The notes beneath the pieces are model-generated. The model was given only the letters and a program-made list of their open reading frames with translations. It was not told where the DNA came from and made no database searches. This document shows positions 1-64,000 of a stretch of DNA of 64,000 nucleotides, piece by piece; position 1 is the first letter of the stretch, and each line of letters opens with the position of its first letter. The DNA is from an uncultured Bacteroidota bacterium (GTDB taxonomy: Bacteria > Bacteroidota > Bacteroidia > 2-12-FULL-35-15), in the NCBI GenBank assembly GCA_903847205.1, contig CAINDA010000026.1:1-64000 (forward strand), written 5' to 3'. A program made the position numbers and the translations under genes.

Positions 1-1
1 G

Positions 2-43
2 ACTAAAAGTCTTTCTGCAACACTTGAAAAAATTGGTATTTGA
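2..43 (+). CDS. possible C-terminal tail of an upstream gene (partial)
   Basis: An open frame runs in from the left edge and reads TKSLSATLEKIGI before a TGA at 41-43. The composition looks like a plausible protein tail, but thirteen codons cannot identify a family. It may be chance. Confidence 0.3.
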   Translation, partial: TKSLSATLEKIGI

Positions 44-81
44 GAACATATCATTTGTGATTACAACTTTAAAAATTTGTA

Positions 82-117
82 GAAACTGAAAGTCTTGCAC
101 TGAAAGTGCATAGTTTC
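82..117. other. nested inverted repeats upstream of glnN
   Basis: TGCACT (96-101) and AGTGCA (105-110) form a perfect six-base stem with a GAA loop. An outer stem GAAACT (82-87) / AGTTTC (112-117) encloses it. An octamer CTGAAAGT is repeated at 86-93 and 100-107. There is no T tract, so it is not an obvious terminator. It may be a structured RNA or the 3' end of an upstream transcript. The rest of 1-348 is AT-rich and holds the glnN promoter region, with two G-rich patches at about 201-207 and 252-257. Confidence 0.35.
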
Positions 118-303
118 AACTAACGAACTGAAACAATGAAATTTAAATTCTACAATCTGCCACTGAATATTATATTTTAAAAGGTATGACTAAAAAAACA
201 GGGGGTGGTATTAAATAATACTAGTTTATATAACAAGTATCCATTATTTTTAGGGGGTGTTAATAAAAAAATGCAATAATTTTATTCGGATGCATAAATT
301 TTA

Positions 304-320
304 TATTTTTGTCGGACAAA
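304..320 (+). promoter_or_regulatory. glnN promoter -7 element with overlapping palindrome
   Basis: TATTTTTG at 304-311 fits the Bacteroidota -7 consensus TAnnTTTG. A 13-base palindrome TTTGTC-G-GACAAA (308-320) overlaps it and the expected transcription start, a position typical of a repressor operator. No strong -33 TTG is seen. Confidence 0.45.
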
Positions 321-348
321 TTAATAACAGAACTTAAAAAAATATAAA

Positions 349-2538
349 ATGGCCTTTCACAGATTTAAAGCATTAGAAACGGTTCTTTCAAGAACCCCTG
401 TAAACGTTACCCTGCCAAGTAATAAAGTGTCAGAATTTTTTGGAGAAAATGTATTCGGCATAGATGCCATGCGTGAGTATCTTTCTGAAGAAGCCTTTAA
501 TAGTGTTATGTCTGCCATAGAACATGGTTCAAGAATAGACCGTAAAATGGCTGACCAGGTGGCCGCATCCATGAAAGCATGGGCAAGTTCAAAAGGTGCA
601 ACCCACTATACCCATTGGTTTCAGCCATTAACAGGAACAACCGCTGAGAAGCACGATGCCTTTTTTGAGCCGACAGAAGGCGGCCGTGCTGTGGAGCGCT
701 TTGGAGGCAGTCAATTAGTACAGCAGGAATCTGATGCTTCCAGTTTTCCAAACGGAGGTATCCGCAATACATTTGAAGCAAGAGGCTATACAGCTTGGGA
801 TCCAACATCTCCCGCATTTGTAATTGGCAAAACTTTATGTATTCCAACAATTTTCGTTTCTTATACCGGCGAAGCACTCGATTTTAAAACTCCTTTGCTA
901 AAAACATTAAATATACTTGACAAAGCAGCCGTTGATGTCTGCCAGTACTTCGATAAAAATGTAACAAAAGTTAACGTAACATTAGGCTGGGAGCAGGAGT
1001 ATTTTTTAGTTGACGAGGCTTTATATAATTCACGTCCTGATCTAGCAATGACCGGGCGCACCCTTTTCGGACACTCTCCTGCAAAAGGGCAGCAGCTCGA
1101 AGATCATTATTTTGGATCCATCCCCGAACGTGCAACTGCCTTTATGCGCGATTTTGAAATGGAATCTTTAAAATTGGGCATCCCAATCAAAACACGTCAC
1201 AATGAAGTAGCACCTAATCAATTTGAATGCGCACCGGTTTTTGAAGAGTGTAATTTGGCTGTAGATCACAATCAGCTTTTAATGGATGTGATGGAGAAAA
1301 TTGCGAGGCGTCATAATTTCTGTGTTTTATTCCACGAAAAGCCTTTTGCCAGCGTTAACGGAAGCGGTAAACACAACAACTGGAGCATGAGCACTAATAC
1401 CGGTAAAAATTTATTAAGCCCAGGTAAAACACCAAAAACCAATTTGCAGTTTTTAACCTTTTTTATAAATACAGTAAAAGCTGTTCATGATAATGCTGAT
1501 CTGCTCCGTGCTTCCATCGCCTCTGCAAATAACGATCACCGCTTAGGAGCTAACGAGGCTCCTCCGGCTATTATGTCGGTTTTTCTAGGAACACAGCTTT
1601 CAAGTGTATTGGATGAGCTCGAAACTAAAGTGAAATCAGGCAAAATGAGTCCTGATGAAAAAACTGCATTAAAATTAGGCATCGGAAAAATTCCCGATAT
1701 TTTATTAGATAATACGGATAGAAACAGAACATCGCCATTCGCCTTTACAGGCAATAAATTTGAGTTCCGTGCAGTTGGTTCATCAGCAAACTGTGCCGGC
1801 CCGATGATAGTATTGAATGCAATTGTAGCAGATCAGTTGATTCAATTTAAAAAAGATGTAGATGCATTAATTTCAGAAAATGTAGATAAGGATGAAGCCA
1901 TTTTTCAAATCTTACGGAAATATATAGTTGCTTCAAAAAAAATTCGTTTTGAGGGAAATGGATATGGTGAAGAATGGGTAAAAGAAGCTGCCAAACGCGG
2001 ACTTTCCAATATCAAAACTACACCGCTTGCATTAGCCGCATTTATTTCAAAACAAACAATGAACCTGTTCGAACGCCACAATATTTTATCTGAACGAGAG
2101 CAGCATGCGCGTTATGATATTTATTTGGAAACGTACACAAAAAAAATTCAGATAGAATCCCGGGTAATTGCTGATTTAGCAATGAGTCAGATCATCCCTA
2201 CAGCTATTAAATACCAAAGTTCCTTAATTGAAAATGTAAAAGGCTTAAAGGAAATAATGGGTGCTTCGGATTTTAAAAAAGCAGGTCAGATACAGCTGGG
2301 AATGATTTCGGAAATTTCAGAACATATCAATACCATAAAAACTAAAGTAGATGAAATGACAGAAGGCCGTAAAAAGGCGAATGCAATTACTGATGTCAAA
2401 AAGCAGGCTGTTGATTACTGCGAAAAAGTAAAATGTTATTTCGATGTAATTAGGTATCATGTAGATAAGCTTGAATTACTTATTGATGACGAAAGCTGGC
2501 CATTACCAAAATACAGAGAATTACTATTCACAAAATAA
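349..2538 (+). CDS. glnN: type III glutamine synthetase
   Basis: This enzyme makes glutamine from glutamate, ammonia and ATP in the cytoplasm and is the main ammonia-assimilating enzyme of many Bacteroidota. At 729 residues it matches the type III class (about 700-730), much longer than type I GlnA. The type III N-terminal region is present (residues 1-200, including GGSQLVQQESD). The catalytic barrel carries TRHNEVAPNQFE near residue 285 and GSGKHNNWS near residue 337, the latter lining the active site. The long helical C-terminal tail of the class follows (from about 580). The ATG at 349 directly follows an A-rich leader without a Shine-Dalgarno sequence. The gene stands alone, with its own promoter and a terminator at 2588-2635. 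Confidence 0.96.
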   Translation: MAFHRFKALETVLSRTPVNVTLPSNKVSEFFGENVFGIDAMREYLSEEAFNSVMSAIEHGSRIDRKMADQVAASMKAWASSKGATHYTHWFQPLTGTTAEKHDAFFEPTEGGRAVERFGGSQLVQQESDASSFPNGGIRNTFEARGYTAWDPTSPAFVIGKTLCIPTIFVSYTGEALDFKTPLLKTLNILDKAAVDVCQYFDKNVTKVNVTLGWEQEYFLVDEALYNSRPDLAMTGRTLFGHSPAKGQQLEDHYFGSIPERATAFMRDFEMESLKLGIPIKTRHNEVAPNQFECAPVFEECNLAVDHNQLLMDVMEKIARRHNFCVLFHEKPFASVNGSGKHNNWSMSTNTGKNLLSPGKTPKTNLQFLTFFINTVKAVHDNADLLRASIASANNDHRLGANEAPPAIMSVFLGTQLSSVLDELETKVKSGKMSPDEKTALKLGIGKIPDILLDNTDRNRTSPFAFTGNKFEFRAVGSSANCAGPMIVLNAIVADQLIQFKKDVDALISENVDKDEAIFQILRKYIVASKKIRFEGNGYGEEWVKEAAKRGLSNIKTTPLALAAFISKQTMNLFERHNILSEREQHARYDIYLETYTKKIQIESRVIADLAMSQIIPTAIKYQSSLIENVKGLKEIMGASDFKKAGQIQLGMISEISEHINTIKTKVDEMTEGRKKANAITDVKKQAVDYCEKVKCYFDVIRYHVDKLELLIDDESWPLPKYRELLFTK

Positions 2539-2587
2539 GTCTTGTAAAACCTTAGTTCATCTCTGAAGCAAAACCATTTCCCAATGC

Positions 2588-2635
2588 GCAAACTCCAGCC
2601 GGACTATTTGTTTGGCTCGGAGTTTTCGTTTTTAA
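2588..2635 (+). terminator. rho-independent terminator of glnN
   Basis: AAACTCC (2590-2596) pairs with GGAGTTT (2619-2625), extended inward by GCC/GGC, and is followed by a T-rich run. Confidence 0.7.
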
Positions 2636-2691
2636 GGATTGTTTCAGCTTTAATGGCCGAAAAATTATTTTTTTTGTTTCAATTATTTATT

Positions 2692-2699
2692 TATTTTAG
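2692..2699 (+). promoter_or_regulatory. putative -7 element for the PorE-like gene
   Basis: TATTTTAG followed by C is a variant of TAnnTTTG, about 32 bases before the start codon at 2732. The same TAnnTTAGC variant recurs upstream of several other genes in the window. Confidence 0.35.
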
Positions 2700-2731
2700 C
2701 ACCCTTAAATTAGATAAACATAAAAACTGAT

Positions 2732-4849
2732 ATGAATATAATTTCAAAAGTAACTATTGCATTTGCTGTAACACTTCTGTTTTCAACGAATGTTTCAGCC
2801 CAGAAAAATTTTTCTACTGATGCTGATTTTGCATTTGCAAATAAACAGTATTTCAATGCGATTGAGCTCTATAAAAAGGCTTACACAAAAGCCAAGAAAA
2901 GAGAAGACAAAGCAACAATCATTTTTACAATTGCAGAGTGCTACAGATTGACAGGAGACAGCAAGCAGGCCGAAGCTTGGTACCTTAAAGCGATTAAGGC
3001 GAACTACACTGATCCTAAAGCAAAATTATATTTAGCGGATGCAAAAAAAGCGCAGGAAAAATACAATGAAGCTTTAATAGAATATACTAATTATCAAACA
3101 GAAGCTCCATCTGATCCAAGGGGTGAAGATGGAATTAAATCATGTGAATTAGCTACAAAATGGAAAGATAATCCCACCCGGTATAAAGTAGAAAACATGA
3201 CATTAATAAATACTAAAGACCCCGATTTTGCCCCATGTTATGCCGACAAAAAATACAATAGGCTGTATTTTACATCTATGCGCCCCGGAGTTACAGGCGG
3301 TGCTTTCGACGGAACACTCGGTGAATTTTACAGCGATATTTTTGAAACCGTGATGGATAAAAATGGAAGATGGAGTACAGCCACTCCTTTGCAACCTCCA
3401 GTAAATACTGGAGATAATGAAGGTCTACCTTCAGTAACTAAAAAGGGCGATATGCTTTTTTTTACCCGTTGTCTTGCAGAAAAAAATAAAAATTCACTAA
3501 ACCAATTGTGGGTATCTACTAAAAAGGGAAATGCTTGGGGAGAGCCCGAAAAACTTCCCTTCTGTAACGATACCAATAAATTTGCATCTCCCTCAATTTC
3601 TTCAGGAGGAATGACTTTGTTCTTTTCTTCTGATATGCCCGGAGGACAAGGCGGCAATGATATTTGGATGTCGAGCTATAACAAAAAAGAAAAAAAGTGG
3701 GGCCCTCCCGTAAACCTAGGACCAAGCATCAATACACCGGGTGAGGATGTTTTTCCTTTTATTCATGATGACGGAACCTTGTATTTTTCTTCAAACGGAC
3801 ATTTAGGAATGGGCGGTCTGGATATTTTCAGAGCTGAGAAAAAAGGCAAAGGCGAATGGGGTAATGTAACTAACTTAAAATATCCAATAAATTCTGCCGG
3901 TGATGATTTCGGAATTATTTTCGAAGGAAGTAAAGAAAGAGGCTATTTGTCATCCAATCGTGAAGGGACTAAAGGAGCAGATGATATTTGGTCGTTTGTG
4001 CTGCCGCCATTGTTGTTTGCAATTTCAGGAACTGTAACCGACTGTAAATTTAAAGAAACCATTGAAGGCGTAACTGTTAAATTACTTGGATCTGATGGAT
4101 CTTCAGTAGAAACTAAAACAGATGCTGAAGGTAATTTCAAATTTGCTGAAAACGGCGCAGCCCGCTTTGTTAACCCGAACACTTCTTATCAGCTTACTAC
4201 TTCAGTTGCTAAAGAGATTGTTACCAAAAAAGCACCAAATGGATTTGTAAACAGTTCAGGAAAAGCGAAAGTAACCACAGTGGGTGTTGAAGATGCCAAA
4301 ACATTCAAAGGAATTAATTTTTGTTTGATCCCCATCGAAAAATTCATCCGGTTCCCGGATGTGTTGTACGATTTAGGGCAGTCAACACTTCGTCCTGAAT
4401 CAAAAGATTCATTAGATTTTTTATACAATACTTTGCTTGATAACCCGACATTCGTAATTGAGTTAAGTTCACATACCGATTACAGGGGCGGTGATGCAGA
4501 TAACCAAAAACTTTCTGAAGACCGTGCAAAATCCTGTGTTGATTACCTTGTATCAAAAGGGATTCCTGCTGAACGTATGATTCCGAAAGGCTATGGTAAA
4601 AAGGTTCCTTTAGAAGTAAAAGATGCTTCAGGAGCTGTTTTATATACATTAACTCAGGCATATATAGATAAGGCTACAAAAGGCCAGTCAAAAGAAGAGT
4701 ACGAAGCTTTAATGCAGAAAAACAGGCGGACTGTGTTCAGCGTTTTACGCAAGGACTACGTGAATCCTAATGCTCCAAAAGAAGACCCTAATAAAGGACA
4801 AAAAACCAAACCTAAAACTGGTGAGGACGAGGAAGATTCGACTGAATAA
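2732..4849 (+). CDS. PorE-like OmpA/PD40/TPR periplasmic protein
   Basis: A signal peptide (residues 1-24, ending VSAQ) sends this 705-residue protein to the periplasm. In order: TPR-like helices (about 30-150), a PD40/WD40-type beta propeller (about 155-430, repeated LYFSSNG-type strands), a carboxypeptidase-regulatory-like fold (432-540) and an OmpA C-terminal peptidoglycan-binding domain (545-690, with LSEDRAKSCVDYL). This four-part order is that of PorE, the Porphyromonas T9SS component that anchors the secretion machinery to peptidoglycan. It stands alone between terminators, unlike the second PorE-like gene at 7.9-10.0 kb, which belongs to a cargo cluster. The stand-alone copy may therefore be the housekeeping PorE, but this is inference. 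The charged tail (about 685-705) is rich in Lys, Glu and Asp. Confidence 0.85.
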   Translation: MNIISKVTIAFAVTLLFSTNVSAQKNFSTDADFAFANKQYFNAIELYKKAYTKAKKREDKATIIFTIAECYRLTGDSKQAEAWYLKAIKANYTDPKAKLYLADAKKAQEKYNEALIEYTNYQTEAPSDPRGEDGIKSCELATKWKDNPTRYKVENMTLINTKDPDFAPCYADKKYNRLYFTSMRPGVTGGAFDGTLGEFYSDIFETVMDKNGRWSTATPLQPPVNTGDNEGLPSVTKKGDMLFFTRCLAEKNKNSLNQLWVSTKKGNAWGEPEKLPFCNDTNKFASPSISSGGMTLFFSSDMPGGQGGNDIWMSSYNKKEKKWGPPVNLGPSINTPGEDVFPFIHDDGTLYFSSNGHLGMGGLDIFRAEKKGKGEWGNVTNLKYPINSAGDDFGIIFEGSKERGYLSSNREGTKGADDIWSFVLPPLLFAISGTVTDCKFKETIEGVTVKLLGSDGSSVETKTDAEGNFKFAENGAARFVNPNTSYQLTTSVAKEIVTKKAPNGFVNSSGKAKVTTVGVEDAKTFKGINFCLIPIEKFIRFPDVLYDLGQSTLRPESKDSLDFLYNTLLDNPTFVIELSSHTDYRGGDADNQKLSEDRAKSCVDYLVSKGIPAERMIPKGYGKKVPLEVKDASGAVLYTLTQAYIDKATKGQSKEEYEALMQKNRRTVFSVLRKDYVNPNAPKEDPNKGQKTKPKTGEDEEDSTE

Positions 4850-4875
4850 AAATATAAATGAAAATGATTTTAATA

Positions 4876-4917
4876 AAAACATCCCGCCCGATAGTAATCG
4901 GTTTCGGGATGTTTTAA
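4876..4917. terminator. bidirectional hairpin between PorE-like gene and purM
   Basis: AAAACATCCCG (4876-4886) pairs perfectly with CGGGATGTTTT (4905-4915), and a small inner CCGAT/ATCGG stem lies in the loop. The flanking A and T runs make it a good terminator for the upstream gene. It ends just ahead of the purM start. Confidence 0.8.
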
Positions 4918-4927
4918 TTTTAAAAAT

Positions 4928-6133
4928 ATGAGTTCCGAAAACAGGTATAATTTACGAGGTGTATCCGCCTCAAAAGAAGATGTGCATAATGCGATTTCAA
5001 AAATTGACAAAGGCTTATTTCCTAAAGCGTTTTGTAAAGTAGTTCCTGATTATTTAACCGGAGATGAAAATTATTGCATTGTAATGCATGCTGACGGTGC
5101 GGGAACTAAATCTTCTTTAGCTTATATGTATTGGAAAGAAACTGGTGATGTGTCGGTATGGAAAAACATCGCCCAGGATGCAATTGTAATGAATACTGAT
5201 GATTTACTCTGCGTGGGAGCAATTGATAATATTTTACTCTCATCAACAATCGGCAGGAATAAAAACCTTATTTCTGCTGAAGTTATTTCTGCCATTATTA
5301 ATGGCACTGAAGAAACATTAGAACAAATGAGGAGTTATGGCATAGGCATATATTCAACCGGGGGCGAAACGGCTGATGTGGGGGATATTGTAAGAACAAT
5401 TATTGTTGACTCAACAGTTGTATGCCGGATGAAACGCAGCGATATTATTGATAATTCAAATATACAGGCAGGTGATGTTATTGTCGGCCTGGCATCAACC
5501 GGACAGGCTTCGTATGAAACAGAATACAACAGCGGAATGGGGAGTAATGGTTTGACATCAGCCCGTCATGATGTCTTTAAAAAATCATTGGCTTCTAAAT
5601 ATCCGGAAAGTTTTGACCCAGCTGTTCCTGAATCATTGATCTATAGCGGGAATACAGGCTTGACCGATAAAATAAATATTGAACTTAAATCAGAAATCAC
5701 AAATCCTGTATTGCAAATTTCAATTGATGCCGGGAAACTTGTTTTGTCGCCGACACGCTCTTATGCTCCAGTAATAAAAAAAATAATAGATCAGCATCGT
5801 TCTCAGATTCACGGGATGGTGCATTGCAGCGGAGGCGGACAGACCAAAGTGCTTCATTTTATTGATAATCTGCATGTGATAAAAGATAATTTATTTCCAG
5901 TGCCGCCTTTATTTAAATTAATCCAGTCGGAAAGCCAGACAGATTGGAAAGAAATGTATTCAGTTTTTAATATGGGACATAGAATGGAGCTCTATGTTCC
6001 TGAATCAATTGCCGGAGAAATTATTGCTGTTTCAAAATCATTTAATATTGATGCGCAAATTATCGGGAGGGTTGAGTCAGGAGCAACAAAACAATTAACA
6101 ATAAAATCCGAAAACGGTCTTTTTAAATACTAA
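4928..6133 (+). CDS. purM: phosphoribosylformylglycinamidine cyclo-ligase (AIR synthetase)
   Basis: PurM closes the imidazole ring in de novo purine synthesis, converting FGAM to AIR with ATP. The 401-residue protein shows the PurM/AIRS fold: N-terminal HADGAGTKSSLAYMYW (ATP and substrate loop), MNTDDLLCVGA and STGGETADVGDIV (acidic metal/phosphate sites), and a C-terminal AIRS_C half with SGGGQTKVLHF and MGHRMELYVP. It is longer than E. coli PurM (about 345), as in the Bacteroidota form. The ATG at 4928 lies ten bases after the terminator hairpin, so the promoter must lie inside or upstream of that hairpin. No other purine gene is nearby. Confidence 0.92.
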   Translation: MSSENRYNLRGVSASKEDVHNAISKIDKGLFPKAFCKVVPDYLTGDENYCIVMHADGAGTKSSLAYMYWKETGDVSVWKNIAQDAIVMNTDDLLCVGAIDNILLSSTIGRNKNLISAEVISAIINGTEETLEQMRSYGIGIYSTGGETADVGDIVRTIIVDSTVVCRMKRSDIIDNSNIQAGDVIVGLASTGQASYETEYNSGMGSNGLTSARHDVFKKSLASKYPESFDPAVPESLIYSGNTGLTDKINIELKSEITNPVLQISIDAGKLVLSPTRSYAPVIKKIIDQHRSQIHGMVHCSGGGQTKVLHFIDNLHVIKDNLFPVPPLFKLIQSESQTDWKEMYSVFNMGHRMELYVPESIAGEIIAVSKSFNIDAQIIGRVESGATKQLTIKSENGLFKY

Positions 6134-6167
6134 TAAAAAAAAATCACAAAAAAGTTAAAGCGGCATG

Positions 6168-6194
6168 AAATTCGCTTACATTTACAGCGAATTT
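6168..6194 (+). promoter_or_regulatory. perfect inverted repeat upstream of the Lys/Ala-rich gene
   Basis: AAATTCGC (6168-6175) and GCGAATTT (6187-6194) form a perfect eight-base inverted repeat with an 11-base spacer. The spacer contains TACATTTA, one base from the -7 consensus. The placement, 29 bases before the start codon at 6223, suggests an operator around a promoter. Confidence 0.35.
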
Positions 6195-6222
6195 AATCTC
6201 TAACTTTTTAAACTTATTTACA

Positions 6223-6450
6223 ATGAAAAAAACAATTACAGTTGTAGCATGCGCATTATTTGCAATGAGCACAGTATTAGGTACTGCTCAAACAGACAAA
6301 AAAGCTCCAGCAAAAAAAGAAGAAGCTAAAAAAGAAAGCGTAGCAGCAACTCCAGAAGCTGTACCAGCTAAAAAAGACGGTGCTAAAAAAGAAGCTCCTG
6401 CTAAAAAAGGTGCAAAAAAAGAAGCAAAAAAAGCTGACGAGAAAAAATAA
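6223..6450 (+). CDS. small exported Lys/Ala/Glu-rich protein
   Basis: A 75-residue protein with a clean signal peptide (residues 1-23, ending GTAQ). The mature part is a near-repetitive basic sequence of KKEAK, PAKK and KKE units, similar in composition to histone H1 tails. There is no cysteine and no folded domain. The gene has its own promoter-like region and a strong terminator, which argues that it is really expressed. Similar small secreted KA-rich proteins occur in Bacteroidota, with no assigned function that I know of. Binding to anionic envelope polymers or DNA is possible from charge alone. Confidence 0.75.
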   Translation: MKKTITVVACALFAMSTVLGTAQTDKKAPAKKEEAKKESVAATPEAVPAKKDGAKKEAPAKKGAKKEAKKADEKK

Positions 6451-6472
6451 TATTTAATAATATTATTTCATT

Positions 6473-6503
6473 AAAAAAAAGCCCTTCATTGGGCTTTTTT
6501 TTT
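6473..6503 (+). terminator. rho-independent terminator
   Basis: An A run, then GCCC (6481-6484) TTCATT GGGC (6491-6494), then nine T. It ends the Lys/Ala-rich gene. The rest of the gap to prfA (6504-6759) holds a TACCTTCG -7-like element at 6547-6554 and an 18-codon ATG-started frame at 6567-6623; nothing else was recognised. Confidence 0.85.
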
Positions 6504-6759
6504 GACCTGCGTTGATATTCTAATGTAAAGATGCCCGCTTTTTTTATACCTTCGCAAACGAAATAATGCAGGCAGACCAAGGAATAAATAAATTAAACAC
6601 TTATGAATACCAGGTGATTTGATTGATACATTTTCAAATTTTTGAATAATAAGTACAAACATTTAATTATAGAATAATCAAAAGTTTTTGCTTGTCCGCT
6701 ATGCTTAAAGAGACTTTACAATAATAAATTGGTATTCAAAATTAATAATCTAAAAAGAC

Positions 6760-7836
6760 GTGTTAGAAAAATTAGCAGCAATAAAAAGACGCTGGGAAGA
6801 AGTTGAACAGAAATTATCTGATCCCAAGGTAATTTCCAATATGCAGGAATTCAAAAAATTCAACAAGGAATATAAGGACTTAACAGGCGTTGTGGAGGCT
6901 TACCATAAATATAAAAACGTAGTTGAAAATATAGACTTTAATAAAAACATTTTATCGAATGAAAAGGACGATGAAATGCGGGAGATGGCTAAATTGGATT
7001 TGGAGGAGCTGCTTCCAAAGAAAGAACAGATTGAAGATGAAATCCGACAGATGCTTGTGCCTAAAGACCCCGAGGATGCCAAAAATGTTGTGATGGAAAT
7101 CCGGGCAGGCACCGGCGGAGATGAGGCAAGTATTTTTGCAGGGGATTTATACCGCATGTACACGCGATACTGCGAGAACAAAGGTTTAAAGCTTGATGTA
7201 GTTGATTTTAATGAAGGCACAATGGGCGGTTACAAAGAAATTATTTTTAATGTAACCGGTGAAAATGCCTATGGAATATTAAAGTTTGAAGGGGGGGTTC
7301 ACCGCGTGCAGCGTGTACCGAATACCGAAACGCAGGGAAGAGTTCATACTTCTGCTGCAACTGTGATGGTAATGCCGGAAGCAGATGAGGTGGACGTGGT
7401 CATCAATCCAGCTGATTTAGAAATTCAATTTGCGCGTTCAGGCGGAGCAGGCGGACAAAATGTAAATAAAGTAGAAACAAAAGTAATGCTGACGCATAAA
7501 CCTACTGGTATTGTTATTACTTGTCAGCAAGACCGTTCTCAGCTGGGAAACCGTGAAATAGCAATGAAAATGCTGCGGGCTAAATTATATGAAATTGAAC
7601 TGCAGAAACATTTAGACAGTGTTTCTAAAAGAAGGAAAACAATGGTTTCCACCGGCGACCGCTCGGAAAAGATACGTACATATAATTATTCTCAAAACCG
7701 CATCACCGACCACCGCATTAATCTAACACTATATAATTTGACTTTATTTATGGGCGGGGATATTCAGGAAATGCTGGACGGCCTTCAGTTAGCCGAAAAT
7801 GCTGAACGTTTAAAAGAAGGCGGAGTAGGGAATTAA
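6760..7836 (+). CDS. prfA: peptide chain release factor 1
   Basis: RF1 recognises UAA and UAG stop codons and triggers release of the finished peptide on the ribosome. The 358-residue length is standard. The universal GGQ motif is present ([13 protein letters not shown]), and the codon-recognition loop reads [18 protein letters not shown], whose P-N-T fits the RF1 PxT signature rather than RF2 SPF. The start codon is GTG at 6760 (reads as [11 protein letters not shown]), with no upstream in-frame ATG. The 250-base upstream gap makes a long leader possible. It is convergent with the PorE-like gene at 7.9 kb. Confidence 0.95.
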
Positions 7837-7880
7837 AATTTTTTGTGGATTAAATTACTCTTTCGAAATTGAAAAGCTGA

Positions 7881-10043
7881 TTACTTCAAAGGCTTTATAC
7901 TTCCCTCTTTAACAGGACTGAATGTTGTTCTTCTGTTTTTTTGACGCTCAGCATCGGTCTGAGGTTTAGCAATCAAAAGTTTTGTGCTTCCGTATCCCTT
8001 AGCAATCATACGTTCAAGGGCAATTCCTTTAGATGACAGATAATCAACGCATGACTTAGAGCGATCCTCAGAGAGCTGAATAACAGTTTTATCCACGCCG
8101 TGTTCGGATGCATCAGCATACGAATCAATTTCAACACTGAAGTTATTATTTAATTTCAGAAAGTCTGCTAGGTTATCTAACGCCTTTTTTGCCTCGGGAC
8201 TTAAATTTGCCATTTCAGAATCATATTCTACACTCGGGAAAGCAGTTACATCCGTTGAAGAACTCGGTGCAAGAAAAAAGTCTCTTTCAAAGTGCTTGGA
8301 TTCAGTTAATCCTAAAGTAACAACTGTTCCGGCATCTCCAAAATAGTTATTCTTCTGGGCTTTCATGTAAAGCTCCATACCATCGCCAAGCTTATAAAAA
8401 TATGTCCCTTTAGAATCAGTAGTGAGAAAAAATGGCTCCCTTTCTCCCCTGATATCTTTAAAAGTTATAGTTGCATTTGCGAGCACCTGGTTATCCTCTG
8501 AACTGTAAACAGTGCCTCGGATATCATAAACGTTAGGTTCTTTAACAACAGTGTATATTTTGTTGCACGATCCTCCGCCTTTGCAGTCCTTACAGTCTTT
8601 CCGATCAGATGTAACAAAACCTTGAAGCTGGTTTTGGTTAAGAATAAAGTAGCTGTCGTCGTTGTTAGAATTAATGGGCTGTCCCAAATTCTTCGGCGCA
8701 GACCATATTGAATCATTGCTGTTATAAGAAGATTTAAAAACATCGAGTCCTCCAAATCCAGGATGCCCATCTGAACTGAAGTACAATGTTGCAGTAGCCG
8801 GATGATAAAACGGACTTACTTCATCTGCTGCAGTGTTGATTATCGGCCCCATATTAACAGGTTCTCCATAAGTTCTGCCGTCTTCATCAATAAACTCATA
8901 CCAGATGTCCATTTTGCCGTAACCTCCCGGGCGGTTAGAGGAAAAATAAATAATAGTGCCGTCTGGAATTACTGAAGGGTCCGTGCTTTTGTATCCATCC
9001 GCATTTACTTTATCATTCATTTTTTGCGGGATCAGCCAATTTTCATTCATGAATCTCGAAAAATAAATAGCACACTGATTTTTATCAGCAGCAGACCACC
9101 TTGTAAAATAAAAGCTGTGACGATCCCTTGACAAGAAGCCCGCTCCTTCATTCATATTAGTATTAATAGGACCGTCCACCTTTTTTAAATCGGCCCAGCC
9201 TTTGTCAGTTTTTGCAGCTGTGTAAATATCGCAGGAGTTTCTTCCTTTTTCTTTTTTAGGGTCGATAATGGTATTTCCGTCGCGGGCAGCAGTAAACTCT
9301 AAACTGTTTTCATCACCGTAATAATTTACGGCAAAGCTGGAAGCTCCGGAATTAAATACAGAATCGGCTTCAGTTATTGTTACTCCTTTTACGGTGCTGC
9401 TTTCATCTAATGCTAAATAGCATCCAGCAATTTTAAGCTTTGCCAGTTTAACCAAAATTGAATCAGAAGATTTTTTACTGTTTAAATCTGTTCCGCTCAC
9501 TATTGCATCAAATTGAAGATTAGCTGATGGGTATTTTTTGTTTTTCATCAATGCGTCGCCATACCAATAGCCTTCAAAAGGATATAAAGCTCCATTCATT
9601 TTGACAGATTTCTGATACCAGATTTCTGCATTTTTATAATCGCGGTTCAACCGGTAGCTCTCAGCTATTTGATGAACTGCGTATTGCTCGTCGGTTCCCG
9701 AAAATCCTGTAGTTTTTGCAGAGTCTTTATTGGCTGCAATTGCCGGAAGAGTGCTGTCTTTTGTATTCGTTTCTTTTGGAATATAAGCTACTGTCAAACC
9801 AAGAAACTTAAATCCGGCTGCACCGTTTTTTTTAACCGGCGGAGTGTAAGGTTTGGTTTCATAAGGATGTGTAATATCCGCAGGAGTGTTTTTGTCAATT
9901 ATCTTTAAATAATAAGAAACGGCGGTATTATAATTCCCGGTATTAAATGCAGCATCACCATACTCTAACCATTCTCTTTTGGTTTGAGCAAAAGCAGTAA
10001 TGGAAAATGTAAAAAAAACTAGTAATGTTACAATACGTTTCAT
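7881..10043 (-). CDS. PorE-like OmpA/PD40 protein of the type B T9SS cluster
   Basis: A periplasmic protein of about 720 residues: signal peptide (MKRIVTLLVFF to AFAQ), TPR-like N-terminus (about 20-200), PD40 propeller strands (about 230-500, e.g. IIYFSSNRPGG), a carboxypeptidase-regulatory-like fold (510-600) and an OmpA peptidoglycan-binding domain (600-715, LSEDRSKSCVDYL). I place the start at 10043 (MKRIVT), three codons inside the longest frame, since it gives the better signal peptide. It lies 34 bases behind the PorP/SprF gene, and the pair follows a type B CTD adhesin, so it is likely the peptidoglycan-anchored partner of that outer-membrane protein. It is a paralogue of the 2732-4849 product. 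Confidence 0.85.
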   Translation of the reverse strand: MKRIVTLLVFFTFSITAFAQTKREWLEYGDAAFNTGNYNTAVSYYLKIIDKNTPADITHPYETKPYTPPVKKNGAAGFKFLGLTVAYIPKETNTKDSTLPAIAANKDSAKTTGFSGTDEQYAVHQIAESYRLNRDYKNAEIWYQKSVKMNGALYPFEGYWYGDALMKNKKYPSANLQFDAIVSGTDLNSKKSSDSILVKLAKLKIAGCYLALDESSTVKGVTITEADSVFNSGASSFAVNYYGDENSLEFTAARDGNTIIDPKKEKGRNSCDIYTAAKTDKGWADLKKVDGPINTNMNEGAGFLSRDRHSFYFTRWSAADKNQCAIYFSRFMNENWLIPQKMNDKVNADGYKSTDPSVIPDGTIIYFSSNRPGGYGKMDIWYEFIDEDGRTYGEPVNMGPIINTAADEVSPFYHPATATLYFSSDGHPGFGGLDVFKSSYNSNDSIWSAPKNLGQPINSNNDDSYFILNQNQLQGFVTSDRKDCKDCKGGGSCNKIYTVVKEPNVYDIRGTVYSSEDNQVLANATITFKDIRGEREPFFLTTDSKGTYFYKLGDGMELYMKAQKNNYFGDAGTVVTLGLTESKHFERDFFLAPSSSTDVTAFPSVEYDSEMANLSPEAKKALDNLADFLKLNNNFSVEIDSYADASEHGVDKTVIQLSEDRSKSCVDYLSSKGIALERMIAKGYGSTKLLIAKPQTDAERQKNRRTTFSPVKEGSIKPLK

Positions 10044-10048
10044 ACAAA

Positions 10049-10080
10049 ACAATTTAACAATTTAACAGTTTGAAAATTTA
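10049..10080. repeat. AT-rich intergenic repeat (AATTTAACAATTTAAC type)
   Basis: Two tandem AATTTAACA units followed by GTTTGAAAATTT lie between two genes of one cluster. Relatives occur near 14.42-14.50, 28.13-28.16 and 48.43-48.48 kb. Confidence 0.4.
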
Positions 10081-11118
10081 TAATCTTGGGCAATTGGCCA
10101 AAGGGTTCGGTTTGCTTTTACGGGCAATATATGTTAATGATATTTCAAATCCCCCGCGATAGGCAGAGGCTGTTTTTAAAGGCGATGTATTGATATCATA
10201 ACTGACGCGTGCAGTATAGCTTCCTTTCTTAATACCGGCCTCAATAATGGATGCGTCATTATATCTATAGGTAGGGCCGAAAATTAAATAAGTATCAGCA
10301 TCCTTCATAAAATAATGCAGTAAAAGAGAAGCGGAAACTCCTTGGTCGTTTATTTGACTCATATAAATGATTTTAGGAAGGAACTGTATTTTTTCGTTAA
10401 CGTTTATTTTTGTGCCGGCGTGGAGATAGTACCTTCTTGGCATTTTGTTATCAGCACCCATAAAGGTTTCTTTAGGTTCTGATAAATGGAATGCTGAGAA
10501 GCCGATAAATGGGTTGAAGCGTGAATTTTCTTTCGCATAATAATACAAAAAGCCGGCATTAAAATCAGGAACCATAAAACTAGTATTGCTGAATGTTTCG
10601 CCGCTTGGAAGACTTGGATTAAGACTGCCTCCATTTGCCATATCGTACTGATTTCCGAAAGTAAGAGCACTTGCATTAAAACTGTTTTGCTGCGTACCTC
10701 CCTGCATCCCTAAAGCTAAGTGATGATTGTTTGCTTTGTCAAAAACCACATCATAACCAATAGATAATAATGCGCTTGAAACATTATATGATCCAGCGCC
10801 AGCCCTGTAATTCATGATTTGCAGTCCGACACCAAATTTTTTAACCGGCATATCAAATGAAATACCTGCTGTTGTTAAAGGCTTGCTTGCAACTGCTGCC
10901 CATTGTGTGCGGTAATGCAGATGCACGCGGTAACTGCCGTCAAACATTCCAGTCATTGAAGGGTTCAAAAATAATGGTGCTGCATCATACTGCGAAAGAT
11001 GAAAGTCCTGGGCAAAAATAAGAGAGGGTAAAAATAAAAACAACCAAACACCTCTCCTTAATCCCCTCTTTAGCAGAGGAAAACGGCAGCTGTTAACTTT
11101 ATCTTTTTTCTTTTCCAT
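10078..11118 (-). CDS. PorP/SprF family type IX secretion membrane protein
   Basis: A 346-residue outer-membrane beta-barrel protein of the PorP/SprF family, marked by the N-terminal QDFHLSQYDAAPLFLNPSMTG after the signal peptide. Known SprF proteins are needed to export or attach the type B CTD adhesin encoded beside them, as SprF is for SprB in Flavobacterium johnsoniae. Here the adhesin gene (11182-13572) lies immediately upstream and a PorE-like gene downstream, all on the minus strand. The signal peptide region is odd: residues about 11-25 (CRFPLLKRGLRRGVW) read like translation of a GC-rich palindromic repeat at 11042-11090, so the original start may have been altered. Confidence 0.88.
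   Translation of the reverse strand: MEKKKDKVNSCRFPLLKRGLRRGVWLFLFLPSLIFAQDFHLSQYDAAPLFLNPSMTGMFDGSYRVHLHYRTQWAAVASKPLTTAGISFDMPVKKFGVGLQIMNYRAGAGSYNVSSALLSIGYDVVFDKANNHHLALGMQGGTQQNSFNASALTFGNQYDMANGGSLNPSLPSGETFSNTSFMVPDFNAGFLYYYAKENSRFNPFIGFSAFHLSEPKETFMGADNKMPRRYYLHAGTKINVNEKIQFLPKIIYMSQINDQGVSASLLLHYFMKDADTYLIFGPTYRYNDASIIEAGIKKGSYTARVSYDINTSPLKTASAYRGGFEISLTYIARKSKPNPLANCPRL
11042..11090. repeat. palindromic repeat embedded in a signal-peptide coding region
   Basis: CCTCT-TTAGC-AGAGG forms a hairpin, next to a CCTCTCCTTAATCCCC segment. On the minus strand this encodes PLLKRGLRRG, a peptide typical of translated intergenic repeats. Confidence 0.5.
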
Positions 11119-11181
11119 TTATCTTTTTTATATCTTTTAAAATCAGCCATCAACTCTAAGAGCAGAGAGAAATGATCAATG

Positions 11182-13572
11182 CTATCTCAATAAAGTTACA
11201 TCGCCGGAGATTCTATATTCTGTGTCATCCTCGGTTACACCGATAACAGTGTAAACATAAACGCCCATCGCCTGGGGAATACCGTTTCTCTTGCCATCCC
11301 AGCCGTCTGACTGGTTATGGGATTCGAATACCAGTTCACCCCATCCGTTATAAATTTTAAACTCAACAGTTTTATACGGGCCGCCGTAGAAATAAAAAAT
11401 ATCATTCTGCCCGTCTCCATTGGGAGTAAATCCGCTTGGACCGGCAGGAGTTGTGGAAACTGTTTCCTGCTCGCATTTGCCGTCAGCACATCCATTTATA
11501 TCAGTAACAATTAAGCAAACATTATAAACACCAGCTGTAGTATAAGTGTGTAATGGATTTTGAATAGTTGATTTTGAATCTGCTGATGCATCTCCAAAGT
11601 CCCAATGCCAGGCAACAGCAGAAGTGGATTGGTTTGTGAAATTAATATTTTGTCCAATATCCGCCGTAACATCATTGGCTGTGAAGGCAACCACAGGTAC
11701 TGAAAGAACATTTAGGGGCTGAGTAACGCTGTCAATACAGCCCTGAGAAGACTTCACAACCAAAGTAACAGAGTATGCTCCGTTGGGGGCAAAATAGTAA
11801 TGTGTTGGATTTTGAACAGCGCTGATTAAATTATCACCAAAACGCCAGTTCCAATTCGTTATTGAAGCACCAGGTACAGTTGACGAATCGGTAAATATTG
11901 TCCCAGTATTCAAACAGTTTCCATTCGCTAAAAATGAAGCAGCGGGGAGACAGAAAACATTAACGGCCTGGATCTGAGTATCAATACAGCCATTGCTTCC
12001 AGTCACTATTAACGTAGTATTATGCGAACCGCACGAAGAGTATACATGTGATGGAGATTGCAGAATACTTGGCAGACCTGTTGTTTCAAAAATCCAATTC
12101 CAATTTGTAATACTTCCGGCAGGAGTTGAGTGGTCAGTAAATACTGTAGGAGCGCCTTTACAAACTGTTGTGCTTGTAAACGCTGCTACAGGGGCCGGTT
12201 TAACAAACACTTTAAGAGTATCGGTTACAGGATGACAGCCAGTATTATTTGTTGAAGTAAACCTGAGGCTGACGTGTCCAATGAGTTTATCAGCCACACT
12301 TGGTATATATGTTCCGGTGAGCGCATTTGCACTTGGAATGAAAGTTCCTGTTCCTGTTGTACTCCAAAAACCGGATCCTGTAGAAACAGCAACCGTCAAA
12401 ATAATCGGGCTCCCGGAACATACACTGTCATTTGTTTTGATAAGTACAGTTGGTGTGGGAGTAAAAGTTATTTTTAACGAATCTCTGGCTGATATACATA
12501 TTCCATTTCCTGTTGATTCTATATATAGAATAACAGAACCTGCAGCTGTATCTGAAGAACTAGGATGATAAATAGTAATTGTATCGTTGGCATTGCCAAA
12601 TGAACCGCCTCCTAACGTATGCCAGATACCGCCGGCTGCCCTGATAACAGAAGCATGCAATGGTACACCCGAAGTATCCTTGCATACAGTTTGATCAGAG
12701 CCTGCATGGATTATTGGTCCCGGGTTAAAAAGTATCACAAGAGTATCTGTAACATTTGGACAAAACGGACTGCTGGAAGAAGTTAATAAAACAGTATCAG
12801 AACCGTGGGCTTTTGAAGCTGCTGTCGGTCTATAAATAGGACTTAAAGAAGTTGTACTTGAAAAACTCCCTGAGCCTGTCCAAAATCCTCCTCCGGCGTT
12901 TAAAATACTGCCTACCAAATTAACAATTGTATCATTTTTACAGGTTGTAATATTGGGGCCAGCATTAGTGACAACCCTGTTTTGAACGGCTGCACCTATA
13001 GTTATTGAATCTTTGCATCCCAATGACGAAGAAGTTACCAGCTTAACATTCAATGTTTGATTGCCGACAGTGAAAAGGTGAGAAGGGTTTTGCAAAGTGG
13101 AAGTGTTGTTAACGCCAGACCCCGGATCGTCAAAAGACCAAAGCCAGCTCATTACAGCTCCCGGACCTATAGTTGATGCATCAACAAAATTTACAGGAGT
13201 GCTGATACATTTAGGTGCGTCGTGAGAAAAATGAGATACCACAAAAGACATATTAACAAGATGTTTGATTGTATCAGCACAAGGTGTGCCTTTGTCAACA
13301 ATTAAAGTAGCGGTAAAAGTACCCAAAATGGGATAGGTATATGGAGGAGGATTTTGAAGCAGGGACGTGTCACCTAAAGTGGTTCCGTCGCCGAAATCCC
13401 AAAAATAAGTTGTTGCGCCAATTGAAGTATTTGAAAAAGAAATCGTTTTAACATTACATGCGCCCGGCGTGGAAGTAAAACCAGCTGTATCCCCAGGGCA
13501 ATTGTGGGCAGAAGAAATAAAGGATCCGAAAAATGTGAAAATATAAAGCAGCAGGAGTAGTTTATTCTTCAT
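11182..13572 (-). CDS. PKD-repeat surface protein with type B T9SS sorting domain
   Basis: A 796-residue exported protein. A signal peptide (residues 1-22) precedes PKD domains at about 25-110 and 112-195 (WDFGDGT, LWSFDDPGSG). Three Ig-like repeats follow (200-460, each with a GGGFWTGSGSF-like motif), then three more PKD domains (465-715, WNWRFGD, WHWDFGD). The C-terminus is a gliding-motility-type CTD (from about 715: GFTPNGDGQNDIFYF, IYNGWGELVFES, GWDGKRNG). Type B CTDs direct T9SS secretion, and the next gene codes the PorP/SprF partner this class requires. The likely role is an adhesin or surface filament; no enzymatic domain is visible. Confidence 0.88.
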   Translation of the reverse strand: MKNKLLLLLYIFTFFGSFISSAHNCPGDTAGFTSTPGACNVKTISFSNTSIGATTYFWDFGDGTTLGDTSLLQNPPPYTYPILGTFTATLIVDKGTPCADTIKHLVNMSFVVSHFSHDAPKCISTPVNFVDASTIGPGAVMSWLWSFDDPGSGVNNTSTLQNPSHLFTVGNQTLNVKLVTSSSLGCKDSITIGAAVQNRVVTNAGPNITTCKNDTIVNLVGSILNAGGGFWTGSGSFSSTTSLSPIYRPTAASKAHGSDTVLLTSSSSPFCPNVTDTLVILFNPGPIIHAGSDQTVCKDTSGVPLHASVIRAAGGIWHTLGGGSFGNANDTITIYHPSSSDTAAGSVILYIESTGNGICISARDSLKITFTPTPTVLIKTNDSVCSGSPIILTVAVSTGSGFWSTTGTGTFIPSANALTGTYIPSVADKLIGHVSLRFTSTNNTGCHPVTDTLKVFVKPAPVAAFTSTTVCKGAPTVFTDHSTPAGSITNWNWIFETTGLPSILQSPSHVYSSCGSHNTTLIVTGSNGCIDTQIQAVNVFCLPAASFLANGNCLNTGTIFTDSSTVPGASITNWNWRFGDNLISAVQNPTHYYFAPNGAYSVTLVVKSSQGCIDSVTQPLNVLSVPVVAFTANDVTADIGQNINFTNQSTSAVAWHWDFGDASADSKSTIQNPLHTYTTAGVYNVCLIVTDINGCADGKCEQETVSTTPAGPSGFTPNGDGQNDIFYFYGGPYKTVEFKIYNGWGELVFESHNQSDGWDGKRNGIPQAMGVYVYTVIGVTEDDTEYRISGDVTLLR

Positions 13573-13754
13573 TCAGAATTTTGTTTTTCTCTGTAATTAA
13601 TTCGTAAAAGTAGTAAAATTTTAATACATCCAAATTTTTATTAAAAAAAATGTAAATCACATAAAAAAAGCAACCTTCTTCTGCCCCTGATTAATCAAAG
13701 GGACAGCATGTTAAGCCGTTTCGGATAAGTTCAGTTTTTTTTAATCTTCACCCA

Positions 13755-14378
13755 TTACACAGCCTCAGCTATGACTTCAATCACTTCAGGAATCATACGT
13801 TTAAGAAGTCCTTCAATCCCTGCTTTTAAAGTTATAGCAGATGAAGGACACCCGCTGCATGCACCCCGCATTTGAACAGTTACAAGTCCATAATCAAAAC
13901 TTTTGAAAGTGATGCTTCCGCCATCGCTTTCAACAGCAGGACGAATATACTGTTCCAATACCTCAATGATTTTTGCTTCTATTTCGGATGAAGGAGCTCG
14001 GTGTTCAGTAAATACTTCTTTTTTTGCTGCAAAAGTATTATCAACAGGCATTTCTGTTTTTGGAAGTTCAGTAACAATTGGTTTTCCTTCATTGATATAT
14101 ACGCGGATAAAATCACGCAGTTCAAGTGTAATATCTTCCCATAGCACAGCATCGCTTTTTGTGACTGTCACAAAATTACCGGCTAAAAAAACAGCTTTCA
14201 CAAATGGGAATTCAAAAAGTTTTGCAGCGAGCTGAGAACCTTTTGTTTCTGCTTTTGATAAATACTGCGCCGTTGCTCCATTCTCCACTAATAAACAATT
14301 GGCAACAAATTTCATTGAAGCCGGATTAGGTGTGCTTTCGGCATATATAACAACGTTTTTTTTTACAGCTGTGTCCAT
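13755..14378 (-). CDS. NifU C-terminal-domain protein, Fe-S cluster carrier
   Basis: A 207-residue cytoplasmic protein with two parts. An Nfu-N scaffold domain (residues 8-95) opens with AESTPNPASMKFVAN, and a NifU C-terminal domain (125-205) carries the cluster-binding CSGC in RGACSGCPSSAITLK. Proteins of this layout bind a 4Fe-4S cluster and pass it to target enzymes. It diverges from nadB. In many bacteria the NAD pathway partner NadA is a 4Fe-4S enzyme, but the link here is only proximity. A TATCTTCG -7 element lies 36 bases upstream. Confidence 0.9.
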   Translation of the reverse strand: MDTAVKKNVVIYAESTPNPASMKFVANCLLVENGATAQYLSKAETKGSQLAAKLFEFPFVKAVFLAGNFVTVTKSDAVLWEDITLELRDFIRVYINEGKPIVTELPKTEMPVDNTFAAKKEVFTEHRAPSSEIEAKIIEVLEQYIRPAVESDGGSITFKSFDYGLVTVQMRGACSGCPSSAITLKAGIEGLLKRMIPEVIEVIAEAV

Positions 14379-14413
14379 CTTTTACTAATTTTGAGGTTTC
14401 TAATTTTGAGGTG

Positions 14414-14421
14414 CGAAGATA
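14414..14421 (-). promoter_or_regulatory. -7 element for the NifU-domain gene
   Basis: On the minus strand TATCTTCG followed by CA fits TAnnTTyG, about 36 bases before the start codon at 14378. Confidence 0.45.
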
Positions 14422-14441
14422 CACTAACAATTTAATATTTT

Positions 14442-14498
14442 AACAAATTGACAATTTGTTAGCACTTTTTTCAAACCAGCACCTTTTCAAATTGATTT
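14442..14498. repeat. AT-rich repeat block between divergent genes
   Basis: AACAAATTG-A-CAATTTGTT (14442-14460) is a perfect inverted repeat with nine-base arms. TTTTCAAATTGATTT at 14484-14498, preceded by CAGCACC, matches two copies upstream of secDF (48437-48451 and 48460-48474). Confidence 0.5.
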
Positions 14499-14502
14499 AT
14501 TC

Positions 14503-16071
14503 ATGAACATGAAAACAGATTTTTTAATCATCGGTTCCGGAATTGCCGGACTGAGTTATGCTTTGAAAGCAGCAGCATTTGGGAAAGTGTGCATGATAAC
14601 CAAGGCTGACGAAGATGAAAGCAATACGAAATATGCGCAGGGCGGAATAGCAGCAGTAATGTACAGCCCTGATTCGTATCAAAAACATATTGAAGATACC
14701 TTGATTGCCGGCGACGGTCTTTGCGATGAAGAAGTAGTAAAAATGGTAATTACTGAGTCCGCTCAACGCATTAACGAGCTGATTGAACAAGGGGCGAAAT
14801 TTGATAAAACAGCAAACGGCGATTACGATTTAGCGAAAGAGGGAGGGCATTCAGAACACCGTATCCTGCATCATAAAGACAATACCGGTTTTGAAATTGA
14901 GCGGGCATTGCTGGCAGCGGTCCATGAACACCCAAACATAGAAATTCTTGACCATTATTTTGCGATTGATATTTTAACTCAGCATCACCTTGGGATAGAA
15001 GTAAACAGCCGCAAGCCCGATATAGAATGTTACGGTGCTTACATTTTGAATCTGCGTACCAATAAAATTGAAACAATTCTTGCCAAAATTATTCTGATGG
15101 CATCGGGCGGTGCTGGAAATGTATATGCTACTACTACAAACCCTTTTATTGCAACAGGGGATGGAGTAGCAATGGTTTACCGCGCAAAAGGTAAAATTGA
15201 AGGAATGGAGTTTTATCAATTTCACCCAACATCATTATATAATCCAGGAGAAAGCCCATCCTATTTGATTTCAGAGGCGGTACGCGGCTTTGGCGGTATT
15301 TTAAAAACAATTGACGGGCAGGAGTTTATGCAAAAGTACGATGCTCGTAAATCACTCGCTCCACGCGACATTGTTGCCCGTGCAATAGATAACGAAATGA
15401 AAATCCGCGGTGATGATTATGTTTATTTAGACTGCCGTCATTTAAATAAAGAAGAATTGATAAAACATTTCCCTAACATTTATCAAAAATGTTTAAGTAT
15501 TGGAATTGATATGCTGAAAGATTATATCCCCGTAGTACCCGCAGCACATTATATGTGCGGAGGAATTAAAGTGGATAAAAAAGGCAGAAGCAGTATCGGC
15601 CGTTTATATGCAGCCGGTGAATGTTCCTCAACAGGTCTCCATGGTGCAAACCGGCTGGCCTCTAACTCATTGCTTGAGGCGGTTGTATATGCGCATTTTG
15701 CTGCACTTGACGGTATCGAAAAAATAAAAACACTGAACTTTTGTGAAGGTATCCCAGACTGGAATGCAGAGGGGACTGCCTATCCCGAGGAAATGGTGCT
15801 GCTCATTCAGAGTTTACGCGAAGTGCAGGCTATAATGACAAATTATGTTGGTATTGTCCGTTCTGATTTACGTTTGCAGCGCGCATTCGACAGGCTTGAA
15901 ATTCTTTATAAAGAGAATGAAGCTCTTTATTTAAAAACAACCATTTCACCCAAATTATGCGAGCTTCGCAACTTAATAAATGTTGCCTATATAATCATTA
16001 AACATGCCCGGCAGCGCAAGGAAAGCAGGGGATTGCATTATACAGTTAATTACCCGAAAGTTTTGAGTTAG
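14503..16071 (+). CDS. nadB: L-aspartate oxidase
   Basis: NadB oxidises L-aspartate to iminoaspartate, the first step of de novo NAD synthesis, with FAD as cofactor. The 522-residue length is normal. Visible features: FAD-binding IIGSGIAGLSYA (7-18), GGIAAV with the preceding NTKYAQ, the active-site stretch FYQFHPTSLYN, and HGANRLASNSLLEAVV of the succinate dehydrogenase/fumarate reductase flavoprotein family. The C-terminal helical domain ends RGLHYTVNYP. Succinate dehydrogenase flavoprotein is the main alternative, but the length and the SSTGLHGANRLASNSLLE context favour NadB. No nadA or nadC lies nearby. Confidence 0.93.
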   Translation: MNMKTDFLIIGSGIAGLSYALKAAAFGKVCMITKADEDESNTKYAQGGIAAVMYSPDSYQKHIEDTLIAGDGLCDEEVVKMVITESAQRINELIEQGAKFDKTANGDYDLAKEGGHSEHRILHHKDNTGFEIERALLAAVHEHPNIEILDHYFAIDILTQHHLGIEVNSRKPDIECYGAYILNLRTNKIETILAKIILMASGGAGNVYATTTNPFIATGDGVAMVYRAKGKIEGMEFYQFHPTSLYNPGESPSYLISEAVRGFGGILKTIDGQEFMQKYDARKSLAPRDIVARAIDNEMKIRGDDYVYLDCRHLNKEELIKHFPNIYQKCLSIGIDMLKDYIPVVPAAHYMCGGIKVDKKGRSSIGRLYAAGECSSTGLHGANRLASNSLLEAVVYAHFAALDGIEKIKTLNFCEGIPDWNAEGTAYPEEMVLLIQSLREVQAIMTNYVGIVRSDLRLQRAFDRLEILYKENEALYLKTTISPKLCELRNLINVAYIIIKHARQRKESRGLHYTVNYPKVLS

Positions 16072-16126
16072 AATTATAATGAATTAGATTGCTTATCCAT
16101 TTCTGTCATTCAGATTTTAAATTGTA

Positions 16127-16350
16127 TTCTTTCACATGAAATGATGCAATAATTATGTGGGAATATCTTGGCGAGCCTGCGTTTATTGAATAATTATACG
16201 GAAACGTATTGGCGCATCCGCGTTAATGCAATATTTATATGGGAACATGTTGGCGCATCTGCGTGAATGCAATAATTATATGGGAACGTGTTGGTGCTCC
16301 TGCGTTAATTCAATGTTTATCTGGGAATGTGTTCTTTCACATGAAATGAA
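16127..16350. repeat. 41-bp tandem repeat array, about five units
   Basis: Units begin near 16146, 16188, 16228, 16269 and 16310 and read roughly GCAATAATTATATGGGAACG followed by TGTTGGCGCATCTGCGTTAAT. Both ends carry an identical 18-mer TTCTTTCACATGAAATGA (16127-16144 and 16332-16349) in place of the GGCGCATCTGCG half. The 205-base distance between the two 18-mers is exactly five times 41. The 18-mer contains a TTTCA/TGAAA palindrome. No coding frame explains the array. Confidence 0.8.
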
Positions 16351-16376
16351 GCACTCCCTAAATTGAAAACAAGTTT

Positions 16377-16526
16377 TTAATTGTAATTTAATTCTACTTT
16401 ACAAAAACAGGTTGTCCCGTCGAAATAAAAAGTTAGAATATCTGTTTTGTTTGCTCCTGTTGACAGTGTTATTACTCCTGGAATAGATGCATTGATAACT
16501 TTGCTTCCAGCAGGCAGCGTTAATGG
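16377..16526 (-). pseudogene. decayed C-terminal gene fragment
   Basis: The minus strand codes 49 residues and a stop: PLTLPAGSKVINASIPGV, then a stretch ending TFYFDGTTCFCKVELNYN. This looks like the beta-rich C-terminal end of a fibre or surface protein. Directly upstream, in the same frame, a TGA at 16527-16529 interrupts what reads as SSGCNGD-stop-PLTLP, where TGG would restore a Trp, and a TAA occurs about twenty codons further on. There is no start codon. It is probably the remnant of a longer gene. The flanking bases to 16672 hold nothing else recognisable. Confidence 0.5.
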
Positions 16527-16672
16527 TCAATCGCCATTGCATCCTGAGGATGCCGCAGCTTGAAGCTGACAGCAGTGAGATTAATTATTTTGATAGAATA
16601 CAGAGGTTAAAAGAAAGTACCCGATAGATTGAAGTACAATTTTAAAAGATTCAGATTTAACGCTGCTTTAAC

Positions 16673-19600
16673 CTACTTCGCAATTCGCTCTAAAAAGCCT
16701 TTTTCATCAAACAGCTTTCCATTTATTGTTTCGGCTTTTATTATATAATAAAAGGTTCCGTCAGCAACATTTTTTCCATCCCAGCTTTGTTTGATATCAT
16801 TTGATTCGAAAGCTTTTAACCCCCATCGGTCATATATAACTGCTGAGTAAGTTTTAATCCCGACACCTGTTACAGTAAAATAATCATTTTTGCCATCTCC
16901 GTTTGGAGTAAATACATTTGGTATAATAAGCTTGCAATCGGTCAGAACATCTACTACTACAATATCTGATGTAGTATTACCGCAGATATCAGTTACTGTT
17001 ACCTGATAGGTATTTATATTTTGTGAGGTCGGTATAACCGAGGCATTTAATGAATTATGATTATGGATGGAATCTGCAGTTGTTCCTGTGACAATAGTCC
17101 AAACATAGCTGCGATTTCCAAAACCGCCAGTGCTTACCGCATTCAGGTAAAAAGGCAGTCCCCCGCACTCTTCCTGGTCTTCACCAGCATTAATTGTTAA
17201 TGGCGCACCGGTAAGAACTGTAACTTTTACACTGTCAACCGAAGGGCCGGTTGAGCAGAGAGCAGAGCCGGTAACTTTGTAAGTAATTGTTGAACCCGGT
17301 GTTGAGATTGTACTTGCAGTATTCGTGCTTGATAAAGCCGTTGCAGGGCTCCATACATAATGTGCGGCTCCTGTTGCAGTAAGTGTTGTTGAAACTCCCG
17401 GGCAGATGGTTGTGTCAGGGCCGGCACTAACATGCAGTGCCGACGGCTGGTTTGCAATAATATTAACATGTGTTGTATCTAAACATCCGCTCACGGTATC
17501 TTTAACAACTATGTAATATTGCTCAGCGCCTGATCCTGAAACTATAGCGCCTGTGTTTTGCCAATGAGGGTGAAAAATACCCGTGGCCGGCGAGTACCAA
17601 TTATAAGTATATCTGGTAGAATCCGGTGCTCCGCCGCAATAGTGAAATTTCACATTCGGCCTGTTGCTGCTGTTCTGAAAAGAAAAAGGGCTTGGAGTTA
17701 AACTTGGACACATCGGGTCGCTGTCACTCACATCATACGAACATGACACAAACGGTGTTACTGTATATGGAGAAGAACAGTTGCTCGTGTAATTAGGGTT
17801 TGGAGGGCCTTCATTAAAACAAATTTCAACAACAACATTTGAAATTCCATCCCATTCAAATGCATTATCAAAATGATGTGTATTCCATCCAGTTACAACA
17901 TTAAAAGTTTTTGGCGTATATACATTGTATAAGCCGGATATCCAGCTATTGCCGAGAAAGGCGACATTGGTACAGCCCATATTGATTGTATATTGGTGAT
18001 AGGCAGTTATTGCGCCGACAGGAATTGGTGCAGCCACATTAAAATCTAACTGGTCTATTTTACCGCCTGTAAAACCTGCTGCGATAAGTTCGGCGGCTTT
18101 AAATAAAAATTGGTGTTTTGCTGAGGTATACCAATTGCCGTAAGGCGCAGGGTATCCTGTACTAGTGTTTGCAGCGGTTCCATTGCCGATAGATGCAATT
18201 AATGCTGTTGTACATCCTACAGGATTTGTTCCGCAGGAAGATGGAATTGCGCTGCCAAAGGTTACTCCCAGATGAACAGTATCGCCAACGCAGAGACTGG
18301 ATGGCGTTGCATGAGGGCTTGGATTAGGAGGATAGTTAGGCATTATTGTTATGAAGGCAGAATCATTTTTTATACAGCCAAGGGGGCTGGTAACACTTAC
18401 AACATAGGGATAAATCCCAGGAAGGGTAATAGTGGCAAGTGGATTAAATATTGCTGCATTATTTAAATAAGTTACGGGAGACCATGAATATGAATAAACA
18501 GCAGCCGGAGAAGTGCTCACATTCAATTGTATGGGTGTCTGCGCTAAACAAGTGGCGCTTCCAGACTGTGTAATTGTGTTAGTAAAATTGGGAACAACCG
18601 TAACAGTTACAGTATCTTTATTAATGCAGGTACCGTTTAGATTGCTCGTTACTAAATATTGGGTAGTTGCAGTTGGTGATGCGATTGGATTTGCACATGG
18701 ATTGCAGGAAAAATTGTTCCCTACAGAAATTGCCGGGCCGCTCAGCACGCTCCAGGAAAAAGCGTTCCCGCCGGTTGCATGTAATGGTGCTGTTTGAGAA
18801 AGACACAATATTGTATCAGCTCCAACCCTGGTGCGGATATCCGGCAGGATGGTAACAGTTGCTGTGTCTCTTTTTACACAGCCGAAAGGGCTTTTAATAT
18901 TCACATAATAACTATATGTTCCTGCAAGGGTAACGTTAGCAATGGGGTTTGCCACGGTATCATAATTTAAATACGCTGGCGGCGACCATAAATAAGTATA
19001 TATACCAGCAGGAGTACCGGTAATATTCAGCTGTACCAATTGCTGTAAACACAAAGTGTCAGTAGTCTGAGTTGTAATAAAAGTAAAATCTGGAACAATA
19101 GTTATTGTCACTGTGTCCCTGTTTACGCAGGTTCCGCTTAAATTGCTCACAACTTCGTAGGTTGTTGTTGAATCGGGTGATGCAATAGGGTTTGAACATG
19201 GGTTGCAGGAAAAATTACCGCCCACTACCATTGGGTGACCGCTTATAACATTCCATGTAAAAACACTTCCGCCGGTAGCGTGCAGTGCAGCTGTCTGCGG
19301 ACCGCAGATTATTTGGTCAGGCCCAGCAAGAGTACGCGGCTGCACATTAATATCATAAACAAATGTCTGCTGTCCCGTTACCGGACAGGCACCATCATTA
19401 ACGGTAACGCTGAATGAGGTATTTGTGTTTGCACTTCCTCCGGGGGCCGTCCAGCTTATAGTTGCAGTCAAAGGGTTAGTGCCTGATGTGGTAAGAGTAG
19501 AGCCGGTAAGTACAGTTGCTATGTTAGAAACGAGTGATAAAACATCACCCGCATCGGCATCTGTATAAGTAGCATTAAAAGTAAATGTAGAACCTTCACA

Positions 19601-20515
19601 CATTTCCAAAGAATACTGCCCTGTCTGCACCGCAGTGCCGGTAAGTCCTGTAATTCCTCCCGCAATCGGCGCAGGATTCGGCACATTGTTAGAACAGCTT
19701 TGAACAATAAACTGGATATCCCGCATTACAGTACCGATAAGATGTCCTTGGTGGTCATACTCCTGCACCAAAATAACCACCACAAAATTTCCTAATGTTG
19801 TAGGTGTAAACGTTAACAGACCAGTTAATGGATTAATTGTAATGCCTGGAATAGGAGTTGCTGCAGAATAACCTGTGCTGTAAGGTAAGTTGACAGCTCC
19901 TGCATCCATGGCGCCAATTAAAGAGTAATATAATGAATCGCCGTCAATTTCAACTACTCCGTAATTATAGTTTACAACTTGGTTTGCGCATACGTAGGGA
20001 ATAGGCTGGGAAGTAAAGGATGGTGAGTTGTTACAGGCTGATGTGGCGCTGTTTAAGGTTGCCTGAATATAACTTCCTGAAGAGCTGGCATTTTGAAGAT
20101 TTAAAATTGCGGCGTTTCTGCAGCAGGTTGTCCAGCTCATTGTCCATGTATCACAGACAGGTGAAAGCGTTACAGTACCAGTAAAATGAAACACCCACAT
20201 ACCCGGGAGATTCCCGCCATGGCAGGTGCTATTATTAATTTGAGAGGGACATAACTGTGAAATTTCAGTACCGCCGGGATTAGTTACATCAACCTGTATG
20301 GAGGCTGTACCGCCGCAGGTACTTGTAAAATCAATAGTCTGCTGGGCACCAGGATCGAAACCTAAGCAGTCAACAAATAAGTTTAAATTAATTTGATACT
20401 GATTGCCGCCTAAACAGGTATAACTTATATCCCCGCCGGCAATGTGGGATGCTTTTGCATTTTGAAAGATCAACAGACTAAAAGTCAATGCAGCAAAAAG
20501 TATTCTTCTTTTCAT
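16673..20515 (-). CDS. large surface protein with type B T9SS sorting domain
   Basis: A 1280-residue exported protein: signal peptide (1-22, ending AKA), then a cysteine-rich N-terminal region with AGGDISYTCLGGNQYQINL, a motif common at the start of large gliding-associated proteins. Further on are Ig/cadherin-like regions (270-395) and two copies of a module of about 165 residues (about 397-725) sharing FSCNPC, IASP and DTVTITIVP. A distinct domain (about 740-960), an Ig-like part (1010-1180) and the type B CTD (from about 1200: PNVFTPNGDGKNDYF, YDRWGLKAFES, SWDGKN) complete it. It is a likely T9SS cargo adhesin. No PorP/SprF gene sits directly beside it, so it may use the one at 10-11 kb or another elsewhere. 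Confidence 0.85.
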   Translation of the reverse strand: MKRRILFAALTFSLLIFQNAKASHIAGGDISYTCLGGNQYQINLNLFVDCLGFDPGAQQTIDFTSTCGGTASIQVDVTNPGGTEISQLCPSQINNSTCHGGNLPGMWVFHFTGTVTLSPVCDTWTMSWTTCCRNAAILNLQNASSSGSYIQATLNSATSACNNSPSFTSQPIPYVCANQVVNYNYGVVEIDGDSLYYSLIGAMDAGAVNLPYSTGYSAATPIPGITINPLTGLLTFTPTTLGNFVVVILVQEYDHQGHLIGTVMRDIQFIVQSCSNNVPNPAPIAGGITGLTGTAVQTGQYSLEMCEGSTFTFNATYTDADAGDVLSLVSNIATVLTGSTLTTSGTNPLTATISWTAPGGSANTNTSFSVTVNDGACPVTGQQTFVYDINVQPRTLAGPDQIICGPQTAALHATGGSVFTWNVISGHPMVVGGNFSCNPCSNPIASPDSTTTYEVVSNLSGTCVNRDTVTITIVPDFTFITTQTTDTLCLQQLVQLNITGTPAGIYTYLWSPPAYLNYDTVANPIANVTLAGTYSYYVNIKSPFGCVKRDTATVTILPDIRTRVGADTILCLSQTAPLHATGGNAFSWSVLSGPAISVGNNFSCNPCANPIASPTATTQYLVTSNLNGTCINKDTVTVTVVPNFTNTITQSGSATCLAQTPIQLNVSTSPAAVYSYSWSPVTYLNNAAIFNPLATITLPGIYPYVVSVTSPLGCIKNDSAFITIMPNYPPNPSPHATPSSLCVGDTVHLGVTFGSAIPSSCGTNPVGCTTALIASIGNGTAANTSTGYPAPYGNWYTSAKHQFLFKAAELIAAGFTGGKIDQLDFNVAAPIPVGAITAYHQYTINMGCTNVAFLGNSWISGLYNVYTPKTFNVVTGWNTHHFDNAFEWDGISNVVVEICFNEGPPNPNYTSNCSSPYTVTPFVSCSYDVSDSDPMCPSLTPSPFSFQNSSNRPNVKFHYCGGAPDSTRYTYNWYSPATGIFHPHWQNTGAIVSGSGAEQYYIVVKDTVSGCLDTTHVNIIANQPSALHVSAGPDTTICPGVSTTLTATGAAHYVWSPATALSSTNTASTISTPGSTITYKVTGSALCSTGPSVDSVKVTVLTGAPLTINAGEDQEECGGLPFYLNAVSTGGFGNRSYVWTIVTGTTADSIHNHNSLNASVIPTSQNINTYQVTVTDICGNTTSDIVVVDVLTDCKLIIPNVFTPNGDGKNDYFTVTGVGIKTYSAVIYDRWGLKAFESNDIKQSWDGKNVADGTFYYIIKAETINGKLFDEKGFLERIAK
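18320..19330 (-). repeat. duplicated 165-residue module inside the 1280-residue protein
   Basis: Two in-frame copies share HATGG-x-x-FxW, NFSCNPC, NPIASP, SNLxGTC and a SPxGC segment in the same order. The sequences have diverged, so this is an old duplication. Confidence 0.6.
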
Positions 20516-20533
20516 CCTGTTTTTTTTGAGCCG

Positions 20534-20541
20534 CTAATATA
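20534..20541 (-). promoter_or_regulatory. putative -7 element for the 1280-residue protein gene
   Basis: On the minus strand TATATTAG followed by C, a variant of TAnnTTTG, 19 bases before the start codon at 20515. Confidence 0.4.
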
Positions 20542-20690
20542 CAGCTATTTGTGAATTTTATAATAAAAAAAGGAAATCCCTATGCTATGTCAGAGGAAAA
20601 TCCTTTTAAAAAATGTTCAATCACTTTCTTTTTTTTCTTTGCCTCTTTATTCATCTGAGACAAAAAAATGAAGCGAGGGCAGTCCGTTTT

Positions 20691-21695
20691 TTATCTAGTT
20701 AAATTTATAGAACCTTTTTGTTCAAATTTCTTACCATTTGCTCCTTCTGCATTTAATTTATAAAAATAAGTTCCTTCTTTTGCTTTATTGCCCAGTAGAT
20801 CTTTACCGTCCCATTTGGCATTAATGCTGTCTGATTTATAAAAAACTTTTCCTTCTTTATCAAAAATTTTAACACTCAAATACGCAAACGTAATTTTTGG
20901 ATTGCCAAAAGCCAGTTTATCCATCATGCCGTCTCCATTTGGAGAAAATTCTAAAGGAGCTGTAGAAAGAGAAGGGTTGCTTTTTACTTCAATTTTTACA
21001 CTGTCTATTGCAGTTTTCCCGGCAGCATCTTTTGAATTAAGAGTAATGGTATAAACTCCCGGTGTCTCAAAAACATGAACAGGGTTTGAGCCGGTAACCG
21101 CAGCCTTGCCGTCATTATAAGTCCATTTGTTTACTTTGCCTGTTCCGCTGTTCAAAAGATTTACAATCAAAGGAGTTGTTCCTGATGACGGACTTGCGGA
21201 AATAGCAGCGACAGGCTCTTCAGAAGAAGATGTATTTACAGATTCAATTTTTTTATTGTCATTTTTTGAAACAGCAGCGTTATTAACTTTTGTCAAATCG
21301 TCCTTTTGTCCGTTAACAGGAGCTTTCAAAATATCATTATTTAATTGTGAGTTTTTATCTGTTTTATTTTCTCCCGCCGGCAAAGCAGTAAGATGTTCAT
21401 CAGCTTTGGCTGGAGCTGAAATAGGCAGACTGCCTGCCTTGTCTGCGGGTGACAGGGGTTTGTCAGTTTTGTTTGTCCAATTCATAACCATTATTGTGCT
21501 GATGATTGCTGCAATTGAAGAAAGAACTGCAATTAAAGTATTAACGCCGATTTTACTTAACGCGGTTTTAAGTAAAAGGCCTAAACCGCCCCATTTAAGT
21601 GCAACCTGAATGTTTTTCCAAACACTTGGACTAACTTCTGCTTCGTAGTTCTCGAAAGATTTTTTGAATAAATCTTCTAAATCGTCGTTTTTCAT
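20691..21695 (-). CDS. membrane-anchored PKD protein with type B CTD, sigma-linked
   Basis: A 334-residue protein with an unusual plan. Residues 1-35 (EDLFKKSFENYEAEVSPSVW) resemble the short cytoplasmic segment of Bacteroidota proteins encoded next to ECF sigma factors. One membrane helix follows (about 50-72, TLIAVLSSIAAIISTIMVM), then a linker rich in Lys, Asp and Asn (75-165), a PKD-like domain (165-245, KWTYNDGKAAVTGSNPVHVF) and a C-terminal gliding-type CTD (250-334, EFSPNGDGMMDKLAF, KWDGKDLLGN). It starts 12 bases after the ECF sigma gene ends, so the two are likely co-transcribed. It could act as an anti-sigma factor or envelope sensor; that role is inference from position. There is no cleavable signal peptide, so the CTD probably stays in the periplasm. 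Confidence 0.78.
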   Translation of the reverse strand: MKNDDLEDLFKKSFENYEAEVSPSVWKNIQVALKWGGLGLLLKTALSKIGVNTLIAVLSSIAAIISTIMVMNWTNKTDKPLSPADKAGSLPISAPAKADEHLTALPAGENKTDKNSQLNNDILKAPVNGQKDDLTKVNNAAVSKNDNKKIESVNTSSSEEPVAAISASPSSGTTPLIVNLLNSGTGKVNKWTYNDGKAAVTGSNPVHVFETPGVYTITLNSKDAAGKTAIDSVKIEVKSNPSLSTAPLEFSPNGDGMMDKLAFGNPKITFAYLSVKIFDKEGKVFYKSDSINAKWDGKDLLGNKAKEGTYFYKLNAEGANGKKFEQKGSINLTR

Positions 21696-21706
21696 GTTCC
21701 CTCTCC

Positions 21707-22231
21707 TTATCTGTTTGGTACAATTTTTTGTAAATGTGCTTTAGCTCTTGAATATTGTGATTTAGATGTCCCTTCTGAAATGTGGAGCAAGTCCCCTATT
21801 TCTTTGTGCGAATAACCTTCGATTGCGTATAAATTAAAAACTGTTCTAAACCCCGGAGGCAGTGTTTGTATAATTTTCAACAAGTCATTTGCAGCAATAT
21901 TTTCTGTTATGTGGCTTGATGAGGTGAGCATAAATCCAACACTATCCAGCTTTATATCCTGTTTAAATTTTTTATTTTTTCTTATATTAGTAAGTGCCGT
22001 GTTTACCATTATTTTTCTGATCCAGCCTTCAAAAGATCCAATGGCTTTAAATGTTCCTATATGTTCGAAAACGGTAATAAAGCCATTTTGAAGCACATCT
22101 TCGCCGTCCTCTCTGCTATCGCAATAACGCAGACATACGCCCATCATTTTCCGGGAAAATTTGTCGTATAAAAATTTCTGGGCTGCTGCATTTTTTTCGA
22201 TGCACCCTTTTACTATTTGCTCATCAGTCAT
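21707..22231 (-). CDS. ECF-type RNA polymerase sigma factor
   Basis: A 174-residue sigma-70 family protein with only regions 2 and 4. Region 2 (about 10-80) contains AAQKFLYDKFSRKMMGVCLRY and the DGEDVLQNGF helix that contacts core polymerase. Region 4 (120-170) contains the helix-turn-helix EGYSHKEIGDLLHISEGTSKS. Such factors direct transcription of envelope or stress genes and are usually held inactive by the product of the next gene, here the membrane-bound PKD/CTD protein. The gene leads a two-gene unit on the minus strand. The 470 bases upstream to rnr (22232-22702) hold no gene that I can see. Confidence 0.92.
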   Translation of the reverse strand: MTDEQIVKGCIEKNAAAQKFLYDKFSRKMMGVCLRYCDSREDGEDVLQNGFITVFEHIGTFKAIGSFEGWIRKIMVNTALTNIRKNKKFKQDIKLDSVGFMLTSSSHITENIAANDLLKIIQTLPPGFRTVFNLYAIEGYSHKEIGDLLHISEGTSKSQYSRAKAHLQKIVPNR

Positions 22232-22668
22232 TTTCGATTTCTTTCATTGAGATACAAAGTTGCACTATTTGGTTGCATAGTTAAAATTATTTTTCTTTTT
22301 ATTTAACGAAAAAAAATTGCGCAAAGAAAAAGAAAAGTTTTTCAGTTATTAAATTACTAAATATTTTTTAAAATTATTACTGGTGTATTGATAAATTACC
22401 TGCCCGGTTTATTGAAATAAATTCTAACACAAAATTTTTTAGCTCTAAACAATCAATAGTCAAATATGTCAGAGATAGCGTTAAACGATTTCTTGAAATG
22501 CAATATGCATCCTATATTACTGGTTCCCGGCCATTGATTAAAAATAATTTTCATCAGCAAACATATAAAGATTTATGATTTATCCGGCTTTTATTTTACC
22601 TGTGTTTATCATAAAAAAATGAGAGCAGCCAGCCTTCTGTTTTATTTGGTGCAGCTGAGCGGTAACAA

Positions 22669-22698
22669 TTGTTTAATTATTTTAAATCAGTATATTTG
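22669..22698 (+). promoter_or_regulatory. rnr promoter with full -33 and -7 elements
   Basis: TTG (22669-22671), 19 bases, then TATATTTG (22691-22698), an excellent match to the Bacteroidota consensus. The rnr ATG lies only four bases after the -7 element, so the mRNA should be leaderless or nearly so. Confidence 0.6.
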
Positions 22699-22702
22699 AC
22701 CT

Positions 22703-25084
22703 ATGGCAAAAAACTTCAATAGAAATTCTTCAAAGAAGAATAATCCTGAGAGAAAGAACAAAAGTTTTTTTTTCGAAGAAATTTTAAAAGTAATATCTAA
22801 ATCACCCGGAAAGGCTCTAAACTATAAGCAAATTGCATCGGCTCTTAATGTAACTGATCATTCACAGCGTTTATTAATAAATGATATTTTATCCGAATTA
22901 AAAACAAAGGGAACTGTATCAGAACCGGAGCGGGGAAAATTTAAAATAAAATCAATAGAACAATTTGTTACAGGCAGGGTTGACATGACCAGCACCGGAA
23001 CGGCATACATTATTTCAGAGGAAACAGAAAATGATATTTTGGTTACACCCAGAAAAACACTTAATGCAATGCATGGCGACATTGTGAAAGTGAAGTTGTT
23101 TCCAAAATTAAAAGATAAACAGGAAGGTGAAATTGTTGAAGTTATTGAACGTGCAAAAACTAAATTTGTAGGCGTTATTCAAGTATCACCCCGCTTTGCT
23201 TTTTTGGTGCCAAGCAATAATAAAATTCATGTGGATATTTATATTCCTCTGGACAAATTGAAGGGTGCAGAAAACGGACAAAAAGCTATTGCCCAAATCA
23301 CTGAATGGCCCAAGAATGGCGTAAATCCTATTGGCGAGATTGTGGAAGTGCTCGGTAATACCGGCGAAAACAATACGGAAATGCACGCCATACTTGCTGA
23401 GTTCGGCCTGCCGTATGAGTTTCCAAAAGATGTTGAACGGGCAGCAGACTTAATTCCGATAGTAATTACAAAAGAAGAAATCGCTAAAAGGCGCGACTTC
23501 CGTGATATTACAACCTTTACCATTGACCCTGTGGATGCAAAAGATTTTGACGATGCACTTTCTATCCAAAAATTACAAAACGGAGATTGGGAAATAGGGG
23601 TTCACATTGCTGATGTAAGTCATTATATAAAACCCGGTTCAATGATTGACCAGGAAGCTTCTGCAAGAGCAACTTCTGTTTATTTAGTTGACAGGGTTGT
23701 TCCTATGCTGCCCGAAGTATTATCTAACAATGTATGCTCTCTTCGTCCGAACGAAGAGAAGCTGTGCTTTTCAGCAGTATTTGAAATCACTGATGAGGCG
23801 GAAGTTGTAAAAGAATGGTTTGGCAGAACTATTATTAATTCGAACAAACGCTTTGCTTATGAAGATGCACAGCAAATTATTGAAACTGAAGCTGGAGAGT
23901 TCTGTGAAGAAATTTTAACGCTTAATCGTTTAGCAAAAATGCTGCGCGCCAACCGTTTCAAAAAAGGAAGCATTGCGTTTGAAAAAATGGAAGTGAAATT
24001 TCATTTGGATGAAGCTGGAAATCCAACAGGTGTATATTTTAAAACCGCTAAAGATTCTAATCAATTGATTGAAGATTTTATGCTGCTTGCGAATCGGAAA
24101 GTGGCTGAATTTGTTGGGAAAGTGAAAGAAAACCGGAATTCAAAGAGCGGAAGTCAAGACAGTAAAAAGGCATTTGTTTATCGTATTCATGATAAACCGA
24201 ATCCTGATAAACTAGCCAGTTTTGCTGAGTTTGTAGGCAAGTTTGGATATAAACTGAATATCAAAAATGAAAAAGCCGTTGCTGATTCAATGAACAATTT
24301 ATTGAAAGAAGTTAATCAGAAAAAAGAATCAGGAATGATTGAAATGCTTGCTATCCGCACAATGGCAAAGGCTGTATATACTACTAAAAATATCGGACAC
24401 TATGGTTTGGGCTTCGAATATTATACGCATTTTACTTCGCCCATACGCCGGTATCCTGATGTGATGGTGCATCGGCTGCTGCAGCATTATCTTGACGGAG
24501 GAAAAAGTCCGGACATTGAAAAGTTAGAGGAGCAATGCAAACATTCTTCTGATATGGAAAAACTGGCAGCAGATGCTGAACGCGCTTCTATCAAATATAA
24601 ACAGGTGCAGTTTTTAACTGATAAGATAGGTGAAGAATTTGACGGTGTTATTTCCGGTGTTACCGAGTGGGGCATTTTTGTTGAGATAATTGAAAACCAC
24701 TGTGAGGGGATGATTCGTCTGCGTGACTTACGCGATGATAATTATTATTTTGATGAAGATAACTATTGTCTCCGGGGCCGTAAGAACGGCAAAGTGCTGA
24801 CACTTGGAGATACTGTTAGAATTGAGGTAAAAAGAGCAGACCTTGTAAAAAAACAATTGGATTTTGCTTTGGTGGAGATAAGCGAAACAAAAAAAAATAT
24901 AAGTACACCCCCGGCTAAGCAAAACTTGTTCTCCGGAAGAAAAAGGCAGGAAGAAAAATCAGAGCCGAAAGCAGAAGAGAAACCTGAAAAGAAAATTGAG
25001 CCGCCAAAAAATAAAAAGGAAATACCAAGAAAACCTTCTACATCAGGCAAATATTTTGATGAAGAATGGGGCTTTGAAATATAG
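22703..25084 (+). CDS. rnr: ribonuclease R
   Basis: RNase R is a processive 3'-to-5' exoribonuclease that degrades structured RNA. The 793-residue protein has an N-terminal winged-helix/OB region (25-80, with LNYKQIASALNV), cold-shock-like OB domains (80-250), the RNB catalytic domain (265-600) with TIDPVDAKDFDDALS, whose aspartates bind Mg2+, and TSPIRRYPDVMVHRLLQHY. A C-terminal S1 domain (640-725, FDGVISGVTEWGIFVEI) and a basic tail rich in Lys, Glu and Pro (735-793) follow. It is convergent with thpR and transcribed alone from the promoter just upstream. Confidence 0.95.
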   Translation: MAKNFNRNSSKKNNPERKNKSFFFEEILKVISKSPGKALNYKQIASALNVTDHSQRLLINDILSELKTKGTVSEPERGKFKIKSIEQFVTGRVDMTSTGTAYIISEETENDILVTPRKTLNAMHGDIVKVKLFPKLKDKQEGEIVEVIERAKTKFVGVIQVSPRFAFLVPSNNKIHVDIYIPLDKLKGAENGQKAIAQITEWPKNGVNPIGEIVEVLGNTGENNTEMHAILAEFGLPYEFPKDVERAADLIPIVITKEEIAKRRDFRDITTFTIDPVDAKDFDDALSIQKLQNGDWEIGVHIADVSHYIKPGSMIDQEASARATSVYLVDRVVPMLPEVLSNNVCSLRPNEEKLCFSAVFEITDEAEVVKEWFGRTIINSNKRFAYEDAQQIIETEAGEFCEEILTLNRLAKMLRANRFKKGSIAFEKMEVKFHLDEAGNPTGVYFKTAKDSNQLIEDFMLLANRKVAEFVGKVKENRNSKSGSQDSKKAFVYRIHDKPNPDKLASFAEFVGKFGYKLNIKNEKAVADSMNNLLKEVNQKKESGMIEMLAIRTMAKAVYTTKNIGHYGLGFEYYTHFTSPIRRYPDVMVHRLLQHYLDGGKSPDIEKLEEQCKHSSDMEKLAADAERASIKYKQVQFLTDKIGEEFDGVISGVTEWGIFVEIIENHCEGMIRLRDLRDDNYYFDEDNYCLRGRKNGKVLTLGDTVRIEVKRADLVKKQLDFALVEISETKKNISTPPAKQNLFSGRKRQEEKSEPKAEEKPEKKIEPPKNKKEIPRKPSTSGKYFDEEWGFEI

Positions 25085-25101
25085 CGCAGGAAACAAATGA
25101 T

Positions 25102-25651
25102 TTATTGAAGTAAATAAAAGTTGGCAGCCGCTTTTTTGTAAGTTACACCTTCGGGAGAAGAAATTGATTCCATTAGTTCACAGGCTGTGATCTCTATTTG
25201 CTGCATGTTTAAAGGTCTTCCTATATTTATTTTTTCGAATTCTTTTATTGGGTGGAATCTTGCCAGCGTTATATGCGGGAGAGGTTCTTTATAATAAAAT
25301 TTATCTTCCGGAACAATTGCATTTAAAACTTCATGGAGTGAATATACTAAACGAGTGAAAGAATCATTTTTGTAAAATCTGGCCCAAATCATTTTGGGAT
25401 TTTGCGAAGGAGCAAAAGAAATTTTATCAAAATCAAGAACACTTTTTTTATGTGAATTAATAACCGGGCGGATTGTATTTAAAATTGTATCAAAATCAGA
25501 AGCTTCAATATTGCCGATGAAATAAATGGTCAAATGAAGATTGTTAAGTCTCATCCATTTTATTCCTGATATGTGTTGATTGTCTTCTTTGAACTGTTCC
25601 AGATAAGCAGGAATTTCAGGAGGTACGGGAATAGCTATGAATATTCTTCAT
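25102..25651 (-). CDS. thpR: RNA 2',3'-cyclic phosphodiesterase, frameshifted at its start
   Basis: A member of the 2H phosphoesterase (LigT/ThpR) family, which opens 2',3'-cyclic phosphates on RNA. Both HxT catalytic motifs are present: NLHLTIYFIG and PHITLARF. The first in-frame ATG (25554) would give only 150 residues and omit strand one. The same frame stays open upstream to a TGA at 25648-25650 and codes RIFIAIPVPPEIPAYLEQFK, exactly the conserved ThpR N-terminus, giving about 181 residues, the normal length. An ATG at 25649-25651 overlaps that TGA; removing one A after it would give M-RIFIAIP. The gene therefore carries a one-base insertion at codon 2, is misassembled, or starts at an unusual codon. 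Confidence 0.8.
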
Positions 25652-25760
25652 GTCAAATTTTAGACAATTATTAATTAATTTTCTCAAATAAAATTTTGAG
25701 ATTAATTATACCAATCGGAAAAATAAAACAGTCAGTTTTTTTTGAACCTCACTATAACCA

Positions 25761-26735
25761 TTAAGCAAAGCGATGTGCCGTTTTGTATAATTCTTCTTCC
25801 GAAAGATTTTTAAAATAATCGTAAGTTATTTTCAATCCCTCTTTACGGTTTACTTTTGGTTCCCATCCTAAAATTTGCTGTGCTTTGGTAATATCAGGTT
25901 TTCGCTGTTTTGGATCGTCCTGCGGTAATGGTTTAGAAATTATTTTTTGAGAAGTGCCAGTCAATTTTATAATTTCTTCGGCAAAATCTTTAATTGTAAT
26001 TTCCTGCGGATTACCGATATTAACGGGCTGTGCATAATCACTCAACAGCAAGCGGTAAATGCCTTCTACTAAATCATCCACATAACAGAATGAGCGCGTC
26101 TGAGATCCGTCCCCGAATATTGTAAGATCTTCTCCGCGAAGCGCCTGCCCGATAAATGCCGGCAGCACACGTCCGTCATTCAGCCTCATGCGGGGCCCAT
26201 ACGTATTAAAAATACGAATGATGCGTGTTTCTAAACCGTGATAAGTATGGTAGGCCATTGTAATTGCTTCCATAAAGCGCTTTGCTTCATCATATACACC
26301 GCGCGGACCAACGGGATTTACATTGCCCCAGTATTCTTCAGTCTGAGGATGTACCACAGGGTCGCCGTAAACTTCAGAAGTTGATGCAACTAAAATGCGT
26401 GCCTTCTTTACCCTCGCTAACCCAAGCAGGTTGTGTGTTCCGAGAGAACTCACTTTTAATGTCTGTATCGGAATTTTTAAATAATCAATGGGGGATGCCG
26501 GTGAAGCAAAATGCAGAATATAATCTAAGTCACCAGGAACAAAAACAAATTTAGAAACATCATGATGATAGAATTCAAAATGTTCTAATTTCATTAAATG
26601 TTCAATGTTTTTTAAATCGCCTGTAATCAGGTTATCCATGCCTATTACATGATATCCTTCTTTGATAAAGCGGTCGCAGAGATGGGAGCCTAAAAAACCA
26701 GCGGCACCTGTAATTAAAATTCGTTTTCTATCCAC
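25761..26735 (-). CDS. UDP-glucuronate decarboxylase (UDP-xylose synthase type)
   Basis: A 324-residue short-chain dehydrogenase that converts UDP-glucuronate, via a 4-keto intermediate, to UDP-xylose with bound NAD+. It has the NAD-binding [10 protein letters not shown] (residues 9-18), [12 protein letters not shown], the STSEVYGDP segment and the catalytic YDEAKR (Y-x3-K). The overall sequence fits the UXS branch rather than the dTDP-glucose dehydratase branch. It lies 68 bases downstream of ugd, whose product is its expected substrate, which strengthens the call. The product probably goes to surface polysaccharide or LPS. Confidence 0.88.
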
Positions 26736-26803
26736 TTTGAATTATTTTAAATCAGATAATTAAAATCGGCTCATTGCTGAAGCCTTTATACTGAAGAAAT
26801 ATT

Positions 26804-28120
26804 TTATTTATTAATTACCGTTACTCTGCCAATAGAGCAGTAATAATATCCCAGCTCTCTCATTTGTTCAATGCCGTATAAATTACGGCCGTCGAATATT
26901 GTTTTGTTTTTCAACAGTGAGCTTACTTTTTCGAAATCGGGTGTGCGGAATAAACTCCATTCTGTTGCAATTAATAAAATATCGGCGTCGCGCAAAGCAT
27001 CATACTCATCCAGTGCATAAGTGATTTTATCACCAATTAAATTACGGACATTATTCATTGCCTCCGGATCGTACGCGGAAATCGAAACGCCTTCTTTCAA
27101 GAGCTCATCAATAATATACAATGCAGGAGCTTCGCGGATATCATCAGTGTCAGGCTTAAAAGCCAAACCCCACAGTGCAATTTTTTTTCCTTTTAAGTTA
27201 TTATTAAAATAGTTTTTTATTTTCGGAACAATAACGGTTTTCTGCTTTTCGTTAATGTCCATAACGGCTTCCAGAATTTTAAAATCATAACTTACATCGC
27301 TTGCCGATTTCGCAAGCGCCTTCACATCTTTCGGAAAGCAGCTGCCGCCGTAACCTATCCCCGGAAATAAAAAACGTTTGCCGATGCGTTCGTCTGAGCC
27401 TATACCAATGCGGACAGCATCTACATCAGCTCCTAACTTTTCGCATAAATTAGCTATTTCATTCATGAAAGTAATCTTTGCAGCTAAAAAAGCATTGGCA
27501 GCATATTTAGTAAGTTCGGCTGATTTTTCATCCATAAAAATAATCGGATTTCCCTGCCTCACATAAGGTTTATACAGCTCTTCCATTGTTTTTCTGGCCT
27601 TTTCAGAACTTGATCCGATAACAACTCTGTCGGGTTTTAAAAAGTCGTCAACGGCAAAACCTTCACGCAAAAATTCAGGATTAGAAACAACATCAAATTC
27701 GCATGAAGCATGTTTTGCAATTGCTTCCCGCACTTTATCGGCAGTGCCCACAGGTACGGTGCTTTTATCTACAATAACTTTATATTCTTTAATCAATTTT
27801 CCTAAATCCTCTGCGGCACCGAGTATGTAACTTAAATCGGCAGAGCCGTCTTCGCCGGGAGGAGTGGGCAATGCGAGGAAAATGATTTTCGCTTTTTCAA
27901 TTGCTTCAGAAAGATTGGTAGTAAATAATAAGCGCCCCTGTTTGATATTGCGTTCAAATAATAAGTCGAGATGGGGTTCGTAAATAGGAACAATACCGTC
28001 TTTCATTTTCTGGACTTTATCTGCATTAATATCAACGCAGATAACATGGTTGCCGGTTTCTGCAAGGCATGTACCTGTTACTAATCCTACGTATCCTGTT
28101 CCAACAACTGCTATATTCAT
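26804..28120 (-). CDS. ugd: UDP-glucose 6-dehydrogenase
   Basis: Ugd oxidises UDP-glucose twice with NAD+ to UDP-glucuronate. At 438 residues it is full length. It shows the Rossmann motif VGTGYVGLVTG (6-16), the catalytic cysteine in GGSCFPKDVKAL (about 258), the lysine-containing AANAFLAAKITFMNEIANL helix and the C-terminal domain with ALWGLAFKPDTDDIREAP. GDP-mannose dehydrogenase is a close relative but differs around the cysteine loop. The gene lies between the aminotransferase and UDP-glucuronate decarboxylase genes on the same strand. Confidence 0.93.
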   Translation of the reverse strand: MNIAVVGTGYVGLVTGTCLAETGNHVICVDINADKVQKMKDGIVPIYEPHLDLLFERNIKQGRLLFTTNLSEAIEKAKIIFLALPTPPGEDGSADLSYILGAAEDLGKLIKEYKVIVDKSTVPVGTADKVREAIAKHASCEFDVVSNPEFLREGFAVDDFLKPDRVVIGSSSEKARKTMEELYKPYVRQGNPIIFMDEKSAELTKYAANAFLAAKITFMNEIANLCEKLGADVDAVRIGIGSDERIGKRFLFPGIGYGGSCFPKDVKALAKSASDVSYDFKILEAVMDINEKQKTVIVPKIKNYFNNNLKGKKIALWGLAFKPDTDDIREAPALYIIDELLKEGVSISAYDPEAMNNVRNLIGDKITYALDEYDALRDADILLIATEWSLFRTPDFEKVSSLLKNKTIFDGRNLYGIEQMRELGYYYCSIGRVTVINK

Positions 28121-28126
28121 AGTTTA

Positions 28127-28155
28127 ATTTGAAAATTTGTCGATTTGAAAATTTG
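28127..28155. repeat. direct repeat ATTTGAAAATTTG, two copies
   Basis: The 13-mer occurs at 28127-28139 and 28143-28155 between two genes of the UDP-sugar set. It is part of the same AT-rich intergenic repeat style seen at 10.05, 14.45 and 48.45 kb. Confidence 0.55.
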
Positions 28156-28206
28156 ACATTTAAAACAAAAAATATTTTTTTGTCTTAACATTATAAGATC
28201 TTAGGT

Positions 28207-29355
28207 CTATCCTTTTTTATTTACAAATTCCAAAACAGAATCTGTAATATATTTCAATGTTTCTTCATCTAACTCCGTGTGCATCGGCAGTGAAACAACT
28301 GATGCGCAAAGCTTTTCAGTAACCGGAAAATCGCCTGCTTTGTATCGAGGATCAAGGTATGCTTTCTGCATGTGCAACGGAATAGGATAATAAATCATAG
28401 CCGGAATTTCTCTGGCTGCCAAAAATTCGCGAAGTGCATTTCTGTCAACACCGTTTAACTGCAGTGTATATTGGTGAAATACGTGGCTAGAATATGAAGC
28501 ACGGGCAGGAGTTTTAAGTTTTGGATTATTTGCAAATGCCTTGTCATAATAGGCCGCAGCTTTGTTACGTGCAATTGCATAGTTATCAAGATCGCGAAGT
28601 TTAATTCTTAAGATTGCTGCCTGAATACTGTCAAGCCGGGAATTTACACCGATTGAATCATGCACATACTGCACCGACTGACCGTGGTTTGCAATCATCC
28701 TGATTTTTGCGGCAAGTGCATCATCATTAGTAAAAATTGCACCGCCGTCGCCGTAGCAGCCTAAATTTTTAGAAGGAAAAAAAGATGTACAGCCTATTGT
28801 ACTTATTGTTCCAGCTTTTTTCTTTGTGCCGTCTTTATAAAAATAATCGGCGCCGATAGCCTGAGCGGTATCTTCAATAACATATAAATTATGTTTTTTT
28901 GCCAATGCATTTATTGCTTCCATATTTGCACACTGGCCGAATAAATGAACAGGTACAATGGCTTTAGTTTTAGGTGTTATTGCTTTTTCAATTGCAGTAA
29001 CATCAATATCAAAAGTATCTGGAATAACATCAACCAATACTGGTTTTAAGCCTAATAAAGCAATTACTTCAGCTGTTGCAACATACGTGAAATCTGCAGT
29101 GATTACTTCGTCTCCGGGTTTAAGATCAAGAGCCATCATGGCAATCTGCAAAGCATCGGTACCATTGGCACATGGGATGATATGTTTTACGCCAAGATAT
29201 TGTTCAAGCTCGGATTGAAAAGCTTTAACCTCCGGACCATTGATAAACGCTGAAGTATTTAATACATTTTGAATAGCAGCGTCAACCTCAGTTTTAATTT
29301 TTTCATATTGACTTTTAAGGTCAACCATTTGAATTTTTTTTACAATTTTCTCCAT
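28207..29355 (-). CDS. DegT/DnrJ/EryC1/StrS family sugar aminotransferase
   Basis: A 382-residue PLP enzyme that transfers an amino group to a nucleotide-linked keto-sugar. The fold signatures are GTDALQIAMMALDLKPGDEV, the PLP-contacting EDTAQAIGA and the lysine in FFPSKNLGCYGDGGA (about 195). The N-terminus (MVDLKSQYEKIKTEVDAAI) resembles WbpE-type enzymes acting on UDP-3-keto-GlcNAcA. The neighbours here make UDP-GlcA and UDP-xylose, so a UDP-4-keto-pentose substrate (ArnB-like) is also possible. It appears to lead the minus-strand set with ugd and the decarboxylase. A TATATTCG -7 element lies 24 bases upstream. Confidence 0.88.
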   Translation of the reverse strand: MEKIVKKIQMVDLKSQYEKIKTEVDAAIQNVLNTSAFINGPEVKAFQSELEQYLGVKHIIPCANGTDALQIAMMALDLKPGDEVITADFTYVATAEVIALLGLKPVLVDVIPDTFDIDVTAIEKAITPKTKAIVPVHLFGQCANMEAINALAKKHNLYVIEDTAQAIGADYFYKDGTKKKAGTISTIGCTSFFPSKNLGCYGDGGAIFTNDDALAAKIRMIANHGQSVQYVHDSIGVNSRLDSIQAAILRIKLRDLDNYAIARNKAAAYYDKAFANNPKLKTPARASYSSHVFHQYTLQLNGVDRNALREFLAAREIPAMIYYPIPLHMQKAYLDPRYKAGDFPVTEKLCASVVSLPMHTELDEETLKYITDSVLEFVNKKG

Positions 29356-29378
29356 TTAGAAATTTTATTTTTAGAATG

Positions 29379-29386
29379 CGAATATA
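29379..29386 (-). promoter_or_regulatory. -7 element for the sugar aminotransferase gene
   Basis: On the minus strand TATATTCG followed by CA, 24 bases before the start codon at 29355. Confidence 0.45.
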
Positions 29387-29442
29387 GCGAAAATATGGAA
29401 ATTTTGAGCCGAATTTCAAAAATAGAACTCATGATAAAAACG

Positions 29443-29450
29443 TATATTAG
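29443..29450 (+). promoter_or_regulatory. -7 element for the outer-membrane protein gene
   Basis: TATATTAG followed by C, 17 bases before the ATG at 29468. It is the TAnnTTAGC variant also seen at 2692, 20534, 44387 and 58611. Confidence 0.4.
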
Positions 29451-29467
29451 CAGCCATTTTTAATGGA

Positions 29468-30244
29468 ATGAAAAAAATATTTGCAGCATCTTTTTTTATT
29501 TTTAGTGTACTATTAAGTTTATCTGCTCAGGTAAGCGTAAAGGATTCATCTATTTCCACTCCAATTTTTGGTCTATCTTACGGTTATCAGATTGCTGCAG
29601 GCGATATGGTAAAACGTTTTGGTAATAGCTCTTCGATACAGCTGAATGCAGATTATAAAACAAAAAAAAACTGGATACTCGGCATTAACGGCAGTTATTT
29701 TTTTGGAACGAAAATTAAAGAAAGTCTATTTGACAGCATCACAGTTGCCGGGGGCAATATTATAGACCAAAACGGCGAGTTTTCTGATATAAGGTTATAT
29801 GAAAGGGGCTTCACTGTTTCGCTTACAGCGGGCAGATTATTTGCATTCAAAAAGCCGAACCCTAATTCAGGTATTTTGTTTAATGTTGGTTTAGGTTTTA
29901 TACAGCATAAAATACGCATTGAAACCATTGGTAATGCAGTACCCCAGCTTTCAACAGAATATAAAAAAGGATACGACCGTTTAACAAATGGATTGCTGCT
30001 GAGCGAAGATTTCGGGTATTTATATTTAGGCAATAACAGGTATTCGAATTTTTATTTTGGTTTTCAATTTCTGCAAGGGTTTACACGTAATCGCAGAAGC
30101 TGGGATTATGAGGAGGGGATGAAACTCGACCCGACAAAGCCTGGACTTTTTCCTATCTATCGATTAGATTTATTGTATGGCTGCCGAATAGCCTGGCTCC
30201 TGCCTATCTATAAAAAACCGCCTCAGGATTTTTATTATTATTAA
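29468..30244 (+). CDS. predicted outer-membrane beta-barrel protein
   Basis: A 258-residue exported protein of unknown function. The signal peptide is residues 1-20 (ending LSAQ). The rest shows alternating aromatic/hydrophobic strands such as NWILGINGSYFFG, FTVSLTAGRLF and GILFNVGLGFIQHKIR, typical of an outer-membrane barrel of eight to ten strands, and ends near an aromatic YYY. It precedes waaA by 43 bases on the same strand. A conserved pairing with LPS synthesis would suggest an LPS-related or surface role, but I cannot confirm the family. Confidence 0.7.
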   Translation: MKKIFAASFFIFSVLLSLSAQVSVKDSSISTPIFGLSYGYQIAAGDMVKRFGNSSSIQLNADYKTKKNWILGINGSYFFGTKIKESLFDSITVAGGNIIDQNGEFSDIRLYERGFTVSLTAGRLFAFKKPNPNSGILFNVGLGFIQHKIRIETIGNAVPQLSTEYKKGYDRLTNGLLLSEDFGYLYLGNNRYSNFYFGFQFLQGFTRNRRSWDYEEGMKLDPTKPGLFPIYRLDLLYGCRIAWLLPIYKKPPQDFYYY

Positions 30245-30287
30245 AAACCAAAAAAAAAATTCTATTACAAAGAGGACAGCAATACTG

Positions 30288-31586
30288 ATGAAAATTTTAT
30301 ATTCCTTCTCAATACATCTTTACCATGCAGCAATTCGTACGGCTTCTTTATTTAATCCAAAAGCAAAACTGTGGGTTGAAGGCAGGAGAAATATTTTTCA
30401 AAAAATTGCTTCTGAATTAAAACCATCAACCAATGGCTCTCAGCTGATTTGGTTCCACTGTGCATCGTTAGGCGAGTTTGAGCAAGGAAGGACTGTAATG
30501 GAAAAATTAAAAAAGCAAGATCCAGAAATTAAAATTCTTCTTACGTTTTTTTCTCCTTCCGGATATGAGATTCGGAAAAATTACGAAGGAGCTGATTACG
30601 TTTTATATTTACCAATTGGTACCCGCCATAACGCAGAGCGATTTGTTAAGCTGATAAAACCTAAGGCTGTTTTTTTTGTGAAGTATGAATTTTGGTTCAA
30701 TTATTTGAATGAATTAAAAAACCAAAAGGTCCCGGTTTACCTTATCAGCGGTATTTTTAGAGAGGACCAATATTTTTTTAAATGGTACAGCCGCTGGTTT
30801 AGAGAGCAGCTAAATAGGTTCACTCATTTTTATTTACAGGATGAAGAATCAAAAAAACTGCTTAACTCAATCGGTTATACAAATATCACAGTAAGCGGCG
30901 ACACTCGTTTTGACAGGGTTTTTGAAATTGCAGAAAACGTAAAATCTATTTCATTGATTGAGAAATTCAAACAAGATAAACAGCTGCTTGTTGCAGGAAG
31001 CACCTGGGAAGAAGATGAAAAAATAATTTCTGATTTAAAATTTCATGCTTCAGGTTTCAAGTTAATCATTGTTCCTCACGAGATTGATGAAAGCCATATA
31101 CAATTAATCGAATCGATTTTTATTCCCATTCTCAGAAACGGATTAAAGGATGGTGAAGGAGCTGGGCGAGCTTGTCTGCGTTATTCTCAGGCTGATGATA
31201 AGAATATTACAACCGCATCTGTTTTAATTATTGATAACATCGGTATGCTTTCATCAATTTATCAATATGCCTCAATAGCGTATGTTGGCGGAGGGTTCGG
31301 TAAAGGGATACATAATATTTTGGAACCTGCTGCCTTCGGCCTTCCTGTAATATTCGGTCCTAATTATAATAAGTTTACAGAAGCTATTGAGCTTATTCAA
31401 GCGGGCGGGGCGTTTTCTTTTTCTTCTCGGGATGAATTAAAAAATATTTTTAATTTTCTTAAGGCGCCAGCAGCTTTAAAAAAAACATCAGAGATATCTA
31501 AAAGCTATGTTTCATCACGTATTGGCGCGACAGATAAAATTTTGAAATCAATTTCTTTGCAAAAAAATAAGGAAATTATTAATTGA
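30288..31586 (+). CDS. waaA: 3-deoxy-D-manno-octulosonic acid transferase
   Basis: WaaA (KdtA) attaches Kdo from CMP-Kdo to the lipid A precursor at the inner membrane. The 432-residue length is typical. Recognisable pieces are an N-terminal membrane-associated segment, WFHCASLGEFEQGRTVME (the conserved glutamate-bearing motif), FVKYEFWFNYLNEL, SGDTRFDRV, VAGSTWEEDE and the C-terminal nucleotide-binding YVGGGFGKGIHNILEPAAFGLPV split by short spacers. It belongs to GT-B family 30. It shares a short intergenic gap with the upstream barrel gene and is convergent with the SpoIIE-type gene downstream. Confidence 0.93.
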   Translation: MKILYSFSIHLYHAAIRTASLFNPKAKLWVEGRRNIFQKIASELKPSTNGSQLIWFHCASLGEFEQGRTVMEKLKKQDPEIKILLTFFSPSGYEIRKNYEGADYVLYLPIGTRHNAERFVKLIKPKAVFFVKYEFWFNYLNELKNQKVPVYLISGIFREDQYFFKWYSRWFREQLNRFTHFYLQDEESKKLLNSIGYTNITVSGDTRFDRVFEIAENVKSISLIEKFKQDKQLLVAGSTWEEDEKIISDLKFHASGFKLIIVPHEIDESHIQLIESIFIPILRNGLKDGEGAGRACLRYSQADDKNITTASVLIIDNIGMLSSIYQYASIAYVGGGFGKGIHNILEPAAFGLPVIFGPNYNKFTEAIELIQAGGAFSFSSRDELKNIFNFLKAPAALKKTSEISKSYVSSRIGATDKILKSISLQKNKEIIN

Positions 31587-31640
31587 TGAGTTGTTAATCT
31601 TTCTGCCTATCCGGCTTTATTAAAAAGCCATCCGAATATG

Positions 31641-34600
31641 CTAAATGCGGATGCCGATAATACAAACATCGTCCACCTGTTCTAAATTTCCTTTCCAGTT
31701 TTCGAAAAATTGATTCAGATATTCTTTTTGTCCGCTCATTGGCTGCTGATGAATTTTAATGAGTTCTTCCTTAAATTTTTTCTTCTTCAGTTTTTTACCT
31801 TTAGTACCAAACTGGTCGGCAAAGCCGTCCGTAGATGTATAAATAATATCATCTTTTTTAAGTTCGATTGTTTGAAGGGTAAAGGGCCGCATCTCCTCCG
31901 TGTATTTGCCAACGGGCATTTTATCACCTTTGTATTCTATCAATTCACCTCTTCGCAGCAGCCATAAAGGATTATTTGCCGAAGCAAAGTGAAGCTGCAT
32001 ATTTTCAAAATCAAAAACGCAGAGTGTGCAATCCATCCCATCCATGCAGACTTCAGTACTTCCTAATGGATTGAGAGCCTTTATGATCTCTGTCCGCTGT
32101 GCACCGAGGATATCGTGAGGCATATTTATGCCGCGGCCTATAATGTTTTCGTTAAGGTAGGAAATGTTTAACATACTCATAAAAGCACCGGAAACGCCAT
32201 GTCCGGTGCAATCTGCAGTGATGATGTAAAACAGCTTAGGATTGGGAGTTGCGCCGGCAGAATGTGCGAATTCATTTGTCCTGGCAGGGATAGTGTAATT
32301 CTCCATAACCTGCTCACTAGCGGAATCAGCATTTCTATATGCCCAATAAAAATCTCCGCTTACAATATCTTTCGGTTTAAACAAAATAAAATAATCAGAA
32401 GCTCCTCCATCAGATGAGGTAAGCGCAGGAGTGAGGTTTTTTTTAATATACTCATTGCTGGTAAGCAGAGCAGTTTGTATTCGTTTTGCGTAAGTAATGG
32501 AATCTAAAATTTCTTTCTGTTTTTTTTCAACAATAAGCTTTTGTTTTTCGGCAGCCTCCCGCAGTCCGACTGCAATAATGCGCTGGCTATCGGCGATGTC
32601 TTTTTGTTTTTCAGCTTCATCCTTTTGCAGCACAACCTCCGAGGTTCTCTCAACAACAGTCTGCTCTAATTTTTTTTGCTGACGGCGCAAGGAGATAGTT
32701 CTATAATTTGAAAAACCGATAACAGAACCTATAATTAACATACCTGCAAAACTGCGGAACCACCATGTTTTATACCATGGCGGAAGAATGCTGAATGTAT
32801 ATGTAACATCTTTCTTATTCCACAAACCATCATTGTTCATTGCTTTTAAGTGAAAAGTATATTCACCTTCAGGTAAGAAAGAATAAGTTGCTTCTGTTTT
32901 TGAAGTAGGCGGAAACCAATCGCTATCAAAACCGTCGAGTTTAAATTGATATTTTACTTTGCTGGGGTCTGTAAGACATACGCTTATAAAATCAAATGTG
33001 ATGTGATTTTTATTGTAAGGTAAAACTAAATTTACCGGAAGGTTTGATATGCTGTCAAAGCCGTTTGAATATCCGCTTAGCTCCTTTTCTGCATTCTGGA
33101 AAAATAACCGTATTCCAGTTATGTGTGTCAATGCTTCTTCACGGTTAACTTTAGCAAAATGCGGATTGTAAACGGTCACTCCTTTAATTGTACCCAACCA
33201 TAAATTCCCATCATTGTCTTTACATTTTGCATTTCTATTATATTCCATGCCTGTTACTCCATCATCTTTATCAAAATGCCTGATTTCAATTTTGCCTGTT
33301 TCGTTGTAAACTGAAACATTAATTCTATCAAGCCCTTTCGTAGTAGCAGCCCATAAATTATCTGCATTATCAAACTCAATAAAATAAATATTGTTTGCAG
33401 ACAGTCCATTATTTTCATCAATTTTTTTAAACTTAGTGAAATTGTAACGAAAAATTCCTTCATCAGTACCAAGCCAAATATTGCCCTTTGCGTCCTGAGC
33501 AATTGAGAAAACCCGCTTATCTGTAAAACCATTGGCCTTATTGTACTTCACACTGGTTTCACGATTATATTTTATAACACCGTCTTGAGTTGCCAGCCAG
33601 AGGCTGTGACTTTTATCTTCAAAAATGAAACGGATCGGAACTCCATCCTCTGCTGTTTTTGATTTTTTCAATGCTTCAATCACTTCAATTTTGCTGTCCT
33701 TTAAAAAGCATAAACCATTTTCTGTTCCAATCCACATAATACCATCATGATCTTTGGCGATGGCATTAATATGATTACTTGGCAATCCAGCTGCATTATC
33801 CAAGTATTGGAATGATTTGCCATTAAAAATGCCCAATCCTTTGAAAAAGTCTCCAAAGTATATATTGCCCTTATTGTCCTCGGAGATGGCTTGTATGTCA
33901 ACTAAAAGATTTGAATTTTTTTCATGCAATTTGTAATTCGTTACTTTAGCGTTTTTTATTTTACAGACACCAAATCCTTTAACCCCTAACCAAATATTTT
34001 TTTTAGAATCCTGAAAGATTGAATTGATATTATCCCCAGGTAAACTGTCTTTTGTACTATAAGATATAAAAGCTTCGCCGGAAAATTTTGATACTCCGGA
34101 TCCATGTATTCCAAACCAAATGTTTCCTTCTCTATCCTCTAATTCACAGTAAATGCTATTGCCGGCCAACCCATTTTTTTCGTTAAAAAATTTATAGGTA
34201 TGATGGTCATATCTATAAACGCCTTTAGGTGTTGCAAACCACAAATTATTTTCACTGTCAGCAATAATATTTCTGAAGTTATTATTTTCTGCTCCTTCGA
34301 TATTTACCTTTGAAATATTTCCATTTGATGTAATTATATTTGTTCCCGGGTTAGTTCCAATATAGATGAGGCCTTTGCTGTCTTCATTAATTGTCCAAAT
34401 GAAGTTACTTTGCAGCCCATCAGTTTTATTAAAATAATTAAACTTTTTTGAACTGAGATTATATTTTATAAGCCCGTACGACATTGTTCCAAACCAAATA
34501 TTGTTTGCTTTATCAGCATACATAGTAAATACATCAGCTTTATTAAGAAGAGTATCTTCGGTAAACGGGATAATTTTACTGCCGGATAATTGACAGATGC

Positions 34601-35024
34601 CTTTTTCAGTACCAATCCAAACAGTTCCATTATAATCCTGAATGGTTTTAAATACCCGATTATTTGTTAAACTATTTTTGACAGTATAACTGATAACGTT
34701 TTTACCATGCAAAATACTTAAGCCTCCAGCCGTTCCGAAAAGAAGTGATCCGTTTTTTAATTCGGTTATAGAATATACAACGTTATTTATTAAGCTGTCT
34801 TTTTGATTGAAGGTTGTAAATTTATTTCCGTCATATTTGCTGGCACCGCCTGTATTTGTACCAAACCAAATGTTTCCATTCTTATCCTGGCACATCGATA
34901 ATACCTGGGATTGGGCTAAGCCGTCTTCAATAGTAAAATTGCGGAAATTATAAGTTTGAGCAAAAGAATTAAAAATGCCCGTTAGGAGAATTGAGGTTAG
35001 AAATATTATTTTAGCTTTATTCAA
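31641..35024 (-). CDS. propeller-sensor SpoIIE/PP2C phosphatase
   Basis: An 1127-residue membrane signalling protein. A signal peptide (1-22) leads into about a dozen two-component-regulator propeller (Reg_prop) repeats (25-640, each with a DxxGNIWFGT-like strand). A Y_Y_Y beta domain (about 670-740), one membrane helix (750-770, WWFRSFAGMLIIGSVIGFS) and a coiled coil (775-835) follow. The C-terminal SpoIIE serine phosphatase (840-1127) contains SGDFYWAY, ITADCTGHGVSGAFM and DGMDCTLCVFD, with metal-binding aspartates. Such hybrids usually end in a histidine kinase; here the output is dephosphorylation of an unknown protein, classically an anti-sigma antagonist. It shares the ILDSITYAKRIQTALL linker with the phosphatase at 42.2-44.4 kb. 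Confidence 0.88.
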   Translation of the reverse strand: MNKAKIIFLTSILLTGIFNSFAQTYNFRNFTIEDGLAQSQVLSMCQDKNGNIWFGTNTGGASKYDGNKFTTFNQKDSLINNVVYSITELKNGSLLFGTAGGLSILHGKNVISYTVKNSLTNNRVFKTIQDYNGTVWIGTEKGICQLSGSKIIPFTEDTLLNKADVFTMYADKANNIWFGTMSYGLIKYNLSSKKFNYFNKTDGLQSNFIWTINEDSKGLIYIGTNPGTNIITSNGNISKVNIEGAENNNFRNIIADSENNLWFATPKGVYRYDHHTYKFFNEKNGLAGNSIYCELEDREGNIWFGIHGSGVSKFSGEAFISYSTKDSLPGDNINSIFQDSKKNIWLGVKGFGVCKIKNAKVTNYKLHEKNSNLLVDIQAISEDNKGNIYFGDFFKGLGIFNGKSFQYLDNAAGLPSNHINAIAKDHDGIMWIGTENGLCFLKDSKIEVIEALKKSKTAEDGVPIRFIFEDKSHSLWLATQDGVIKYNRETSVKYNKANGFTDKRVFSIAQDAKGNIWLGTDEGIFRYNFTKFKKIDENNGLSANNIYFIEFDNADNLWAATTKGLDRINVSVYNETGKIEIRHFDKDDGVTGMEYNRNAKCKDNDGNLWLGTIKGVTVYNPHFAKVNREEALTHITGIRLFFQNAEKELSGYSNGFDSISNLPVNLVLPYNKNHITFDFISVCLTDPSKVKYQFKLDGFDSDWFPPTSKTEATYSFLPEGEYTFHLKAMNNDGLWNKKDVTYTFSILPPWYKTWWFRSFAGMLIIGSVIGFSNYRTISLRRQQKKLEQTVVERTSEVVLQKDEAEKQKDIADSQRIIAVGLREAAEKQKLIVEKKQKEILDSITYAKRIQTALLTSNEYIKKNLTPALTSSDGGASDYFILFKPKDIVSGDFYWAYRNADSASEQVMENYTIPARTNEFAHSAGATPNPKLFYIITADCTGHGVSGAFMSMLNISYLNENIIGRGINMPHDILGAQRTEIIKALNPLGSTEVCMDGMDCTLCVFDFENMQLHFASANNPLWLLRRGELIEYKGDKMPVGKYTEEMRPFTLQTIELKKDDIIYTSTDGFADQFGTKGKKLKKKKFKEELIKIHQQPMSGQKEYLNQFFENWKGNLEQVDDVCIIGIRI

Positions 35025-35108
35025 TCTAAGTCAATTAGAAAATGTTTTAATCTGAAAATTATCCAGCATAATTCTGGATTGAGATTAATGCATCATTTAA
35101 ACATTGTT

Positions 35109-38100
35109 TTATTCTATTACAACTATTCGCTTTGTATTGCTTCTGCCGTCGATGGTAAGGGTAATAAAATAAACTCCTGAATTCAAATTATTATTTCGTG
35201 TGGAAATATTATATTTATAATTACCGGGCTGCTGATCAGCATTTACAAGAGACCTGATTTTTACGCCCAGAGCATTGTAAACATCGAGAATGATTTTTGC
35301 ATCTGTCAGTTTACTGATGCTGTATTCAATGGTTGTATTTCCAATCACTGGATTGGGGTATATTATGAATTTGTTTTCCGCTGCAATAGCTGAATTGTTT
35401 ATTCCCAAAGGTGAATAGGGGTTGATATAAATGCTTGTTGAATCAGCCTTGTAATCCATGTGTACAAACTGATTGTGGGTAGAATCCACAGTAAATGTAT
35501 AAGAAGAATCTCTGCCATATCCTGGAATGTCCGCATAAATAGTGTAATTACCAAAAGCTACATTGGAAAAAGTATAGGTGCCTGATGAATTGGTTGTGGA
35601 AGTTGCCATCAGGGAACCGCCAGGATTTTTACCAAGTTTTACATCAACCCCTGGTATTGGATCTCCGTCATTTCTGCCAAACCCTGGGCCTTGAATAATA
35701 TGCCCGATCAGCAAGCCGATACCTCCTCCTGTTCCCTCTGTCACTGTCATTTTAATATCAGCGCTATCGTTTGATGCACAATCGTGATTGATAACAATAA
35801 CAGAGGAATCATTCCACAAAAAAACGCTGCCATTATAAGTTGGAACAAGGGTTGGGTATGCGGCAGAATCTGCAACTACTTTTACTAAATAATTTCCATG
35901 ATTAATTTCCGTAAAGTGGTAATTCCCAGATGAATCAAGCGGTGCAGTTACTAAAGCATCAAAATGTGTTTGAGATTGCGACTGTTTATAAATAACAACA
36001 TTTCCATTTGTAACATCCACGTATGTGCCGTTGTGCAGGTAAGATGCATGTACATAAATATCTTTACTTTGCGTAACCTGCACTAATACGCTGTCGGAGG
36101 CAGCGCAGCCTGAATTATTTTGTACGGTCAATGAAGCAATGTAACTGCCGGCAGATGCATAGAAATGCAGTGGGTTTAAGAGGAAGCTTGTACTGCCATC
36201 ACCAAAATTCCAGCTATAGGATATTGCACCTGTTGAGTTATTTGTAAAATAAGCAGTATCGCCAAAACAGAAAGGAGTAATGGAACCTGTATTGGCATAT
36301 GGGGATGGGGATACTGAAGTTATTACATTATAAGCCACCGAATTTGTGCAGCCGTTTGCATTAATTGTATAAACATAAGTAAGATTAACCGTGGCAGCTG
36401 TTGTATTATTAAGTGTTTCAGAAGGATTGCCTATTCCGACGCCCGCTGCATTGCTGATACCTAAAACAGCTGCTCTTGTCCAAGTGAATGTAGAACCTGG
36501 TACTGAACTAGCAGGGTTATAATTAAAAGCTGTACCGCTGCAAATCGGAGGTGGAGATATATTACTGTTTAAAGCAGGTAAAGGATTTACGGTAACTATT
36601 TGTGCTGCAGAAGCTGTATTTCCGCTTCCATCAGTTACTGTCCATGTTACCGTTGTTGCCCCAACTGGATAAGAACCTGGTGCATTATTTATAACAGCTG
36701 CTACAGAACAATTATCAGTTGTGACAGGTGTCCCCAGCGCTATTGATGCTCCATCGCAGACTGTTATATCTGCCGGAGCAGTAATTGTCGGATTCACATT
36801 ATCAGTTACCGTTACGGTTTGGGATGTCGTTGATATGTTTGCACTCCCATCGGTTACTGTCCAGAGAACAGTTGTACTTCCTAAAGGGAATGCAGCGGGT
36901 GCATTATTTGTTACTGCGACAACAGTGCAGTTGTCTGCGGTAACCGGTGTGCCAAGTGTAACTCCTGTTGCTGTGCATCCTGAATTTGTTGTTATATTCA
37001 CATCAGCAGGTGCAGTGATTGTTGGATTTATGTTATCAGTTACTGTTACAGTTTGGTTGGCTGTTGCAGTGTTTGAGCTTCCATCTGTAACTGTCCATGT
37101 AACGATTGTGTTTCCTAATGGGAATGAAGCAGGTGCATTATTACTAAAATTTGCTACGCTGCAATTGTCGGTTGTAACGGGTATGCCTAATGAAACGCTA
37201 GTTGCTGTACATCCTGAGTTAGTTGTTATATTCACATCAGCCGGTGCTGTGATTGTTGGATTAATATTGTCAGATACTGTTACAATTTGGATGGCTGTTG
37301 CAGTATTTGAGCTTCCGTCAGTAACAGTCCAGATAACGAATGTGTTTCCTAATGGGAATGCAGCAGGTGCATTACTACTCACATTTGCAACACTACAATT
37401 ATCCCCAGTAACCGGCGTGCCTAAAGAAACTCCTGTTGCAGTACATCCTGAATTGATTGTTACACTCACATCTGCGGGTGCAGTGATTGTTGGATTTATG
37501 TTGTCAGTTACTGTTACAGTTTGTGAAGCTGTTGCAGTATTTGAGCTGCCGTCAGTAACAGTCCAGGTAACGATTGTGTTCCCTAATGGGAATGCAGCAG
37601 GCGCATCATTACTGACACCAGCAACACCGCAATTATCTGCAGTAACCGGGGTGCCTAATAAAAACCCTGTTGCTGTGCATCCTGCGTTAGTAGTGGTACT
37701 CACATCAATAGGTGGTGTGATTGTTGGATTTATATTGTCATTAACCGTTACTGAGAATTGACAATTTTGTGTTCCGCAGGTATTAGAAGCTGTAAGTGTT
37801 ACAATAGTTACACCTTTATTAAATGCGGAACCGCTTCCTGAGCCGGTCCCGTTTCCTGTTGTGGCACCGCTGAAACTGTATGTAACTGTTGGTGTTGGAG
37901 AACCAATAACTGTCGGTGCGGAATAACTTACAACTGCTGTACATAATCCAGCTGTAGTATTTGCCGTTTTATTATCGGTGCAGGTTATTACTGGTGCTGT
38001 ATTTACAGTAATTGTAACTGGAGTACTCGTAACAGAAGAGGGGCACGTACCGCTTATCAATACATCAATACCAGCGCCATTCTCGGCAGTCCCTGGATTT

Positions 38101-39899
38101 GTAATTATCAAGGCAGCGGCAGTAACATTGCTGTAAGGAGCAGTATTGTTAAGCGGTACACCGCCTTTTCTCCATTGATAGGTTAATCCAGCTCCTGCTG
38201 CTGTAACAGCAATAGAAGCAGAGGCAGGAATTCCCTGGCAAAATGAGGCAGGTGCTGCGGGCTGCGTTGTGATTGCCGGCAGCTGATTAACAGTTATTGT
38301 AATTGTATCATAATTTGAGCAGCTGTTTGAAGTTCCAGTGAGAACATATGTATTAGTGTTAGAGGGTATAAACGCCGTACTATTGATTACTCCATTATTC
38401 CAGTTGTAGCTTGAGGCGTCACCGCCTGCAGTGAGTGTGGCAGATTGCCCGGCACAAACAGCAAAATCTGCACCAGCGTTTACAGGCGGTAAGGGATTAA
38501 CAGTTACGATTACAGAATCGCTGTTAGTGCAACCGTTTAAAATTCCATGAACAATATAATTTTTGGAATTAGGCGGAATAAATGAAGTGCCATCGACTAC
38601 GCTATTATTCCAGAAATAGCTCGATGCATTACCGCTGGCCGAAAGTATTGTGCTTTGACTAGCGCAGATAGTACGACCTGCACCGGCGTTTACTGAAGGT
38701 AAGGGTTTAACGGTAATAGTTCCTGAGGCAGTAGCAGCAGTGCATGTACCCGTTGTAGTTAATGTATAATTAAAAGTCCCTGTGGCAACTGGTGTACCAC
38801 TGATAATAAAAATTCCTGAGCTGAAACTTCCTGTTACATCCGAAGGAAGGCCGCTTATTTCAGCTCCGGTTCCCCCGTATACTTCGTAAGTAATGTCTGT
38901 TAAAGCACTGCCAGCACAATTTGTCTGCGCATTTGTTCCTCCGCCCGATGTTAAGGCTATTGATGCAGTTACATCAATATTTACAGGCAAAACAACACTT
39001 TGAGTATTGCTGCAGCCATTAGCTGTCAGGGTATATAAGTAAGTAACACTTAGAGGAACAGTGGATGTATTAATAAGTGTTTCTAATGCATTATCAGCAC
39101 CATTGGCCGCTGCATTGGAAATCCCTGTCGTTACTGCCCTTGTCCAGGCAAATGTTGTGCCTGGTGTTGAACTTGCCGGAATATAAGTATGAGAAGTACC
39201 GCTGCATGCAGGTGCCGGTGTTAAAGGGCTGCTCAATACCGGCAAGGGGTTTACCGCGGCAACTACATTTTGAATATTGCTGCAACCGTTAGCAGAAATC
39301 GTGAAAACGTAAGAAACATTTACAGACAATTGAGTTGTATTGATAAGGGTTTCCGTCAAATAGCCTGTTCCATTGCTTGCTGGATTGCTGATACCTGAAA
39401 CAGCGGCTCTTGTCCAGGCGGTTGAAGCAACTGAAGGGTTGGTTGAAGGCATATAAGACAGTGACGTACCGCTGCAAACCGTAGTTGTTAAACTGCTCAT
39501 TAAAACAGGCAGGGGATTTATTGTTATTGTCCCGATTGCGGTGACCGAGGTGCCTCCAACAGTTGTGACCACATAATTAAATGCTCCTGAAATCGTTGAT
39601 ACGCCAGTGATAAGAAATATCCCAGAATTATAAGAGCCTGAAATTCCTGCTGGCAAGCCAGCAACAGTTGCACTGGTAGCTGAACCGCCGACATTGTAAG
39701 AAATGTTTGTTATTGGATCATTTGAACAAACTGTCTGAGCGTCACTGCCGAATGGTGAACCCAGTGTGATAGTTCCCTGTGCGAACGCATTATTAAAACC
39801 GGAGTATGCAAAAAAGAATACTATTAAAAGTATCATTTTAATTGCAGGGTTTGTTTTTTTTATATTGCAGCTCGTTCTGAAAGTGTAGTTTTTTTTCAT
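35109..39899 (-). CDS. large HYR/PKD surface protein with type A T9SS sorting domain
   Basis: An exported protein of nearly 1600 residues. The signal segment ends FNNAFAQ. I prefer the ATG at 39899, eight codons inside the longest frame. Ig-like repeats occupy the first 700 residues, several with the pair of CSGTxxxY and NxxVSYVYTISANGC motifs. Five HYR repeats of 78 residues follow (about 720-1070, NINPTITAPADV...WTVTDGSSNT). Then come another Ig-like unit, one PKD domain (SWNFGDGSTSF) and carboxypeptidase-regulatory-like folds (about 1290-1480). The type A CTD is at the C-terminus (IIYPNPVIGNTTIEY ... GVYFITL ... KRIVVIE). It is a probable T9SS cargo adhesin. Confidence 0.85.
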   Translation of the reverse strand: MKKNYTFRTSCNIKKTNPAIKMILLIVFFFAYSGFNNAFAQGTITLGSPFGSDAQTVCSNDPITNISYNVGGSATSATVAGLPAGISGSYNSGIFLITGVSTISGAFNYVVTTVGGTSVTAIGTITINPLPVLMSSLTTTVCSGTSLSYMPSTNPSVASTAWTRAAVSGISNPASNGTGYLTETLINTTQLSVNVSYVFTISANGCSNIQNVVAAVNPLPVLSSPLTPAPACSGTSHTYIPASSTPGTTFAWTRAVTTGISNAAANGADNALETLINTSTVPLSVTYLYTLTANGCSNTQSVVLPVNIDVTASIALTSGGGTNAQTNCAGSALTDITYEVYGGTGAEISGLPSDVTGSFSSGIFIISGTPVATGTFNYTLTTTGTCTAATASGTITVKPLPSVNAGAGRTICASQSTILSASGNASSYFWNNSVVDGTSFIPPNSKNYIVHGILNGCTNSDSVIVTVNPLPPVNAGADFAVCAGQSATLTAGGDASSYNWNNGVINSTAFIPSNTNTYVLTGTSNSCSNYDTITITVNQLPAITTQPAAPASFCQGIPASASIAVTAAGAGLTYQWRKGGVPLNNTAPYSNVTAAALIITNPGTAENGAGIDVLISGTCPSSVTSTPVTITVNTAPVITCTDNKTANTTAGLCTAVVSYSAPTVIGSPTPTVTYSFSGATTGNGTGSGSGSAFNKGVTIVTLTASNTCGTQNCQFSVTVNDNINPTITPPIDVSTTTNAGCTATGFLLGTPVTADNCGVAGVSNDAPAAFPLGNTIVTWTVTDGSSNTATASQTVTVTDNINPTITAPADVSVTINSGCTATGVSLGTPVTGDNCSVANVSSNAPAAFPLGNTFVIWTVTDGSSNTATAIQIVTVSDNINPTITAPADVNITTNSGCTATSVSLGIPVTTDNCSVANFSNNAPASFPLGNTIVTWTVTDGSSNTATANQTVTVTDNINPTITAPADVNITTNSGCTATGVTLGTPVTADNCTVVAVTNNAPAAFPLGSTTVLWTVTDGSANISTTSQTVTVTDNVNPTITAPADITVCDGASIALGTPVTTDNCSVAAVINNAPGSYPVGATTVTWTVTDGSGNTASAAQIVTVNPLPALNSNISPPPICSGTAFNYNPASSVPGSTFTWTRAAVLGISNAAGVGIGNPSETLNNTTAATVNLTYVYTINANGCTNSVAYNVITSVSPSPYANTGSITPFCFGDTAYFTNNSTGAISYSWNFGDGSTSFLLNPLHFYASAGSYIASLTVQNNSGCAASDSVLVQVTQSKDIYVHASYLHNGTYVDVTNGNVVIYKQSQSQTHFDALVTAPLDSSGNYHFTEINHGNYLVKVVADSAAYPTLVPTYNGSVFLWNDSSVIVINHDCASNDSADIKMTVTEGTGGGIGLLIGHIIQGPGFGRNDGDPIPGVDVKLGKNPGGSLMATSTTNSSGTYTFSNVAFGNYTIYADIPGYGRDSSYTFTVDSTHNQFVHMDYKADSTSIYINPYSPLGINNSAIAAENKFIIYPNPVIGNTTIEYSISKLTDAKIILDVYNALGVKIRSLVNADQQPGNYKYNISTRNNNLNSGVYFITLTIDGRSNTKRIVVIE
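36590..37762 (-). repeat. HYR domain tandem repeats, 234-bp period, five units
   Basis: Five in-frame copies of a 78-residue HYR module; the middle copies are very similar at both DNA and protein level. Each has two cysteines (SGCTAT and DNCSV). The high DNA identity suggests recent expansion. It also creates a long spurious frame on the opposite strand. Confidence 0.85.
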
Positions 39900-40258
39900 G
39901 TGCTGAAGTTTGAAATTGTTCATGAATAATGGTAAATATAAACATTAAAATCTTTTACAAAAATTTTTTTTGTCTGATTCTCCTAAAGATATCAATATTG
40001 ATTTTAAAAAGGCGGCAAACATGTTTCTCAATAAGTTTCTTATAAAAATTAAGATCATAGAAAATGTGGACAAATCCATAAAAAGCGGACTGTGCTATTC
40101 AGATGACAATAACACATACACTAAAATATTTTGAATGCCCCAGTTTCAATATTTAAGTTAAAAATAAAACCTTCTATACTGTCTATTAATTCCGGCGGTT
40201 GAAAACGTTCATTTAAAATCCAAATGCTGAAAAGCCTCATCTAAATTTAAATAAATAT

Positions 40259-40266
40259 TATCTTTG
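40259..40266 (+). promoter_or_regulatory. trpS promoter -7 element
   Basis: TATCTTTG matches TAnnTTTG, 38 bases before the ATG at 40305. No convincing -33 TTG is seen. The rest of the gap 39924-40258 shows nothing recognisable. Confidence 0.45.
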
Positions 40267-40304
40267 AAAATAAATACCAATAAACAAATCAAAATTAATC
40301 TTCA

Positions 40305-41279
40305 ATGGCAAGAATACTTACAGGAGTTCAGAGTACAAATATTCCGCATTTGGGAAATATTTTAGGCGCTGTTATGCCTGCAATTGAACTTTCGAAACAA
40401 GCAGGCAGCGAATCACTTTTTTTTATTGCTGATCTGCATGCTTTAACAACAATTAAAGATTCGGAATTTATAAAAAACAGTTCGGATGCCGTAGCTGCGA
40501 CCTGGCTTGCATTTGATTTTGATACAGATAAAAATATTTTTTACCGTCAAAGCGATGTGCCGGAAGTTTGTGAGCTTACCTGGTATCTGAATTGCTTTAC
40601 GCCTTACCCGATGCTTGCAAATGCTCATTCATTTAAAGATAAATCAGAAAGGCTCGCGGATGTAAATGCAGGTTTGTTTACTTACCCGGTTTTAATGGCT
40701 GCTGATATTCTTTTGTACAATGCCCATTTTGTTCCTGTTGGTAAAGACCAGTTGCAGCATCTTGAAATGACAAGAGACATAGCAGAAAAATTTAATAATA
40801 AATATGGAAATGTGTTTGTTGTTCCTGAGCCGAAAATTGATGAATCAGTAATGCTTGTGCCCGGTATTGACGGGCGGAAGATGAGTAAATCATTAAACAA
40901 CTTTATAAATATTTTTCTTCCTGAAAAGGAATTAAAAAAAGTGGTAATGGGCATTGTCACTGATGCCACACCTTTAGAAGCACCTAAAAATCCTGACACC
41001 TGCAATGTGTTTGCGCTTTATAGATTAATTGCCAATGAACAGCAGACTTCAGCAATGCGGGAAAATTATTTAAGAGGAGGTTACGGATACGGAAGTGCAA
41101 AAAATGCTTTGTTTGAGTTGCTGCTGGAAAAATTTAAATTACCGCGCGAAACATATAATTATTATATGAATAACCGCAATGAGTTAGATGCAAAGCTTCA
41201 AATCGGGGCTGCCAAAGCGAGGTTGATTGCAAAAGAAACCCTGAAACAAGTGAGAGGAAAGCTGGGATACGGAATCTAA
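40305..41279 (+). CDS. trpS: tryptophanyl-tRNA synthetase
   Basis: TrpRS charges tRNA-Trp with tryptophan. The 324-residue class I enzyme has the HIGH-type motif as PHLGNILGA (14-22), FFIADLHALTT for tryptophan and ATP binding, the GKDQLQHLEMTRDIAEKFN segment and the second signature KMSKS (about 194). All are in the expected order and at standard length. It stands alone, with cdsA convergent downstream. Confidence 0.95.
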   Translation: MARILTGVQSTNIPHLGNILGAVMPAIELSKQAGSESLFFIADLHALTTIKDSEFIKNSSDAVAATWLAFDFDTDKNIFYRQSDVPEVCELTWYLNCFTPYPMLANAHSFKDKSERLADVNAGLFTYPVLMAADILLYNAHFVPVGKDQLQHLEMTRDIAEKFNNKYGNVFVVPEPKIDESVMLVPGIDGRKMSKSLNNFINIFLPEKELKKVVMGIVTDATPLEAPKNPDTCNVFALYRLIANEQQTSAMRENYLRGGYGYGSAKNALFELLLEKFKLPRETYNYYMNNRNELDAKLQIGAAKARLIAKETLKQVRGKLGYGI

Positions 41280-41368
41280 TCTTTCATCCAATTTCAGCTA
41301 AGGCGCAGAGATTTGGGGAGAGCAATAAGAAAATTTTTATGATCTCAGACATAATCGATAAAATTTAT

Positions 41369-42184
41369 TTAGAATATTTTTATCAGATATAAATAAGCAA
41401 ATACAAATGGTGCAGACAGGATCAAACTGTCGAAGCGGTCTAAAATCCCGCCATGCCCGGGAAGCAGACTGCCGGAATCTTTAACATTAATACTCCGCTT
41501 GAAAAGTGATTCAACTAAATCGCCAAGTGTGCCGATCACTATAAGAATAGTAGCAATTACCATCCAGTCAATTCTGCTGATGCTTGTGTACCATCCCGAA
41601 ATAATAAATGCTGTTACATAAGCCAGTACGGCTCCTCCAATGCTTCCTTCCCATGTTTTTCCGGGTGACACACGCAGAAATAATTTATGCCGGCCCAAAG
41701 CGGAACCTGCTATATATGCCCCAGAATCACTGCTCCAAAGTATAAAGAATACCCCGAATAATATTTCATAGCTGTATGTTCCGCTAATTGTGGTAATATA
41801 GTTTAATAAAGTAAATGGAAGTGCGGCATAAATTATTCCCAGCAGTGTGAAAGCAATGTTTTCAAATGGCTTCTCCGCTTTTGAATAAAGTTCAAAAATA
41901 AAAATCAGGAAAATAACAGGAAGATTAATTAATAAAATCCGATGACCAAAAAATTTCATGGAAACCAATGCACTGCTGGCAAACAAAATTGCACCTGCTA
42001 TTGTTCCGATCATTTTTTGAGGTTTGCTTCCGCCTTTTTCCGAAAGTGTATAAAATTCCCAAACACCTAAAATGGTAACAACAAAAAACAAAGTTGAAAA
42101 TGAAAATTGATTCCAGCCTGTGCAGCCTAAAAGCACAGTTACAAATACAGCACCTGTGAGTGTACGTTTAATAAAATTATTCAC
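41369..42184 (-). CDS. cdsA: phosphatidate cytidylyltransferase
   Basis: CdsA makes CDP-diacylglycerol from phosphatidate and CTP at the inner membrane, the branch point of phospholipid synthesis. The 271-residue protein has about seven to eight membrane helices and the family signature near the C-terminus: RVSPGKTWEGSIGG, then KRSINVKDSGSLLPGHGG followed by LDRFDS. It begins 33 bases after the SpoIIE-type gene (42218-44368) ends on the same strand and may be co-transcribed with it. Confidence 0.95.
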   Translation of the reverse strand: MNNFIKRTLTGAVFVTVLLGCTGWNQFSFSTLFFVVTILGVWEFYTLSEKGGSKPQKMIGTIAGAILFASSALVSMKFFGHRILLINLPVIFLIFIFELYSKAEKPFENIAFTLLGIIYAALPFTLLNYITTISGTYSYEILFGVFFILWSSDSGAYIAGSALGRHKLFLRVSPGKTWEGSIGGAVLAYVTAFIISGWYTSISRIDWMVIATILIVIGTLGDLVESLFKRSINVKDSGSLLPGHGGILDRFDSLILSAPFVFAYLYLIKIF

Positions 42185-42217
42185 GCGTTTATAGTTTGGT
42201 TGAAATTACATATTTTA

Positions 42218-44368
42218 TTATATCCTTACGCCGATTACCAATATATCATCCGTTTGTTCTATATCCCGGCGGTAATCCACAATAAATTTTTCTAAAACAG
42301 TTCCCTGTTCCTGCAAAGGAGAGGTTTGAATTGATAAAATCAAATCCTTAAAACGTCTCCTTGTTAATTTTATTTCCTTTCCCTGTATTGCCTGGTTCGA
42401 AAGGCTGGCCGGCTGTTGTTGTCCGCCAAACTGGTCGGCAAAACCGTCGCTGAAAATATAAATGCTGTCGCCTGTATTTAAAGTAATCTGATGATTTGTA
42501 AATGGATGATTGTTTTCATCCATTCCTATAGGCTGCTTGTCCGCTTTTATTTCAATAAATTCGCCATCCTTTATCAGCCACAAAGGGTTGTTAGCGCCGG
42601 CCCAATCAAGTGTTTTTGTTTTTGTGTTATAAGCACAGATTGAAATATCCATTCCGTCTTTTATTTCGGCTTCGCTTTTAGCAAAATTTTCAACTACGAT
42701 TTCACTTGTTTTATTTAAAATGGAAGCAGGCTGCTCCAGGTTAAATTCACGTACTGCTCTGTTAAGGGCATTGTGGCATACAAGGGAAACCATTGCTCCT
42801 GAAACGCCATGGCCTGTGCAGTCGCAGGCAGCGAACAATACCAGATCACCTATGGTTTCCATCCAGTAAAAATCTCCGGCAACAATATCTTTGGGTTTGT
42901 AAAGTATGAATGAGTTGATGAGATATTGTTTCACAATGCGCGAAGGAGGCAGTATAGCGGTTTGTATTCTTAAAGCATATTCTATCGAATCTAATATTTC
43001 ACGATTTTTTTCTTCAACAATTTCTTTCTGATGCTGCAAGTCAGTAGTACGTGCTTTTACTTTTTCTTCAAGGAGCGTATTTTGCTCCGATAAGATGACT
43101 TGCTTTTCTTTTTCTTTTTGGATGTTCTGTTCAGAAAGAATTTTTATTTCAGAAAGCTGTTCTGTTAATTCTTTTTGATTCAAGCCGTTCCTTTTACCTA
43201 TGATAACAGCTATGGTTAAAGGAATAATCAACAGACCAATTATATATGAGTAAGCGAAAATCAGACTTTTAGTAAAATCAAAATTTGGATTAGATTGAGA
43301 AAGCATAATTACTATAAAAGAAATACCTATAATAAAAAAAAGTGCTGTAAAAAAACCGTAAGTGATAAATTTCACTTCCCATTTTTTTTTGCTGCCTCCC
43401 TGAAATAACAGGTAAACGCAAATGCAAAAGTTGTATATTAAATAAAAAATTGAGGCGAATACAATAAATGTTGAAACCTTATAATATTGAAAAACTGTTT
43501 GAATAAGCATCAAAGTCCCGATAACAATTGAAAAGATAACAACAGGAATTTTAGAGCGGACTTTACCAGTTAATATGATTGAAAGATAGGAAGCTAAAAA
43601 GTTTAAAGAATACGCCGTAAGGGATGAAAACAATGAACCTACAAAAGAAGACAGAGGCAGTAAACCGGAAGCATAACTGAAAGAAAAAAGAATACAGAAG
43701 AATGCAAAATAAAAATTTTCAATGCTTTTTTTATAAAACAAAAACAGGATTAGAAGTATTATACCAATCGCTAAATAGTAGAATGATATAGAGATGGAAT
43801 TTTTATCCCTAGTGCCTTCTGCATGTATTCTTTCATCTTTCCACTGCAGGGTGCCTATTTCAAATTTCCCTTCAAAAGCCTTTGATAGATCAGAATTTAT
43901 AATACTTATTTCAATTGTTACTTTTTTTTGGGGAAATGAAAAATAATAATATTGCTCTTCCTCTTCATCTAATAAAACAAACCTTTTTATCTTTAAAGGT
44001 TTGATAATTTTGATTATTTCATTCCCATTTATCCGGACAAATAATGAACTTTTATTAATGGAATGAAAGACAAATGTTTTATATAATAAATTTGAATCAA
44101 CCTCGAAACTTGTTTTGAGTTCAATTTTATCTGCATTATCTAAATCTACTGAATCCGGGCTGCATCTTTGATAATGCAAGAGTTCTTTACTGCCTTTAAA
44201 AGTTCTGACATCCCAGCTGAATCGATTAAATATAGTTATGTGACGGAGTGTGTCTCCGCTTTTCAGTTTCAGTCCAATAAAATGCAAAGTTGGATTATCA
44301 GCTTTAGACACTATAAAGCAAAAAAACAATAACAGAAACAGAAAACTTCTGTGGAATTTAGACTGCAT
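42218..44368 (-). CDS. 7TM-sensor SpoIIE/PP2C phosphatase
   Basis: A membrane signalling protein of about 716 residues. I choose the ATG at 44368 (MQSKFHRSF), which gives a good signal peptide ending SKA; the longest frame starts at 44407. An extracytoplasmic beta-rich domain (about 25-195) is followed by seven membrane helices (about 195-400), a layout like 7TMR-DISM receptors. A coiled coil (405-460) leads into the SpoIIE phosphatase (465-716: KDIVAGDFYWME, FAACDCTGHGVSGAMVS, DGMDISICAY, FSDGFADQFGG). The output domain is closely related to that of the 31.6-35.0 kb protein. The phosphatase target is not in the window. Its start region faces the DUF4199 gene. Confidence 0.86.
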   Translation of the reverse strand: MQSKFHRSFLFLLLFFCFIVSKADNPTLHFIGLKLKSGDTLRHITIFNRFSWDVRTFKGSKELLHYQRCSPDSVDLDNADKIELKTSFEVDSNLLYKTFVFHSINKSSLFVRINGNEIIKIIKPLKIKRFVLLDEEEEQYYYFSFPQKKVTIEISIINSDLSKAFEGKFEIGTLQWKDERIHAEGTRDKNSISISFYYLAIGIILLILFLFYKKSIENFYFAFFCILFSFSYASGLLPLSSFVGSLFSSLTAYSLNFLASYLSIILTGKVRSKIPVVIFSIVIGTLMLIQTVFQYYKVSTFIVFASIFYLIYNFCICVYLLFQGGSKKKWEVKFITYGFFTALFFIIGISFIVIMLSQSNPNFDFTKSLIFAYSYIIGLLIIPLTIAVIIGKRNGLNQKELTEQLSEIKILSEQNIQKEKEKQVILSEQNTLLEEKVKARTTDLQHQKEIVEEKNREILDSIEYALRIQTAILPPSRIVKQYLINSFILYKPKDIVAGDFYWMETIGDLVLFAACDCTGHGVSGAMVSLVCHNALNRAVREFNLEQPASILNKTSEIVVENFAKSEAEIKDGMDISICAYNTKTKTLDWAGANNPLWLIKDGEFIEIKADKQPIGMDENNHPFTNHQITLNTGDSIYIFSDGFADQFGGQQQPASLSNQAIQGKEIKLTRRRFKDLILSIQTSPLQEQGTVLEKFIVDYRRDIEQTDDILVIGVRI

Positions 44369-44386
44369 GTTTTTTAATTTTTTGTC

Positions 44387-44402
44387 TATATTAGCAAAAA
44401 TA
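44387..44402. promoter_or_regulatory. abutting divergent -7 elements
   Basis: TATATTAG (44387-44394, plus strand) sits directly against TATTTTTG read on the minus strand (44395-44402). The plus element is 16 bases before the DUF4199 ATG (44411). The minus element is 26 bases before the 7TM phosphatase start (44368). Confidence 0.45.
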
Positions 44403-44410
44403 TACATACA

Positions 44411-44926
44411 ATGAAAAAATTTATTCTTCCTGCGGTAATATTAGCAGTTATCTCTATTATCCCATTATTAGTTATTAATCCCGTTACTGGAATGACACCT
44501 TCTTATCTAAATTGGGCTTATGTTCTATTATCCTTTTTAATCATGCTTTTAATTGTCAGAAGGTATAAATTAATTTATTCAAACGGCGTTTTCAGTTTTA
44601 GTAATGCTTTTAAGTATGGACTTAAAGTTTCATTGTGTTATGCCGTATTTTCTTCAATCATTTATTTAGTTTATGCCGAATGTAATTTAGATTTAATTGT
44701 TAAGGGCATTACAAATGCAATGAAAATTGCTGAAGAAAAGCAGATAGAAACACAAGGTTCTGTTTCACCAAGCTATGAAAAAATGACCAAAATGATGGTA
44801 GCTGTGATGAGTAATCCTTATGTAATGACCCTCGCTAAATTTTTGAATTCTTTATTTTACGGACTTGTTTTTTCGCTGATCACAGCAGCAATTTTTAAAA
44901 ACAAAATTGAACATATTAACGATTAG
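44411..44926 (+). CDS. DUF4199-type membrane protein
   Basis: A 171-residue integral membrane protein with four predicted helices (5-25, 35-52, 72-95, 135-160), common in Bacteroidota and of unknown function. The second half carries a polar stretch with a Lys/Glu/Met-rich segment (KIAEEKQIETQG, YEKMTKMMVAVMS) between helices three and four, as in DUF4199 proteins. It diverges from the 7TM phosphatase gene with a very small shared promoter region, so co-regulation is plausible. Confidence 0.7.
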   Translation: MKKFILPAVILAVISIIPLLVINPVTGMTPSYLNWAYVLLSFLIMLLIVRRYKLIYSNGVFSFSNAFKYGLKVSLCYAVFSSIIYLVYAECNLDLIVKGITNAMKIAEEKQIETQGSVSPSYEKMTKMMVAVMSNPYVMTLAKFLNSLFYGLVFSLITAAIFKNKIEHIND

Positions 44927-45013
44927 AAATTTATCATCAACACAGAAAAGTAATTTGAAATACATTTTTTCAGTGCAGATTTTTATAGATAAAGTTCTAT
45001 GCTGATAAATAAT

Positions 45014-45046
45014 AGACCTGACAGGTTTTAAAAACCTGTCAGGTCT
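45014..45046. repeat. perfect 33-bp palindrome
   Basis: AGACCTGACAGGTTTT and AAAACCTGTCAGGTCT are perfect 16-base arms around one A. This ACCTGTCAGGT palindrome recurs between genes in many Bacteroidota genomes, from general knowledge. Confidence 0.75.
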
Positions 45047-45075
45047 GAATAAGTAAAGCCCGCCAAAATGTTAAG

Positions 45076-45111
45076 AAAAAAAAACACGGAGTTTTGCTCC
45101 GTGTTTTTTTT
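45076..45111. terminator. bidirectional terminator
   Basis: CACGGAG (45085-45091), loop TTTTG, CTCCGTG (45097-45103), flanked by A and T runs. It separates the convergent DUF4199 and secDF genes. Confidence 0.85.
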
Positions 45112-45164
45112 GTAAACTCTAAATCTCTTTGGTTGAATTCTTTTTCTGTACTTCAGAAAATTAC

Positions 45165-48100
45165 TTATGCTGTCTGTTTTTCTAATACACCAGCCTTCTT
45201 CATTCCTTCCGGAACTGCCGAATCTTTATCTAAATCAATTACAATAGGTGTTGCTATACAAATGGATGAATAAGTACCGATTACAATACCTATTAACAGA
45301 GCAAAAGAGAATCCTCTTATAGTTTCGCCGCCGAAAATAAAGATGGCAAGCAATACAAAAAATATTGTTAACGATGTATTGATAGTCCGACTTAACGTAC
45401 TGTTCAATGCATAGTTGATTACTTTTACTTTTTCTGATTTATCTAATTCGGTTTTGTTACGCTCTGTTAAATATTCGCGGATTCTGTCAAACACTACTAC
45501 TGTATCTGTCATAGAGTAACTCATAACTGTTAAAATTGCAGCTATAAAGTCCTGTGTAATTTCCAATGAAAATGGCAGTATGCCGTCGAAAATTACAAAT
45601 ACTGAAAGTACAATCAACACATCATGGAATAAAGCGACTACCGCCCCCAGACCATAGGTCCATTTTTTGAATCGGATAAAGATAAAAAGAAACATCACAA
45701 GGCAGGATAACAATACCGCCCATACAGCTTTTGATCTTATATCGCGGGAAACCGTTTCACCCACCTTCTGAGAGCTCATGATTTCATACTTTGCGTTGAG
45801 CGTTTTTAAACCTTCGTTTAATTTAGCCTCTACTTTTCCTTCAGCATCTTCAGTGGCATCAGCAATTAAATAAGTAGTTGTGATACGCTGCTGTGTACTT
45901 TCGCCGTATGTTTTTACTTCGGGTGCTTCGCCAAAACTCAAGGTTAATGCTTTACGCACCTCTTCAGTTGGTTTTTCTCCGTCAAAACGCACAACATAAG
46001 AACGACCGCCTTTAAAATCAACTCCTAAACTAAAGCCGCCTTTATGTAAGTAAGAAAAAATACCTAATGCTATTATTAAACCTGAGAAAATATAATACAT
46101 TTTGCGCTTGCCGACAAAATCAATATTGATACTTTTGAAAGCATGGATGGTATATTTATTACCGAAAGGAATCTCCTGATTTTTATCCAGCCAGCGGTCG
46201 AAAACCAAACGGGTAATAAAAATTGCACAGAATAAAGACGACACAATACCAATGATTAAGGTAGTTGCAAAGCCTTGAAGCGGCCCTGTACCAAAAACAT
46301 ATAATATGATACCGAGTAATAAACCTGTTACGTGAGAGTCGATAACAGATGACATCGCATTCCTGTAGCCTTCTTTTATTGAAAGAGCGGTTGATTTGCC
46401 CAATGCTAATTCTTCCCGGACGCGTTCAAAAATAAGGATGTTCGCATCTACCGACATCGCTATTGTTAATACGATACCAGCAATCCCCGGTAATGTTAGC
46501 ACTGCGCCAAAGGAGGCGAGAATACCTATTACAAAAAAGTTATTGATAACCATTGCAAAATCTGCCACCCATCCGGCTTTGCTGTAATAGAAGCCCATAA
46601 AAAGAAGCACCATAACCAAAGCAATCATAAGGGAGATAAACCCTTTGCTAATAGCTTCCTGGCCAAGTGTAGGACCTACAACAGTTTCTTCAACAATACG
46701 AGCCGGAGCCGGAAGCTTACCTGCATTTAATATATTACATAAATCGCCTGCATCCTCAGGAGTAAAATTACCAGTGATAGAAGATGTTCCGTTAGGGATT
46801 TCGCCTAGAATATTTGGAGCAGAATATACATAGTTATCTAAAACAATTGCAATTCCTTTGCCAATGTTATCACGTGTCAAATGTTTCCAGGTAATTCCTG
46901 CATCAGCAGTCATTGTCATTTGAATAGATGAAAACCCGCCATGCTCCTGGTCTGTAAAAGGATGAGCATCAGTGATAATATCCCCAGACAATGGTGATTT
47001 CCCTCTTCCGCTTGTGCCGTTAATAGCATAAAGCTCTAATGAGGATTCTGATTTATCTTCTTTTGGAGATTTAAACGCCCATAAAAATTTAGTGTAGGGT
47101 TTAAAGATTGATTTTATTTTCGGGTTGTTCAGGAAACCGTTTATCTTAGCCGTATCTGAGATAGCGGCATATCCGATAATCGGCCCGTCTCTCAAAACTG
47201 TTTTTCCTTTTTCATCACGACCGATTGATGGGCCGAAAATTGAAAATAAAGGGTTGTCTCTTTTTGCTCTTGCAGCAGTATCGGCTTTGGTTTCTTTTCC
47301 TTTTTTAGCAATTTCGCCAGGGGTTTTGGATGTGCCTAACTGTGATGACAAGGATGATGAGGCGCTGTCTTTACCTGCAGCAGTTTTGTTTTTAGCAATA
47401 TCTTTTTTTGAAGTTTTATCATCTGCCAATTTACCGTCTGCATTAACAAAAGTCGAATCTGTTTTTGCACTGTCAGCAGCTGGAGTTAAAATTTCTTTTA
47501 AGCGGGTGTTTGCAATCTCCAGCAATGGGTAGATAATTTTGTTATCGTAAGTTTCCCAAAACTCTAAGTTAGCAGTGCCCTGTAATAATTTACGAACACG
47601 TTTTTTATCAGTAACACCGGGCAGCTCAATTAAAATACGGCCGGAAGAAGCCAGCTGCTGAATGTTAGGCTGTGTTACTCCGAATTTATCGATACGTGCG
47701 CGCAATGTAACTTTGGTAGTACCGATAGCGCTTTCTACTTTATCACGCAAAAATTTTAACACTGCATCATCCGGAGTATTAAAATCAATTTTGCCTTTCA
47801 ATTCAATTGTTTGAAAGTTGATTGCAAGTCTTGCATTCGGGTTGATCTTTCTGAACTCCTCGCCAAAAATGGTGACGAAATCTTTCGTATCTTTTTTCTG
47901 TCTTACCACAGCATTTGCAATTGCCTGATTAAAGGCTGGATCATTACTGTTGTTGGAAAGTGAACGGATAATATCCGGTATCGAAACTTCAAGAGTAACG
48001 TTCATCCCGCCTTTTAAATCGAGACCAAGATTTAACTGGCGTTTTTTAACATCATCATACGTGTATGATGTAATGAATATATCATATACCGGTCTTTTTC

Positions 48101-48344
48101 TCAAAGAATCCAGGTAAGAATTCTTTTTGGCTATGTGCTGAAAATCAATATATGTTTTTTGATCAACTGCATTCGGTGATTCTTTCTTTGATGCAGCAAT
48201 TACATCTGCCTGCCCAACATAGCTGTCGGCAAAAGCTTCGGCATCTTTTTCGATGCTGTGGGCAACCCAAGTAAACATTAAATAATAAGCACAGGCAAGT
48301 GACAGTAAAATTGCAAATAGCCTAATAGCACCTTTGTTTTGCAT
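45165..48344 (-). CDS. secDF: fused SecD-SecF protein translocase subunit
   Basis: SecDF uses the proton motive force to help complete Sec-dependent export across the inner membrane. This is the fused form, 1059 residues with twelve helices. The SecD half has NLGLDLKGGMNVTLEV, the periplasmic P1 domain, and the helix IAMSVDANILIFERVREEL with its conserved Asp. The SecF half has SLGVDFKGGRSYVVRF and SYSMTDTVVVFDRIREYL. Between P1 halves (about 285-345) lies a low-complexity insert rich in Lys, Ser, Thr and Asp. A lipoprotein version of the P1 region is encoded just upstream on the same strand. A good promoter lies at 48483-48513. Confidence 0.95.
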   Translation of the reverse strand: MQNKGAIRLFAILLSLACAYYLMFTWVAHSIEKDAEAFADSYVGQADVIAASKKESPNAVDQKTYIDFQHIAKKNSYLDSLRKRPVYDIFITSYTYDDVKKRQLNLGLDLKGGMNVTLEVSIPDIIRSLSNNSNDPAFNQAIANAVVRQKKDTKDFVTIFGEEFRKINPNARLAINFQTIELKGKIDFNTPDDAVLKFLRDKVESAIGTTKVTLRARIDKFGVTQPNIQQLASSGRILIELPGVTDKKRVRKLLQGTANLEFWETYDNKIIYPLLEIANTRLKEILTPAADSAKTDSTFVNADGKLADDKTSKKDIAKNKTAAGKDSASSSLSSQLGTSKTPGEIAKKGKETKADTAARAKRDNPLFSIFGPSIGRDEKGKTVLRDGPIIGYAAISDTAKINGFLNNPKIKSIFKPYTKFLWAFKSPKEDKSESSLELYAINGTSGRGKSPLSGDIITDAHPFTDQEHGGFSSIQMTMTADAGITWKHLTRDNIGKGIAIVLDNYVYSAPNILGEIPNGTSSITGNFTPEDAGDLCNILNAGKLPAPARIVEETVVGPTLGQEAISKGFISLMIALVMVLLFMGFYYSKAGWVADFAMVINNFFVIGILASFGAVLTLPGIAGIVLTIAMSVDANILIFERVREELALGKSTALSIKEGYRNAMSSVIDSHVTGLLLGIILYVFGTGPLQGFATTLIIGIVSSLFCAIFITRLVFDRWLDKNQEIPFGNKYTIHAFKSINIDFVGKRKMYYIFSGLIIALGIFSYLHKGGFSLGVDFKGGRSYVVRFDGEKPTEEVRKALTLSFGEAPEVKTYGESTQQRITTTYLIADATEDAEGKVEAKLNEGLKTLNAKYEIMSSQKVGETVSRDIRSKAVWAVLLSCLVMFLFIFIRFKKWTYGLGAVVALFHDVLIVLSVFVIFDGILPFSLEITQDFIAAILTVMSYSMTDTVVVFDRIREYLTERNKTELDKSEKVKVINYALNSTLSRTINTSLTIFFVLLAIFIFGGETIRGFSFALLIGIVIGTYSSICIATPIVIDLDKDSAVPEGMKKAGVLEKQTA

Positions 48345-48436
48345 AATTCTTAATTTATTAATTTATAATTATTAATTTGATAATTCCTTATTATGATAAT
48401 TAAATATATACAATACCCAATTATCAAATCGGCTCA

Positions 48437-48474
48437 TTTTCAAATTGATTTCAGCACATTTTTCAAATTGATTT
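48437..48474. repeat. 23-bp tandem repeat with TTTTCAAATTGATTT core
   Basis: Copies at 48437-48451 and 48460-48474, with CAGCACA between them. A third copy is upstream of nadB (14484-14498). They lie within the secDF leader. Confidence 0.6.
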
Positions 48475-48482
48475 TCGGGGTG

Positions 48483-48513
48483 CAAATATAGAATAACAAT
48501 TAATAATTACCAA
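48483..48513 (-). promoter_or_regulatory. secDF promoter
   Basis: On the minus strand TTG (48513-48511), 20 bases, then TATATTTG (48490-48483). The predicted leader to the start codon at 48344 is about 130 bases and includes the 23-bp repeat. Confidence 0.55.
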
Positions 48514-48609
48514 TTTAATAATCAATATGCCGCAAGGAACTGTTTTTTGCCCTGAAAAGGGAAGCCGAATGCTCTTTTCTACTATTTGGACTAAAAATGA
48601 AGGGAAATT

Positions 48610-49944
48610 TCACTGCTTACCCAAGGGGGCAATGGCTTTCTCTTGTATAATTGAGAGCTTCACAGGCAGGCTGCCTGCATTTAAAAGATTTACAAAATCA
48701 TCGGTCTCCTCAACGGTGAAATTGCCGGATATTGAAGATGTTCCGCCTTTAATCTCGCCCTGTATTGTGGGAAATGAATATACTTTATCACCTATAACAA
48801 TGGCAATTGATTTCCCAATATTGTCTTTTGTTAAACGCTCCCATGTAAAAGAGGCCTCAGAAGTCATTTTAATAGAAACATAAGGAGTTGGGTTCTTTTT
48901 GAAAACTGTTTTATGAGCTTCAGTAATAATATCACCTGAAAGAGATCCCTTACCGTCTTCGTTTTTATCACGTACGGCTATAAGCTGGAGCGTTGTACCT
49001 TCTTTATCAACTGGTTTAAAAGACCATAAAAATTTAAGCTGCCGTTGTAAAACAGATCGGATCTCCGGTTTGTTTAAATAACTATTTATGACAGCTGTAT
49101 CAGAAATGGCGGCAAATCCGATTACGGGCCCGTTTCTTAAAGCATTTTTGCCGCTCCCATCGTTTTCGATTGAAGGAGAAAATACTGCAAAAAGCGGATT
49201 CTCTTTTTTTAGAGCTTTTAACGAATTATTTTTTACTGATTTAATTTTTGCCATTTGTTCCGTCAGGGACATTGTACTGTCAGTCTCAATGGTTTTATCT
49301 GCTTCATCAATCTTATCATCTTTACTTAAAATTTCTTTTAAACGGGTATTTACAGTCGCCAAAAATGGGTAAACATCTTTGTTTTCATAAGTTTCCCAAA
49401 ATTCAAGATTAGCTGAAGCCAGCAGTAATTCATGAAGCCTTAAGCTTTGCTTCATACCTGGCAGCTGCACCATCAAACGGCCCTCATTGCCCACACGCTG
49501 TATCACAGGATTTTCTATTCCGAATTTATCAACCCGCTTCAAAAGAATTTGTTTCAGCTTTTCCATCGTTTCATCAGTTTGATGCTGAATGAATTTCAAT
49601 AAGTCTGCAGAGGACGGATTTTCTTTTAATCCTTCAAATTTAAACCGGGAGGTCAATGAATTACCGGCATCATTTTTATACATCTCAGCAGTAAAAATTT
49701 CGGCGAAAGATTTTTCAGATGTGATTTTAATTTTTGCTGCATTTATTAATGCTATGTTTATTGCTGTATCGTTCTTATCGCTGCAGCGAGATCGGATTAT
49801 ATCCGCAATAGAAGCTTCTAAAATAAAACTCATACCGCCGTCGTTATTTATATCAGCTTTTCGCGGCGCATCAGAACAGCCGATAATGCCTGCTATGGCG
49901 ATTGACAATAAAAATAAACTGATCCTGTTTTTTATCTGAGTCAT
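48610..49944 (-). CDS. stand-alone SecD periplasmic-domain lipoprotein
   Basis: A 444-residue paralogue of only the periplasmic (P1) part of SecD. It starts with a lipoprotein signal peptide (MTQIKNRISLFLLSIAIAG, then IGC as lipobox cysteine), so it is tethered by lipid instead of by helix 1. The rest follows SecDF closely: GGMSFILEASIADIIRS, RVDKFGIENPVIQRVG, LMVQLPG, ANLEFWETYENKDVYPFL, a short charged linker (about 205-240), SFKPVDKEG and GTSSISGNFTVEETDDF. It stops at LPVKLSIIQEKAIAP, just where SecD enters its membrane helices, and has no proton-relay helices. The longest frame begins six codons earlier (49962). It lies upstream of secDF on the same strand with a separate promoter between them. 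It may assist SecDF or capture substrates; the function is inference. Confidence 0.85.
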   Translation of the reverse strand: MTQIKNRISLFLLSIAIAGIIGCSDAPRKADINNDGGMSFILEASIADIIRSRCSDKNDTAINIALINAAKIKITSEKSFAEIFTAEMYKNDAGNSLTSRFKFEGLKENPSSADLLKFIQHQTDETMEKLKQILLKRVDKFGIENPVIQRVGNEGRLMVQLPGMKQSLRLHELLLASANLEFWETYENKDVYPFLATVNTRLKEILSKDDKIDEADKTIETDSTMSLTEQMAKIKSVKNNSLKALKKENPLFAVFSPSIENDGSGKNALRNGPVIGFAAISDTAVINSYLNKPEIRSVLQRQLKFLWSFKPVDKEGTTLQLIAVRDKNEDGKGSLSGDIITEAHKTVFKKNPTPYVSIKMTSEASFTWERLTKDNIGKSIAIVIGDKVYSFPTIQGEIKGGTSSISGNFTVEETDDFVNLLNAGSLPVKLSIIQEKAIAPLGKQ

Positions 49945-50042
49945 CTGAAAATAGTTTATCAAATTTTATTTAACTGCTATGATAAATAATAATTTATGAT
50001 TTATCAATTTTAAAGTTATTAATTTGAAACACTTCTTCTTTC

Positions 50043-50072
50043 TTGAGAATTGCCCGGTTTTAGGTATATTTG
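50043..50072 (+). promoter_or_regulatory. promoter of the FG-GAP/esterase operon
   Basis: TTG (50043-50045), 19 bases, TATATTTG (50065-50072), an excellent consensus match 25 bases before the ATG at 50098. Confidence 0.6.
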
Positions 50073-50097
50073 TAATCAGCAGTAAATTAGTAGTGTC

Positions 50098-52383
50098 ATG
50101 AAATTATTTCGTTGGTTTGTCTTTTTTTATATATCATTACTGACTTGTGTTGCATCCGCACAGCCCTATTTTATACGTAACGACAGTATCCCTGTAAAAA
50201 TAAACGGAAGCTATATAACCAATCCCTGGGCTGGAGGCATAAACTTTATTCAGGCATCTGAAATTGATTTGAACCAGGACGGTATTAAAGACCTTTTTAT
50301 TTTCGACCGAACCGGAAACAAAATACGCACCTTTATAAATAACGGAACGGCTAATAATGTTGATTACAGATACGCGCCGCAATACGAAAGTAAATTCCCT
50401 AATTTGCACGACTGGGCTTTGCTGCGTGATTATAACTGCGACGGCAAAGAAGATATTTTCAGCTACTCCGGCGGCGGATTTGCGGTTTACAAAAACACTT
50501 CAAGTATAGCCAACGGACTGCAATTTACTTTAGTTACTCCTCTGCAGTATTCCATGTATTACCCGCCCTCCGTCACTACCATATATAATTTATATATAAG
50601 CTCTGTGGATATCCCGGCAATTACAGATATTGACGGGGATGGTGATTTGGATATAATCACATTCGGAATCCTAGGAACCTATTTAGAATACCACCAAAAT
50701 CAAAGCATGGAGCTTTACGGAAGCTGCGACAGTTTAAAATTTCAAATAAAAAATAACTGCTGGGGCTTTGCAGCTGAAAGTCCATATACTAATATTTTTA
50801 CACTGCATGATACCTGCTCCGGAAATATTGCTAACCCCGGATTAGCGATTGACACAATTGCTGCAGGAGGTGTACGCAGTGCCGACAGGCATTCAGGCTC
50901 CTGCGAATTATGTCTGGATTTAAACGGCGACGGTGACAAAGATTTGGTTGTAGGCGGTGTTTCATACAATAACCTTACTGCTGTGACTAATGGCGGCAGC
51001 CCATTATTGGCAAACATGACAGCAGTTGATCCTGCATTTCCTTCGCATGATAGCAGCACAACTGCAGTTAATATGACGCTTTTTCCCTGTGCCTATTATC
51101 TGGATGTTAACAATGACGGTAAAAAAGATCTGCTTGTCAGTCCCAATGCACCCAATGTTTCTGAAAACTTTAACAGTTTGATTTATTATAAAAATATCGG
51201 CACTTCTTCTTATCCTGTTTTTCAATTTCAACAGTCGAATTTATTGCAGGATAATATGATTGAAGTCGGCGAAGGAGCTTACCCCGTTTTATTCGATTAT
51301 GATAATGACGGTTTGAAAGATTTGTTTGTTGGCAATTACGGATACTTCAACACACCAAACTACACCCATCAAATAGCTCAGTTCAGAAATACCGGCACTG
51401 CATCAAACCCTCAATTTGAGCTTATAACGCGTGATTACGCAAATCTCAGTTCATTAGGAATCGCCAATATGATGCCCGCCTTCGGCGATTTAGACGGCGA
51501 TGGCGATGCCGACATGATAATAGGCGGTTTGGATGGAAAGCTTCAGTATTTCGAAAACAATGCGCCTATCGGCAGTCCGGCTAATTTTGTTTTATCTCAG
51601 GCTAATTTTAAAAACTCTTTCAACCATCCCATTGACATAGGTGATTGTGCCGCCCCTCAGATTGTGGATGTTGATAATGACGGCAAAAATGATTTAGTGA
51701 TAGGCGGGAGGAATGGAAAAATTACCTATTATCACCATACAGGAATTGGTACGGAGCATGTACCTGTAATGGATTCGGTTACTAATTATTGGGGTGATGT
51801 TAAAGTAACTCAATATGGATATACAACCGGATACAGCACTCCTTTTGTATTTAAACAAAGCGGTGTCACAAAATTATTAGCCGGCTCTGAAGAAGGACAC
51901 CTGCGCTTGTATGGCAATATTGACGGTAATTTAAACGGCAGCTTTACTATGCTGGATTCTGTGTATCTGAATATTTACGAAGGTACCCGCACCGCTTTAA
52001 CCGGTGCAGATATAACCAATGATGGATACATGGATCTGATAATCGGCAATTATGCGGGCGGTGTTTCTTATTACAAAGGGTGTTCAACTATTCTATCAAT
52101 AAATAATATTGATAATTCTGTTCACTGGCATTTTGATTTGTTCCCTAACCCCGCGGATAATACTGTAAACGTAAAAATCCAAATGGATAACAACAATGCT
52201 TATACGCTTGATCTATATACCATCATGGGGCAGCTGGTAATGTCTCAGAAAATAATTAATAATACGGCAGTACTCCGCACCGGAAATTTATCGCAGGGGA
52301 TTTATATCTGCAAAGTATCTGAAATAAATAATTCAGGCAATAAGATTAACTCTTTGGTAAAGCGCATTGTTATACAGCATTAA
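50098..52383 (+). CDS. FG-GAP/VCBS repeat protein with type A T9SS sorting domain
   Basis: A 761-residue exported protein. A signal peptide (1-20, ending ASA) is followed by about nine FG-GAP/VCBS repeats, each with a calcium-binding DxDxDGxxD-type loop, e.g. DLNQDGIKDLFIF, DIDGDGDLDIITFG, DLDGDGDADMIIGG and DVDNDGKNDLVIGG. Together these form a seven- to nine-bladed beta propeller. The C-terminus (from about 675) is a type A T9SS CTD: FDLFPNPADNTVNV, YTIMGQLVMS, QGIYICKV, KRIVIQH. The protein is most likely displayed on the cell surface. It probably shares a transcript with the PHB-depolymerase-like gene, which begins 30 bases later. Confidence 0.9.
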   Translation: MKLFRWFVFFYISLLTCVASAQPYFIRNDSIPVKINGSYITNPWAGGINFIQASEIDLNQDGIKDLFIFDRTGNKIRTFINNGTANNVDYRYAPQYESKFPNLHDWALLRDYNCDGKEDIFSYSGGGFAVYKNTSSIANGLQFTLVTPLQYSMYYPPSVTTIYNLYISSVDIPAITDIDGDGDLDIITFGILGTYLEYHQNQSMELYGSCDSLKFQIKNNCWGFAAESPYTNIFTLHDTCSGNIANPGLAIDTIAAGGVRSADRHSGSCELCLDLNGDGDKDLVVGGVSYNNLTAVTNGGSPLLANMTAVDPAFPSHDSSTTAVNMTLFPCAYYLDVNNDGKKDLLVSPNAPNVSENFNSLIYYKNIGTSSYPVFQFQQSNLLQDNMIEVGEGAYPVLFDYDNDGLKDLFVGNYGYFNTPNYTHQIAQFRNTGTASNPQFELITRDYANLSSLGIANMMPAFGDLDGDGDADMIIGGLDGKLQYFENNAPIGSPANFVLSQANFKNSFNHPIDIGDCAAPQIVDVDNDGKNDLVIGGRNGKITYYHHTGIGTEHVPVMDSVTNYWGDVKVTQYGYTTGYSTPFVFKQSGVTKLLAGSEEGHLRLYGNIDGNLNGSFTMLDSVYLNIYEGTRTALTGADITNDGYMDLIIGNYAGGVSYYKGCSTILSINNIDNSVHWHFDLFPNPADNTVNVKIQMDNNNAYTLDLYTIMGQLVMSQKIINNTAVLRTGNLSQGIYICKVSEINNSGNKINSLVKRIVIQH

Positions 52384-52413
52384 AAGAATATTTTTTATAT
52401 CTATCCAATTTAA

Positions 52414-54507
52414 ATGAAAATATTAAATACCCTTACAGCAGTAGTCTCAGCTGGATTAATAAGCACAAATATACTGTCGCAGTCTTTAACACCGGTTTCT
52501 TCTTTTGGCAGCAACCCCGGAAGTTTGAATATGTACACCTACGTTCCTACGGGAATCAGCAGTCCGGCAGCATTGGTTGTTGCCATGCATGGCTGTACCG
52601 AAACAGCAGCGATATATGCAGCACAGTCGGGCTGGGATAAACTGGCGGACAGGCATAAATTTTATATGGTTTATCCTGAGCAGATAAGTGCTAATAACAG
52701 CAGTATGTGCTTTAATTGGTTTGATGCAACGGATCAAAGCAGAAGCCAGGGAGAGGCTTTATCCATCAAACAAATGGTGGATTATATGAAATCCCATTAC
52801 AGTATTGATACAACAAAAATTTTTGTTACAGGTTTATCTGCCGGGGCAGGAATGACAAGCGTGATGCTGGCAGCATACCCTGAAATATTTAACAAAGGCG
52901 CCATCATGGCCGGACTGCCTTATAAAGCTGCCACTTCCAGCGCAACAGCCGGAAACGCCATGTATGGATGGGTTACCAAAACACCTGCGCAATGGAGTGC
53001 TCTGGTGAAAAATGAAAACCCTTCTTATACAGGGCCTTTCCCTCATGCTGCAATATTCCACGGCACTTCTGATCTGGTAGTAAATATTAATAATGCAACG
53101 GAACTTATTAAGCAGTGGACAGATTTAAACAACGCAGATCAAACGGCGGACAGTACCAATACATCATTTCAGGGCAATTCACTTGTTGAGGAAACAATTT
53201 ATAATGACAACGCAAACAAACCTGTTGTATATTATTATAAAATAACCAGCATGGGCCATGGTATTTCTCTTGATACAGGAAGCTGTCCCAGACAAGGCGG
53301 TACCACAGGAACCTATGCGCTCGAAGAGCATTTTAATTCGACCTACCAGGCTGCGCACTTTTTTAATATTCTAAAAAATCCATATTCTATTACAGGTGCA
53401 ATACAGGTTAATGAAAATGCGACTAACGTAACTTACAGCGTGGTTAATACTGCTGGTTCAACTTATTCATGGGCGGTGCCTGCGGGAGCTATTATTGCGG
53501 GCGGGCAGGGGACACATTCAATAACAGTTAATTTTGCTACTGCCAGCGGGAATGTAACGGTGCAAGAAACAACCGGTGCCGGCTGTAAAAACGATATTGC
53601 TTCATTGTATGTTACGGTTCAGTTTAATGTTTCTGTTTCTCAGACATCGTATCTGCTCTGTCATAATTCATCTTCTGGAGCAGCACTTGCCGTTGCTGCC
53701 TCGGGCGGAACAGGGCCTTATACTTACTCCTGGTCGCCAAGCGGAGGGACGAACATAACCGCGAGCGGGCTGGCTGCAGGTGTTTATACGGTTACCGTTA
53801 CAGATCATGCAAATGTTGTTGTTGCTTCTTCGGGTTTTACTGTCACACCTCCGGCCCTGATTACGGCGAGTCAAACACGAACTCTTTGTGCCGGACAGTC
53901 AATAAATGTAGGATCACATACATATAATTCAAGCAATACTTATACTGATACTTTATCTGCTTTGAACAGCTGCGACAGCGTATTAACAACCCATTTGACT
54001 GTTTACCCTTTAACGCCGGTTTCATTGAGCATATCCGGAAACGACTCACTCTGCAGTGCAGCCAGTGCTTTTGTTTTATCCGGCGGAAGCCCGTCAGGAG
54101 GGGTTTACAGCGGGGCAGGTATTAGCAGCGGAAACTTCAATCCTGCTGGGGCAAATATCGGATGGGATGCTGTTACCTATACTTTTATTGATGCAAATAA
54201 TTGTCCCGGTACAGCTAAAGACTCCATCTATATCAGCAATTGTATCACTACAGGCTTAACAGATTCTGAGGTTTCAAAAAACATTCGCATTTATCCTAAT
54301 CCCGCTGCAGGTGCTGTTAACATAGCTATTGACGGCGGTATTCTTTTGGAAGTGAAAATTTATAACAGTGCAGGAGCATTGGTTTTAGTAAAACAATTTA
54401 ACCGCAATAAAGCTGAATTAGATATTCATACACTGCCGGAGGGCTTGTATTTATTGAACCTGAAAACTGACAAGGGAATTATTACACGGAACATTCTGAA
54501 ACAATAA
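52414..54507 (+). CDS. PHB-depolymerase-family esterase with type A T9SS sorting domain
   Basis: A 697-residue secreted enzyme. After the signal peptide (1-23) comes an alpha/beta-hydrolase domain of the PHB depolymerase/LpqC family (30-320): oxyanion region VVAMHGCTETA, nucleophile serine in FVTGLSAGAGMTS, aspartate in HGTSDLVVN and histidine in MGHGISLDTG. PKD/Ig-like domains occupy about 325-600, and a type A CTD ends the protein (RIYPNPAAGAVNIAI, EGLYLLNL). The family includes polyhydroxybutyrate depolymerases and feruloyl or acetyl-xylan esterases; the sequence alone does not settle the substrate. It is exported through the outer membrane by T9SS, probably with the FG-GAP protein upstream. 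Confidence 0.88.
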   Translation: MKILNTLTAVVSAGLISTNILSQSLTPVSSFGSNPGSLNMYTYVPTGISSPAALVVAMHGCTETAAIYAAQSGWDKLADRHKFYMVYPEQISANNSSMCFNWFDATDQSRSQGEALSIKQMVDYMKSHYSIDTTKIFVTGLSAGAGMTSVMLAAYPEIFNKGAIMAGLPYKAATSSATAGNAMYGWVTKTPAQWSALVKNENPSYTGPFPHAAIFHGTSDLVVNINNATELIKQWTDLNNADQTADSTNTSFQGNSLVEETIYNDNANKPVVYYYKITSMGHGISLDTGSCPRQGGTTGTYALEEHFNSTYQAAHFFNILKNPYSITGAIQVNENATNVTYSVVNTAGSTYSWAVPAGAIIAGGQGTHSITVNFATASGNVTVQETTGAGCKNDIASLYVTVQFNVSVSQTSYLLCHNSSSGAALAVAASGGTGPYTYSWSPSGGTNITASGLAAGVYTVTVTDHANVVVASSGFTVTPPALITASQTRTLCAGQSINVGSHTYNSSNTYTDTLSALNSCDSVLTTHLTVYPLTPVSLSISGNDSLCSAASAFVLSGGSPSGGVYSGAGISSGNFNPAGANIGWDAVTYTFIDANNCPGTAKDSIYISNCITTGLTDSEVSKNIRIYPNPAAGAVNIAIDGGILLEVKIYNSAGALVLVKQFNRNKAELDIHTLPEGLYLLNLKTDKGIITRNILKQ

Positions 54508-54641
54508 AGGTTTCAGATTTAATTTTTATCAGTCAAATAATATCTTTAACTAATCCTTTTCTCCGGGGATATTTCAGGCAGATTGTGATCTCTCTAAAAA
54601 TAAAATAATTTCGAAGCTGTTATTATTTCAATGATGAATGA

Positions 54642-54649
54642 TACTTTTG
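54642..54649 (+). promoter_or_regulatory. -7 element for the DUF486 gene
   Basis: TACTTTTG matches TAnnTTTG, 19 bases before the ATG at 54669. Confidence 0.45.
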
Positions 54650-54668
54650 GGGTAAAATCTAAAATTCC

Positions 54669-55037
54669 ATGCGCGGACTTTATACTATCCTTCTCCTGAT
54701 TCTTTCCAATACATTTATGACCTTCGCCTGGTACGGCCATTTAAAATTTAAGGAAATGAAATGGTTCGAAAACCTCGGAATCATTGCCATTGTGCTCATC
54801 AGCTGGGGAATCGCTTTATTTGAATATATTTTTCAGGTGCCTGCAAACAGGCTTGGATTCAAGGAAAATGGAGGTCCGTTTTCTTTGGTAGAATTAAAAG
54901 TTGTTCAGGAAGCGATCACTCTTACAGTGTTTACAGTATTTACACTTGTGTTTTTTAAAAACGAAGTGCTTCGCTGGAATCACCTTGTGGGATTTGTTTT
55001 TCTTGTATTGGCGGTTTATTTTATTTTTAAAAAATGA
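54669..55037 (+). CDS. DUF486 (DMT-like) small membrane protein
   Basis: A 122-residue protein with four membrane helices that match the DUF486 family: FMTFAWYGHLKF, a central helix with SWGIALFEYIFQVPANRLGF, the EAITLTVFTVFTLVFFK segment and a C-terminal helix ending in Lys residues. Family members are related to small drug/metabolite transporters, but the substrate is unknown. The gene stands alone. Confidence 0.88.
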   Translation: MRGLYTILLLILSNTFMTFAWYGHLKFKEMKWFENLGIIAIVLISWGIALFEYIFQVPANRLGFKENGGPFSLVELKVVQEAITLTVFTVFTLVFFKNEVLRWNHLVGFVFLVLAVYFIFKK

Positions 55038-55142
55038 CACAGCACCGAATTTATAATTTCTAAAACTAATCTGCAGCTTTCAGTTTTCCCGATAAGATTT
55101 TAATGTTATCGGTACATCATACAAAAATGAAATCAAACTCTT

Positions 55143-56300
55143 TTGGATATTTCATACATATTAAACCACCTAGGCGAAGAACGCGAAGAATATTATGGAG
55201 CAGTTGCACCGCCGGTATTTCAGACAAGTAATTTTTGTTTTAAAACGGTTTCTGAAATGCGTGAAAAATTAAAACACGAATTAGAAACACCGTTTTATAC
55301 AAGGGGCTATAACCCGACTGTGACAATACTCCGCAAGAAACTAGCAGCTTTGGAAGGAGCAGAAGATGCACTTGTTTTTTCGAGCGGAAGCGCGGCTGTT
55401 GCTGCGGCTATAATGAGTGTTGTAAAAGGCGGAGATCATGTTATATGCGTTGAAAAACCTTACAGCTGGACGAATACTTTATTAACTAAATTCCTTTCGA
55501 AATACGGCGTTGAATGCACGTTTGTTGATGGAAGAGAAACTGCAGTTTTTGAAAAAGCCATTCAGGCGAATACAAAATTGATATATCTCGAAAGCCCTAA
55601 TTCATTAACGTTTGAGCTGCAGGACATTACTGCCGTTAATGCGATTGCCAAATCAAAAAACATTATCACCATCATTGATAACAGCTACAGCTCGCCTATC
55701 AATCAAACACCAATTGCATTTGGTGTTGATATGGTTGTACATTCTGCAACCAAATATTTGAACGGACACAGCGATGTGCTGGCAGGTGTTGTATGCGGAT
55801 CGAAAGAAAGGATAATGAAAATGATGGCGGAAGAGTACATGACCATCGGAGGCATTATTTCTGCGCATGAAGCAGCACAGATACTGCGGGGTTTGAGAAC
55901 ACTTGAACTCCGCGTAAACAAAAGCTCTGAAAGCGCTGATAAAATTGTACGCTTCCTCGAAAATCATCCTAAAATAAAACAAATCAATTATCCTTTTTCA
56001 TCTGCTAACCCTCAGCTAAGTCTTGCAAAAAAACAAATGAAACAGGGAGGCGGAATGTTTTCAATTGTACTTAATGCTGAAAAACCTGAGCAGGTTGAGA
56101 ACTTCTGCGACAGCCTGAAACGCTTCCTTATCGCCACTTCCTGGGGCGGTTATGAATCATTGGTTTTTCCCATTTGTGCTTTAGGAGCGAGCAAGAGTTT
56201 TGAAAATCCGCTGCCCTGGAATCTTATACGTCTTTACATCGGGCTCGAAGATGCCGATCTGCTGATTGAAGATCTGCAGCAGGCTTTGGAAAAAATATGA
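55143..56300 (+). CDS. trans-sulfuration family PLP-dependent enzyme
   Basis: A 385-residue enzyme of the Cys/Met metabolism PLP-dependent family (cystathionine gamma-synthase, gamma- or beta-lyase, methionine gamma-lyase). Typical features: YTRGYNPTVTILRKKLAALEGAEDAL, FSSGSAAVAAAIMS, and the PLP lysine in HSATKYLNGHSDVLAG. Residues alone do not fix which reaction it performs; the isolated location gives no help. The start is unusual: the frame opens with TTG at 55143 (MDISYILNHLGEERE). An ATG at 55127 is out of frame, and the next in-frame Met (MREKL) would cut off a conserved part, so TTG is most likely. Confidence 0.88.
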   Translation: MDISYILNHLGEEREEYYGAVAPPVFQTSNFCFKTVSEMREKLKHELETPFYTRGYNPTVTILRKKLAALEGAEDALVFSSGSAAVAAAIMSVVKGGDHVICVEKPYSWTNTLLTKFLSKYGVECTFVDGRETAVFEKAIQANTKLIYLESPNSLTFELQDITAVNAIAKSKNIITIIDNSYSSPINQTPIAFGVDMVVHSATKYLNGHSDVLAGVVCGSKERIMKMMAEEYMTIGGIISAHEAAQILRGLRTLELRVNKSSESADKIVRFLENHPKIKQINYPFSSANPQLSLAKKQMKQGGGMFSIVLNAEKPEQVENFCDSLKRFLIATSWGGYESLVFPICALGASKSFENPLPWNLIRLYIGLEDADLLIEDLQQALEKI

Positions 56301-56345
56301 TTCCATTTCGGCTTTAGATAAAAAATTACATCGATACATTCTTTC

Positions 56346-56353
56346 TATATTTG
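56346..56353 (+). promoter_or_regulatory. -7 element for the MarC-family gene
   Basis: TATATTTG ends four bases before the ATG at 56358, so a leaderless transcript is predicted, as for rnr. A weak TTA lies 17 bases upstream. Confidence 0.5.
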
Positions 56354-56357
56354 CCCT

Positions 56358-56924
56358 ATGAATTTTAATTTAAAAGAAATAGCTACCATCACCATGATTT
56401 TGTTCGCAGTGATAGATGTAGTAGGCTCTCTCCCCGTTCTTCTTGATTTACAAAATAAACTCGGCAAGCTGGAACCCGTCAAAATCACTCTTGTTTCAGG
56501 TCTTATCATGATTGTTTTTATGTTTATAGGGCAGTCCATTTTATCCTTAATCGGGATAGATGTAAGTTCATTTGCCATTGCTGGATCATTCATCATTTTT
56601 ATTTTGGCGATGGAAATGATTTTAGGAATCAGATTTTACAAAGATGATTCTGCCGCCACGGCATCTGTTGTTCCTATTGCTTTTCCGCTTATTGCCGGAA
56701 CAGGAACATTAACAACTCTTTTATCTCTTCGTGCAGAATACCAGATTGAAAATATTATTATAGCAATAGTAATAAATCTCTTTTTCGTTTATGTGGTGCT
56801 GCGAAACACCTACCGTCTCGAAAAAATATTAGGCCCCGGCGGAATTAATGTTTTGCGGAAAGTGTTCGGTATTATTTTATTAGCAATTGCTGTAAAGTTA
56901 TTCAGAACACACGCAGGCCTTTAG
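56358..56924 (+). CDS. MarC family integral membrane protein
   Basis: A 188-residue protein with about six membrane helices, matching the MarC/UPF0056 family. Visible: FAVIDVVGSLPVLLDL at the N-terminus, a SFIIFILAMEMILGI helix, and the conserved VVPIAFPLIAGTGTLTTLLSLRAEYQ. The family was once linked to multiple antibiotic resistance, but that role was not supported; the transported substrate is unknown. It is followed after 27 bases by rnhA and probably shares its transcript. Confidence 0.92.
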   Translation: MNFNLKEIATITMILFAVIDVVGSLPVLLDLQNKLGKLEPVKITLVSGLIMIVFMFIGQSILSLIGIDVSSFAIAGSFIIFILAMEMILGIRFYKDDSAATASVVPIAFPLIAGTGTLTTLLSLRAEYQIENIIIAIVINLFFVYVVLRNTYRLEKILGPGGINVLRKVFGIILLAIAVKLFRTHAGL

Positions 56925-56951
56925 CAGAAACCGGAAACTCATTTTAAAATT

Positions 56952-57428
56952 ATGATTTCAATTTATACCGATGGAGCATCACGCGGAAACCCAGGCCCTG
57001 GAGGTTATGGCGCCGTTATGATTTATGGAACGCTTCGCAAAGAGCTTTCAGAAGGCTACAGGCTGACTACTAATAACCGCATGGAATTAATGAGTGTTAT
57101 AGCCGCATTGGAAGCTCTTAAAAAAGAGGGGACAGCGGTTACCATTTATTCTGATTCAAAATACGTGGTGGACTCGGTTGAAAAGAAATGGGTATTCGGA
57201 TGGGAGAAAAAAAATTTTAAAGAAAAAAAAAATCCTGATTTGTGGATGCGCTTTTTAATTGTTTATCGTAAACATAAGATAAAATTTGTTTGGGTAAAAG
57301 GCCATGCCTCCAACAAAGAAAACAACCGATGCGACGAATTGGCTGTTGCTGCTACCCAAGGAGGTCATCTTAAAATTGACAGCGGTTACGAGAATGAAAT
57401 GAAAAGTGCAGGCGTTAAACTGCTTTAA
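56952..57428 (+). CDS. rnhA: ribonuclease HI
   Basis: RNase HI cleaves the RNA strand of RNA:DNA hybrids, removing primers and R-loops. The 158-residue protein has all four catalytic acidic residues: Asp in IYTDGASRGNPGPGGYG, Glu in NNRMELMSVIAAL, Asp in IYSDSKYVVDSV and Asp in NNRCDELAVAA, plus the basic KGHASNKENN loop. It lies downstream of the MarC gene and has no strong promoter of its own. Confidence 0.95.
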   Translation: MISIYTDGASRGNPGPGGYGAVMIYGTLRKELSEGYRLTTNNRMELMSVIAALEALKKEGTAVTIYSDSKYVVDSVEKKWVFGWEKKNFKEKKNPDLWMRFLIVYRKHKIKFVWVKGHASNKENNRCDELAVAATQGGHLKIDSGYENEMKSAGVKLL

Positions 57429-57724
57429 TACTATTTTAGGAAACCCATTCCTTCTAAATTGTTAATCCGAGTTCTATTGATTGAATTGAAAAACCGTACG
57501 TTTTTCTTTTTTCTGAAAAAAAAGATACCGGCGAAATGTGTGGGACACATTTGACCAGGCCAACGAAGTGCATTAAAGAATTAACGATTGCCTTCACCAA
57601 GGCTTAACGGCATCGCATTTGTTCAATCCTCACGCGAGTTTTCATATATCAAATTTCAAACTAAAAATAAATAAGAAGAAAGAAACATTCTTTTTGTTTT
57701 CTGTATGTTTTGAAAACGTTTGCA
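57429..57724. other. intergenic region with two short hairpins
   Basis: AAATGTGT-GGG-ACACATTT (57534-57552) is a perfect eight-base stem with a three-base loop, and GCCTT-CACC-AAGGC (57590-57603) is a small stem. An AT-rich T-then-A stretch near 57500-57522 could be a weak terminator for rnhA. No gene is apparent. Confidence 0.35.
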
Positions 57725-58591
57725 CTAATACAGCTCATTGGACTTTACGCGGAGATACTTTCTTACAGACATCGAGGTGCTGATCCAGGAAATAATAATT
57801 CCGATAATAATTACTAATGCAAATAAGGTAGTCAGCATTTTTTCATCCTGCAGTTCTCTTAACTCAGGCAGCTGTTTTTGAGCAAAGTAAAGAACTCCGA
57901 TAAGCATAAGGATAGCAATCAAAGCGCCGTATATACCATGCTTAACCCCTTTTATCACAAAAGGCCGCCTGATAAAACTTTGAGTGGCGCCAACCAGCTG
58001 CATTGTTTTTATTATAAAACGTTTGCTGTAAATTGAAAGGCGGATTGTATTATTTATAAGCGCAATTGCAATAATCATTAGCAGTCCGCTAAAGATTAAA
58101 ATAACAAGGCTGATTTTCTGAACATTTTCATTGATCAGGGCGACTAATGATTTTTGATAGACTACTTCTTTTACAAGTTTACTGCTGAGCAGTCCTTTTT
58201 CTATCCAGGCAATGCTGTCCACATTAGCATACGCAGCTTTTAGGTGAACATTGATGGATGCCAGCAGAGGATTGTACCCCAGGAAATTAATAAAATCTTC
58301 GCCCAGATCTTTTTGCAGGCGTTTGGCAGCTTCGTCTTTGGTAATAAATTCGGTTGACTTAACAAAATCAGAGGCATCGAGTGTTTTTGCCAAACGCTGC
58401 ACATCCACTTCTTTTACACCCTCGTTTAAAATAATCTGGATGCCGATATTTTCTTTCATATTGTCGGACAGCTTGCGTGTATTAAGTACAATAATACCAA
58501 GCAGCCCCAGCATAAATAAGACCAATGAAAGGCTTACTACTGTTGTAATTGACGACCCTATTAATTTACGCTTTGAATATTTCTCGAACAC
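57725..58591 (-). CDS. ftsX: cell division permease-like protein FtsX
   Basis: FtsX spans the inner membrane and, with the ATPase FtsE, controls septal peptidoglycan hydrolases. The 288-residue protein has the expected plan: a cytoplasmic N-terminus, helix 1 (about 18-38), an extracytoplasmic loop (40-160, with ITKDEAAKRLQKDLGEDF and GYNPLLASINVHLK), and three helices in the C-terminal half (165-275) with the RLSIYSKRFIIKTMQLVGAT amphipathic segment. ftsE is not adjacent, as is common in Bacteroidota. It diverges from leuS. Confidence 0.92.
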   Translation of the reverse strand: MFEKYSKRKLIGSSITTVVSLSLVLFMLGLLGIIVLNTRKLSDNMKENIGIQIILNEGVKEVDVQRLAKTLDASDFVKSTEFITKDEAAKRLQKDLGEDFINFLGYNPLLASINVHLKAAYANVDSIAWIEKGLLSSKLVKEVVYQKSLVALINENVQKISLVILIFSGLLMIIAIALINNTIRLSIYSKRFIIKTMQLVGATQSFIRRPFVIKGVKHGIYGALIAILMLIGVLYFAQKQLPELRELQDEKMLTTLFALVIIIGIIISWISTSMSVRKYLRVKSNELY

Positions 58592-58610
58592 GATGACAAA
58601 TTTTGTGCAG

Positions 58611-58618
58611 CTAAAGTA
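58611..58618 (-). promoter_or_regulatory. putative -7 element for ftsX
   Basis: On the minus strand TACTTTAG followed by C, 20 bases before the start codon at 58591. Confidence 0.35.
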
Positions 58619-58723
58619 GCCATTTTAATGCTGCATTTATTGGAGGCTGTAGTTTGAAATAAACAATGAAGGGTTAATAACTGTCCTAAAGGCAACGGAT
58701 TAAATAAAGAGAGTGCTTTTTTG

Positions 58724-58731
58724 TATCTTCG
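58724..58731 (+). promoter_or_regulatory. -7 element for leuS
   Basis: TATCTTCG followed by CA, 35 bases before the ATG at 58766. Its position also argues that translation starts at 58766, not at the TTG at 58721, which would lie upstream of the transcription start. Confidence 0.5.
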
Positions 58732-58765
58732 CAAGCTATTAATTTCAAGCAAAAATAGTTTACAA

Positions 58766-61720
58766 ATGGAATACAATTTCAGAGAAGTAGAAAAAAACTG
58801 GCAGGCCTACTGGGCCAAAAACAAAACCTTTAAAACAGAGGATACATCGGCTAAACCAAAATATTATGTTTTGGATATGTTCCCATACCCAAGCGGGGCC
58901 GGCCTGCATGTTGGACATCCATTAGGTTACATAGCATCCGATATTTTCGCACGTTATAAAAGGCTGAAAGGTTTTAATGTGCTCCACCCTATGGGGTATG
59001 ATTCATTCGGGCTGCCTGCAGAACAGTATGCTATTCAAACCGGGCAGCACCCTGAAATAACAACTAAAACAAATATTGCGCGTTACCGCGAACAGCTTGA
59101 TAAAATTGGCTTTTCATTCGACTGGGACAGGGAAGTAAGAACATCCGACCCCGGCTATTATAAATGGACGCAATGGATTTTTATACAGCTTTTTAATTCC
59201 TGGTATAACCCTGAAACAAATAAAGCGGAGCCCATCACTGCTTTGATAAATAAATTTCGCAGCGGAACTCTCACTATTGAAGGAGGCTGGGGACAGGTAT
59301 GGGACACTCTTTCAGAAAAACAGCAATCCGATATTTTATTAAATTACCGTCTGGCATTTTTGAGCGACACTATGGTGAACTGGTGTCCGCAATTAGGGAC
59401 GGTGCTTGCCAACGAAGAAGTAAAAGAAGGTGTTTCCGAACGAGGCGGTTATCCCGTTGAACGGAAATTGATGAAACAGTGGAGCCTGCGTATTACGGCT
59501 TATGCCGACCGTCTGCTAACTGATTTAGATCAGCTGGACTGGACAGAATCTATTAAAGAAGCACAGCGCAATTGGATTGGAAAATCGGAAGGGACTTCGC
59601 TTAAATTTAAAGTTGAAAGTTCAAAGTTTGACGAGGTAATCGAAGTGTTTACAACCCGTCCGGATACCATCTTCGGAGTATCTTTTGTAACGCTAGCTCC
59701 CGAGCATGAACTGGTTGAAAAACTAACAACCCTTGAACAAAAAAAAGCTGTTGAGGAATATATTGTTTTTGCTAAAAACCGCAGTGAACGCGAGCGGATG
59801 GCGGATGTAAAAAAGATTACCGGAGTATTTACCGGATCCTATGTTATTCATCCGTTCACCGGAAAACAGGTTCCCATCTGGATTGGCGATTATGTTTTAG
59901 CCGGCTATGGCACAGGCGCTGTAATGGCTGTACCAGGGCACGATTCACGCGATTATGCTTTTGCTTCGCATTTCGAAATAGAGAAGCTAATCATTATACA
60001 ACCTCCTGTTGACTGGGATTTCGCGGACAAATCGTATGATGAAAAAGAAGGGAAATTAGTTAACTCTGATTTCTTAAACGGACTTGAAGTAAAGGCGGCC
60101 ATCAAAAAAATTATATCAGTTATCGAAGAAAATAAATTAGGAAAAGGCAAAACAAATTTCCGCCTGCGCGATGCGATATTCGGGCGTCAACGCTATTGGG
60201 GGGAGCCTATTCCTGTTTATTATGAAAATGAAATTCCGAAAGTATTGAATGAAAATGAACTGCCTTTGCTGCTTCCCGAAGTAGATAAATATTTACCTAC
60301 TGAAACAGGCGAACCTCCATTGGCACGCGCTTCCTCCTCATGGAAATACGAAGGCAAGTTCGAATATGAATATTCTACCATGCCAGGCTGGGCTGGGTCT
60401 TCATGGTACTTCCTGCGTTATATGGATGCGTTTAACGATAAAGAATTTGTTTCTAAAGAAGCTGCTGCTTATTGGCAGAATGTTGATTTGTACATTGGCG
60501 GCGCAGAGCACGCAACAGGGCATTTATTGTATGTGCGTTTCTGGACAAAATTTTTAAATGATCTTGGATTGATTCCTGTTTCTGAACCAGCGAAGAAGTT
60601 GATTAATCAGGGAATGATACAGGGGGTTAGTGCTTTTGTGTATAGATTAGTTCTCACTGTTTCAAAGAATCCAGAGGATAATGATGGCGCGAACACTTTA
60701 TCGTTGTCCGATTTACCGCCAGTATTTATAAGTGAAAAATTCTTTAATATCTTGAAAGAGAATAAAAACAATGAAGAAGCGGTAAAAGCATATTTAAGAT
60801 TTGCAAACGAAACGGGTGCAATAAACGATAGAATAAAGGAACGGCAAAGAAAAACAATAGGAAATCTTAATTTTGGTGACCCGAAATATCTACAAGTAAA
60901 CTCTTTACACGTTGATGTGAATTTTGTAAACAATAATGTTTTAGACAAAGAAATTTTTAAAAACTGGCGTGAAGAATACAAAAATGCCATTTTCATCACA
61001 GAAGAAAACGGAGATTACATTTGCGGAAGCGAAGTTGAAAAAATGTCAAAATCAAAATGGAATGTCGTGAGTCCGGATTTGATGGTAGAACAGCATGGTG
61101 CAGACTGCCTTCGCTTATATGAAATGTTTCTTGGTCCATTAGAACAGAGCAAACCATGGAGCACCAGCGGTATTTCAGGTGTAAGTAATTTTATCCGCAA
61201 GCTTTGGAGGCTTTATCACAATGGAGATGTATTGAATATTTCTGAAGAACCCGCATCAAGACCTGAACTAAAAACACTTCACAAAACAATCAAAAAAATC
61301 AGCTACGATATTGAAAATTTTTCTTTCAATACATCAGTAAGTAATTTTATGATCTGTGTAAACGAGCTCACAGAGCTGAAATGCAATAAGCGGGAAATAT
61401 TAGAACCATTGGCAATTCTTATGTCGCCTTATGCACCGCATATTGCGGAGGAGCTGTGGAATAAATTGGGGCATACTGAAAGTATTACTTACGCAAAATT
61501 TCCAGAGTGCAACGAAAGTTATTTAATTGAAAGTTCATTTAACTATCCTATTTCATTCAACGGAAAAACAAGATTTTTCCAGGAGTATGACCGCTCGCTT
61601 TCAAAGGAGGATATTGAAAAAGAGATTCTGACTTTAGATCAGACACAGAAATATCTTGAAGGAAAAACACCGAAAAAAATTATTGTGGTACAGAATAAGA
61701 TTGTGAATATTGTTATTTAG
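58766..61720 (+). CDS. leuS: leucyl-tRNA synthetase
   Basis: LeuRS charges tRNA-Leu with leucine. With the start at ATG 58766 ([16 protein letters not shown]) it has 984 residues, somewhat longer than usual (about 860-940). It has the HIGH motif as HVGHPLGY, the editing domain with [32 protein letters not shown] (about 758), the anticodon-binding domain and a C-terminal tail. The extra length lies between LINQGMIQG (about 611) and KMSKS: 141 residues where relatives have roughly 90, with a Glu/Asn/Lys-rich insert containing [20 protein letters not shown]. The 3' end overlaps the convergent Usp-like gene by eight bases. Confidence 0.95.
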
Positions 61721-62063
61721 CCATTCCATTTTTTTGCTCATTACCTTGCAGAATCAGCAAAGTAAGATGCATATAAAAAGACAATAAAGAAATATGATTT
61801 CGTTTAAATATTTCGATGAACGACCTGGAGGCATTGGGCATCATTGCAATTAAATCAGCTTTATTTACTTCTACAAATGAATTTATATTTGCGATTATAT
61901 CACCCTCTTCTAAAATCGGAGGTGAATAGATAATATCTGCCGGTTTCGAATTTAAAATTCCAGCCTTACTAAGGTATGTTTCTTCCAGATTTTCAACGCC
62001 CTCCAATTCCAGATCTGGTCTGCCATACACTAATAATTCTGCTTGAAATATATTACAAAACAT
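61713..62063 (-). CDS. truncated universal-stress-protein-like domain
   Basis: A 116-residue protein resembling the C-terminal part of a Bacteroidota Usp domain: [24 protein letters not shown], then [24 protein letters not shown], matching the ...INEFVEKNxxDLLAM...FFExLF...FHxHIPLL pattern. Typical relatives are about 280 residues with two such domains. Here the first domain and the first strand of the second are missing, and the ATG follows the TPR gene stop by two bases. It may be a translated remnant created by a deletion or a genuine small protein. The start has no independent promoter, so it depends on the upstream transcript. Confidence 0.6.
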
Positions 62064-62065
62064 TT

Positions 62066-63478
62066 TTATTTGATTGAATACATCACATCATAATCCTTTT
62101 CAACTTTTACAAAACGATGCAGCAAATAATGCTCCACCAGTTTTTCAATTGGTTTTATGCAAAACACAACTGCAAAGTTGGAGGCCAATGAAATGAAAAA
62201 GTTTTCATGTGTATGGGGCGCGATTACAAAATGCAGCAGGCTATCCTCAACAATAAAAAGTAAAATAGCAATAACTGTGGTTATGGTTTTTGCCTTACGA
62301 TTTATTTTTGAAAGGGTAAGTTCATCAATTGTTTTTTGCAAAGTGATATTGGTTTTTTCAATCTGCTTTTTTTGCTGTTTTATTATCACATTCTCTTTTT
62401 TTGTAAGCTCAGCCTCAAAAATCATTTCACTCCGCTTCAGTTTTTTTTCTCCGTCCTCCTTATACACTTCATCGCTTATCTGCTGATACAGCTTGAAATG
62501 GGCAAAAGCTTTTTCTAATTCATTTTTGCTTTCATAAATTTCACTCAGCATCAAATGAATCTGAAATATTTTCGGTTTCACTTTTAATTCTTCAGCAAGC
62601 TTCATTGCCCTGTTTAATGAGTTAATGGCGCCTCCCGAATCATTCTGTTTCTGACAAATCTTAGCTGACTGCAGCAGATTTGTAACAGCACCGCCGATCA
62701 TTCTAAACTCTTCGCGAATAGCTAATGCCTCTTCATTATATTGAACAGCTTTTTCCAATTTATTCTGATCAAAATAAAAAACTGCCAAATCAGTAAGAAC
62801 ACGGGAATAAAAATTCTTATTACCTATTGTATTACCTATTTCCAGTGCTTTGTTAAAATAATCCAGCGCAGTGTCATCTTGTTTTAGATTGTGATATGCT
62901 TCTCCTAAACTGCCATAGGCAAGCATTTCAAAATTCCGGTTGTTGACCTTTATTGAAATTTCGATGCAGGATTTAAACGCCTCAACAGCCTTTTCATTAC
63001 TTTTTATTTCAAGATAAACAGATGCAAGTCCATAACTGCAGATGTTTTCAAAGATTGGATAGGCATGGGTTTTACTCAATTGATGAAACGCTTCATTCAT
63101 ATATTTTAAAGCCAAATCAATATTTCCCAAAGCGCGATAAGTGCCGCCATAACTTGAATTGCAGATTGCCACGCCGTCTAAGTCGTTTTGTTCGGCAAAT
63201 AATTTTTCCGATTCAGAATAATATTTCAAAGCATCATCATATTTTTCTGAATGAAAAGAAATGAATCCTAAATTAAAAGTTGCTAATGCGAAAATTTTAG
63301 GCTCTATGTTTTTGTTTTGACATGCCCAATCATAAATTTTTTGATAGAATGCTTTTACTTCGTCCCTGGGCAATCCTAGTATAGGTATCCAGATACTCGA
63401 AAAGAATTCACTGATATTTTTCGGATTGTTTTGAAAGGCAGTAAAATCCTGCTCCAGCTTTTCTATTTGTTTATTCAT
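62066..63478 (-). CDS. TPR-repeat membrane protein with coiled coil
   Basis: A 470-residue protein of unknown function. About eight TPR helical pairs (35-340, e.g. AVEAFKSCIEISIKVNN, ALDYFNKALEIGNTIGN, AVQYNEEALAIREEF) are followed by a charged coiled coil (340-395, KKENVIIKQQKKQIEKTN) and two membrane helices (about 395-445), ending in a short basic tail. The layout resembles the sensor half of TPR histidine kinases without a kinase domain. The ATG overlaps the stop of a 37-residue gene (ATGA), and the next gene starts two bases after its stop, so translation is probably coupled across the unit. There is no signal peptide, so the TPR part is cytoplasmic. Confidence 0.8.
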   Translation of the reverse strand: MNKQIEKLEQDFTAFQNNPKNISEFFSSIWIPILGLPRDEVKAFYQKIYDWACQNKNIEPKIFALATFNLGFISFHSEKYDDALKYYSESEKLFAEQNDLDGVAICNSSYGGTYRALGNIDLALKYMNEAFHQLSKTHAYPIFENICSYGLASVYLEIKSNEKAVEAFKSCIEISIKVNNRNFEMLAYGSLGEAYHNLKQDDTALDYFNKALEIGNTIGNKNFYSRVLTDLAVFYFDQNKLEKAVQYNEEALAIREEFRMIGGAVTNLLQSAKICQKQNDSGGAINSLNRAMKLAEELKVKPKIFQIHLMLSEIYESKNELEKAFAHFKLYQQISDEVYKEDGEKKLKRSEMIFEAELTKKENVIIKQQKKQIEKTNITLQKTIDELTLSKINRKAKTITTVIAILLFIVEDSLLHFVIAPHTHENFFISLASNFAVVFCIKPIEKLVEHYLLHRFVKVEKDYDVMYSIK

Positions 63479-63588
63479 AATGCAAAATTAATTTTTTTTG
63501 GCTCTTTTTCTTTAAACTTTAAAAAGTCCTCTGCTGTTTTAACACTTTCAAAATCTGTAAACCTTTGTAAACCCTTTTTCTTTGCCAT
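63475..63588 (-). CDS. 37-residue small protein in the TPR operon
   Basis: The frame starts with ATG at 63588 and reads MAKKKGLQRFTDFESVKTAE, then a Lys/Glu-rich tail ending INFAL. Its TGA overlaps the TPR gene ATG (ATGA), and it begins 11 bases after the zinc-ribbon-like gene ends. The tight spacing on both sides and the protein-like composition support a real gene. It is short, basic and likely helical; the function is unknown. Confidence 0.6.
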   Translation of the reverse strand: MAKKKGLQRFTDFESVKTAEDFLKFKEKEPKKINFAL

Positions 63589-63599
63589 TATATTCAAAA

Positions 63600-63869
63600 T
63601 TAAATTGCTATTCCTTTTTTGTACTCATTTACACTAAACAACAATACACCGGAATATAAATTCTGCTCTTCTAATTTATAATTGTTTTTCGGGTTGCTGT
63701 TTTTATTTCTGCTTTTCTTTGCCTGTTTTCCGTATAACTTCTCACTACAAAAAACACTTCCTTTTTTCTGATCTGTTATATCTCTCCCACAGGTTGAACA
63801 ATAACGATTAAACACGCCCGCAATTAACCCTTTATTTGAACTGTTATTTTGGGGAGAGTTTGGTTTCAT
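63600..63869 (-). CDS. small zinc-ribbon-like protein
   Basis: An 89-residue protein (ATG at 63869; a TTG at 63884 would add five residues). A Cys pair RYCSTCGRDITDQ and a third Cys in GSVFCSEKLYGKQAKK form the first part of a small zinc-binding fold, followed by a conserved-looking SRNKNSNPKNNYK. A fourth ligand is not obvious: Ser stands where a Cys might be expected before RNKNSNP. I recall similar CxxC...CSEK...NSNPxNN proteins in Bacteroidota, without known function. It leads the four-gene unit. A TAATTTTG -7 match lies at 63923-63930. Confidence 0.6.
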   Translation of the reverse strand: MKPNSPQNNSSNKGLIAGVFNRYCSTCGRDITDQKKGSVFCSEKLYGKQAKKSRNKNSNPKNNYKLEEQNLYSGVLLFSVNEYKKGIAI

Positions 63870-63922
63870 TTCAGCACTTACCAATTAATAATTCTTTAAA
63901 TAAAATCAATTTCCATTATTCG

Positions 63923-63930
63923 CAAAATTA
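63923..63930 (-). promoter_or_regulatory. possible -7 element for the four-gene unit
   Basis: On the minus strand TAATTTTG fits TAnnTTTG, 54 bases before the ATG at 63869. Nothing else is recognised from 63885 to the end of the window. Confidence 0.35.
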
Positions 63931-64000
63931 CAATACGTCTCTACTTTTCTATTAGAGTGCTTAACTCTTTAATGCTTTTCTAAAATTGCAAATTCCCGAT

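Follow-up and report, generated by a model that had tools for sequence, protein, structure and literature searches.

Some Bacteroidia carry a recurrent gene whose product, judged from its sequence, is a complete SecD P1 region (base, linker and head) in which a predicted lipid anchor takes the place of the membrane helices. We describe this protein, hereafter the solo, from a window of 64,000 nucleotides of an uncultured Bacteroidota bacterium, where its gene lies beside a complete fused secDF (Table 1). The SecD P1 domain itself is already known; of the recurrent family of stand-alone lipidated SecD P1 proteins, no description was found in the open-access literature that we searched. The family bears on how the P1 domain of SecDF works, and on whether it does no more than pull chains or passes them on to chaperones and BAM as well. 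In the Bacteroidia solos, P1 has been parted from the proton-driven motor in many lineages while apparently still tethered to a membrane, which provides a clean passive P1 for tests.

Table 1. Features of the solo gene and its neighborhood in the window
Feature	Positions	Strand	Extent or basis
Solo SecD-P1 lipoprotein gene (putative)	48610..49944	-	444 aa from ATG 49944; 450 aa if TTG 49962 (ORF 48610-49962)
Predicted type II signal peptide (residues 1-22) and lipidation Cys23 of the solo	49876..49944	-	Sequence; Cys invariant in 18/18 solos
P1 N-terminal half of the solo (residues 35-212): D1-like DGG strand, SecD_1st, LEFWETYEN	49309..49842	-	Pfam PF21760
Short disordered inter-half linker of the solo (residues 213-248)	49201..49308	-	Low pLDDT, SecDF alignment
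Second P1 half of the solo (residues 250-434), including P1 head (337-434)	48643..49197	-	Pfam PF22599
Complete fused SecDF, paralogue of the solo	45165..48344	-	1059 aa
secDF promoter, conserved Bacteroidota-type (TTG-N20-TATATTTG), between solo gene and secDF	48483..48513	-	Relatives with and without solo
Divergent gene with T9SS type A sorting tail, ancestral neighbor of secDF	50098..52383	+	Cargo also adjoins secDF in relatives

Domain make-up and predicted fold

The likely start of the gene is the ATG at 49944 rather than the TTG at 49962. From this ATG, the protein opens with MTQIKNRISLFLLSIAIAGIIG, followed by CSDAPRK. Its N-terminus, MTQIKNRISLFLLSIAIAGIIG and then CSDAPRKADINNDGG, reads as a type II signal, a tether of about 12 residues and a DGG strand that is the counterpart of the SecD D1 motif. 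Both an N-terminal signal and a lipobox Cys, the marks of a lipoprotein, are thus predicted, and the proposal of the sequence-only reading that a lipobox replaces helix 1 stands: the signal peptide with Cys23 and the short tether stand where SecDF has its first helix and the greater part of the stretch between that helix and D1. Pfam recognizes SecD_1st (PF21760, 1.6e-13) and SecDF_P1_head (PF22599, 5.3e-25) in the solo, while no transmembrane SecD/F model, PF02355 included, matches it. The protein falls below the NCBIfam cut-offs for secD and secDF (329 of 1037 bits for PRK13024.1-5; 138 of 244 bits for TIGR01129), and the NCBIfam search gave no match to a Por secretion tail. The description of the solo as only the head of SecD was right in that the periplasmic part of SecD stands alone, but P1 has been kept in full, with its base as well as its head.

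Structure prediction points the same way. The AlphaFold2 model, built on an alignment of 41 P1 homologues, all from fused SecDFs except one solo (L047), has a mean pLDDT of 81; values mostly exceed 85 in residues 35-212, and only the signal peptide and the linker are modeled with low confidence (for the linker, below 50 at 213-228 and 230-238). When the model was compared with the PDB by Foldseek, each of the nine matches below 1e-3 was a SecDF, and among the best was the P1 domain of Thermus SecDF on its own (PDB 3aqo; TM-score to target, 0.65-0.73). Whereas 3aqo is an experimental fragment, the solo would be a natural lipid-anchored protein. The assignment is also backed by sequence search, and the agreement of Pfam, AlphaFold2 and Foldseek indicates that the predicted fold of the solo is that of SecD P1.

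The solo aligns with residues 112-563 of the SecDF of the window at 41% identity (BLASTP, E 8e-101) and, as had been noticed, keeps the P1 motifs in the SecDF order. It shares with SecD and fused SecDF (TIGR01129 and PRK13024; PF21760 plus PF22599) the whole P1, the LEFWETYEN motif, the head fold and most head invariants, but it lacks the transmembrane helices, SecF, P4 and the GPTLG hinge segment, has a probably lipidated N-terminus and is encoded by a separate gene. Its C-terminus comes just short of GPTLG, the SecDF segment that runs from P1 into the next membrane helix, so the protein does stop before the proton-relay helices. The linker between the P1 halves had been called shortened and charged. 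It is indeed about 35 aa shorter than that of SecDF, but charge does not distinguish it, because the SecDF linker is, by eye, about as rich in D/E/K. A split SecD, with a membrane half encoded elsewhere, was sought by a genome-wide scan and rejected: PF02355 (SecD_SecF_C) was found only in the fused SecDF and in two long RND-type proteins, and the P1 head was confined to the solo and SecDF.

Distribution

Within the genus, the solo is present in 8 of 36 genomes (G000, G003, G016, G017, G020, G023, G025 and G028; that of G017 sits on JAHEYB010000023). Among 296 Bacteroidia genomes of at least 90% completeness, at least 12 encode an intact lipoprotein solo (including G000, G016, G025, G078, G105, G136, G163, G174, G189, G233, G289 and G295), a minimum, since scoring was limited to the top five candidates of each genome and used a strict cut-off. 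Counting G053 (84% complete) with these genomes, nine families hold solos. The search for stand-alone relatives thus shows a recurrent gene, which lies directly upstream of secDF in only three genomes. Its patchy spread (8/36 genomes of the genus and about 4% of those of the class) implies that it is dispensable. A contig search with the solo protein returned mainly fused SecDFs, L047 being the single solo.

Two solos each are found in G105, G233 and G295. Tandem divergent pairs occur at L193 (G295, 5436-7855 (-)) and L185 (G233, 5549-7566 (+)), the former possibly adjoined by a third short lipoprotein. Broken, short or non-lipidated forms were seen in G086, G145, G082, G188 and G106. In G086, an in-frame TAG interrupts the solo frame (L195, 5634-6752 (-)), which marks either a pseudogene or an assembly error, and the frame of G145 is fragmentary. 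Secreted proteins made of the P1 head only, with no evident lipobox, are encoded in G188 (L196, 5943-6776 (-)) and G106 (L181, 1285-2169 (+)), the latter with an extra C-terminal domain after the head.

No full-length solo was found outside Bacteroidia in a phylum sample of 118 genomes, in which the matches from outside the class were mostly split SecDs of about 600-700 aa; apart from fragments of the P1 head in G330 and G346 (152-175 aa), all were of SecD or SecDF length. A search of plasmids for solos matched only SecD/SecDF or unannotated proteins.

Selection, conservation and origin

The frames of all 18 full-length relatives are intact. Approximate NG86 estimates of dN/dS for the solo are 0.25 between the window and G023 (dS 1.33, near saturation) and 0.21 between G016 and G025 (dS 0.86), compared with 0.12 (likewise approximate) for the P1 of SecDF between the window and G023. 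These ratios show that purifying selection acts on the solo, though about twice as loosely as on SecDF P1. That it might be a decaying copy, the outcome that would have undermined the sequence-only reading, is not what these values indicate.

Across the 18 solos, only the lipidation Cys and Arg137 are invariant. As a reference for residue retention, we used the 85 positions that are near-invariant in 132 SecDFs. In the solo of the window, 9/9 of these residues in the middle part and 20/25 of those in the head are retained; for the N-terminal half (to residue 212), the figure is 28/45, and five of the 45 fall in the lost LGLDL segment (30-34). Among the conserved residues of the head are N375, P392, I398 and G401-G407. 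The best-preserved SecDF invariants are those of the head; LGLDL and GPTLG, which border the SecD membrane helices, are lost in most solos. Such a pattern would be expected if the function of the head had been kept and membrane coupling given up. In the most divergent solos (G105, G136 and G233), just 10-13 of the 25 head positions are retained, which suggests altered or several functions.

The separate evolution of the solo, first surmised from its linker, is borne out by its relatives in other genera and families and by the trees, in which most solos group apart from SecDFs. In a tree of 89 rows, 15 of 17 solos stand apart from SecDFs. A recent copy of the adjacent secDF was rejected, as the solo of the window groups with other solos and the SecDF of the window is nested in the SecDF clade of the genus. 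In a smaller tree, the data are compatible with 11 solos as a single clade (AU p 0.57) and also with the clade of the window solo joined to the SecDFs of the genus (p 0.19). Both a single old origin and several independent ones may thus fit, and long branches may draw the solos together.

The secDF locus

In the window, G023 and G020, the gene order is a divergent T9SS-cargo gene, the solo and secDF, the last two on the same strand. Most solos lie elsewhere, in unrelated contexts and without linkage to secDF, BAM or chaperone genes. In eleven genomes with no solo at this locus, the cargo gene directly abuts secDF (G013, G025, G033, G016, G010, G009, G003, G035, G028, G022 and G002). A promoter-like 31-base element (TTGG...TATATTTG) is nearly identical 5' of secDF in most genus members examined, whether a solo is present or not. 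This adjacency and the conserved promoter place the solo in an old cargo-secDF gap, upstream of the secDF promoter. Among near relatives, presence and absence of the solo at the locus alternate. A solo-secDF operon was rejected, the conserved promoter standing between the two genes; the stretch immediately 5' of the solo showed no -33/-7 element. The 31-base element is, as a separate observation, unusually conserved for a promoter.

As one example of a role at the outer membrane, the sequence-only reading had suggested that the solo might feed cargo to the T9SS. Since the cargo gene adjoins secDF where the solo is missing, it belongs to the secDF locus and not to the solo; with at least 150 T9SS sorting tails in the genome, its adjacency carries little weight, and a special T9SS link is not supported by these data or by the position of most solos, which lie elsewhere. 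Two T9SS type A cargo genes, one for a repeat protein and one for a PHB-depolymerase-like esterase, lie next to secDF in the window (50098-54507 (+)), and at least the first is kept beside secDF in many genus members. At the solo loci of G016 and G025, a small conserved protein (MK-RSRRKLFFPVGLISL...) adjoins the solo (L042, 4285-4788 (-); L043, 4954-5223 (+)).

Possible function

The reading that we favor, at somewhat short of an even chance, is that the solo is a SecD paralogue cut down to P1, lipid-anchored and facing the periplasm, which acts as a passive docking lipoprotein for polypeptides or chaperones. Without helices, it is not proton-driven and could not pull substrates by itself. 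Surface lipoproteins of Bacteroidota carry an acidic export signal (LES) just after the Cys (PMC5080379), a motif that may not be the sorting rule of this genus; in 17 of 18 solos, at most one acidic residue occurs at +2 to +6 after the Cys (CSDAPRK in the window), so that surface export is unlikely and a periplasm-facing position the most likely one. The solo would thus face the periplasm, most probably from the outer membrane. The P1 head of SecD contains a substrate-binding cavity and contacts PpiD (PMC11470409), and a SurA site on it has been predicted by AlphaFold (PMC9987972). The solo may passively bind exported polypeptides, as they emerge or while unfolded, or else those chaperones for which SecDF P1 is a docking site; in this way, it would serve as an accessory holdase or docking site backing SecDF or outer-membrane delivery. 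SecDF and BAM are in contact across the periplasm, and the proton-driven movement of SecDF affects the maturation of outer membrane proteins (PMC8669966). A more specific proposal, which we regard as unlikely, is that a family of SecD P1 domains in the outer membrane of Bacteroidia gives the Sec holo-translocon a second docking station, which takes nascent chains or SurA from SecDF and passes them to BAM with no proton coupling.

Other roles can be conceived for a protein that shares its domain with SecDF P1. It may regulate or compete with SecDF, either by titrating P1 partners (chaperones, nascent chains, SecYEG/YidC contacts) or by pairing with SecDF, and so tune the activity of SecDF without extending it. 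Retention of most SecDF head invariants and a position directly upstream of secDF on the same strand in three genomes agree with such a role; since most solos are unlinked to secDF, which moreover has its own conserved promoter 3' of the solo, we consider it rather unlikely. Reuse of the P1 head as a scaffold for another envelope ligand, the link with Sec being gone, would suit the unlinked genomic positions and the divergent solos, which retain few head residues and have lost much of the base, but the clade of the window keeps 29 of the 34 SecDF-invariant residues of the middle part and head, and we hold this reading to be unlikely. The solo may also be a decoy or immunity lipoprotein, shielding SecDF against a P1-binding toxin, phage or competitor factor. 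A putatively lipidated copy of a housekeeping domain that is patchy, evolves faster than SecDF, occupies several loci and, in G233, G295 and G105, occurs in tandem or more than once per genome has the look of one. However, toxin or defense genes were not seen, by eye, beside the solos examined, and we know of no agent that targets SecDF P1 in Bacteroidota, making this a poor prospect.

Two further readings fare worse. A T9SS accessory, relaying cargo between Sec and the type IX machinery, would suit a genome rich in T9SS cargo and a divergent neighbor that is itself a cargo gene; besides the considerations given above for the locus, the solo is missing from most members of the genus, and we hold this role to be highly improbable. 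That the solo is a non-functional duplicate heading for loss is the least probable of all: its absence from many close relatives, a rate of evolution about twice that of SecDF P1 and the damaged frames of G086 and G145 speak for it, yet the 18 intact full-length lipoprotein homologues, with dN/dS well below 1 and an invariant lipidation Cys, largely refute it.

For the favored passive docking lipoprotein, the nearest functional counterparts would be the periplasmic export helpers PpiD/YfgM and SurA, which meet SecD P1 and with which it may share the tethered or soluble handling of emerging chains; their folds are unlike that of the solo, and the likeness is one of proposed function only. A parallel in design is TamL, the TamA-like lipoprotein of Bacteroidota (PMC12045153), also a component of an envelope machine recast as a lipoprotein. 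TamL, however, replaces TamA, whereas the solo comes in addition to an intact SecDF.
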